Positions 1 through 39,852 of a stretch of 39,852 bases of DNA are shown piece after piece (position 1 is the stretch's first letter; every line of letters starts with the position of its first letter). The stretch lies in the NCBI RefSeq assembly GCF_018205345.1, contig NZ_JADRHM010000016.1, positions 1 to 39,852 of the forward strand, in the 5' to 3' direction. The stretch comes from Fusobacterium sp. DD2. GTDB lineage: Bacteria > Fusobacteriota > Fusobacteriia > Fusobacteriales > Fusobacteriaceae. A program made the position numbers and the translations under genes. The notes below the pieces were generated by a model. It ran no database searches. It saw only the letters and a list, made by a program, of their open reading frames with translations, and was not told the origin of the DNA.

Positions 1-19
1 GTTAAATAGATATAAAAAG

Positions 20-45
20 GAGTGAGGTTTTACCTCACTCTTTTT
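20..45. terminator. bidirectional intrinsic terminator
   Basis: An 8-bp perfect stem (GAGTGAGG at 20-27 pairing with CCTCACTC at 33-40) has a 5-nt loop. Ts follow it on the plus strand, and As precede it, giving a T-run on the minus strand. It can end a gene entering from before the window and the small reverse gene whose stop codon lies inside the stem. Confidence 0.85.
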
Positions 46-217
46 CATGGGAGTTATTATGGAGGAAGTCTTTTGAAAAGATGATTCTGAAGATTTCATC
101 GTCAACTTTTGTACCACTCTTTTTTATAAGAGCATGGATAGAAAAGATGAGGATTTTCTCTAAAATATTTGGATTCAAATACTTCTTTAAAAATTCTTTG
201 ATAAAATCTCGTGGCAT
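35..217 (-). CDS. small hypothetical protein (60 aa)
   Basis: I do not recognise this protein. The ATG at 217 is chosen because AGAGGTGA sits a few bases upstream on the minus strand; a TTG two codons earlier is less well placed. The product is basic and amphipathic, with a hydrophobic stretch near residues 18-30 (ILEKILIFSIHALI) followed by KKSGTKVDDEIF, and it ends NSHEKE. The stop codon lies in the terminator stem, so the gene and its terminator are compact. A good ribosome site plus a terminator in the right orientation make it a credible gene. The plus-strand reading frame over the same bases has no such signals. Confidence 0.5.
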   Translation of the reverse strand: MPRDFIKEFLKKYLNPNILEKILIFSIHALIKKSGTKVDDEIFRIIFSKDFLHNNSHEKE

Positions 218-430
218 AAGCAATCACCTCTTACACATATATTCTATCTTTTTAAGAGATAAAAGGTAAGAGAAGTGATATTGACAGATATTAACTATAG
301 GAAAAAAATAAGATAATTTAGCTATAGAAGAGTTAAAATCCAATAAAAAGCTCTAAATATGGTATTTTATTATTGTTCGTATACATATGTTTAATCACTG
401 TATACTATAGGTTACTTGAAAAAATAAATA

Positions 431-458
431 TTGAAAAAAATGAAAAGTATGGTAAAAT
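431..458 (+). promoter_or_regulatory. sigma70-type promoter for the 80-aa gene
   Basis: TTGAAA (431-436), a 16-nt spacer and TAAAAT (453-458) lie about 40 nt before the start at 497. Apart from this promoter, I see no conserved element in the AT-rich gap 218-496. Confidence 0.5.
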
Positions 459-496
459 ATAGTTGATTAAAAAAGTAAAGATTATAGGAGGGGAAT

Positions 497-739
497 ATGG
501 AAAGATTAAGTGAAAAAGAACTTAAAGAGATAATTGCAGAGATGAAAGCAAATGGAAAATATATGGAGTATCAGGATATGATATCTGATGATTTTGAAGA
601 GCATCAGGTTGTGTATTTAGTTGAACCTGATGAGATGGCAGCTCTTGCTTATAAACACAATACTATCCCTTATAAAATGCGTGAATATTACAACTGGCAT
701 GAGATGAATCTCCTTGTTGAAGAGGAAGACGGAATATAA
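497..739 (+). CDS. hypothetical protein, 80 aa, acidic
   Basis: I do not recognise a family. The start is well supported by AGGAGGGGAAT immediately upstream and by a promoter about 40 nt before it. The protein is acidic and soluble, with no signal peptide or membrane segment. It opens with a charged helix (residues 1-20) and ends in a Glu/Asp-rich tail (NLLVEEEDGI). It is followed directly by the promoter of tRNA-Gln, so it appears to be a single-gene unit. Codon use resembles the housekeeping neighbours. Confidence 0.7.
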   Translation: MERLSEKELKEIIAEMKANGKYMEYQDMISDDFEEHQVVYLVEPDEMAALAYKHNTIPYKMREYYNWHEMNLLVEEEDGI

Positions 740-754
740 ATTTAAAAAAAGTTG

Positions 755-783
755 TTGACAACATATCAAATATATGGTAATAT
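755..783 (+). promoter_or_regulatory. tRNA-Gln promoter
   Basis: TTGACA (755-760), a 17-nt spacer and TAATAT (778-783) form a near-consensus sigma70 promoter placed 11 nt before the tRNA, as expected for a stable-RNA gene. Confidence 0.85.
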
Positions 784-794
784 AAGTGCGTTGT

Positions 795-869
795 TGGGCT
801 GTCGCCAAGCGGTAAGGCAACGGACTTTGACTCCGTTATGCGTTGGTTCGAATCCAGCCAGCCCAGCCA
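795..869 (+). tRNA. tRNA-Gln (UUG)
   Basis: This is a 75-nt cloverleaf. The acceptor arms TGGGCTG (795-801) and CAGCCCA pair completely, followed by discriminator G and an encoded CCA (867-869). The anticodon loop reads CTTTGAC, giving anticodon TTG (reads CAA/CAG, Gln). The T arm contains GGTTCGAATCC. A near-consensus promoter stands just upstream and a terminator just downstream, so it is a monocistronic tRNA gene. Confidence 0.95.
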
Positions 870-893
870 TTTATTATAATATATTGAAACCTT

Positions 894-929
894 AATGTCC
901 TTTGAAAAAAGGACATTTTTTTATTTTTT
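894..929 (+). terminator. terminator of tRNA-Gln
   Basis: AATGTCC (894-900) pairs with GGACATT (911-917) across a 10-nt loop and is followed by a long T-rich tract. Confidence 0.85.
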
Positions 930-955
930 GAATTTATATAAAAAAGTTAAATATG

Positions 956-1051
956 AGGCTGTTGCATTTCTAAAAGTGTAAAAATAGAATTTTTGATATT
1001 GAAAAAAATTTATATCTTAAAAATTTGATTTTTATGGACTTGCAATAGCCT
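956..1051. repeat. dispersed inverted-repeat element, copy A
   Basis: The ends are AGGCTGTTGCA (956-966) and TGCAATAGCCT (1041-1051), complementary over all 11 positions if one G-U pair is allowed. Inside, TAAAAAT pairs with ATTTTTA, so most of the element folds as one long hairpin. The left arm (GCATTTCTAAAAGTGTAAAAATAG) is related to the arms of the copies at 37456 and 39656. There is no coding potential and no clear target-site duplication. Confidence 0.7.
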
Positions 1052-1112
1052 ATTTTTTTATTTAAACTATACTAATTCAATTTAATGTATATGAATTGTG
1101 ATGGAAAAGTGA

Positions 1113-1118
1113 TATAAT
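1113..1118 (+). promoter_or_regulatory. extended -10 promoter for the envelope cluster
   Basis: TGATATAAT gives an extended -10 (TG-N-TATAAT; the hexamer is at 1113-1118) 42 nt before the start at 1161. There is no good -35 hexamer. Confidence 0.45.
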
Positions 1119-1160
1119 GGAACTATCAAAAAAGTAAAAAACTGAAAAAGGGGGAAAGTT

Positions 1161-1883
1161 ATGAAAGAGCAGGGAAAATTAGCATTTGGCATTATAGGTG
1201 CTTTTGCAATTGCTTTTGTTATTTCAGGCTGTTTCTATTTACAGGGATTATATGCAGTCAACAGGGAGAGAAGGGCAAATCAGGAAGCACTTGAAAGATA
1301 TTTAGGCAAATCTGAAAAAAAAGACGTTCCAAAGAACAGATTTTCTACAACTGTAGAGCCAAATATCGAGGCAGAGAAGTATGTTCCACTGGATGTTGAA
1401 AAGGAATTTAAATCTTTAGGTCTTGAAGCTTATATCCCAAAACCAGAGGATAAAGTTGTAAAGAGTGAGGATGTAAAGGATGACAAGGGGAATGTAGTTG
1501 GGAAGAAAGAGTACAAAGAATCAGGAGTTGTTGTAATAACATCACTTGAAAATGGAAAACTTGTATCAACTACTACAGGACTTGAAAAAGATGGAAAACT
1601 TGATGGAGAAGTAACAGTGGTATATGGAAATGGAGAGAAGGATGTATACACTTACAAAAAAGGAATACGTCAGGGAAAATGTACTCTTTACTTTTCAAAT
1701 GGAGATAGAGAAGAGAGCAACTATGATAAGGATAAACTCGTTGGAAAGGCAACATACTACTTTTCAAATGGGGATAAGGAAGAATACAACTATAAGGATG
1801 GCGTAATTGATGGAGATGCCAAATACATATATGCAGATGGAAAAACTGAGAGCTATAAGTATGAAAATGGAGTAAGAAAATAG
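1161..1883 (+). CDS. membrane-anchored MORN-repeat protein
   Basis: The 240-aa protein has an N-terminal hydrophobic segment (about residues 7-25) ending in ISGC, which fits a lipobox although it could simply be a membrane anchor. After a charged linker (about 30-125), the C-terminal half holds four to five tandem repeats of about 23 residues of the form YxNGxxxxYxYKxGxxxGK, typical of MORN/YwqK-like repeats. MORN repeats usually mediate membrane or protein contact; no enzyme motif is visible. GGGGGAAAGTT supports the start. The next gene follows after 18 nt, so it probably leads a four-gene envelope operon. Confidence 0.75.
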   Translation: MKEQGKLAFGIIGAFAIAFVISGCFYLQGLYAVNRERRANQEALERYLGKSEKKDVPKNRFSTTVEPNIEAEKYVPLDVEKEFKSLGLEAYIPKPEDKVVKSEDVKDDKGNVVGKKEYKESGVVVITSLENGKLVSTTTGLEKDGKLDGEVTVVYGNGEKDVYTYKKGIRQGKCTLYFSNGDREESNYDKDKLVGKATYYFSNGDKEEYNYKDGVIDGDAKYIYADGKTESYKYENGVRK

Positions 1884-1901
1884 TATAGGGGGAAGTTTAT
1901 T

Positions 1902-2528
1902 ATGAAAAAGATAACAGGGTTTTTAATGATGTGTTTTATGTTTATTCTGGTAGGATGTACCAACCTGGATGATATGCTGACAGGGATATCAGATACACTT
2001 ACAGCGTTGACAGGAAATGTCCATAAGACAATAAATTTAAAAGCTCCAAATGTCAATGGAGTTTCTTTTCAGGACTATAGATTAGAGGTATCAAGTGAGA
2101 CAAGTGGTAATCAGACATATATTGTAATGGAAATAAAAGGATATGTAACAAATAACAGAAGTGAAACAATAGATGTGGAAGTACAAATACCAATCTATAA
2201 TGAACAGGGTAGAATGACAGATGTTAAGAAGACACATTTCTTTATAGGAGATAACAGTAGAGAGTTTTTAAATGGAAGATGGTCTGAACCAGTGCCACCA
2301 GCTCTTCAAGTTAATGAAAAAGGTGCTATAACAACTATCTATGAAAGAGGGCATTTCCTAGGAAGTTCTGAGCCTAGAAAAGCTCCAGCAAAACCTGCTA
2401 AAGCAGTATCAAAACCAGCACCTAAGAAACAGACAAGAGTAAATGCTGCACCAGCTGCTAAATCAGCACCAGTTGAAACAAAAGTAGAACCAGTAAAGCA
2501 GGTTAGACAGCAAAGAAGATCTAGATAA
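1902..2528 (+). CDS. putative lipoprotein with Ala/Pro/Lys-rich tail
   Basis: The 208-aa protein has a type II signal peptide with lipobox LVGC (Cys19), so it is probably lipidated and envelope-attached. The middle (about 45-150) looks like a beta-rich domain (DYRLEVSSET..., IVMEIKGYVTNN...), similar in style to FxLYD or DUF-type extracytoplasmic beta domains. The last 60 residues are low-complexity Ala, Pro, Lys and Gln with a strongly basic end (QRRSR), which might bind peptidoglycan or nucleic acid. I do not recognise a named family. AGGGGGAAGTTT precedes the ATG. Confidence 0.7.
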   Translation: MKKITGFLMMCFMFILVGCTNLDDMLTGISDTLTALTGNVHKTINLKAPNVNGVSFQDYRLEVSSETSGNQTYIVMEIKGYVTNNRSETIDVEVQIPIYNEQGRMTDVKKTHFFIGDNSREFLNGRWSEPVPPALQVNEKGAITTIYERGHFLGSSEPRKAPAKPAKAVSKPAPKKQTRVNAAPAAKSAPVETKVEPVKQVRQQRRSR

Positions 2529-2549
2529 AATTGATGGGGAGTGATTGTC

Positions 2550-3383
2550 TTGGTTGAAGCTAAATTTGTAATAGCTGTAAAAAAGATAGAAGATGGACTG
2601 TACGAAGTTAGATATCCTGATTTTCCAGGTCTTGTGTCTATGGTTGACAGTCCTGAAAGAATAAAAAGTGTATGTGGAAAGATGTTGAATATCCACTTAA
2701 ATGAGATAAAAGAGGCTGATAAAGAGCTTGTATATCCAGTTACTTATGATGAAGCACTGAAGTTTAAAAAGCCTGGAGTGGAACTTGACTTAGTAGCTAT
2801 AGTAATCCCAGAAGGATTGAAGATGACTGAGAGAAAAGAACCAGTGTCAGGTAAGGAAAAAATTGAAGAAACAGCAAAAGCAGTTGGAGAAACAGTTAAT
2901 AAGGTATTTAAAAAACTTGATAATATTGAGAAACTTGAGAAGGTAAATAATCTGGGATCATTACCATTTGTAACAGGAATACTCTTTATACTGTCTGTAT
3001 TTCTGCCACTTGCATCTGCAAAGGACTTTTTTGGTGGAGGAACTCAGTATATGGGGCTATTTTCAACTGTAAAAGGTGATATTGGAATGCCATTTTATAC
3101 ATTTAAAGCTATTATGGCCTTTATGTATGTTCTGGTAATTTGTTCTGGTGCATTTTCATTGTATACAGGAACTTTGAAAAGCAAATTTTATACAAAAGCT
3201 GCAGATGTAATATCTATACTGTTATTCTTTGCCTTTATGCTGGTATTTGATGTGGAAATGGGAAGATATTTCCCTGTTGCTGGAGTTGCTGTTGGTAAAT
3301 CTTATATGTTTTTAGCACTGTTTATAGGTGCATTAATTGCAGCCTTTGATTTGGCACTTATTCTTGCAAGAGGTGATGAGTAA
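2550..3383 (+). CDS. HicB-like domain fused to a four-helix membrane domain
   Basis: The start is placed at TTG 2550 because GGGGAGTGA (2537-2545) is correctly spaced for it; a GTG at 2541 would overlap that ribosome site. The product is about 277 aa. Residues 1-90 resemble a HicB/partial RNase H fold antitoxin: an opening beta strand, then YEVRYPDFPGLVS, then a helix, then PVTYDEAL. A charged linker (about 95-140) follows. Four hydrophobic segments come next, in roughly the second half of the protein, including LPFVTGILFILSVFLPL and the last, FLALFIGALIAAFDLALIL. No HicA-like toxin is adjacent. The stop overlaps the next start (TAATG). The domain assignment is inferred from sequence pattern only. 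Confidence 0.65.
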   Translation: MVEAKFVIAVKKIEDGLYEVRYPDFPGLVSMVDSPERIKSVCGKMLNIHLNEIKEADKELVYPVTYDEALKFKKPGVELDLVAIVIPEGLKMTERKEPVSGKEKIEETAKAVGETVNKVFKKLDNIEKLEKVNNLGSLPFVTGILFILSVFLPLASAKDFFGGGTQYMGLFSTVKGDIGMPFYTFKAIMAFMYVLVICSGAFSLYTGTLKSKFYTKAADVISILLFFAFMLVFDVEMGRYFPVAGVAVGKSYMFLALFIGALIAAFDLALILARGDE

Positions 3384-4150
3384 TGAAAAAAATATTAGTA
3401 CCGCTACTATTGTTGTCACTTTTAGCAGGATGTGGCAAAGAGAAATACCCAACTAACAAAGCAAAGCTTGAATTGGCATATAAAGGGATAGTACTTCATG
3501 ATAAAAAAGCTATAGAAGAACTTAATAAGATTGATAAAGAGTACCAGAAAATCAGTGGGGATCTGATGAAAAAGGTCACTGAAAATCCAGATTATAAGCT
3601 GAGTAAGAAGGAGCTTTATCTCTTTAATTTTGATCAGATAATGTCTCTATGTGAATTTAATGCTATGGACTTTGAAAAGGGATATGGAAAACAGGCAACA
3701 GTACCACCTTTAAGTGAAGTAATAACTAAAGATGGAGATCCAGTCAGTTTTAACTTCAGATTAAGACGTAGTTATGGTGATAAATATATTGATGTTATCT
3801 CAGAAGACTTTAAAAAATTCACTGGAGTAGCTGTAAAGAGAAATGGAAATGGGGATATCTCTGAAGTAATGAGATTTAAAGATGGTGAAAAAGTAGAGGA
3901 GATTGAGTACAGAAAATATGACTGGGGTGGAGATTTGAAAACAATTATCTACTATAAAGATGACCAGCCATTTATGATAAAAGAGTATGAATATTATCCT
4001 CGTAAATTTAAAGAGGTGAATGTAGTATTAGAAAGATTTAAAGAAGGGCAACCTAAAAAAATCTACACAGCACCTAATAGTTATACTAAAGGAGAGATTT
4101 TAACTGTTAATAAATATGGAACAATTAAGAGTCGTGAAAAGTTAAAATAA
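3383..4150 (+). CDS. putative lipoprotein
   Basis: The 255-aa protein has a signal peptide with lipobox LAGC (Cys17), so it is likely a lipid-anchored envelope protein. Residues 20-120 are helical and charged. The rest contains repeated strand-turn units such as VMRFKDGEKVEEIEYR and YYKDDQPFMIKEYEY, reminiscent of the MORN/YwqK repeats of the first gene of this cluster, so the two may be functionally linked. The start overlaps the stop of the HicB-like membrane gene, with AGAGGTGA upstream, indicating translational coupling. It is the last gene of the cluster. Confidence 0.7.
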   Translation: MKKILVPLLLLSLLAGCGKEKYPTNKAKLELAYKGIVLHDKKAIEELNKIDKEYQKISGDLMKKVTENPDYKLSKKELYLFNFDQIMSLCEFNAMDFEKGYGKQATVPPLSEVITKDGDPVSFNFRLRRSYGDKYIDVISEDFKKFTGVAVKRNGNGDISEVMRFKDGEKVEEIEYRKYDWGGDLKTIIYYKDDQPFMIKEYEYYPRKFKEVNVVLERFKEGQPKKIYTAPNSYTKGEILTVNKYGTIKSREKLK

Positions 4151-4158
4151 AACCTGTT

Positions 4159-4195
4159 AGAACCTCAGTATTTAAGGGCTGAGGTTCTTTTTTTA
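4159..4195 (+). terminator. terminator of the envelope cluster
   Basis: AGAACCTCAG (4159-4168) pairs with CTGAGGTTCT (4179-4188), followed by eight Ts. Confidence 0.9.
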
Positions 4196-4279
4196 TACTC
4201 TAAAAAAATCAAAGTTATATAGATAAAATACTATAGATGTGATATACTTAAAAATAAGATGACCACATAGGGGGAGTAT

Positions 4280-4720
4280 ATGTTGAAGTATATAATTCTA
4301 TTATTTATGCTGATATTTGGTTCAGCTTTTGCAGAAGTAACTTATGAAGATGTTAGCCGTGATCACTGGGCTTATTCATCTATACATTCTCTTGCAGAAA
4401 AGGGAATTTTAACAGATAACAGGTTTAAGTTTGATGGAAATCAGCCACTTTCAAGATATGATTTTGCATATACACTTGCCCGTGCTATGGATTACGTAGA
4501 TCTTACTAAGGCGAATAAAGAGGATCTTAAAATTCTTGAATCATTGATGTTGGAATTTTCACAGGAACTTAATAAGATAGGTTTTGATGCAAGTACATTT
4601 AACAACAGATTGAATACAACTAATGAGACAATAGAGCTATTAAGAGCAAGAGTAACAGAGAATGAAAAGACAATAACTGAGCTAAAAAAGAGAGTGGAAG
4701 CTCTTGAAGATAAAAATTAA
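4280..4720 (+). CDS. exported SLH-domain protein with C-terminal coiled coil
   Basis: The 146-aa protein has a signal peptide (residues 1-18, cleavage after SAFA). One S-layer homology domain follows (about 20-75): YEDVSRDHWAYSSIHSLAEKGIL, then LSRYDFAYTLARAM. The C-terminus (about 100-146) is a heptad-patterned coiled coil (TITELKKRVEALEDK). SLH domains bind secondary cell-wall polymers or peptidoglycan. In Negativicutes and Fusobacteria similar N-termini tether outer-membrane porins to the wall, but here no barrel follows. It may be a stand-alone trimeric spacer or tether. GGGGAG supports the start and TGATATACT (4240-4248) is a plausible extended -10. pgi follows after 21 nt. Confidence 0.8.
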   Translation: MLKYIILLFMLIFGSAFAEVTYEDVSRDHWAYSSIHSLAEKGILTDNRFKFDGNQPLSRYDFAYTLARAMDYVDLTKANKEDLKILESLMLEFSQELNKIGFDASTFNNRLNTTNETIELLRARVTENEKTITELKKRVEALEDKN

Positions 4721-4741
4721 TTTAAATAGGGAGGAATCATA

Positions 4742-6094
4742 ATGAAAAAACTGTCATTTGATTATTCTAAAGCAATTGGGTATGTAAGAGAAGAAGAACT
4801 AGCTTTTATGAAGGATCAAGTATTAACTGCTGAAAAATTCTTAATTGAAAAGAACGGTGCAGGAAATGATTACTTAGGATGGATTGAACTTCCAACTAAC
4901 TATGATAAAGAAGAATTCATAAGAATTAAAGCTGCAGCAGAAAAGATTAAAAGAGATTCAGATATTCTTTTAGTAGTAGGAATAGGAGGATCTTATTTAG
5001 GAGCTAGAGCTGCTATAGAATTTTTATCACACACTTTCTATAACAACCTACCAAAGGATAAGAGAAAAGGGGCTCAAATTTTCTATGTAGGAAATAATAT
5101 TTCAGGATCATATTTAAAACACCTTTTAGATGTTCTTGATGGAAAAGATTACTCTATCAACATCATCTCTAAATCAGGAACTACAACAGAGCCTGCAATA
5201 GCATTTAGAGTACTTAGAAAACACTTAGAAGCAAAATACGGTAAAGAGGAAGCAAGAACAAGAATATTTGCAACTACTGACAAGGCAAAAGGAGCACTTA
5301 AAAAACTTGCTGATGAAGAAGGATACGAAACATTCGTTATACCTGATGATGTAGGAGGAAGATTCTCTGTTTTAACACCAGTTGGATTACTTCCAATAGC
5401 TTGTGCAGGAATAGATATAGATGAGCTTATGGCAGGGGCTAGAGAGGCTCAAAATGATTATATGGCACCATTTGAAGAAAATGACTGCTACAAATATGCT
5501 GCTATCAGAAACATTTTAAATAGAAAAGGTAAATCAATAGAGATGTTAATCAACTATGAACCAAGATTACACTATGTTGGAGAATGGTGGAAACAACTAT
5601 TTGGAGAATCTGAAGGTAAAGATGGAAAAGGATTATTCCCAGCTGCTGCAGACTTCTCAACAGATTTACACTCAATGGGACAATATATTCAGGATGGAAG
5701 AAGAGAGCTATTTGAAACTGCTATTCTTATAGAAAAACCTGAAACAGATGTAATTATTGAAAGTGAAGATGTAGACTTAGATGGTCTTAACTATTTAGCA
5801 GGAAAAGGAATGGATTTTGTCAACAAAAAAGCTTCTGAAGGAACTCTTCTTGCTCACGTAGATGGTGGAGTACCAAATCTAGTAGTAAGAGTACCTGAAG
5901 TGACACCTTTCCACTTAGGATACCTGTTCTACTTCTTTGAAAAAGCATGTGGAATCAGTGGATATATGCTAGGTGTAAATCCATTTAACCAACCAGGTGT
6001 TGAATCATACAAAGCTAATATGTTTGCACTACTTGGTAAAAAAGGATATGAAAAACAGGCTGAAATTTTAAATAAAAGATTACAAAATAAATAA
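4742..6094 (+). CDS. pgi: glucose-6-phosphate isomerase
   Basis: The 450-aa protein interconverts glucose-6-phosphate and fructose-6-phosphate in the cytoplasm. Both family signatures are present: [15 protein letters not shown] (about 200-215) and, near the C-terminus, [17 protein letters not shown]. The phosphate-binding loop SKSGTTTEP and the [13 protein letters not shown] segment are intact. The catalytic base region [11 protein letters not shown] is also present. The length matches the short Gram-positive type of the enzyme. GGGAGGAATCATA gives a strong ribosome site. Confidence 0.97.
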
Positions 6095-6100
6095 AATATA

Positions 6101-6127
6101 TTGCAAAGTAAATAAATATGGTATAAT
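6101..6127 (+). promoter_or_regulatory. mscL promoter
   Basis: TTGCAA (6101-6106) and TATAAT (6122-6127) are 15 nt apart, with mscL starting about 68 nt downstream. Confidence 0.55.
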
Positions 6128-6194
6128 ATAAGTAGTGAATATTTGAGGTCAATCTCGTGATATTCTAAAATAATATTATAAGGTGAGGTATTAT

Positions 6195-6593
6195 ATGGGA
6201 TTTTTTCAAGAATTTAAGAAATTCGCACTTCGTGGAAACGTGCTAGATATGGCAGTTGGAGTTATTATTGGGGGAGCATTTGGAAAGATAGTTACAAGTC
6301 TTGTTAACGACGTATTACTTCCAATAATAGGAATCGGTACAGGAAAAATCGATATTTCTAAACTTGCAGTTACAATAAAATCAGGAACAGATGGTGCAGA
6401 ACCTGTAGTTGTAAAATACGGAATGTTCTTACAAAATATTGTGGATTTTGTAATTATATGTCTATGTATCTTTATAATGATTAAGGTTATGAACTCTTTA
6501 GTTAAGAAGGAAGAGGAAGCTAAACCAGCTCCAGCACCATCAAAAGAAGAGGTTTTATTAACTGAAATAAGAGATATCCTAAAAAACAAATAA
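6195..6593 (+). CDS. mscL: large-conductance mechanosensitive channel
   Basis: MscL forms a pentameric inner-membrane channel that opens under membrane tension and protects against hypo-osmotic shock. The 132-aa length is typical. It shows the N-terminal amphipathic helix (MGFFQEFKKFALRGNVLDMA), TM1 with the pore glycines (VGVIIGGAFGKIVTSLV), a short periplasmic loop, TM2 (VDFVIICLCIFIMIKVMN) and a charged C-terminal helix after KKEEEAKPAPAP. The ATG at 6195 is chosen because AGGTGAGG lies 8-10 nt upstream; an upstream in-frame GTG overlaps that site. It has its own promoter and terminator. Confidence 0.96.
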   Translation: MGFFQEFKKFALRGNVLDMAVGVIIGGAFGKIVTSLVNDVLLPIIGIGTGKIDISKLAVTIKSGTDGAEPVVVKYGMFLQNIVDFVIICLCIFIMIKVMNSLVKKEEEAKPAPAPSKEEVLLTEIRDILKNK

Positions 6594-6609
6594 GAACTAC
6601 TTAAAATTA

Positions 6610-6661
6610 AGAGCTATACTCTCTTTATGTGTAATTCATAGAGCTGTATAGCTCTTTTTTT
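6610..6661 (+). terminator. mscL terminator
   Basis: AGAGCTATAC (6610-6619) pairs with GTATAGCTCT (6646-6655), followed by Ts. The large loop contains little further pairing. Confidence 0.75.
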
Positions 6662-6753
6662 GTGGTATAAAAACTGTTGTTGATAAAAAATAACTAAAAT
6701 AATAAAAATAATATTAAAAATATATATTATAATTAATAAAATAGTTGAAATAT

Positions 6754-6781
6754 TTGCAAAATATAAAAAATAGTATATAAT
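6754..6781 (+). promoter_or_regulatory. promoter of the AAA-HEPN unit
   Basis: TTGCAA (6754-6759), a 16-nt spacer and TATAAT (6776-6781). Predicted initiation is about 6788, inside the palindrome described in the next entry. Confidence 0.6.
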
Positions 6782-6785
6782 AAAT

Positions 6786-6801
6786 ATAGGTTGCAACCTA
6801 T
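6786..6801. promoter_or_regulatory. 16-bp palindrome, candidate operator
   Basis: ATAGGTTGCAACCTAT is identical to its own reverse complement over all 16 bases and starts 4 nt after the -10 hexamer. Placement over the start site is what a repressor operator would show. No regulator gene lies in this unit, so either one of the two products or a distant factor would act on it. Confidence 0.5.
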
Positions 6802-6836
6802 GTTGCATATATATATAAAATAAATGGAGGTAAAAG

Positions 6837-8108
6837 ATGCTGTTACAATATGATATAGAAAATAATTTATCAATAAAAGAGCGTCAAAGGGTATCCTTTG
6901 TAGCAGATAAAAAGAAAGAAAATATAGAATGTACAATTGGAACAGCTGGATTTGAGGTTATTCCTGTTGTTGCTATTTATGGAAAAAATGCATCAGGAAA
7001 AACTAATGTGTTAAAGGGATTGAAGCATATTTTTGATATGGTGACTATGTCTCCAATTTTTGATCCTTTTGAAGGAATTCCTTTTTATCATCCTTTTAAA
7101 TTTTCTAACAAAAAAAATGAGGATTCAAAATTTGAAATTACATTCACTATAAAAGAGAAGAGATATACCTATGGTTTTTCTCATAATAACAAGGAGATTA
7201 CAGAGGAATATCTTTATGTATTTAATACACAAAAACCAACTAAGATTTTTGATAAAGAGGTTGGAGATGAAAGCTATACCTTTGGAACTAATTATGGAGA
7301 GCTTGAAGAATATGTAGAAAAGACTCATAATAATAAGTTACTTTTATCAACGATAGCTCATTGGGCTGCTAATCAATCTGAAATAACAGCTATATATGAA
7401 TTCTTCAAAAATGGGATGCTTTACTATCAAAAAGATTGTGGAATTCCAGCTTTTGAATTTGAAAAAGCAACTAGTAAATTACTTATTGAAGATGAAAAAG
7501 CAAGAGAGTTTTTAAAATTGTTGATACAATATCTAGATATGGAAATAGTGGATATAGAGGTTAAAAATATTGAAGTTAATATTGAAAATGCACCAGAAGA
7601 AGTAAGGGATTTTATTAAATTTGTAAAAAAAGAGCAACCTAACTTGACAGCTACTGATGTAAAAACAGTTTATAATATTGCTGGAGAAAAATACTCTTTG
7701 GATTTAGATGCTGAATCTAATGGAATACAGAAGATTTATCAGATTTTTCCACTACTTTATCATGGATTAACAAGTAAGAAAATAATAGTTATTGATGAGA
7801 TAGAAACAGGACTGCATCCACTTATCGTAAAAGCCATTATTAAATTGTTTCAAAATAGAGATATAAATAAATATAATTCTCAATTAGTATTTACAACTCA
7901 TTTGCCAACAGTTTTAGATTTACAACTTTTAAGAAGAGATGAAATCTGGTTTGCTGAAAGAACATTAGAAAGAGGTTATTCAACTGAACTCTATTCTTTA
8001 GCAGATGTCACAGGAGTAAGAACTACTGATAATATTGAAAGAGAGTATCTTCAGGGAAAATACAACAGAATACCTTCAAAAAATACTTGGATTGATGTCC
8101 GTGGCTAG
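6837..8108 (+). CDS. AAA15/COG1106-type ATPase (ABC-like, OLD/AbiL-related)
   Basis: The 423-aa protein has an N-terminal ABC-ATPase-like head. Walker A is GKNASGKT at about 49-56, a degenerate signature ESNGIQKI lies near 293, Walker B VIDEIETGLHP lies near 318, and a switch histidine occurs in TTHLP near 352. The C-terminal REYLQGKYNRIP is typical of COG1106 ATPases. This class drives several two-gene defence systems in which the ATPase senses or restrains a partner nuclease (AbiL, Septu and PARIS use related ATPases). Here the partner is a HEPN protein, translationally coupled by a 14-nt overlap. GGAGGTAAAAG precedes the ATG. The unit is bounded by terminators on both sides and looks acquired. 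Confidence 0.85.
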   Translation: MLLQYDIENNLSIKERQRVSFVADKKKENIECTIGTAGFEVIPVVAIYGKNASGKTNVLKGLKHIFDMVTMSPIFDPFEGIPFYHPFKFSNKKNEDSKFEITFTIKEKRYTYGFSHNNKEITEEYLYVFNTQKPTKIFDKEVGDESYTFGTNYGELEEYVEKTHNNKLLLSTIAHWAANQSEITAIYEFFKNGMLYYQKDCGIPAFEFEKATSKLLIEDEKAREFLKLLIQYLDMEIVDIEVKNIEVNIENAPEEVRDFIKFVKKEQPNLTATDVKTVYNIAGEKYSLDLDAESNGIQKIYQIFPLLYHGLTSKKIIVIDEIETGLHPLIVKAIIKLFQNRDINKYNSQLVFTTHLPTVLDLQLLRRDEIWFAERTLERGYSTELYSLADVTGVRTTDNIEREYLQGKYNRIPSKNTWIDVRG

Positions 8109-8757
8109 AAAACTTAGTTCTCCTGAAAGATTTCAAAATACTAAAAGTCAAAAAGATATAAGAGTAAATTATAAAACATGGCGAAATGATTTGAAAGAAA
8201 GCTTTGTAGAAAACTTGGATATAATAAAAAAACTACAAGATAGAAATATTCAAGATGTTATGGAGATATGTAGAATGCAAATTTCTCTTCTAATGAGTCT
8301 ATATGATTATACAATTCATGAGATTGTAAGGTATAAAATGGTAGACATATATGAAGGTGTTGCTGAAAAGAGCAGGCAATATGATTTTTTTAAAGTTTCA
8401 ATGCGTACATTACAGGAAGCTATAAATGAACCAGAAAAACCATTATCTTGGTTGCTTAGAGGAGTTTCTTTTCAAAATGATACAATAAGTTATATTAATC
8501 CTAAAAAGACTTTGGAAGCTTTAAGTTTTGTTACAGACAGGGATATGTTTGAAGAATACTGTAAGGATAGCGGAAAAGAATATAGTGAATTTTTTTCATA
8601 TTTAGCTGGTCTTAATTCAAGACGAAATCAAATCGTACATAGTATGGATATAAAAAATAAGAGAACTTTAGAGCGAAATGATATTACCCAACAGGAAACA
8701 GAGGAGATATTAAGTACAGTTAGAGAGTTAGTTATCTATCTGATAGAAAAAATATAA
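8095..8757 (+). CDS. HEPN-domain protein, putative RNase toxin
   Basis: The ATG at 8095 overlaps the last 14 nt of the ATPase gene in another frame; the open frame extends further upstream only within that gene. The ~220-aa, helix-rich protein ends with NSRRNQIVHSMDI, placing an RX4H motif (Arg177, His182) in the expected position near the C-terminus of a HEPN four-helix bundle. HEPN proteins with R-X4-6-H are commonly metal-independent RNases in toxin and abortive-infection systems. The general layout resembles MAE_28990 or RiboL-PSP type HEPN families, but I cannot separate these without a profile search. No membrane segment is visible. Coupling to the ATPase suggests that the ATPase controls it. 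Confidence 0.75.
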   Translation: MSVARKLSSPERFQNTKSQKDIRVNYKTWRNDLKESFVENLDIIKKLQDRNIQDVMEICRMQISLLMSLYDYTIHEIVRYKMVDIYEGVAEKSRQYDFFKVSMRTLQEAINEPEKPLSWLLRGVSFQNDTISYINPKKTLEALSFVTDRDMFEEYCKDSGKEYSEFFSYLAGLNSRRNQIVHSMDIKNKRTLERNDITQQETEEILSTVRELVIYLIEKI

Positions 8758-8796
8758 GGGAGCAGTTGCATTACAAAATGCAACAGGCTCCCTTTT
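8756..8796. terminator. bidirectional terminator between HEPN gene and adh
   Basis: AAGGGAGC (8756-8763) with inner TTGCAT (8766-8771) pairs with ATGCAA (8778-8783) and GCTCCCTT (8787-8794), then a T-run. It serves two convergent genes. The GTTGCA/TGCAAC core resembles the ends of the dispersed repeats, perhaps a minimal relative or coincidence. Confidence 0.85.
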
Positions 8797-8800
8797 TATT

Positions 8801-9976
8801 TTACAGACACATCTCGTAGATTTTCTCTACATCTTCTGGAGTGAGATGTTTATATCCTCTTACAATAGTATCTCCCTTAGCAGTACAAGCTTTATCAGCC
8901 ATTGCAGCAAAGTGAGTTCTATCTATTCCAACCTCTGTTAGAGTACTCTTTAATCCAAGTTCTTTAAATAGGAAGTGTTCAACAGCTTCAATTCCTTTTT
9001 TAGCAGCTGTCATGTTATCAAGTTTTGGATCTATATCAAATACTGCTACAGCAAAGTTTCTAAATCTTTCAGCAGTAGTTTCATCAAGTACATACTTCAT
9101 CCAACGAGGAGTAAGTATAGCAAGTCCAAGACCATGAGTGATATCATAGTAAGCTGAAAGCTGATGTTCCATTGGGTGACAGCTCCAAGTGTTGTGTTCA
9201 CATAGAGCTATAAAGTCGTTGATTGCCCAAGAAGAAGTCCACATAAGGTTAGCTCTTGCTTCTTCATTAGTAGGATCTTTCATAGCTATAGGAGCGTATT
9301 TTACAACAGTTTTCATAAGACCTTCCATAATCTTATCCAGCATAAACATACTTCCTTCTGCATTGAAATATGTTTCTATTATGTGAGAGAAGATATCTGC
9401 AGAACCACAGGCAGTCTGATAAGGTGATACAGTGTATGTATTTGCAGGATCTAAGAAAGAAACACTAGGTCTTAAGCATTTAGCAGCAGTTCCTATCTTG
9501 TCATTTGTTTCAAGATTAGTGATAACTCCACTGTCATCCATTTCAGATCCAGTAGCTGCAAGAGTAAGTATTGAAACTATTGGCAGACATCTTTCAATAG
9601 GTGCTTTTCTATCTACAAGGTCCCATGCATCTCCATCATAGTAAGCTCCAGCTCCTACAAATTTTGTACAGTCAATAACAGATCCACCACCAACAGCAAG
9701 TAATACATCTATCTTTTCATCTTTACATATTTGAGCACCACGATTTACAGTTGTAACACGTGGGTTTGGTTCTATTCCACTTAATTCAAAAAGTTCAAGT
9801 CCTGCATTTTTTATCTCTGCTACAACTTTATCGTAAAGTCCATTTCTTTTGATAGACCCTCCACCATAGCAAAGTAAAACACGTTTTCCGAATTTTTTAA
9901 GTTCTGGTCCTAATTTAGAAAGTTGATTTCCCCCAAAAAATACTTTAGTAGGAATATCATAAGTAAATCTATACAT
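8801..9976 (-). CDS. iron-type alcohol dehydrogenase, YqhD/BdhA family
   Basis: The 391-aa group III (iron-activated) dehydrogenase probably reduces aldehydes such as butyraldehyde to alcohols with NADPH, as YqhD and clostridial BdhA do. The nucleotide-binding GGGS motifs are seen in CYGGGSIKRNG and AVGGGSVIDCTK (about 92-103). The metal ligands are the Asp and His of GSADIFSHIIETYF and the two histidines of HPMEHQLSAYYDITHGLGLA. The length is standard. AGGAGGGGATTAA precedes the start. On the minus strand TATAAT is at 10016-10011. It is a single-gene unit. Confidence 0.9.
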   Translation of the reverse strand: MYRFTYDIPTKVFFGGNQLSKLGPELKKFGKRVLLCYGGGSIKRNGLYDKVVAEIKNAGLELFELSGIEPNPRVTTVNRGAQICKDEKIDVLLAVGGGSVIDCTKFVGAGAYYDGDAWDLVDRKAPIERCLPIVSILTLAATGSEMDDSGVITNLETNDKIGTAAKCLRPSVSFLDPANTYTVSPYQTACGSADIFSHIIETYFNAEGSMFMLDKIMEGLMKTVVKYAPIAMKDPTNEEARANLMWTSSWAINDFIALCEHNTWSCHPMEHQLSAYYDITHGLGLAILTPRWMKYVLDETTAERFRNFAVAVFDIDPKLDNMTAAKKGIEAVEHFLFKELGLKSTLTEVGIDRTHFAAMADKACTAKGDTIVRGYKHLTPEDVEKIYEMCL

Positions 9977-10010
9977 TTAATCCCCTCCTGAATAAATAAT
10001 CCTTACTCTG

Positions 10011-10016
10011 ATTATA
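10011..10016 (-). promoter_or_regulatory. -10 box of the alcohol dehydrogenase promoter
   Basis: Reverse-strand TGTGGTATAAT gives a good -10 about 35 nt before the start codon. No clear -35 hexamer is visible. Confidence 0.4.
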
Positions 10017-10040
10017 CCACATGATTTGAGATATTGAGGA

Positions 10041-10066
10041 TAAAAAAAGGAGGAAAAAATCCTCCT
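10041..10066 (-). terminator. terminator of the 99-aa coiled-coil gene
   Basis: On the minus strand AGGAGGA and TCCTCCT pair across a T-rich loop, with seven Ts after the stem. Confidence 0.8.
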
Positions 10067-10079
10067 CATTTTAACTTTT

Positions 10080-10379
10080 TTATTCTTCTTTTGAGTTGTG
10101 TTCAATGTAATATTCCAGTGCTACAAGAAGTTTTTTGTTTTTAGCTAAAGTCTTAATAGATCCTTCTCTTGATTTCATTTTCTTTTCAGTGTAAGTTAAC
10201 CATTCGTCATAATCAGCAAATGTTACATCTTCTGGGAGAGGTTTAGAGGCTTCCTGAAGCTCCTTAATGTGGTCTAAAAGTGCTTTGTAGTTCTCAACCT
10301 GGTTCTTAAGTGAGTCTTCCCTTTTAATAGAGTTAGTGAGCTTTTGGATTTCCTTGTTTACAACTGTTTCAACTGACAT
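10080..10379 (-). CDS. small helical (coiled-coil) protein, 99 aa
   Basis: I do not recognise a family. The ATG at 10379 is chosen because AAGGAGGTAACGC stands just upstream; an in-frame start 15 codons earlier lacks such a site. The protein is almost wholly charged helix (MSVETVVNKEIQKLTN, then KNQVENYKALLDHIKELQEA) with one break at LPEDVTFADYDEW, suggesting a dimeric coiled coil. There is no signal peptide. It has a dedicated terminator. The short near-palindrome CAGGTGGCCTCCTG lies upstream of its ribosome site. Confidence 0.75.
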   Translation of the reverse strand: MSVETVVNKEIQKLTNSIKREDSLKNQVENYKALLDHIKELQEASKPLPEDVTFADYDEWLTYTEKKMKSREGSIKTLAKNKKLLVALEYYIEHNSKEE

Positions 10380-10639
10380 ATGCGTTACCTCCTTATTATT
10401 TTTCCAGGTGGCCTCCTGATACATATATCATATTCCTTTTGGGAAAAATATCCTAGAGAGTCAATATATACTGTTGGCAAGTAATGGAAAAAACTATAAA
10501 AATATAGGCTTGGGAGAGAGTAAAGTTGATAAAACAGATTTAAAAATCTTTAACATTATGATACAATAAAGAATAAGCAAAATTCAAAAATATGAAAATT
10601 AACAGAGAATTTTAAATATATTAACTAAGGAGAAATGAG

Positions 10640-10846
10640 ATGGAAGAGGTAAAAATATCAACTGAGTTTATAAAGCTTGACCAGTTTTTAAAATGGACTG
10701 GAATATGTGATACAGGAGTAGATGCAAAGTACTTTATCACAGATGGAAATGTAAAAGTAAACGGAGAGGTTGAATTAAGAAGAGGGAAGAAACTTTACCC
10801 TGGTGACAAGGTGGAAGCTGGAGGTAAAGAATTTCTAGTTAAATAG
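10640..10846 (+). CDS. yaaA: S4-domain RNA-binding protein (YaaA/RlbA-like)
   Basis: The 68-aa protein consists of a single S4 domain: IKLDQFLKWTGICDTG, then AKYFITDGNVKVNGEVELRRGKKLYPGD. S4 domains bind structured RNA. In Bacillus and many Firmicutes the same small protein lies between dnaN and recF, which is the neighbourhood seen here, although dnaA and dnaN are absent from the window. AAGGAG precedes the start. The recF start follows within 40 nt, so co-transcription is likely. Confidence 0.9.
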   Translation: MEEVKISTEFIKLDQFLKWTGICDTGVDAKYFITDGNVKVNGEVELRRGKKLYPGDKVEAGGKEFLVK

Positions 10847-10884
10847 TCTGTCATTATGTGAGTGGATAAAGGGGAATTGCAGAT

Positions 10885-11982
10885 TTGGAGATTTTAGAGA
10901 TAAATTATGTAAATTTTAGAAACTTAAATGATGGAAACACAAAGTTTTTCCCAAACCTCAATCTTTTTTGGGGTAAAAACGGGCAGGGAAAGACAAGTCT
11001 TTTAGAAGCAGTATACTTTGGAGCTACAGGACAGAGTTTTAGAACAAGTAAAGCAGCTGAAATGATAAAGTATGGTACCTCTAAGACTGGAGTTTATGTA
11101 GTTTATGAAGACATGATAGGTAGAAAAACCTTGACTGTGAAATTTGTAAATGGAAAAAAAGAGTACTGCTATAATGATAAAAAAGTTGCATATGATGAGT
11201 TTTATGGGAAATTGAATGTTGTGACATATATTCCAGAGGATATTGTATTGATAACAGGTTCTCCATCAGTGAGGAGAACTTTTTTTGACGGAGAGATTGC
11301 CCAGACAAGTCCTGAATATTTTGCAGATTTAAGAGCATATAATAAGATACTTAAGATAAGAAATAAGTATCTTAAGGAGCAGAATACTAAAAACCAGGAA
11401 TTTGCCATATATGAAGAGCAGTTTATACACTATGGAGCCAAGGTCATTGCAGCACGTCTTGAATATGTGAGCAAAATATCCATAATTTTAAATCTCAATT
11501 ATCGTAAGCTTTTCGATGATAAAAAAGAACTTAATCTTACCTATTATTCTGAATTAGGAGAGCTTAAAAAGCAGAGTGTAGAGGAGATTGAAGAACTTTT
11601 AAGAGAGCGGATAAAGAAGAGATTTTTTATGGAGAAAAGGTATGGATTTTCACTGTGCGGACCACAGAAGGATGATTTTCTATTTGTCCTAAATGGTCAT
11701 GAGGCAAAATCAACAGCCTCACAGGGTGAGAAAAAATCTATAGTATTTTCACTTAAGCTTTCAGAGATAGATATGGTTATAAGGGCTAAAAGAGAGAATC
11801 CAGTCCTTGTAATTGATGATATCTCATCATATTTTGATACAAATAGGAAAAACAGTGTTTTGAACTATTTGGAAAAACGTAATATTCAGGTTTTGTTAAG
11901 TTCAACAGGGGGTCTGGGAATAGACTCTAAAAATTTCTATGTGGAAAGTGGTGAGATAGAATATGGAAAACAACTTGACTAG
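10885..11982 (+). CDS. recF: DNA replication and repair protein RecF
   Basis: RecF is an SMC/ABC-like ATPase that helps load RecA at gaps (RecFOR). The 365-aa length is standard. The N-terminus MEILEINYVNFRNL, Walker A GKNGQGKTS (about 30-38), signature TASQGEKKS and Walker B VLVIDDISSYFD are all present. Translation probably begins at TTG 10885, with GGGGAA about 9 nt upstream; no ATG or GTG fits the conserved N-terminus. It overlaps the next gene by 20 nt. Confidence 0.95.
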   Translation: MEILEINYVNFRNLNDGNTKFFPNLNLFWGKNGQGKTSLLEAVYFGATGQSFRTSKAAEMIKYGTSKTGVYVVYEDMIGRKTLTVKFVNGKKEYCYNDKKVAYDEFYGKLNVVTYIPEDIVLITGSPSVRRTFFDGEIAQTSPEYFADLRAYNKILKIRNKYLKEQNTKNQEFAIYEEQFIHYGAKVIAARLEYVSKISIILNLNYRKLFDDKKELNLTYYSELGELKKQSVEEIEELLRERIKKRFFMEKRYGFSLCGPQKDDFLFVLNGHEAKSTASQGEKKSIVFSLKLSEIDMVIRAKRENPVLVIDDISSYFDTNRKNSVLNYLEKRNIQVLLSSTGGLGIDSKNFYVESGEIEYGKQLD

Positions 11983-12657
11983 TGTAAAAGATGCAGTTGT
12001 AAATGGAATAAATAAGAGCAGAAGGTTGAAAGAGGGAGTGCTAAAAGCTGAATGGACTAAGATAGTAGGTAAGTTTGCAGCAAAATCTCAGCCTGAATTT
12101 ATAAAGGATGGAGTATTAAACCTTATAGTTGAGGGGCCTATATTTGCTCAACATTTTAATATGAAAAAAAATCAGATAATTGAAACTATAAATAACTATT
12201 TCAATGCAGAAGTAGTAAAAGACCTGGTTATAAGAACTGGACAGCTCAATGAAAACAGATATGAGTATCTGGATACAGAGGATAAAAGTGGTGCAAGAAA
12301 TGCCGTTCCTAGAAAAGATGAAGAGCTGAAAGCAGACAGTAAAAAGGAAAAACCAGTAAAGGCAGAAACAGCTTTAAAAAATGAAGATAAAAAGAGTAAG
12401 GAAGATTCTCAGGAGATCTCATTTGAAGAGGGGCATAGACTAGTTGAAAATGAGGATATGTCTGAAGCAGGGATTTTAAAGAAGATAGATTACTTAAGAA
12501 GACTTGCAATAGATAGAGAGAAGTATCTCCTGTCTCATGGATATAAAAAGTGCAAATGCTGCGGAATGATATTTGAAAGTGAAGATGGAGAGGAATTCTG
12601 CAAAGTGTGTATTGAAGAGAAAAAAGATAGAGAATATAGAAGAAGAGGTATGGAGTG

Positions 12658-12658
<1 letters not shown>
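11963..12658 (+). CDS. dciA: DciA-like (DUF721) protein with C-terminal zinc-binding motif
   Basis: Residues 1-95 match the DUF721/DciA fold (LKEGVLKAEWTKIVGKFAAKS, then LNLIVEGPIFAQHFNMKKNQII). DciA is the widespread ancestral loader of the replicative helicase DnaB. A long charged, low-complexity linker (about 100-175) follows. The protein ends with CKCCGMIFES and CKVC, a four-cysteine zinc-ribbon-like motif not present in short DciA proteins. At 231 aa it is longer than a minimal DciA. The position between recF and gyrB supports the call. The start overlaps recF and the stop shares one base with the next start. Confidence 0.85.
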
Positions 12659-14824
<2,166 letters not shown>

Positions 14825-14870
14825 TTCAGATATGCCTTTCAGGTGGCATGTTACCTGTAAAAGAATAGAA

Positions 14871-14902
14871 GAGGAGGGATACTGCTAAGGCAGTTAGAGA
14901 AT
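14871..14902 (+). promoter_or_regulatory. unusual gyrA translation start region
   Basis: The strong ribosome site GAGGAGGG (14871-14878) is 24 nt from the ATG at 14903, too far for normal use. Between them ACTGC (14881-14885) and GCAGT (14890-14894) can form a hairpin with a TAAG loop; folding it shortens the effective distance to about 10 nt. Alternatively a non-AUG codon (CTG 14882) is used, or the weak AGAGA before the ATG suffices. Confidence 0.4.
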
Positions 14903-17476
14903 ATGTCAAATATAAATAACAGATACATAGAAGATGAAATGAAAGAATCATATCTTGATTATTCCATGAGTGTTATTGTAAGTAGAGCACTTCCAGATGT
15001 AAGAGATGGAATGAAGCCAGTACATAGAAGAATACTTTTTGCAATGAATGAACTTGGTATGACTTTTGATAAACCATATAAAAAATCCGCAAGAATCGTC
15101 GGGGAAGTACTAGGTAAGTACCACCCACATGGTGACTCTGCTGTATATGGAACAATGGTAAGAATGGCACAGGATTTCAACTACAGATATCCACTTGTTT
15201 CAGGACATGGTAACTTCGGTTCAATTGACGGGGACTCTGCAGCGGCAATGAGATATACTGAGGCAAGAATGGCCAAGATCTCAAATGAACTTATGGAAGA
15301 TATTGATAAAAATACAATAGATTTCAGAAAGAACTTTGACGACTCATTGGATGAGCCTACTGTATTACCTGCAAAACTTCCAAACCTATTAATAAATGGG
15401 GCAACAGGAATAGCAGTTGGAATGGCAACAAATATTCCACCTCACAACTTAGGAGAGGTAGTAGATGGAACTCTGGCACTAATAGATAACCCAGAACTTA
15501 CACCACTTGACCTTATGGAGTATATAAAGGGGCCAGATTTCCCTACAGGTGGTATAATAGATGGTAAGAAGGGTATAAAAGATGCTTACCTTACAGGAAG
15601 AGGAAAGGTAAGAGTAAGAGGTAGAATAGAGATAGAGGAGTTGAAAAACGGTAAGATAAATATTATAATAAGAGAAATACCTTACCAGTTAAATAAATCA
15701 ACTCTTATTGAAAGAATAGCAAACTTAGTTAAGGAGAAAAAGGTATCTGGAATATCAGATTTAAGAGATGAATCAGATAGAGATGGTATAAGAGTAGTAA
15801 TTGAACTTAAAAAAGGTGAGGAACCAGAACTAATCCTTAACAAACTATATAAATATACAGAACTTAGAAGTACTTTTGGTATCATAATGCTTGCACTTGT
15901 TAACAACACACCAAAGGTATTAAACTTAAAAGAGATAATTCAAGAGTATATAAAACATAGATTTGAAGTAATTACCAGAAGAACACAGTTCAACTTGGAT
16001 AAAGCAGAAAAAAGAGCTCATATTTTACAAGGATTTAGAATAGCACTAAATAACATTGATAGAATTATAGAGCTAATTAGAGCTGCATCAGATGCAAATG
16101 AAGCAAGAGAGCAATTGATTGAAAAATATGCATTTACAGATGTTCAAGCTAGAGCAATTCTGGATATGAAACTTCAAAGATTAACTGGACTTGAAAGAGA
16201 CAAAATCGAAGCTGAATATGCAGAGATTGAAAAATATATTGCTGAATTAAAAGAGATATTAGCTAATGATTCAAGAATATATGAGATAATGAAAGATGAG
16301 CTTAGAGAGCTTAAAGAAAAATACAGTGATGAGAGAAGAACAGACATCCAAAAATCAAGACTTGAGATAAAACCTGAAGATCTTATTAAGGATGAAGATG
16401 TAATTCTAACTTTCACAAATAAAGGTTATGTAAAGAGAATGGAGCTTAGCAAATACAAAGCTCAACGCAGAGGTGGAAAGGGAGTAGCAAGTCAAAATAC
16501 TATTGAAGATGACTTTGTTGAAACTATTCAGGCTGCAACAAACCACGATACTTTAATGGTATTTACTGATAAAGGAAAGGTATACAACCTTAAAGTATAT
16601 GAGATCCCTGAAACTTCTAAACAGTCTAGAGGAAGACTGATGAGTAACATAATTAAGCTTGAAGAGGGAGAAAAGATAAGATCTATCATCAGAACCAGAG
16701 ATTTCTCTAAGGAAAATGAGCTTATATTTGTTACTAAAAATGGACTTGTTAAGAAGACAAATCTTGATGAATATAAAAATATAAATAATTCTGGTCTTAA
16801 AGCTATCAAAATCAAGGAAGATGATGATATAATATATGTAGGACTGATAGAGAAGATAGATGAAGAGGAAATCCTACTTGCAACTAAGAATGGATACTCT
16901 ATCAGATTTGCATGTAAAGATGTAAGACCTACTGGTAGAGATACTATGGGTGTTAAAGGACTTACTTTAAGACATGGAGACTCAGTTGTATCAGCTCTTC
17001 TAATTAAAGATGCTGAGAACGGAAGAATCCTTACTATAACTGAAAATGGATATGGTAAGAGAACAAGAATAGATGAATATCCACTTCAAAACAGAACTGG
17101 TAAAGGTGTTATAAACTTAAGATGTAACGCTAAAACTGGAGATGTAGTATCAGTACTTTGCGTATTTGACGGAGAGGAACTAATGGCTATTACATCATCT
17201 GGAATAGTTATCAGAATGGCTGTTGAGGATATTGTTCTATATGGACGTGCAACTCAAGGTGTAATCATCATGAAAGTTGACGGAAAAGAAGAAAAAGTAG
17301 TTTCAATAACAAGAGTAACCTCTGAAGATGAAGAAGACGAAGAGTTAGATGGTAAAGCTGAAGAAGCTGAAATCGTTGACGACGTTGATGATATAGATTC
17401 TGAAGATGATTTCGATGATGACGAAGACGATTCAGATGACGAAGAAGAGATGGCAACAGAGGAAACAGTGGAATAG
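14903..17476 (+). CDS. gyrA: DNA gyrase subunit A
   Basis: GyrA is the DNA cleavage subunit of gyrase; with GyrB it supercoils DNA. The 857-aa protein begins [22 protein letters not shown]. The catalytic tyrosine is in [11 protein letters not shown] (about 120). The C-terminal beta-pinwheel holds the GyrA box QRRGGKG (about 525), followed by a strongly acidic tail (last ~45 residues, Asp/Glu-rich), as in many GyrA proteins. In the quinolone-determining region, E. coli Ser83 corresponds to Ser79, while the Asp87 position is Gly83 here. Translation start is discussed in the separate entry. Confidence 0.98.
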
Positions 17477-17516
17477 TTTTATCGTATATTAATTACACAT
17501 AAGTGGGGGGATTTAT

Positions 17517-18284
17517 ATGAGAAAAGCCTTAGTATTGTTTGGAAACGAAATTGAAAGAAAAGCACTTATTGACACAGTTATCTATCTGAAGAGAACTTTG
17601 GGATTTAAAATTGAAGCTCTTTATGTTAGAGATGTAGACAGAGAGAAAGTTATGTCAACTCCTGACGGACTTATTATGGCAGGACGTGTACCTATTATGT
17701 TACAGGGATGGAATGCTGTAGAACAGGCTGAGATTGACAGTATTAAAAAGTGTTTTGAAGAAAAGGGACTTAAAGAGGAACTCACACTTGATGTTGGAAA
17801 CATATCTGAAGTAGTTACTGAACATATGAAAACTTGTGACCTTTTAGTTATGGGTAAAAATGATATTTTAGGAGACAGAGAGGTAAGTATACTTAAAGGA
17901 AACTACAAATCTGTACTTCTTGTAGGAGAAAAACCACTTAAGAAAATCGATACTGTATATATAGGAAATGACGATGGAGTTAAAGTTAACAGAAGTTGTG
18001 CTCACTTTATCCATATGTTCCCAGAGGTTAGTAAATTCTACTCATTTACAATAAGTAAAGAGATGGATGAAAACTACCTTGTAGAGTATCTTGAACAAAA
18101 TGATAAAGAGGTAATCCAAGGGGAACTTGACCATAAAAAATATGATGAAGTACTTGAAAAAGTATCAGAACCTGATATATTTATAATGGGTAACCTAAGC
18201 AGAAGTTATTTCCTTGAAAAAATAGTTGGAAAAAACGGAGTGAAATTATTAGAGAAAGGTAAGGCTCCTATATTTATAGGATAA
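17517..18284 (+). CDS. universal-stress-protein-like protein
   Basis: The 255-aa protein appears to be two tandem USP-like domains. The first (1-140) starts RKALVLFGNEIERKAL and contains CDLLVMGKNDI and YKSVLLVGEKP. The second begins near 145 (IDTVYIGNDDGVKVN) and ends with PDIFIMGNLSRSYF and KAPIFIG. The canonical ATP-binding G-x2-G-x9-G-S/T motif is not clearly conserved, so it may not bind ATP. USP-like proteins are soluble stress or nucleotide sensors; the target here is unknown. GGGGGG precedes the ATG. The phosphodiesterase gene follows after 4 nt. Confidence 0.7.
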   Translation: MRKALVLFGNEIERKALIDTVIYLKRTLGFKIEALYVRDVDREKVMSTPDGLIMAGRVPIMLQGWNAVEQAEIDSIKKCFEEKGLKEELTLDVGNISEVVTEHMKTCDLLVMGKNDILGDREVSILKGNYKSVLLVGEKPLKKIDTVYIGNDDGVKVNRSCAHFIHMFPEVSKFYSFTISKEMDENYLVEYLEQNDKEVIQGELDHKKYDEVLEKVSEPDIFIMGNLSRSYFLEKIVGKNGVKLLEKGKAPIFIG

Positions 18285-18288
18285 AAAG

Positions 18289-18747
18289 ATGAAGATTTTA
18301 GTTGTATCAGATTCTCATATGAGATTTCAGAAACTTTTGAATATATATGAGCTGGAAAAACCTGACCAGGTAATATGTGCTGGAGATCACAGTAAAGATG
18401 GAGAGGAACTCTCTTTTGTATATCCAGACACAAAATTCTATATCGTAAGAGGCAATTGCGATATATTTGACAGAAAATATAATGATGAAATGATACTTGA
18501 GCTGGAGGGACATAAAGTCCTTCTGGCTCATGGTCATGAATATGGGGTAAAATATGATTATGGCTCTATTAGGGAGAGAGCTAAGGTCTTAGGTTGCGAT
18601 ATTGTTGTATTTGGACATACCCATATTCAATATCTAGATACAGAAGATGGAATTACCCTCTTCAATCCAGGGGCTGTTAGGGATGGAGAGTATGGTATTT
18701 TATATATAGATAAAAATGGATTTGAGTTTCAGCACAGATGCTTATAA
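18289..18747 (+). CDS. YfcE/MJ0936-type metallophosphoesterase
   Basis: The 152-aa calcineurin-like phosphoesterase of the YfcE family probably hydrolyses phosphodiesters with two metal ions. The ligand motifs run in order: VSDSH (7-11), AGDH, RGNCD (His of the usual GNHD replaced by Cys, as in other MJ0936-type members), AHGHEYG and FGHTHIQYL. The protein ends close after NPGAVRDGEYGIL. It begins 4 nt after the USP-like gene and is probably co-transcribed. The substrate cannot be told from the sequence. Confidence 0.9.
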   Translation: MKILVVSDSHMRFQKLLNIYELEKPDQVICAGDHSKDGEELSFVYPDTKFYIVRGNCDIFDRKYNDEMILELEGHKVLLAHGHEYGVKYDYGSIRERAKVLGCDIVVFGHTHIQYLDTEDGITLFNPGAVRDGEYGILYIDKNGFEFQHRCL

Positions 18748-18808
18748 CCAACCATGAAAACGTTTATAATTAAAGTTTGAAATAAAAGCCTTAAATTAGG
18801 GAGGAAAA

Positions 18809-19825
18809 ATGAAAGAGAAGGTAGCACAGTTAAGAGATACTGCGGGACTTAGTATATCTAAGGCAGAGTCTTTACAACAATTAGATGAAATCAGAGTAAA
18901 GTTGCTTGGTAAAAAAGGAGCACTTACAGAAATCTCTAAAGGAATGAGAGATGTAGCTCCTGAGGATAGACCAGCTATGGGGCAACTTGTTAATGAAACA
19001 AGAGAATTTATAAGCAAAGCATTAGATGAGAAAAATGCTGAACTTAAAGAGAAAGAAAAAAATGAAAGACTGGCACAAGAGGTAATTGATATCACTCTTC
19101 CAGGAAAAAGAAATGTACTAGGTACTACACACCCTATTACAGAGACTATGGATTTTATGAAAGAGATATTTATTGAAATGGGATTTGATATTGCAGATGG
19201 TCCAGAAGTAGAAGAGGTAGCATTGAACTTTGATGCACTTAATATTCCTGAGACTCACCCATCAAGAGATATTACAGATACATTCTATATAAATGAAGAT
19301 GTTGTATTAAGAACTCAAACATCTCCAGTTCAAATCAGATATATGCAAAAACACAAACCACCATTTAGAATGATATGTCCAGGTAAAGTATATAGACCTG
19401 ACTACGATATATCACACACACCTATGTTCCACCAAATGGAAGGGTTAATGGTAGGAGAAAATATATCATTTGCTAACTTTAAAGCAATACTTACACAATC
19501 ATTAAAGAAAATATTCGGAGATACAGAGGTAAGATTCAGACCTCACTTCTTCCCATTTACAGAACCATCAGCAGAAGTGGATATTCAATGTGCTGTATGT
19601 AAGGGAAAAGGATGCAGAATGTGTAAAGATAGCGGTTGGGTAGAGATCATGGGATGCGGAATGGTTGACCCTGAAGTATTAAAAGCAGTAGGCTATGACC
19701 CAGATGAAGTAAGCGGATTTGCCTTTGGAATGGGTATTGAAAGAGTAGCTATGCTAAGACATGGAATAAATGACTTAAGAGCTTTCTTTGAAAATGATGT
19801 AAGATTTTTAAAACAATTTAAGTAA
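18809..19825 (+). CDS. pheS: phenylalanyl-tRNA synthetase alpha subunit
   Basis: PheS is the catalytic subunit of the alpha2-beta2 synthetase that charges tRNA-Phe. The 338-aa protein has an N-terminal coiled coil (residues 1-85) that contacts tRNA, then class II motifs: motif 2 region RMICPGKVYRPDYDISHTPMFHQMEG, the CAVCKGKGCRMCKDSGW cysteine cluster typical of PheS, and motif 3 FGMGIERVAMLRHGINDLR. GGGAGGAAAA precedes the start. pheT follows after 15 nt. I saw no T-box or attenuator leader in the 61 nt before it. Confidence 0.97.
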   Translation: MKEKVAQLRDTAGLSISKAESLQQLDEIRVKLLGKKGALTEISKGMRDVAPEDRPAMGQLVNETREFISKALDEKNAELKEKEKNERLAQEVIDITLPGKRNVLGTTHPITETMDFMKEIFIEMGFDIADGPEVEEVALNFDALNIPETHPSRDITDTFYINEDVVLRTQTSPVQIRYMQKHKPPFRMICPGKVYRPDYDISHTPMFHQMEGLMVGENISFANFKAILTQSLKKIFGDTEVRFRPHFFPFTEPSAEVDIQCAVCKGKGCRMCKDSGWVEIMGCGMVDPEVLKAVGYDPDEVSGFAFGMGIERVAMLRHGINDLRAFFENDVRFLKQFK

Positions 19826-19840
19826 TTCTGGAGGAGAATA

Positions 19841-22228
19841 ATGTTAATTTCTTTAGACTGGTTAAAACAGTACGTAGATATAAAAGAGAATTTAAAAGAG
19901 CTAGATAACGCCTTGACTATGATTGGTCAAGAGGTTGAAGCTATAGATATTCAAGGTAAAGATCTTGATAATGTAGTAGTAGGACAGATAGTTGAATATG
20001 GAAAACACCCAAATTCAGATAGACTTACACTACTTAAAGTAAATGTTGGAAAGGATGAACCATTACAAATCGTATGTGGAGCACCTAACCACAAATTAGG
20101 AGATAAGGTAGTAGTTGCAACTATTGGTGCAGTACTTCCTGGAGATTTCAAAATCAAAAAAAGCAAGATAAGAGATGTTGAATCTTTTGGAATGCTTTGC
20201 TCAGAAGTAGAATTAGGACTTGGAGAAGATGCAGATGGAATAATTATCCTTCCTGAAGATGCTCCAGTTGGAGAAGAGTATAGAAAATATGCAGGACTTG
20301 ACGATGTTATATTCGAACTTGAAATAACACCAAATAGACCTGACTGCCTATCTCACATAGGAATAGCAAGAGAAATTGCTGCATACTATGGAAGAAAGGT
20401 AAAATACCCAGTAGCAAACTTTACAGAGACTATTGAATCAACTACAAAATACGCTAAAGTAACAGTTGAAGATAAAGAGAGATGTAAAAGATATAGAGGT
20501 AGAGTAATCACTAATGTTAAAGTTGGAGAATCTCCTGAATGGCTAAAGAAGAGAATTAGAGCTATGGGAATGCACCCTATTAACAACATAGTGGATATTA
20601 CAAACTTCGTAATGTTTGAATACAACCAACCAATGCATGCTTTTGACCTTGATAAAGTTGAAAATGGAAGCGTTGTAGTAAGAAGTGCAACACCTGGAGA
20701 AAAGATAACTACACTTGATGGTGTTGAAAGAGAATTAAATAACGAAGAGTTAGTTATAGCTAATGATGACAAGGCTATTGCAATAGCAGGAATCATAGGA
20801 GGAGTGGAAACAGAGATCACTTCTGAAACTAAGAATATATTCCTTGAAGTAGCAAATTTTGAGCCTTCAAATATAAGAAAAACTGCCAGAAGATTAGGTG
20901 TTACTACTGAATCTTCATACAGAAATGAAAGAGGAATGGACCCTGAGGGAGTAGCAGAAGCAAGTGACAGAGCTGTAGCTCTAATTGTTGAAATAGCTGG
21001 TGGAGAGGTTCTTGACGGAGCTATTGACAGATATGTTGAAAAACCTCAAAAATTCGAAATTCCTTTAAGCTTTGAAAAATTAAACAAATTCGTTGGAAAG
21101 GAAATATCTGAAGATGTAGTTGGTAAGATATTAAGTAACCTTGGATTAGGAATTAAAAAACTATCTCAGGATACTATAATAGTAACACCACCTTCATTTA
21201 GAGGAGACCTTACAAGAACTGCAGATATCTATGAAGAGATTATCAGAATGTATGGATTTGACAATATTGAAGCTATTATGCCAGTAGAAAATATTCAAGC
21301 TGGAACAAGAGAACCAAATGTTGAATTAACTGATGAAGCTAAGAAAATCATAAGAGAGATAGGATTACAAGAGGTAGTAAACTACTCATTTATTCCTAGA
21401 AATGCAGTGGAAATCTTAAATATAAAGGACCCAGTTATCAATATAAGCAACCCATTAAGTGAAGATATGGCTATATTAAGACCAACACTTATGTGGAGCT
21501 TACTTGCAAATATAAGAGACAACATAAACAGAAACCAATTTGATTTAAGACTTGCAGAAGTATCTAGAATATTCACACCTGGAGAAAAACTTGCAAATGA
21601 AGAGTTAAGAATCTGTATAGGACTTGCTGGAAGACCAGAAAGAACTCTATGGAATCCAAAACCAGAATCATATGATTTCTACACAATAAAAGGATATGTT
21701 GAAAAGGTAATGGACTTCCTTGGAATAGCAAGATACAGACTTTCTAGAACAACTGATGCTAACTTCCACCCAGGAAGAAGTGCAGAGATCTCTATTGGAA
21801 ATGATGTAGTTGGAGTATTTGGAGAGATCCACCCAGACGTTCAGGAAAAAATGGAAATCAAAAGAGAAAGAGTGTATATTGCAGAGTTAAATCTTGCAAA
21901 ACTTGCTAAATACAGAAAGAAAACTATAAAATATGAAAGCATTGTTAAATATCCAGAAGTAACAAGAGACTTAGCTATCGTTCTTGATAGAGATGTACTT
22001 GTTGGAGATATGGTAGATGCAATAAAAAGAGTATCACCTCTAATTGAAAAAGTTGATATATTTGACGTATATCAAGGTGAGAAGATAGATGCAGATAAGA
22101 AATCAGCAGCTATAAGCATTGTACTTAGAAATAAAACTAAGACACTTGATGAAAAAGAGATCAATGGAGTAATTGAAAAAGTTCTTGCTCTAATTGCAAA
22201 AGAATACAAAGGACAAATTAGACAATAA
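19841..22228 (+). CDS. pheT: phenylalanyl-tRNA synthetase beta subunit
   Basis: PheT is the structural and editing subunit. The 795-aa full-length protein contains the tRNA-binding EMAP/OB domain (about 40-150; VVGQIVEYGKHPNSDRL), the B3/B4 editing domain (about 205-375), the B5 domain (about 395-470) and the core domain. The C-terminal ferredoxin-fold anticodon-binding domain (about 700-795) contains YPEVTRDLAIVLDRDV. GGAGGAGAATA gives a strong start. Paired with pheS in an operon that ends at the terminator downstream. Confidence 0.97.
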   Translation: MLISLDWLKQYVDIKENLKELDNALTMIGQEVEAIDIQGKDLDNVVVGQIVEYGKHPNSDRLTLLKVNVGKDEPLQIVCGAPNHKLGDKVVVATIGAVLPGDFKIKKSKIRDVESFGMLCSEVELGLGEDADGIIILPEDAPVGEEYRKYAGLDDVIFELEITPNRPDCLSHIGIAREIAAYYGRKVKYPVANFTETIESTTKYAKVTVEDKERCKRYRGRVITNVKVGESPEWLKKRIRAMGMHPINNIVDITNFVMFEYNQPMHAFDLDKVENGSVVVRSATPGEKITTLDGVERELNNEELVIANDDKAIAIAGIIGGVETEITSETKNIFLEVANFEPSNIRKTARRLGVTTESSYRNERGMDPEGVAEASDRAVALIVEIAGGEVLDGAIDRYVEKPQKFEIPLSFEKLNKFVGKEISEDVVGKILSNLGLGIKKLSQDTIIVTPPSFRGDLTRTADIYEEIIRMYGFDNIEAIMPVENIQAGTREPNVELTDEAKKIIREIGLQEVVNYSFIPRNAVEILNIKDPVINISNPLSEDMAILRPTLMWSLLANIRDNINRNQFDLRLAEVSRIFTPGEKLANEELRICIGLAGRPERTLWNPKPESYDFYTIKGYVEKVMDFLGIARYRLSRTTDANFHPGRSAEISIGNDVVGVFGEIHPDVQEKMEIKRERVYIAELNLAKLAKYRKKTIKYESIVKYPEVTRDLAIVLDRDVLVGDMVDAIKRVSPLIEKVDIFDVYQGEKIDADKKSAAISIVLRNKTKTLDEKEINGVIEKVLALIAKEYKGQIRQ

Positions 22229-22235
22229 CTGTTAT

Positions 22236-22287
22236 AGAGTGGAAAAAGCTGGGAGAGTGAAAGCTTTCTCCACTCTTTCTTTTTTAT
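22236..22287 (+). terminator. pheST terminator
   Basis: AGAGTGGA (22236-22243) pairs with TCCACTCT (22269-22276), with an inner AAGCT/AGCTT pairing, followed by a T-rich tract. Confidence 0.85.
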
Positions 22288-22304
22288 AAACTCAGGGAGT
22301 TTTG

Positions 22305-23330
22305 ATGAAAAGAGAGAATAATATAGATGGATTGAGAGTCCTTGCATGCTTTATGGTGATAATAATCCATTTGGCATCTGACTATATAGTTGACTATATG
22401 GAGATAGGTGGAAGTTATTTTACCTGGGCAAATATATATGACTCAATGTGCAGAGTAGCAGTACCCCTATTTGTAATAATAAGTGGACGGTATGCTCTTT
22501 GGGATCAAGGTAATATTGATTATAAAGAATATTATAAAAAGGTATGGAAAAAGATATATATTCCCACTCTTATATGGAGTGTAGTGTATTTTGGATTTTT
22601 CTATTTACAGATTTATATAAAGGGAGATAAAAACTGGTGGTTACCAGTAAAGGCATTTTATGAAGGAGCACCATACTATCATATGTGGTACCTTTATATG
22701 TGCATAGGTCTTTACCTTCTAACACCTTTCCTTATAAGGCTACGCTTTAAAATAGGAGAGGAGAATTTTAGAAAATTAGGTTATACATTTTTAATATTTG
22801 GAATAATTCTTGTGGCGACACAGGAGCTACTTATAAAAATCAGATTTTATGAGAGAGATGATATGTTGAGGTATCTTAAATATTTCTGGTACTTTAACTA
22901 TTTCAGATTTTTAAACTATATAGGCTATTTTATCCTGGGATACTCATTAAAAGATGTAAAGGTTAGCCGGAATTGGGGACTGGCAGGTACATTTTTATCC
23001 CTGGGAAGTATGTGTGTTGCTATGCAATATACAAAATCTGTGATAGTCTATAACTATAACCTGCCTTTTGTGGCAGGAGGAGCTTTTTTGCTCTATTTCA
23101 CTTTTAACAATTTAAAATTTGGCTACAATTTTAAAAACCTAGCTGGACACACATTTAATGTATATCTGGTTCACGCTATGATTATAACTGTGCTAACCTT
23201 TGTGATAAGATGGCTTTTAGGCATCTATCCAAGTCCAGTGTGGTTTATCCCTCTAGGTGGAGGGTTTGTATTTATTGCGTCTTTATTATTTTCTATAGGG
23301 TTGGAGAAAATATTGAGGTATATAAAATAA
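22305..23330 (+). CDS. acyltransferase 3 family membrane protein
   Basis: The 341-aa polytopic protein has about ten hydrophobic segments. The N-terminus NIDGLRVLACFMVIIIHLAS carries the family's conserved Asp-Gly-Leu-Arg and His, and the segment with RVAVPLFVIISGRYAL is typical of the OafA/WecH-like group. Members transfer acetyl or other acyl groups to polysaccharide, lipid or peptidoglycan at the membrane. The acceptor is unknown. CAGGGAG supports ATG 22305 rather than the TTG just before it. The gene lies 15 nt before the serine dehydratase gene, though shared function is not obvious. Confidence 0.9.
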   Translation: MKRENNIDGLRVLACFMVIIIHLASDYIVDYMEIGGSYFTWANIYDSMCRVAVPLFVIISGRYALWDQGNIDYKEYYKKVWKKIYIPTLIWSVVYFGFFYLQIYIKGDKNWWLPVKAFYEGAPYYHMWYLYMCIGLYLLTPFLIRLRFKIGEENFRKLGYTFLIFGIILVATQELLIKIRFYERDDMLRYLKYFWYFNYFRFLNYIGYFILGYSLKDVKVSRNWGLAGTFLSLGSMCVAMQYTKSVIVYNYNLPFVAGGAFLLYFTFNNLKFGYNFKNLAGHTFNVYLVHAMIITVLTFVIRWLLGIYPSPVWFIPLGGGFVFIASLLFSIGLEKILRYIK

Positions 23331-23345
23331 AAGTGGAGGTAGTAT

Positions 23346-24554
23346 ATGGATACGTTAAAGGAATTATTTAAGATTGGAAATGGACCATCGAGTTCCCATA
23401 CAATGGGACCAGAAAGAGCAGCTAGAAGATTTAAGGAGAAAAATCCAGATGCTGTAAGATTTGAAGTTGAGCTATATGGATCACTTGCACTTACAGGTAA
23501 AGGGCACTTAACAGACTGGATAATCAAGAAAACACTTATCCCTGCACCTACAGAGATCATATGGAAACCTGAGTATATTCACCCTTATCACCCAAATGGA
23601 ATGTTGTTTAGAGCTTACGATGGGCACGATAAGAAGATTGATGAATGGCTGGTATTCTCAGTTGGTGGAGGAACAATAATGGAACTTAACCAGGCGAGAC
23701 ATGGTGGAAGTAAGGTATATAACTTCAATAAGATGTCTCAGATTAAACAGTGGTGTAATGAGAACCAGAAAGAGCTTTGGGAATATGTAGTTGAATGTGA
23801 AGGAGAGGGAATATTTGACTATCTTATCCAAATCTGGGAAGCTATGGAAGATGCAGTACAAAGAGGTATAGTGGCAACAGGAGTACTTCCAGGAACACTT
23901 AAATACCCAAGAAAAGCATCTATATTCTATAGAAAATCAAGAGCAAATCACACTAAGAGTGGATTTGTTGGAAGAATATTTGCTTACTCACTTGCAGTTG
24001 CAGAGGAAAATGGAAGTGGAGGAAGAGTAGTTACAGCTCCTACATGTGGATCTTGTGGAGTAATACCTGGACTTCTATATGCAATGAAAGAGGAGTATGA
24101 AATAGATGAAAAGGATATCTTAAAAGGACTTGCAATAGCAGGAATAATAGGTAACCTTATTAAAGAAAATGCAACAATTTCAGGAGCTGAAGGTGGATGT
24201 CAGGCTGAAGTTGGATCAGCATGTTCAATGGCTGCAGCAATGGCTTGTTTCCTATTAGGAGGAAGCCTAGACCAGATAGAATATGCAGCAGAAATGGCAC
24301 TTGAACACCACTTAGGACTGACTTGTGACCCTGTAGGAGGATATGTACAGGTTCCATGTATTGAAAGAAACGCAGCTGCAGCATCAAGAGCACTTGAATC
24401 AGCAGTATATTGTCTGTATACAGATGGAAAAAACAGAGTTACCTTTGACCAGGTAGTACTTACTATGGGTCAAACAGGTAAGGATATGAAAGAAGAATAT
24501 AGAGAAACATCTCTAGGAGGACTTGCTAAATTTACATTTAATGCAACATGCTAG
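23346..24554 (+). CDS. sdaA: L-serine ammonia-lyase, iron-sulfur, single chain
   Basis: The 402-aa enzyme deaminates L-serine to pyruvate and ammonia, a main catabolic route in amino-acid-fermenting fusobacteria. The N-terminal beta-subunit domain opens GNGPSSSHTMGPERAA. The alpha domain holds TAPTCGSCGVIPG, EAEGGCQAEVGSACSMAAA-like segments and GLTCDPVGGYVQVPCIERN; cysteines in these motifs bind the [4Fe-4S] cluster. In some clostridia the enzyme is split in two chains; here it is fused, so paralogue naming (sdaA/sdaB) is arbitrary. TGGAGGTAGT precedes the ATG. Confidence 0.93.
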   Translation: MDTLKELFKIGNGPSSSHTMGPERAARRFKEKNPDAVRFEVELYGSLALTGKGHLTDWIIKKTLIPAPTEIIWKPEYIHPYHPNGMLFRAYDGHDKKIDEWLVFSVGGGTIMELNQARHGGSKVYNFNKMSQIKQWCNENQKELWEYVVECEGEGIFDYLIQIWEAMEDAVQRGIVATGVLPGTLKYPRKASIFYRKSRANHTKSGFVGRIFAYSLAVAEENGSGGRVVTAPTCGSCGVIPGLLYAMKEEYEIDEKDILKGLAIAGIIGNLIKENATISGAEGGCQAEVGSACSMAAAMACFLLGGSLDQIEYAAEMALEHHLGLTCDPVGGYVQVPCIERNAAAASRALESAVYCLYTDGKNRVTFDQVVLTMGQTGKDMKEEYRETSLGGLAKFTFNATC

Positions 24555-24580
24555 GGAGAAAAGAAGGAGAAAATTAACAG

Positions 24581-25141
24581 ATGAAGTTGGTAGTAGGACT
24601 GGGAAATCCAGGGAGCAAATATGAGCACACAAGACATAATGTTGGTTTTGATGTACTTGGAAAACTTCAGGATAAACTTGGAGTAACAAATGAAAGAGAA
24701 AAATTTCAGGGACTGATAAGTGAGGCAAATGTAAATGGAGAGAAGGTTTTACTTTTAAAACCTCAGACATTTATGAATCTCAGTGGAAATTCAATAATTG
24801 AAGTTGTAAATTTCTATAAATTGGATCCTGCACATGATCTTATTGTTATATATGACGATATGGATCTGCCAGTAGGTAAATTAAGAATAAAGGAAAAAGG
24901 AAGCTCAGGAGGGCATAATGGAATAAAATCTATTATATCTCATCTTGGAGACCAGTTTTTACGTATCAAATGTGGTATAGGTAAAAGTCAATATGACACA
25001 GTGGACTACGTACTTGGACAGTTCTCAAAAGAGGAAAGAGAAGAAGTGGACAAGATGATGGACAGTGCAGTGAGCTGTGCAGTTGATATGATAAATGATG
25101 TAAAACTTCAGAATATAATGCAGAAGTACAATAAAAAATAG
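24581..25141 (+). CDS. pth: peptidyl-tRNA hydrolase
   Basis: Pth cleaves peptidyl-tRNA released from stalled ribosomes. The 186-aa protein is standard length. The signature KLVVGLGNPGSKYEHTRHNVG holds the catalytic His20 equivalent. KPQTFMNLSGNS, YDDMDLPVGKLRI and GSSGGHNGIKSI are all present. AAGGAGAAAATTAAC precedes the start. It is probably the last gene of the acyltransferase-sdaA-pth run. Confidence 0.97.
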   Translation: MKLVVGLGNPGSKYEHTRHNVGFDVLGKLQDKLGVTNEREKFQGLISEANVNGEKVLLLKPQTFMNLSGNSIIEVVNFYKLDPAHDLIVIYDDMDLPVGKLRIKEKGSSGGHNGIKSIISHLGDQFLRIKCGIGKSQYDTVDYVLGQFSKEEREEVDKMMDSAVSCAVDMINDVKLQNIMQKYNKK

Positions 25142-25193
25142 CAACCAGAAACATTAAAATTACAGTTAAGTAAAAAACTTGATATAGTTTTAT

Positions 25194-25222
25194 AAGGAGC
25201 TGGCTTAGGCTGGCTCTTTATA
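25194..25222 (+). terminator. weak terminator after pth
   Basis: GAGCTGGC (25197-25204) pairs with GCTGGCTC (25209-25216), including two G-U pairs, followed by TTTATATT. It is weaker than the other terminators in the window. Confidence 0.5.
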
Positions 25223-25260
25223 TTGCAAAAATAATTATACAAATATTAGATGTTAAATAT

Positions 25261-25313
25261 AACTTATCATTTAAAATATTAATAGTTATTATTTCAAATA
25301 TATCTGATAAGTT
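25261..25313. promoter_or_regulatory. inverted repeat upstream of the rnf operon
   Basis: AACTTATCA (25261-25269) and TGATAAGTT (25305-25313) are perfect complements 35 nt apart. A second TGATAAAGTT follows the right arm directly. This lies in the 380-nt gap before rnfC, about 140 nt before its -35 box. It could be a pair of regulator sites; nothing else in the gap is distinctive apart from the terminator and promoter. Confidence 0.3.
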
Positions 25314-25452
25314 TGATAAAGTTAAACAGCGGAAACTGGCTTTTTATATGGAAATGATAAATTCATGACCTGTAGAGTCAAAAATGATTTAAAAACAGTA
25401 AATTTAATACAGAAACGTAACAAAAAGTAATGGAGAAATAAGTAAAAAAATA

Positions 25453-25481
25453 TTGAGAAATACTATTAAATATGATACACT
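25453..25481 (+). promoter_or_regulatory. rnf operon promoter
   Basis: TTGAGA (25453-25458), a 17-nt spacer and TACACT (25476-25481), about 43 nt before the rnfC start. Confidence 0.55.
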
Positions 25482-25523
25482 TAGTTTAGTAGTAATTAAC
25501 TTTATATCGAAAGGAGATTGATT

Positions 25524-26837
25524 ATGAGATTTTTTGGTTTTAGAGGAGGAGTTCATCCACCTGAAAATAAACTTCAAACAGAAAATGCACCTGTTGAAGT
25601 ATTAAAAGCACCAAAAATGATATATGTAGCACTATTGCAACATATCGGATCACCACTAGATCCATTGGTAAAAATCGGTGATAAGGTATTAAAAGGACAA
25701 AAAATTGCTGATTCACAAGCATTTATGTCTTCACCTATCCATTCTCCTGTAAGTGGAACTGTTAAGAAAATTGAACAGCACGTATTTCCACTAATGGGAA
25801 GAATTAACACAGTGATCATTGAAAATGACGAGCAAGATACATGGGCAGAATTACCAAAGATTGAAAACTGGGAAACTGCAGACAAAAAAGATCTACTTGC
25901 AATGATCAGAGAAAAAGGAATAGTAGGAATAGGAGGGGCAAGTTTTCCTACACACATTAAATTAAATCCTCCAGCAGACACAAAAATTGATACATTATTA
26001 TTAAATGGAGCTGAATGCGAACCTTACTTAAACTCAGACAACAGATTAATGCTTGAGCATCCAGAAAAAATAATAAAAGGTATCCAAATAATCAAGAAAA
26101 TACTTGGAGTTGAAACTGCTATCGTTGGTATAGAAGAAAACAAACCTCAAGCAATTGCTTCAATGCAAAAAGCTGCAGAGGGAACAGGAATAGAGATCGC
26201 TCCACTGAAGACAAAATACCCTCAAGGTGGAGAAAAACAACTTATTAAAGCTGTTTTAGATAGACAAGTTCCATCTGGAAAACTTCCATCAGCTGTAGGT
26301 GTTGTTGTACAAAATACAGGAACTGCAGCAGCTATCTATGACGGAATTGTAAATGGAATTCCATTAATAGAAAAAGTAGTTACAGTATCTGGAAAAGGAA
26401 TAGCAAATCCTAAGAACGTAAAAGTTGCTATAGGAACACCATTCTCATATCTATTAGACCACTGCGGTGTAAATAGAGAGATAGTTGATAAATTAGTAAT
26501 GGGAGGACCTATGATGGGAATGGCACAATTCTCAGAAGAGGCACCAGTTATTAAAGGAACTTCAGGATTATTAGCTTTAACAAAAGAAGAAACAAACCCA
26601 TACAAACCAAAATCATGTATAGGTTGTGCAAAATGTGTTGACGCATGTCCTATGGGATTAGAACCATTAATGTTTGCAAGACTTGCAGCATTTGAACAAT
26701 GGGATAAGATAGGAGCATATAATTTAATGGATTGTATCGAGTGTGGATCATGTGCTTACATATGTCCAGCTAATAGACCATTAACAGAAGCTATCAAAAT
26801 AGGAAAAGCTAAATTAAGAGCTATGAAAAAGAAATAA
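25524..26837 (+). CDS. rnfC: Rnf complex subunit C
   Basis: RnfC carries electrons between NAD and the iron-sulfur subunit of the membrane Rnf complex, which couples ferredoxin oxidation to NAD reduction and ion export. The ~437-aa protein begins MRFFGFRGGVHPPENK, has a barrel-sandwich segment (about 40-90) and the NADH/FMN-binding region GIVGIGGASFPTHIK, then LLNGAECEPYLNSDNRL. Near the C-terminus are two [4Fe-4S] motifs, CIGCAKCVDACP and CIECGSCAYICP. The ATG at 25524 is favoured by AAGGAG 7 nt upstream. It is the first gene of rnfCDGEAB. Confidence 0.96.
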   Translation: MRFFGFRGGVHPPENKLQTENAPVEVLKAPKMIYVALLQHIGSPLDPLVKIGDKVLKGQKIADSQAFMSSPIHSPVSGTVKKIEQHVFPLMGRINTVIIENDEQDTWAELPKIENWETADKKDLLAMIREKGIVGIGGASFPTHIKLNPPADTKIDTLLLNGAECEPYLNSDNRLMLEHPEKIIKGIQIIKKILGVETAIVGIEENKPQAIASMQKAAEGTGIEIAPLKTKYPQGGEKQLIKAVLDRQVPSGKLPSAVGVVVQNTGTAAAIYDGIVNGIPLIEKVVTVSGKGIANPKNVKVAIGTPFSYLLDHCGVNREIVDKLVMGGPMMGMAQFSEEAPVIKGTSGLLALTKEETNPYKPKSCIGCAKCVDACPMGLEPLMFARLAAFEQWDKIGAYNLMDCIECGSCAYICPANRPLTEAIKIGKAKLRAMKKK

Positions 26838-26888
26838 GAATAGCCAATAAAAGATAACACAGAGTTATTAAGTTGTCAGGAGGGAAAA

Positions 26889-27833
26889 GTGACTAATATT
26901 TTGAAAATGGGGCCATCGCCTCATATAAGAACATCAGAAACAGTTGAAAAAGTAATGTATGATGTAATTATAGCATTAGTTCCAGCATTCTTGTTTGCTG
27001 TATACGTATTCGGTATGAGAGCATTCATAGTAACTGCAGTGTCTATACTTACTTGTATTGTTACTGAATTTATCTGTCAAAAAATAATGAAACAGGAAGT
27101 ATCTGTATTTGACGGTAGTGCTATATTAACAGGAATTTTATTCTCATTTGTTATTCCAGTTATTATGCCATTACCTTACGTTATAGTAGGTTGTGTTGTA
27201 TCTATCGGATTAGGAAAAATGGTTTTCGGTGGATTAGGACACAATGTATTTAACCCAGCATTAGTAGGAAGAGCATTTGTTCAAGCTTCTTGGCCAGTTG
27301 CAATCACTACATTTGCATATGATGGAAAAGGTGGAGCTACAGTTCTTGACGCAATGAAGAGAGGACTAGATCTTAACACTGCATTAATCGAAGGTGGAAA
27401 CCCTTACATGCAAGCATTCATCGGAAGAATGGGAGGATGTATCGGAGAGGTTTCAGCTTTAGCACTATTAATCGGTGGAATCTACCTAATTATTAAAAAA
27501 CAAATTGACTGGAAAGTACCAGCAATCATAATTGGTACTGTATTTGTATTGACATGGGCAATGGGTGGAGACCCAATAATGCATATATTCTCAGGAGGAT
27601 TATTCCTAGGAGCATTCTTCATGGCTACAGATATGGTTACAAGTCCATATACAACAAAAGGAAGAGTAATATTTGCATTCTTCTTAGGACTTCTAATTTC
27701 ACTTATTAGAATGAAAGGTGGATATCCTGAAGGAGTTGCATATTCTATCTTGATAATGAACGGATTCGTTCCATTAATCAATAGATATACTAAACCTAAA
27801 AAATTTGGTGAGGTGAAAGCTAATGAAAAATAG
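26889..27833 (+). CDS. rnfD: Rnf complex subunit D
   Basis: The 314-aa integral membrane subunit has about nine or ten hydrophobic segments. It starts at GTG 26889, with AGGAGGG upstream, and reads TNILKMGPSPHIRTSETVEK, a classic RnfD N-terminus. The GGATVLDAMKRG segment (about 150) is the position where RnfD carries covalent FMN on a threonine (consensus SGAT), here with Gly in the first place. The signature GGLGHNVFNPALVGRAF is intact. The end overlaps rnfG by 11 nt. Confidence 0.95.
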   Translation: MTNILKMGPSPHIRTSETVEKVMYDVIIALVPAFLFAVYVFGMRAFIVTAVSILTCIVTEFICQKIMKQEVSVFDGSAILTGILFSFVIPVIMPLPYVIVGCVVSIGLGKMVFGGLGHNVFNPALVGRAFVQASWPVAITTFAYDGKGGATVLDAMKRGLDLNTALIEGGNPYMQAFIGRMGGCIGEVSALALLIGGIYLIIKKQIDWKVPAIIIGTVFVLTWAMGGDPIMHIFSGGLFLGAFFMATDMVTSPYTTKGRVIFAFFLGLLISLIRMKGGYPEGVAYSILIMNGFVPLINRYTKPKKFGEVKANEK

Positions 27834-28356
27834 ATTTGTACATTATGGATTAGTTCTATTAGTTATAGCTGCTATCTCAGCTGGAATATTAGGGTTAGTA
27901 AATGACTTTACTAAAACTGTTATAGCTGCTAACAACGAGAAAACTCAAAATGCAGCTAAACAAGAAGTTTTAGCAGCAGCTGCTAAATTTGATGACAGCG
28001 AAGCTGTAGAATCAGACGGATTAAAATTCATTCCTGGATATAACGCAGAGGGAACTAAAGTTGGATATGTTACAACAGTTGCTACTCCAGGGTATGGAGG
28101 AGATATCACATTTATACTTGGTATTAATTTAGATGGATCAATTTCTGGACTAAGAATAGTTAACCAATCAGAAACTCCAGGACTAGGAGCTAAAATTGGT
28201 GGTATCGAGTGGCAAGATCACTGGGTAGGAAAAGATGTATCTTACGAATTTAATAAATCAGCAGACGCATTTGCTGGAGCAACAATTTCTCCTCGTGCTG
28301 TGTATACAGGAATTATAAAAGCACTTAATGCTTTTAAAGATGGGGGGATGAATTAA
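27823..28356 (+). CDS. rnfG: Rnf complex subunit G
   Basis: The 177-aa subunit has one N-terminal membrane anchor (about 8-27; YGLVLLVIAAISAGILGLV) and an extracytoplasmic FMN-binding domain. The covalent flavin threonine lies in the conserved AFAGATISPRAV (about 148-159). Upstream, PGYGGDITFILGIN and SETPGLGAKIG are family hallmarks. It overlaps rnfD at its start and shares a TAATG junction with rnfE at its end. Confidence 0.95.
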   Translation: MKNRFVHYGLVLLVIAAISAGILGLVNDFTKTVIAANNEKTQNAAKQEVLAAAAKFDDSEAVESDGLKFIPGYNAEGTKVGYVTTVATPGYGGDITFILGINLDGSISGLRIVNQSETPGLGAKIGGIEWQDHWVGKDVSYEFNKSADAFAGATISPRAVYTGIIKALNAFKDGGMN

Positions 28357-28964
28357 TGAAGACAAATTATGGTAAAGTACTATTGGCCGGAATATTCAAA
28401 GAAAACCCTATTTTCGTATTATTTTTAGGACTTTGTCCAACACTTGGAGTTACAAGTTCAGCAATGAACGGACTTGCTATGGGACTTGCAGTTGTGGCAG
28501 TTCTTGCTTGTTCAAACTTACTGATTTCTGCATTTAAGAAATTAATACCTTCTCAAGTAAGAATCCCAGCATATATCATGATCATTGCGTCATTAGTTAC
28601 AATTGTACAAATGGTTATGGAAGCTTATACTCCAGAGTTATTTAAGGTATTAGGATTATTTATCCCACTTATCGTTGTTAACTGTATAGTACTTGGAAGA
28701 GCAGAAAGTTTCGCATCTAAAAATGGTGTATTCGCTTCATTCCTAGATGGTATCGGATCAGGACTTGGATTTACTCTTTCACTTACAGTATTAGGAATAG
28801 TTAGAGAAGCACTAGGAAACGGAACAATATTTGGAGCTCAAGTTGCACCTGCAGCTTATAGCCCAGCATTGATATTCATCCTAGCTCCTGGAGCATTTAT
28901 TACAATTGCATTCATGAAAGCTTTCCTTAACTATCTTCAATTGAAAAAAAGTAGGGAGGGGTAA
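28356..28964 (+). CDS. rnfE: Rnf complex subunit E
   Basis: The 202-aa membrane protein has about six segments and is homologous to RnfA; the two form an inverted pair around a membrane iron-sulfur centre. It contains KENPIFVLFLGLCPTLGVTSS and IPLIVVNCIVLGRAESFASKNG, whose cysteines are the conserved ligands. Its ATG overlaps the rnfG stop, and GGGGGG lies upstream. Confidence 0.95.
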   Translation: MKTNYGKVLLAGIFKENPIFVLFLGLCPTLGVTSSAMNGLAMGLAVVAVLACSNLLISAFKKLIPSQVRIPAYIMIIASLVTIVQMVMEAYTPELFKVLGLFIPLIVVNCIVLGRAESFASKNGVFASFLDGIGSGLGFTLSLTVLGIVREALGNGTIFGAQVAPAAYSPALIFILAPGAFITIAFMKAFLNYLQLKKSREG

Positions 28965-28967
28965 TAA

Positions 28968-29552
28968 ATGAGTATAGGAAGTATATTCAGTTTAATTTTC
29001 GGTGCCATATTTATAAATAACGTTATCTTTGCTAAGTTCCTTGGATGTTGTCCATTTATGGGAGTATCTAAAAAAGTTGATGCTTCATTAGGAATGGGAA
29101 TGGCAGTTACATTCGTTATTACAATAGCATCTGGTGTTACTTGGCTTGTATATCAATTTTTATTAGTTCCATTTAACTTAGAATATTTGCAAACAATTGC
29201 TTTTATATTGATAATTGCTGCACTAGTTCAATTCGTTGAAATGGCTATTGCAAAGACATCACCATCATTATATAAAGCATTGGGAGTTTTCCTACCTCTT
29301 ATCACTACAAACTGTGCGGTACTAGGGGTTGCAATCATCAATATCCAAGAAAACTATAATTTCATTGAAACATTAGTTAATGGATTTTCAGTTGCAGTAG
29401 GATTCTCACTAGCATTGGTTCTTCTTGCTGGAGTTAGAGAAAGAATAGAATACTCAGCAATTCCTGAACCATTTAAAGGAATTCCAATTGCGTTTATTTC
29501 AGCAGGATTACTTGCTATGGCATTTATGGGATTCAGTGGTATGCAAATATAA
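28968..29552 (+). CDS. rnfA: Rnf complex subunit A
   Basis: The 194-aa membrane protein has about six segments. FINNVIFAKFLGCCPFMGVSKKVD and LPLITTNCAVLGVAI are the conserved cysteine-containing motifs, paired in topology with RnfE. GGGAGGGGTAATA precedes the start, 3 nt after rnfE. The rnfB gene follows after 18 nt. Confidence 0.96.
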   Translation: MSIGSIFSLIFGAIFINNVIFAKFLGCCPFMGVSKKVDASLGMGMAVTFVITIASGVTWLVYQFLLVPFNLEYLQTIAFILIIAALVQFVEMAIAKTSPSLYKALGVFLPLITTNCAVLGVAIINIQENYNFIETLVNGFSVAVGFSLALVLLAGVRERIEYSAIPEPFKGIPIAFISAGLLAMAFMGFSGMQI

Positions 29553-29570
29553 TAGAAAGTGGAGGTAATT

Positions 29571-30569
29571 ATGAACGCAGTATTAATACCAGCTATTGTG
29601 CTTGGGTTAACAGGACTTGCTATGGGGCTATTCCTAGCCTATGCTTCAATAAAATTTGAAGTCCAAGTAGATCCTAAGATAGAAGCAATAATCGGTGTTC
29701 TTCCAGGTGCAAACTGTGGAGGATGTGGATATCCAGGATGTTCTGGATACGCAGCTGCTATTGTAGAACAAGGTGTATCAATGTCACTTTGTGCTCCAGG
29801 TGGAGGTGCAGTAGCTGCTAAAATTGGTGAAATTATGGGAGCAAGCGTAGAAGCTTCAACTGAGAAAAAAGTTGCTAGAGTTCTATGCCAAGGTAATCAT
29901 GACAACACTAAAAAAATATATGAATTTGATGGAGAACTTCAAACTTGTGCTGCTATGATGCTATATGCAGCTGGAGACAAATCTTGTCAATATGCATGTC
30001 TTGGACATGGAGATTGTGAAAAAGTTTGTCCAGTAGGAGCAATAAAAGTTAATGCAGGTGGAATTGCAGAAGTTGATGAAGATAAATGTATCTCTTGTGG
30101 ACTTTGCCAAAAAGCTTGTCCTAAGAACGTTATCGCAATGGTACCTCAAAAGAGCGTTGTTACTGTAACATGTTCTTCTAAAGATAAAGGTGCAGTTGCA
30201 AGACAAAACTGTAAAACAGCTTGTATCGGTTGCGGAATCTGTGCTAAAAACTGTCCAGTTGGAGCTATCACAGTTGAAAACAACCTTGCTAAAATTGATC
30301 CATCTAAATGTATCTCTTGTGGAATCTGTGCTACAAAATGTCCTACTAAGGCTATTGTAAGCGGAATCAAAGAGTTAAGAAAAGCAGAAATCATAGAAGA
30401 TAACTGTAAAGGATGTACAGCTTGTGCTAGAAAATGTCCAGTAGGGGCTATTGAAGGAGCTGTAAAAGAAAAACATCATGTAATAGAGGATAAATGTGTA
30501 GGATGCGGAATCTGCTTCGACACTTGTAAATTCCAAGCTATTAAAATGAATGTTGTGGATAAAAAATAA
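29571..30569 (+). CDS. rnfB: Rnf complex subunit B (multi-cluster)
   Basis: RnfB is the ferredoxin-accepting iron-sulfur subunit. The 332-aa protein has an N-terminal membrane helix (about 5-25), then the Fe-S domain ANCGGCGYPGCSGY with a later Cys in SLCAPGG. Six ferredoxin-type motifs follow, among them CISCGLCQKACP, CIGCGICAKNCP, CISCGICATKCP, CKGCTACARKCP and CVGCGICFDTCK. RnfB proteins with only two such clusters are common, so this is an extended form. GGAGGTAATT favours ATG 29571 over an upstream GTG. It is the last gene of the operon. Confidence 0.96.
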   Translation: MNAVLIPAIVLGLTGLAMGLFLAYASIKFEVQVDPKIEAIIGVLPGANCGGCGYPGCSGYAAAIVEQGVSMSLCAPGGGAVAAKIGEIMGASVEASTEKKVARVLCQGNHDNTKKIYEFDGELQTCAAMMLYAAGDKSCQYACLGHGDCEKVCPVGAIKVNAGGIAEVDEDKCISCGLCQKACPKNVIAMVPQKSVVTVTCSSKDKGAVARQNCKTACIGCGICAKNCPVGAITVENNLAKIDPSKCISCGICATKCPTKAIVSGIKELRKAEIIEDNCKGCTACARKCPVGAIEGAVKEKHHVIEDKCVGCGICFDTCKFQAIKMNVVDKK

Positions 30570-30591
30570 GTAATTAAAATAATTTAAAAGA

Positions 30592-30618
30592 AGACGCCTT
30601 GTTTTGAGGCGTCTTTTT
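30592..30618 (+). terminator. rnf operon terminator
   Basis: AGACGCCT (30592-30599) pairs with AGGCGTCT (30607-30614), followed by Ts. Confidence 0.92.
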
Positions 30619-30716
30619 GTATAAAAAAAATTATATAGAAATATTGATTTTTTTATATTTACAAAGTAATATGATATCAGGTTATTAATATACTATATAA
30701 ATATAGGAGGGTAAAG

Positions 30717-31385
30717 ATGCTGAAACTTATTGGTGTACTTATAATTTTAGTTGGTTTTACTTTAAAATTAGACACTATTGCAGTAGTTATAATAGCAGGT
30801 CTTGCGACAGGAATTTGTGCTGGAATAGATTTTATTCAGGTATTATCTATTCTTGGAAATGCATTTGTAAGCACAAGATATATGACTCTTCTGTTACTGA
30901 CACTTGCAGTAGTAGGTGTTCTTGAAAGAAATGGATTACGTGAAAGAGCAGCAATGTGTATTGCAAAGATTAAAGGTGCTACTTGTGGAAAAGTGCTAAG
31001 TGTGTATGCAATAATAAGAACTATTGCAGCAATATTATCACTTAGAATAGGTGGACACGTTCAATTTATTAGACCGCTTATTTATCCTATGGCTAAAGGA
31101 GCTGCTGAAAAAGAGGGAAAGGTTACATCTGAGATAGATGAAGAAATCAAAGGATTTGCCAATTCAGTAGAAAACTATGGAAACTTTTTTGGGCAAAATG
31201 GATTTGTGGCCTCTGCTGGAGTTCTTCTAATAGTTGGAACTATGCAGGAACTTGGAATAAAAGGTGTGGAACCATATGCTATTGCCAAAGCAAGCCTTAT
31301 TATGGCTGGAATAAGTATAGTGGTAGTTATTATACGAAATTATTTATTTGACCTTAAAATTAGAAAAACAAGAGGTGATAAATAA
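30717..31385 (+). CDS. DUF969 membrane protein
   Basis: The 222-aa protein has about five hydrophobic segments; it matches the DUF969 pattern, with the first helix IGVLIILVGFTLKLDTIAVVIIAG and the conserved IGGHVQFIRPLIYPMAKGAAE. It is always seen with DUF979, as here, where the two overlap by one base. Together they look like a split permease. With pcp downstream, a role in uptake of pyroglutamate or pyroglutamyl peptides is a plausible but unproven idea. AGGAGGGTAAAG precedes the ATG. Confidence 0.85.
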   Translation: MLKLIGVLIILVGFTLKLDTIAVVIIAGLATGICAGIDFIQVLSILGNAFVSTRYMTLLLLTLAVVGVLERNGLRERAAMCIAKIKGATCGKVLSVYAIIRTIAAILSLRIGGHVQFIRPLIYPMAKGAAEKEGKVTSEIDEEIKGFANSVENYGNFFGQNGFVASAGVLLIVGTMQELGIKGVEPYAIAKASLIMAGISIVVVIIRNYLFDLKIRKTRGDK

Positions 31386-32314
31386 TGGATATCAAATTAA
31401 TTATTAAGACAATTCTTGAGATTATGTATATAATATGTGGAATAGTCCTTATAATTGGAGGAATATACGCATATAATGATAAGAAAAATGAGAAAAGAGT
31501 AACAAGTGCATTGTTCTGGATACTGTTTGGAATAATATTCCTGGGTGGTGCCTATATGAACAAGGCACTGGTAGGGGGAATATTAGTAGTAATGGGAGTA
31601 CTTACAGTGACAAAAAGTGTCCATGTTGGATCTCTGGTAAATAGTTCTCCTGAAAAGAGAGAAAAGAGAGCGGAAGAGATTGGAAACTTACTATTTCTAC
31701 CAGCTTTATCAATAGGAGTAGTTGCATTTGCAGTTGCTCAATTTACAAAACTTGGAGGACTTGTAGGACTTGGATTTGGAGCATTGGCAGCAATAATATT
31801 AACTATGATTGTTACAAAGGAAGAGGCTAAGTATATTCCTTATGATTCAAGCAGACTTTTGCATCAAATGGGACCTACAGTAATACTTCCGCAGCTTTTA
31901 GGAGCTTTGGGAGCAGTTTTCTCAAAAGCGGGAGTAGGTGCAGTAATAGCTGGATTTATGGGAGGTATAATCCCCGCAGATAGTAGATTATTTGGTGTTA
32001 TAGGATATTGTGTGGCAATGGCAATATTTACAATGATAATGGGTAATGCTTTTGCAGCTTTTGCAGTAATTACAGCTGGAATAGGAGTACCATTTGTCAT
32101 TAATCTTGGAGGAAATCCAGCTATAGTTGGAGCTTTAGGATTAACAGCTGGATATTGTGGAACTCTGATGACACCTATGGCTGCCAACTTTAACATTGTT
32201 CCAGCTTCATTATTGGAAATGAAGAATAAGAATGGTGTAATCTTTGCTCAATTTCCAGTAGCAATAGTTATGCTTATTCTTCACATTATAGTTATGTATA
32301 CACTTGCATTTTAA
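31385..32314 (+). CDS. DUF979 membrane protein
   Basis: The 309-aa membrane protein has about eight to nine hydrophobic segments. NAFAAFAVITAGIGVPFVI and GLTAGYCGTLMTPMAANFN are characteristic of DUF979 and resemble the re-entrant loops of ion-transporter-like permeases. The start overlaps the stop of DUF969 (TAATG), so the two are translated together. pcp begins 12 nt after it. Confidence 0.85.
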   Translation: MDIKLIIKTILEIMYIICGIVLIIGGIYAYNDKKNEKRVTSALFWILFGIIFLGGAYMNKALVGGILVVMGVLTVTKSVHVGSLVNSSPEKREKRAEEIGNLLFLPALSIGVVAFAVAQFTKLGGLVGLGFGALAAIILTMIVTKEEAKYIPYDSSRLLHQMGPTVILPQLLGALGAVFSKAGVGAVIAGFMGGIIPADSRLFGVIGYCVAMAIFTMIMGNAFAAFAVITAGIGVPFVINLGGNPAIVGALGLTAGYCGTLMTPMAANFNIVPASLLEMKNKNGVIFAQFPVAIVMLILHIIVMYTLAF

Positions 32315-32326
32315 AGGAGGAAAGAT

Positions 32327-32950
32327 ATGAAAATAGTTATAACAGGATTTGATCCATTTGGAGGGGAGAAGATAAATCCAGCATGGGAAGCTGTAAAATC
32401 TCTTCCAGATAAGATTGGAGATATTGAGGTAGTCAAGGTGCAGGTGCCAACTGTATTTAAAAAATCAGCAAAGAAGCTTTTTGAAGCAATAGATAGAGAG
32501 AAGCCAGATGCTGTAGTATGTGTAGGTCAGGCTGGTGGAAGGTTTGATATCACTGTAGAAAGAGTGGGTATAAATATTGAAGATGGAAGAATTCCTGACA
32601 ATGAGGGGTATCAGCCAATAGATACAGCTATATTTGAAGATGGGGAGAATGCATATTTTGCAACACTTCCTATAAAAGCCATGGTAGATGAGATGAAAAA
32701 AGAAAATATTCCAGCATCTGTATCAAATAGTGCAGGAACTTATGTGTGCAATCACCTTATGTACTCACTCCTTTACTATCTTGATAAGCAAGGTCTTTAT
32801 GAAGTGAGAGGTGGATTTATACATGTGCCATTTATACCTGAGCAGGTGGTAGATAAGAAAAATATGCCATCAATGGAGTTATCAAGGATAACGAGAGGTC
32901 TTGAAATAGCTCTAAAAGCCATTGCAGAACATAGGGTGGATAAAGTATAA
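32327..32950 (+). CDS. pcp: pyrrolidone-carboxylate peptidase
   Basis: The 207-aa cysteine peptidase of family C15 removes N-terminal pyroglutamate from peptides. It begins [19 protein letters not shown]. The catalytic triad lies in [20 protein letters not shown] (Glu), [13 protein letters not shown] (Cys) and [11 protein letters not shown] (His). The length is standard. AAAGGAGGAAAG supports the start. It is the third gene of a DUF969-DUF979-pcp operon. Confidence 0.96.
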
Positions 32951-33006
32951 CTGGTGGAAAAGAATGCTGATTTAGGCATAGAGAAGGTTAAAAATAATAA
33001 ATTAGT

Positions 33007-33039
33007 ATAAAAAGAGTGGTCGCAGACCACTCTTTTTAT
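33007..33039. terminator. bidirectional terminator between pcp and the barrel gene
   Basis: ATAAAAAGAGTGGTC (33007-33021) and GACCACTCTTTTTAT (33025-33039) form a perfect 15-bp stem with a 3-nt loop and T-runs on both strands. Confidence 0.95.
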
Positions 33040-33074
33040 GTTAATTTAAGTTTTTCTAAATATCTAAATAAAGG

Positions 33075-34310
33075 TTAAAAAGAAAATCTGTAACCAACTG
33101 CAAATTGGACAAGATTATTGTTATACTTAGATTTGCTTCCATCTGACCATTTTATTTTTGCATCTCTATGTACATATGCCAGCTCAGTTACAAAGTTATA
33201 ATACTCTAAACCAACACCAGCTGAATAATAGATACCATTTTTTACCTTTGGTTTTATATATTCTGTAATAAGAACTCTATTTTTACCATCCATTGTAATT
33301 GTATCAGAATATGAAGCATGTCCTCTGGTTCTATTAAATGAGTATCCTAAATCAACTTTCACATAAGGTTTTATCTCTGAATCAGTGTTAAAATTATATT
33401 TTCCAGTTACATATAGAGGGAAAGAGTCATATCTAGGTATTTCTGCTTTTATGGTTCTTCTGACAATTTTCTTGTTCTCCATTTGTAATTTATTTAAAAT
33501 CTCTTTTTTCTCAGCTATTAAGTTCTCTTTTTCTTTTAATAGCTTCTCTAATTCTGCTTTATTAACCTCAGTTACTTCAGATACTGGTTGAGCATAAACA
33601 TATTTCTCTATCAGATCTTTCATTTCAGGAGCGAGAGGGTCATACTTTATTACTCCATCGTCTTCTATTTCTTCAAGTTCATCTATATATTTTTCTAAAT
33701 TTTTTGCTAAATCAGTTGAATTTTTACTTGGCTTTACCACCTCTTCAAGAATTCCATCAACAACGTCATCAATTTCCTCTCTAACATCTTTCTCTGGTTG
33801 ACTATCTGGATCTTTAGCATTTTCAGCTAAAGAAAATTTAAGCATCTCATCCTTTAATTCATTTCTTACATCTTCTACTGTTTTTATTATCCTAGTGGTT
33901 TTGCTATTAAGGATTCTTGTATAATCTTTATCAATTCCTGCTATTTTACTATCAAGAGCAGAGATTTCAGACTCAATCTCTTCATTACTTTCCAGCTTAT
34001 TAACATCTACCTTTTGAATATCACTGCTTTTAGTCAAATAAGTAAATTCTTTTTCCAAAGTAGCTGTTCCTCTACTTCTTATATATCCTATTCCCACACC
34101 AAGTTCAACCTTTTCAGATAATGATCTTGTCAGTTCCAGATTAACTGAATTTCCCACTTTACCTTTTGCCTTAAATTTTCCAACATCTTCAACGTTAACT
34201 CTTGAAAATCTTGAATCAAGACTTACTCCTGCTTTCACATACATATTGTTATTGCTTCCCAGTGCAACAACAGATCCCAGTGTAAGCATTCCTAATAAAA
34301 TCTTTTTCAT
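33075..34310 (-). CDS. outer-membrane beta-barrel protein with coiled-coil insert
   Basis: The ATG at 34310 follows GGGAGGAATCGAT; the open frame extends 20 codons further with no ribosome site. The ~411-aa product has a signal peptide (MKKILLGMLTLGSVVALG). The first ~90 residues contain strand-like stretches (MYVKAGVSLDSRF, then SVNLELTRSLSEKVELGVGIGYIRS). Residues about 100-295 are charged helix with heptads (KAELEKLLKEKENLIAEKKE). The last ~115 residues return to alternating strands and end VQFAVGYRFSF, whose terminal Phe is the usual barrel-insertion signal. The shape suggests a barrel carrying a long surface stalk, possibly an adhesin. No named family is recognised. Confidence 0.8.
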   Translation of the reverse strand: MKKILLGMLTLGSVVALGSNNNMYVKAGVSLDSRFSRVNVEDVGKFKAKGKVGNSVNLELTRSLSEKVELGVGIGYIRSRGTATLEKEFTYLTKSSDIQKVDVNKLESNEEIESEISALDSKIAGIDKDYTRILNSKTTRIIKTVEDVRNELKDEMLKFSLAENAKDPDSQPEKDVREEIDDVVDGILEEVVKPSKNSTDLAKNLEKYIDELEEIEDDGVIKYDPLAPEMKDLIEKYVYAQPVSEVTEVNKAELEKLLKEKENLIAEKKEILNKLQMENKKIVRRTIKAEIPRYDSFPLYVTGKYNFNTDSEIKPYVKVDLGYSFNRTRGHASYSDTITMDGKNRVLITEYIKPKVKNGIYYSAGVGLEYYNFVTELAYVHRDAKIKWSDGSKSKYNNNLVQFAVGYRFSF

Positions 34311-34417
34311 ATCGATTCCTCCCAAAATCACAGTTTTACATAGTATTATCAACTTAAAACCATCAACCATATCTGCTATTTTATATTATTGCTGGTATTG
34401 CAAGCTTTAACTCAATA

Positions 34418-34472
34418 GGCAAGAAGTCGCCCACCTCTATAGGTAGTGCGATGAATTGCCTTTTTATTTTTT
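34418..34472 (+). other. left-end structured region of the TnpB element
   Basis: Nested hairpin: GGCAA (34418-34422) with TTGCC (34456-34460), TCGC (34427-34430) with GCGA (34448-34451), ACCT (34433-34436) with AGGT (34441-34444). A T-rich tract follows, so it may also stop transcription arriving from outside. TATAAT at 34482-34487 is the likely -10 of tnpB. Confidence 0.6.
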
Positions 34473-34530
34473 AAAATATGATATAATGTAAGTAGTTTAT
34501 AAAATAAATAATTTTGTAGGAGGTGGACTG

Positions 34531-35670
34531 ATGAAACAACTAAAAGCATATAAATTTAGAATTTATCCAAGCCATGAACAAAAGATATTTTTCAGTAAAA
34601 CTTTTGGTTGTGTTCGTCTTGTCTATAATCTTATGCTAAATGATAGAATTAAAGCATATGAAGAAAGCAAAGGTAATCCTGATAAAAAATTAAAATATAC
34701 TACTCCTGCTAAGTATAAAAAAGAATATGAATTTCTAAAAGAAGTTGATAGTCTTGCTCTTGCTAATGCTCAAATGAATTTAGATAAAGCATATAGAAAC
34801 TTTTTTAGAGATAAGTCAATTGGTTTTCCTAAATTCAAATCCAAGAAAAATCCTGTACAAAGCTATACAACTAATAATCAAAATGGAACTGTAAATATTT
34901 TTGAAAATAGGTTAAAACTTCCAAAATTGAAAGAATTAATAAAAGTAAAAGTGCATAGAGAAATAAAAGGCAAAGTAAAATCTGCTACCATTTCGCGTAA
35001 TGGAAGTGGTAAGTATTTTATCTCTCTTTTGTGTGAAACAGATATAGAAGAACTACCTAAAACTAATTCAGCAGTAGGAATTGACTTAGGTATTAAAGAT
35101 ATGGCTATTTTATCTACTGGAGAGAAAATAAAAAATCTTAAATTTAGAAAGCAACTAGAAGATAAATTAAGAAAAGAACAGAGAAAACTTTCAAGAAGAG
35201 CTTTATTAGCCAAAAAAGAAAATAGAAAATTAAGCGAAGCAAAGAACTATCAAAAGCAAAGAATTAAAGTAGCAAAGATACATGAAAAAATTATGAATAT
35301 GAGAATAGATTTCTTAAATAAGTTAAGTACATATATTATCAAAAACCACGATATTATTTGTATTGAAGACTTAAATACAAAAGGATTACTTCATAATCAT
35401 AAATTAGCTAAATCTATCGTTGATGTATCTTGGGCTAGTTTTGTAAATAAACTTGAGTATAAGGCTAAATGGTATGGTAGAGAGATAATAAAAATCGATA
35501 GACTATATCCATCAAGCCAGATATGCTCTGTTTGTGGGCATCATGATGGCAAGAAAACTCTTGATATAAGAGAGTGGACTTGTCCAATTTGTCATACTCA
35601 TCACGATAGAGATATAAATGCAAGCAAAAATATATTAGCTGAAGGTCTAAGAATAAGACAGGCAGTCTAA
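34531..35670 (+). CDS. tnpB: TnpB RNA-guided endonuclease (OrfB, IS605 family)
   Basis: The 379-aa protein belongs to the TnpB family, ancestors of Cas12, which cut DNA matching the guide on the element's own RNA. The N-terminal helix-turn region is KAYKFRIYPSHEQKIFF. The split RuvC triad is intact: Asp185 in GIDLG, Glu279 in IEDLN and Asp361 in RDINASKN. The zinc finger cysteines are C332/C335 (CSVCG) and C351/C354 (CPICH). GGAGGTGGACTG precedes the ATG. No frameshift or stop is seen, so it may be active. Confidence 0.93.
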   Translation: MKQLKAYKFRIYPSHEQKIFFSKTFGCVRLVYNLMLNDRIKAYEESKGNPDKKLKYTTPAKYKKEYEFLKEVDSLALANAQMNLDKAYRNFFRDKSIGFPKFKSKKNPVQSYTTNNQNGTVNIFENRLKLPKLKELIKVKVHREIKGKVKSATISRNGSGKYFISLLCETDIEELPKTNSAVGIDLGIKDMAILSTGEKIKNLKFRKQLEDKLRKEQRKLSRRALLAKKENRKLSEAKNYQKQRIKVAKIHEKIMNMRIDFLNKLSTYIIKNHDIICIEDLNTKGLLHNHKLAKSIVDVSWASFVNKLEYKAKWYGREIIKIDRLYPSSQICSVCGHHDGKKTLDIREWTCPICHTHHDRDINASKNILAEGLRIRQAV

Positions 35671-35795
35671 AAATAAAAAGAACCGTAGGAACTACGGGGA
35701 TAGCTTGGTAAATATAGTTGGCTAACAAAAGCAACTACTTCCCAAGAAGAAGCTACCACTTCAAAAGCTGAAAGCTTTAAGTGGGAGAGGTTCAC
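35671..35795 (+). ncRNA. probable omega-RNA (reRNA) scaffold
   Basis: After the tnpB stop there are consecutive helices: CCGTAG/CTACGG (35683-35697), CTTGG/CCAAG (35704-35746) enclosing AGTTG/CAACT, and CCACTT with AAGTGG plus AAAGCT/AGCTTT just before the right end. The scaffold ends in GAGAGGTTCAC, and the guide would start at 35796. The RNA probably begins within the 3' part of tnpB; that boundary is not visible. Confidence 0.65.
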
Positions 35796-35815
35796 TGGAT
35801 TGGATAATGTTCGAA
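35796..35815 (+). other. candidate TnpB guide segment
   Basis: TGGATTGGATAATGTTCGAA directly follows the right end and should match the DNA 3' of the TAM at the pre-insertion site. It is flanking chromosomal sequence, not part of the element. Confidence 0.5.
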
Positions 35816-35930
35816 GTTTAATGATTGGATTATATGTTTATTGATTACTATTATAATACTCTTTTAGTTTTTGAAAATCAATATGTCTATATGATTTTGC
35901 TATAATTTGTTGTATTTGATTCTTTCTAAC

Positions 35931-35962
35931 ACTATTCTCACACGACAATGTGTGAGAATGGT
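35931..35962. repeat. 13-bp hairpin upstream of rfbCD
   Basis: ATTCTCACAC (35934-35943) and GTGTGAGAAT (35950-35959) are perfect complements with a 6-nt loop; including one G-T pair the stem reaches 35931-35962. No T-run follows, so it is not a simple terminator. It ends 16 nt before the rfbCD -35 box. Confidence 0.6.
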
Positions 35963-35977
35963 AAGAAACCTATTGTG

Positions 35978-36006
35978 TTGGATAAAAAGGGGAAGTTTGG
36001 TATAAT
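35978..36006 (+). promoter_or_regulatory. rfbCD promoter
   Basis: TTGGAT (35978-35983), a 17-nt spacer and TATAAT (36001-36006) about 35 nt before the start. Apart from the guide, the hairpin and this promoter, the 370-nt gap after tnpB shows no gene. Confidence 0.6.
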
Positions 36007-36040
36007 ATAGTATAAATTAAAAAATTAGCGAGTGATGACA

Positions 36041-37444
36041 ATGAAATTTAGAAAAGTAAAAACAGAGATAGAGGGAGTATATATAATTGAGCCTACTCTT
36101 TTTGGTGATGAGAGGGGATTTTTCATGGAGACTTGGAACCATGAGGAGTTTAAAAAGATAGGTTTAGATGTGAATTTTGTACAGGATAACCATTCAAAAT
36201 CTATAAGAGGGGTGTTACGTGGACTGCACCTTCAGACAAAACACTCTCAGGGAAAACTGATAAGAGTGGTAAAGGGAGCTATATATGATGTAGCAGTAGA
36301 CCTTCGTGAGGGAAGTGAAACCTATGGTAAATGGATAGGGGTAGAACTGTCTCGTGACAATCACAGAATGTGCTATATTCCAGAGGGATTTGCCCATGGA
36401 TTTTTAGCTCTTGATGATGAAAATGAGATTATCTATAAGTGTACAGATGTGTATAAGCCTCAGTATGAGCTTGGAATTGCCTGGGATGACAGGGACCTTG
36501 GTGTAGACTGGGCACTTGATAGATACAGAATAGATAGAGATTTACTTATACTTTCAGAAAAAGATAGAAAGAATATCTCATTTAATGAGTATCAGCATGG
36601 GTATTTTGGAGAAAAGGTGATGATACTTGGAGCTCATGGACAGTTAGGAAGAGAGTTTCAGAGATATTTTGATGAGAAGAAGATAAGATATGTGGCTTTT
36701 GGGCATAATGATTTGGATGTAAGAGATATCCATAGAATAGAAGAGGAAGCTATTAAAAACAGGGTCACAGGAATTATTAACTGTGCTGGATACAATAATG
36801 TTGATAAGGCTGAAGTAGAAAGAGATGTATGCTGTGAAGTAAATGGCTATGCACCTTTAGGAATAGCAGGAATATGTAAAAAATTGGGAATATTTTTTGT
36901 AACATATTCAACAGACTATGTATTTGATGGAGAAAAAGATACTCCATACACTGAGGATGATATTCCTAATCCAGTATCACTATATGGTCAGTCAAAACTT
37001 ATGGGAGAGCATGCCCTTGAATACAATAGAACTTTGGTGATAAGACCATCATGGATATTTGGAGCTCTAAATGATAACTTTGTTAAAAAGGTAATAGGCT
37101 GGGCAGAGGAAAAACATGAAGTAAGAGTAGTAGATGACCAGGTATCAGCTCCTACATATACAAAAGATCTGGTAAACTTTACATGGAGTATGATAGAAAA
37201 GGATATCTATGGACTTTATCATTTTTCTAATTTTGGAGAGTGCTCTAAGTATGACCAGGTGAAGTATGTGCTGGGTAAAACTGGTGGCCTTGATAAACTT
37301 GAACGTGCTAAATCAGAGGATTTTAAACCACTTGCTAAAAGACCTAAATACTCAAAACTTGACAGCAGAAAAGCTGAAAGTGTAGTAGGGCCAATTTCTC
37401 ACTGGAAAGATGGAATAGATAGATTTTTGAAAGAAATAAAATAG
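36041..37444 (+). CDS. fused dTDP-4-dehydrorhamnose 3,5-epimerase / reductase
   Basis: The ~467-aa protein joins the last two steps of dTDP-L-rhamnose synthesis. Residues 1-185 are RfbC-like: VYIIEPTLFGDERGFFMET, then GVLRGLHLQ with the catalytic His and the ligand loop VVKGAIYDVAVDLR. From about 193 it is RfbD-like: MILGAHGQLGRE (NAD(P)-binding), CAGYNNVDKAE, YSTDYVFDGEKDTPY, YGQSKLMGEH (Tyr-x3-Lys) and RPSWIFG. The natural substrate might be another deoxysugar. rfbA and rfbB are absent from the window. ATG 36041 matches the family N-terminus, but its ribosome site is weak (GAGTGA); 36035 is an alternative. Confidence 0.9.
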   Translation: MKFRKVKTEIEGVYIIEPTLFGDERGFFMETWNHEEFKKIGLDVNFVQDNHSKSIRGVLRGLHLQTKHSQGKLIRVVKGAIYDVAVDLREGSETYGKWIGVELSRDNHRMCYIPEGFAHGFLALDDENEIIYKCTDVYKPQYELGIAWDDRDLGVDWALDRYRIDRDLLILSEKDRKNISFNEYQHGYFGEKVMILGAHGQLGREFQRYFDEKKIRYVAFGHNDLDVRDIHRIEEEAIKNRVTGIINCAGYNNVDKAEVERDVCCEVNGYAPLGIAGICKKLGIFFVTYSTDYVFDGEKDTPYTEDDIPNPVSLYGQSKLMGEHALEYNRTLVIRPSWIFGALNDNFVKKVIGWAEEKHEVRVVDDQVSAPTYTKDLVNFTWSMIEKDIYGLYHFSNFGECSKYDQVKYVLGKTGGLDKLERAKSEDFKPLAKRPKYSKLDSRKAESVVGPISHWKDGIDRFLKEIK

Positions 37445-37455
37445 AGATAAAAAAA

Positions 37456-37553
37456 GGTTGTTGCATTTTTAAAGGTTTGAAAAATAAAATTCTCTTAGCT
37501 AGAAATAGTTTTGCGTCTAGTGCCAAGAATTTTATTTTTTTAACTTTCATAAA
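37456..37553. repeat. dispersed inverted-repeat element, copy C (right end decayed)
   Basis: The left end AGGTTGTTGCA begins at 37456. The core AAAAATAAAATTCT (37480-37493) pairs with AGAATTTTATTTTT (37526-37539), then CTAGA with TCTAG inside. The left half matches, in reverse complement, the right arm of the copy at 39656-39852 over roughly 50 nt (TTGCATTTTTAAAG, then AATTCTCTTAGCT, then AATAGTT). The matching right terminus TGCAACAGCCT is missing. It may terminate rfbCD transcription. Confidence 0.65.
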
Positions 37554-37572
37554 AATTATTGGAGGATGATTA

Positions 37573-39492
37573 ATGACGATAAAATATCATGAAAATAGCA
37601 GAGAATTACAACGTGCTTATTTACAAGATGTTCAAGAGATGCTAAGTAATTTTACTCCTTTACTAGAATATGATAATTTAAATAAAGTTTTAGAACTTGA
37701 AAATATTAGTTTATTTCTTGATAATGACACTTATCATGAAATTTGGGTAGATAAAGGTATAGAGGATTACCAGTTAAAAAATCAGCAGATAAAAAAAATT
37801 ATTAATAAGTTCTTTAATAAGATAGATAATGATAATATATATGAGATAGTGTCGGATATAGATGCTATTTACATAGATAATTTTTGGTATTTATTTAATT
37901 CAAATAAGTTATGTGAAAAGGTTTCTAATCAAAATTTTAAAAAGATATTGAAACTTGAAAAGATACATTTGAGAGAAATCCTAAAATATAAAGATGTTAT
38001 CATGCAATATAAAACTACTATAAAAGATTATATTTTTAGCAATCAAGATGCATTTGAAGTCATAATGGATATAGAATTTAATGAGGATAAAAAAAATAGT
38101 TTTAAAGTATCTTTGCTAGAATTAATAGAAGAAGAGATAACTGAATTAATTCATAATTATATAACAGAAGATTTTAACAAAATAAAGTATATTGAGAAGA
38201 TTATTCATACCCCAAAGATTCTGAACAAAGAAATCAGTATTCCTGAAAAAATAAGAGCTAAGGAAATATATGACAAGCTTGTTGATAAATGCTTACAGAA
38301 AGGGCGTTCAATTGGTTATGAAATAACATATAATGAGAATCAACAAGAGGAAGTAGTTTGTAAAACCGAAGAAGATGGAAATGAGCTATTGTACAAAATA
38401 TACTATAGTTTGGACTGGTTAGAAAAATATCTTGATTATCCGACTATTTTAAATAATTTTATTCATATTTTTGAATTTGTTGATTTTCAATGTAGAATTT
38501 CCAGTGTAAGTAGGGAACATGAGGTAGGAGTTTTTGAAAAATGTTTATTGCCTCAAGGAAAGAACCATTATACTAATGGAGTAGCTTTTCAACAAAAAAA
38601 TTTGAAAATTGAAATTGATTTAATGACGTATTATGAGTTTCTAAAAAGTAAAGGGATAAGGCTAGAAGAAGTATTAGAGTGGTTTTTTATGGAGTACTTA
38701 AACGATGAATTTAATATACAAGGTTTTACTCTTAGTTTACCATCAGAAGGTTTAAGCTATCTTGAAAAGTGTAAATGCATTATGGCTGAAATTGAAAGTG
38801 TGTTAAAGCAATTTGATTTATTTTGTAAGTATAAACAGATTAGTCGTGAAATGTTAGCCTATGTATCTACTCAACTTAAGTTTGAAAATGTAAAAAGTTT
38901 AATACCTGATAAGTATATTTACATTGACGAGACTAATCCGAAAATTGTAAATATATTAACATTATTATTTTCTAATCAATCGCTATTAAGTTATGTAAAT
39001 GGAATTGAAGATCAATATGACAGTTTTTATAAATTAATAGTGAAAGAAAAAGTATCAAAACAGATTTTTGAAGAATATCAAGTACCATCTATTGATTTTT
39101 TATTGCAGAATGAAATTTTATATGAAACTGATGAGGGGATTCTTAAATTCAAAAACTATAAAATGATATTTATTTTACGTGAATTATATATGATGGATGC
39201 AGTATGTAGTAGTTATAGACTAAAATTTAAAAAAGAGTTAGATTTATTAAAAAATAATAAAATGATTAAAGAAGAAAGTACATTGTTAGCTAAGAATGAA
39301 GCTAAATATTTAAACTATGTATTAAATGCGAGGCTAGCCAATGGAATGCAATTGAGAAATATTTATGGGCATGGAACAAATACTTTGGATGAAAAAAGGA
39401 ATAAAGAGATTTATTTTAAATTTTTAGAAGTTTTAATTTATTTGGTAATTAAAATAAATGAAGAATTTTGTTTGGTAAATCCAGAGAGATAA
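37573..39492 (+). CDS. large protein with C-terminal HEPN-like RX4H motif
   Basis: The 639-aa protein is rich in Lys, Asn, Ile, Glu and Asp and more AT-rich in codon choice than its housekeeping neighbours, suggesting acquisition. I do not recognise the N-terminal 300 residues, which appear helical. A middle region (about 310-370) reads EKCLLPQGKNHYTNG. The C-terminal ~100 residues are helical and contain LRNIYGHG (Arg595, His600), an RX4H motif as in HEPN RNases and as at the end of DUF4209-like proteins. No signal peptide or membrane segment. GGAGGATGATTA precedes the ATG. Defence or toxin function is possible but unproven. Confidence 0.7.
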   Translation: MTIKYHENSRELQRAYLQDVQEMLSNFTPLLEYDNLNKVLELENISLFLDNDTYHEIWVDKGIEDYQLKNQQIKKIINKFFNKIDNDNIYEIVSDIDAIYIDNFWYLFNSNKLCEKVSNQNFKKILKLEKIHLREILKYKDVIMQYKTTIKDYIFSNQDAFEVIMDIEFNEDKKNSFKVSLLELIEEEITELIHNYITEDFNKIKYIEKIIHTPKILNKEISIPEKIRAKEIYDKLVDKCLQKGRSIGYEITYNENQQEEVVCKTEEDGNELLYKIYYSLDWLEKYLDYPTILNNFIHIFEFVDFQCRISSVSREHEVGVFEKCLLPQGKNHYTNGVAFQQKNLKIEIDLMTYYEFLKSKGIRLEEVLEWFFMEYLNDEFNIQGFTLSLPSEGLSYLEKCKCIMAEIESVLKQFDLFCKYKQISREMLAYVSTQLKFENVKSLIPDKYIYIDETNPKIVNILTLLFSNQSLLSYVNGIEDQYDSFYKLIVKEKVSKQIFEEYQVPSIDFLLQNEILYETDEGILKFKNYKMIFILRELYMMDAVCSSYRLKFKKELDLLKNNKMIKEESTLLAKNEAKYLNYVLNARLANGMQLRNIYGHGTNTLDEKRNKEIYFKFLEVLIYLVIKINEEFCLVNPER

Positions 39493-39521
39493 AGTAATTG
39501 TAAAAATAAATATTGCTATTA

Positions 39522-39544
39522 GTTCGTTTCAAGTTGAAACGAAC
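39522..39544. repeat. 23-nt hairpin after the HEPN-like gene
   Basis: GTTCGTTTCAA (39522-39532) and TTGAAACGAAC (39534-39544) are perfect complements around a single base. Only GGTTTGTT follows, so it is at best a weak terminator. A second, AT-rich inverted repeat (TATAGTTAA 39577-39585 with TTAACTATA 39603-39611) lies downstream. Confidence 0.55.
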
Positions 39545-39655
39545 GGTTTGTTCATAAAATGAAAAATATAAAATACTATAGTTAATATCTTAATTTTTTA
39601 ATTTAACTATAAAAAAATTTATAGATTTATAAAGGAGATAAAATAATCAATAAAA

Positions 39656-39852
39656 AGGCTGTTGCAAATACGTAAAAAATAAAATTCTCGGCATTTGAGA
39701 TAGTTACGTTATTTATGAAGCGAAACAGAATACCGAAAATTTGACTGTCTGAACGAAGTGAGTTTCAAATTTTCTTTCTGTAAGCAATATAAATAGGAAC
39801 TATTGAAAGCTAAGAGAATTATATTTTTATGACTTTAGAGATGCAACAGCCT
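39656..39852. repeat. dispersed inverted-repeat element, copy D (long form)
   Basis: AGGCTGTTGCA (39656-39666) and TGCAACAGCCT (39842-39852) are perfect 11-bp inverted ends. Inner arms GTAAAAAATAAAATTCTC (left) and GAGAATTATATTTTTATGAC (right) also pair. A central hairpin GAAAATTTGA/TCAAATTTTC encloses CTGAACGAAGTGAG. There is no reading frame. Its terminal structure resembles a MITE or the relic ends of an insertion sequence. Confidence 0.75.

What the first reader, a model, noticed from the sequence alone, without database searches (positions are those of the whole stretch)
34406..35815. Transposase-free TnpB element with intact RuvC site, omega-RNA and readable guide
tnpB is complete and the right-end structure matches known reRNA 3' ends, so both the guide (35796-35815) and the TAM candidate (TTTAA, 34406-34410) can be read directly from the chromosome. 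With no tnpA, its upkeep depends on a helper or on a host role such as a domesticated nuclease or regulator.
Basis: partly seen in the sequence, partly recalled or inferred. Interest (0 to 1): 0.55.

Follow-up and report, generated by a model that had tools for sequence, protein, structure and literature searches.

The report
Transposase-less TnpB jumping-gene remnant
A small mobile DNA element has lost the enzyme that moves it but kept an apparently working RNA-guided DNA cutter aimed at its own insertion site; this is a known kind of element, here read out unusually cleanly.

Summary
Positions 34406-35795 hold an IS200/IS605-type element: TAM TTTAA (34406-34410), left end, intact tnpB (34531-35670; RuvC D185/E279/D361 and zinc ribbon present), a conserved reRNA scaffold ending GTTCAC, then a guide from 35796. 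Both ends were fixed independently by unrelated insertions in relatives. A second copy in the same genome sits in a PTS gene, where homologous uninterrupted genes show the join TTTAA|guide. The reRNA hairpin is present in 66 of 69 loci, with two-sided base changes. No Y1 transposase was found in the whole genome. tnpA sits between this left end and tnpB in relatives and was deleted repeatedly, while tnpB stays under purifying selection (window-C28 dN/dS 0.08). The guide has no other TAM-flanked target in the genome, so a host regulatory role is unsupported. Best reading: a tnpA-deleted IS605 derivative whose TnpB-reRNA retains the element at its own site by cutting empty alleles (inferred). 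It is a new member of a known kind. No orthologous empty site was found for the window locus itself.

The parts
34406..34410 (+). TAM / target sequence TTTAA on the left flank
   Evidence: 21 of 24 non-duplicate left ends carry TTTAA with unrelated sequence upstream; TTTAA is the experimentally shown TAM of Sulfolobus islandicus TnpB7, whose reRNA also ends UUCAC (PMC11043419 passages)
34411..34504 (+). left end (LE) with subterminal hairpin, joined directly to the tnpB leader; tnpA is deleted at the right edge of this part
   Evidence: alignment with LE-tnpA-tnpB copies; tnpA present in G009 and L113
34531..35670 (+). tnpB, 379 aa, RNA-guided endonuclease; RuvC D185/E279/D361; zinc ribbon C332/C335/C351/C354
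35683..35697 (+). reRNA hairpin 1 (CCGTAG-GAA-CTACGG)
   Evidence: 66 of 69 loci, two-sided changes at 4 of 6 pairs
35704..35746 (+). reRNA stem 2 (CTTGG 35704-35708 with CCAAG 35742-35746) enclosing arm TAGTTG/CAACTA
   Evidence: fold; arms replaced jointly by CCTAA/TTAGG or CCTAG/CTAGG in relatives
35756..35784 (+). terminal (right-end) hairpin CCACTT/AAGTGG; also the presumed TnpA-binding hairpin; one stem mismatch in this copy next to these pairs
35671..35795 (+). right end (RE) and reRNA scaffold, ending GTTCAC
   Evidence: weak match to Rfam RF02841 Ref70 at 35677-35783 (35.1 bits, gathering 115, E 5e-4)
35796..35811 (+). guide, about 16 nt (up to 35815 if 20 nt), read from the right flank
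   Evidence: first base after the conserved GTTCAC; guide length from ISDra2 reRNA, about 16 nt (PMC8612924 passages)
33075..34370 (-). neighbouring outer-membrane-like protein gene; the TAM starts 36 bp upstream of its start codon (context, not part of the element)
   Evidence: PF13505 27.3 bits, just below cut-off 28.7

Best explanation
An IS605-group element that lost tnpA by internal deletion and survives as TAM-LE-tnpB-reRNA-guide. TnpB binds the reRNA transcribed from the 3' end of the element, whose last ~16 nt copy the right flank. The occupied site is spared because GTTCAC, not TTTAA, precedes the guide-matching flank. Any chromosome or incoming DNA carrying the empty site TTTAA-TGGATTGGATAATGTT would be cut and repaired from the element-bearing copy. 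This keeps, and could spread, the element at this site without a transposase. Shown by sequence: ends, TAM, intact active site, conserved reRNA, guide, absence of tnpA, purifying selection on tnpB. Inferred: expression, RNP formation, cutting, and retention as the force that keeps tnpB.
For: Family and active site. Ends and TAM. Join TTTAA|guide at the sister copy: its guide continues a PTS EIICB reading frame as TTT AAT GTT CCA ACT CCT (FNVPTPGRE); 28 of 29 homologous loci (L194-L222) show the motif, 26 of those 28 with FN, 18 of 28 with exact TTTAA. reRNA conservation and two-sided changes. Origin by tnpA loss: intact tnpA in the same place in G009 and L113, different partial deletions in G005, G016, G028, G058. 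Constraint: window-C28 dN/dS 0.078; window-specific changes 14 synonymous and 7 nonsynonymous. Guide unique: no second exact 16-mer and none with 1 mismatch; none of the 7 two-mismatch places that were given a locus has NTTAA upstream (9 two-mismatch places listed, 2 not looked at); no exact NTTAA+8-nt seed. Same TAM, same reRNA end and no self-cutting at TTCAC shown in S. islandicus (PMC11043419 passages); drive by TnpB shown on plasmids (PMC11870625 passages).
Against: No transcript data. No orthologous empty site for the window locus among 60 relatives. Two-sided changes in the terminal hairpin could reflect TnpA binding rather than RNA function, so only hairpin 1 and stem 2 count. Both copies in this genome have a mismatch in the RE stem, which fits decay. 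The tnpB promoter spacing looks shortened against tnpA-bearing copies, and the consensus scan found no more promoter-like sites than expected (7 against 9.9). The constraint may date from before tnpA was lost. The sister copy's left flank is not the PTS gene, so that locus is rearranged or misassembled.
Confidence: 0.65

Rival explanations
1. Stranded relic: the element was moved by its own or a helper TnpA in the past, that transposase is gone, and tnpB is simply not yet decayed.
For: No Y1 transposase in the genome (0 of 1); RE stem mismatches in both copies and a weakened LE stem; only two copies; other copies in relatives are visibly decaying.
Against: tnpB is open in 7 of 7 near-full-length copies at 86% identity or more found in the 61 genomes (for reading frames), with low dN/dS on window and C28 branches.
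Confidence: 0.2
2. Non-autonomous but mobile: still moved in trans by TnpA of co-resident IS605 elements in other strains or after gene transfer.
For: Two insertions at different sites in this genome and one in G004, all without tnpA; a family member with intact tnpA and mostly deleted tnpB exists in G028; LE/RE-only mini-elements in G005; trans mobilisation is proposed for Halanaerobium IS605 ends (PMC7290912 passages).
Against: No Y1 hit in this assembly or in G004. The tnpB tree rejects window+C28+G004 as one clade (p-AU 0.0023) and the deletion joints differ, so movement after tnpA loss is not shown.
Confidence: 0.1
3. Domesticated host nuclease or RNA-guided regulator of a chromosomal gene.
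For: A close relative was turned into a TldR-like protein beside opp1F in E. faecalis (53% identity over 327 aligned positions); the element lies 36 bp from a start codon.
Against: RuvC intact; guide matches only its own flank; locus not conserved in relatives; transposon ends still present.
Confidence: 0.05

Closest known systems
ISEfa4 and related Enterococcus IS200/IS605 elements
   Same: tnpB DNA about 72-73% identical over 86% of the query; same reRNA scaffold GAACCGTAGG...CCCAA and hairpin
   Different: tnpA present; longer internal reRNA arm
Sulfolobus islandicus IS605 TnpB7 (PMC11043419)
   Same: TTTAA TAM, reRNA ends UUCAC, guide starts right after
   Different: archaeal, experimentally tested; IS605 group with tnpA overlapping tnpB
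ISDra2 TnpB (PDB 8bf8/8h1j; PMC8612924)
   Same: aligned over residues 4-373, E 2.1e-79, catalytic residues conserved
   Different: TTGAT TAM; tnpA present
OppF-associated TldR (E. faecalis; name recalled) with sRNA Ref70
   Same: 53% identity over 327 aligned positions; homologous guide-RNA scaffold
   Different: the E. faecalis protein has lost the first RuvC aspartate (GIC instead of GID) and the C-terminal zinc ribbon; the window protein has not
IS1341 group (tnpB-only elements)
   Same: tnpB alone between LE and RE
   Different: here tnpA loss from an IS605-type ancestor is traceable; PMC9956272 left it open whether IS1341 members are decay products (passages)

Membership tests
IS200/IS605 TnpB nuclease | TnpB domain set above curated cut-off | tested here: met
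   PF12323, PF01385, PF07282, NF038281 all above cut-off
IS200/IS605 TnpB nuclease | DED RuvC residues and CxxC...CxxC zinc ribbon | tested here: met
   alignment to ISDra2 TnpB, positions
IS200/IS605 TnpB nuclease | conserved reRNA scaffold at the 3' end, followed directly by flank that serves as guide | tested here: met
   conserved scaffold and end point; the transcript itself could not be tested
IS200/IS605 TnpB nuclease | RNA-guided cleavage next to the TAM | not testable with these tools
   needs biochemistry
IS605 group (tnpA + tnpB) | Y1 transposase tnpA in the element | tested here: not met
   (0 of 1 genome); present in relatives G009 and L113
IS1341 group (tnpB only) | tnpB alone between LE and RE, no Y1-derived coding sequence | tested here: met
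   LE joins the tnpB leader directly; at most a few bases of tnpA leader and tail remain
TldR (nuclease-dead repressor) | inactivated RuvC | tested here: not met
   RuvC intact
TldR (nuclease-dead repressor) | guide matching a host promoter elsewhere | tested here: not met
Cas12f CRISPR effector | adjacent CRISPR array | not tested
   padloc Cas12 models hit the shared domain; no dedicated repeat search was run

The most novel reading that the evidence does not exclude
In this family tnpA is lost again and again while tnpB-reRNA stays intact and constrained. The tnpB-only form would then be a stable, transposase-independent homing element that persists by cutting empty alleles during recombination between strains: an RNA-guided gene drive on chromosomes.
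Probability: 0.2. Interest if true: 0.55.

Novelty: new member of a known kind. Interest (0 to 1): 0.3.

Why it matters
The ends, TAM, guide and history can all be read from sequence, and 0 of 7 near-full-length tnpB copies in the 61 genomes have an intact neighbouring tnpA. This makes it a good natural case for testing whether TnpB alone keeps a transposon in place. Whether tnpB-only elements are decayed IS605 or an independent group was stated as unclear in PMC9956272 (passages); here the decay route is visible.

Tried and rejected
Empty site at the window locus: joined flanks searched in 61 genomes (own plus 60 relatives); elsewhere mainly the rmlC part matched, besides short scattered stretches, and the two flanks never matched together. 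One tnpA loss followed by spread of the tnpA-less form: rejected as one tnpB clade (p-AU 0.0023), although the three left ends share small features, so recombination between copies is possible. Extra guide targets: none with a TAM in the genome. Viral contigs with TTTAA plus the first 14 guide bases: 3, two of which read identically over the stretch printed, and matching stops after those 14 nt; the reversed control gave 1, so I take it as chance. A third TnpB in the genome (weak TNB hit at C39) is part of an anaerobic ribonucleotide reductase. MAFFT alignment A1 misaligned the internal arm, so covariation was counted on fixed hairpin geometry in Python. There, 3 of 69 rows (L147, L159, L191) had no hairpin by the rule, and L157 and L175 were parsed with a 4-nt loop, which lowers the observed pairing. 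A first, looser pattern gave 5395 matches and was dropped. G009 copies with runs of N or cut by a contig end were not counted as broken.

Full report
What is there. The window is contig C16 of a 2.36 Mb, 155-contig genome. tnpB runs 34531-35670 and matches the IS200/IS605 TnpB model well above its cut-off. Aligned to ISDra2 TnpB (PDB 8bf8, E 2.1e-79), the three RuvC residues D185, E279 and D361 and the four zinc-ribbon cysteines are present (positions).

Ends. Copies fetched from relatives were compared at both ends. Upstream similarity starts at 34406 and downstream similarity stops at 35795, with unrelated flanks beyond. Among 24 non-duplicate left ends (five of them from a more distant element type), 21 carry TTTAA, two carry another NTTAA and one carries TTTTA. 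Most right ends of the close copies finish GTTCAC; the decayed copies L023, L053 and L054 differ in the last bases. S. islandicus TnpB7 uses TTTAA, tolerates NTTAA, has an reRNA that ends UUCAC, and does not cut its own site next to TTCAC (PMC11043419, passages read).

Empty-site test. The window flanks have no orthologous joined site in 60 relatives. The sister copy in the same genome (C28, 93% identical) does allow a test. Its guide strand reads on into a PTS EIIB domain, and in homologous uninterrupted genes the codons before it are mostly Phe-Asn: 28 of 29 loci show the motif, 26 of these 28 have FN, and 18 of 28 have exact TTTAA. The join TTTAA|TGTTCCAACT restores F-N-V-P-T-P-G-R-E. These are homologues (34-60% identical over the domain), not an empty allele of the same strain. 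The C28 left flank is not EIIC, and no orphan EIIC half was found in the genome, so a deletion, rearrangement or misassembly adjoins that copy.

Guide RNA. The stretch between the tnpB stop and the right end holds a hairpin found in 66 of 69 loci, from the relatives and from named Bacillota contigs. Over 17 distinct arm pairs, 92% of pairs are standard against a shuffled mean of 74% (maximum 81% of 1000), with two-sided changes at 4 of 6 positions. A second stem changes jointly (CTTGG/CCAAG, CCTAA/TTAGG, CCTAG/CTAGG; same call, not put to a shuffle test). The terminal hairpin also varies, but it is presumably the TnpA site too and was not counted. Rfam gave nothing here at gathering level. In a permissive search the stretch matches RF02841 Ref70, an Enterococcus sRNA, at 35.1 bits (gathering 115, E 5e-4). 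A 48-nt piece of the Ref70 consensus, used as a query, lands directly after a TnpB-family gene next to opp1F in an E. faecalis record. That protein is 53% identical to the window TnpB over 327 aligned positions but reads GIC where the first RuvC aspartate should be and lacks the zinc ribbon. It fits the OppF-associated TldR described by Wiegand et al. 2024 (recalled; paper not held). The window TnpB is therefore a relative of that regulator with an intact active site, not such a regulator itself.

Loss of tnpA. No Y1 transposase model hit occurs in this genome. In G009 and in L113 an intact tnpA reading frame lies between the same left end and tnpB. G005, G016, G028 and G058 keep different fragments of it. 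The seven near-full-length tnpB copies (86% identity or more) in the 61 genomes are all open, and none has an intact tnpA beside it. G009 is not counted because its tnpB runs off a contig end or holds N. In the tnpB tree, window, C28 and G005 group with 100/100 support, and window+C28+G004 as one clade is rejected (p-AU 0.0023). Several losses are therefore likely, though recombination between copies is not excluded. G028 holds the reverse case, an intact tnpA with tnpB mostly gone.

Constraint. Window against C28: dN 0.015, dS 0.198, ratio 0.078. Window-specific changes are 14 synonymous and 7 nonsynonymous (binomial p 2e-4 with transitions weighted 4:1), and C28-specific 22 and 7, polarised with G005 alone. 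With three outgroups the window-specific count falls to 8 and 6. tnpB was selected for function for much of the time since these copies split; how much of that time was without tnpA cannot be said.

Host role. The guide has no second exact 16-mer and none with one mismatch in the genome. Of the 9 two-mismatch places, the 7 that were given a locus have no NTTAA upstream, and there is no exact NTTAA plus 8-nt seed. The locus is not conserved. Regulation or domestication is not supported.

Mechanism. The best-supported account is retention: TnpB with this reRNA cuts DNA that has the site but not the element, and repair copies the element in. Drive by TnpB was shown for IS elements on plasmids (PMC11870625, passages), and genomic retention by Meers et al. 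2023 (recalled; not held). Whether it works without TnpA on a chromosome is the open point. Rivals are a stranded relic and trans-mobilisation. Searches of the held literature for TnpB with Fusobacterium (7 papers, listing only) and for ref70 (none) showed nothing on this element or on the Ref70 link.

Verdict. Observation confirmed, interpretation partly supported, a new member of a known kind with a well-documented route of tnpA loss. Interest 0.3.

Noticed in passing
L230:2501-2544 (NZ_CP143580.1) and window 35677-35783: Rfam RF02841 Ref70 'Enterococcus sRNA 70' lies directly downstream of a TldR-like, RuvC-dead TnpB gene beside opp1F in E. faecalis, so this Rfam sRNA is probably the guide RNA of the OppF-associated TldR.
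   Followed up: partly
L002:1180-2930 (G000:C28): The sister copy is inserted at the EIIC/EIIB linker of a PTS gene, but its left flank is unrelated and no orphan EIIC half was found in the genome: a deletion or rearrangement ends at the element's left edge, or the assembly is chimeric.
   Followed up: partly
window 37573-39492: A 639-aa protein without Pfam or NCBIfam match scores 608.7 bits against the PADLOC candidate-defence model PDC-S56.
   Followed up: no
window 36032-37444: rmlC and rmlD are fused in one 470-aa reading frame (epimerase domain 10-185, reductase domain 195-469).
   Followed up: no
L036 (G004:C5, near 12860): The G004 copy has lost the terminal right-end hairpin but kept the scaffold and GTTCAC before the flank, while its tnpB stays open.
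   Followed up: no
L048 and L049 (G005:C19 40622-40915, C11 18573-18866): Elements of about 294 bp with only left and right ends, i.e. non-autonomous derivatives of a related element.
   Followed up: no
window 34450-34490: The spacing between a -35-like TTG element and TATAAT upstream of tnpB is shorter in window, C28 and G004 than in copies that keep tnpA or part of it, possibly weakening the promoter (read by eye).
   Followed up: no
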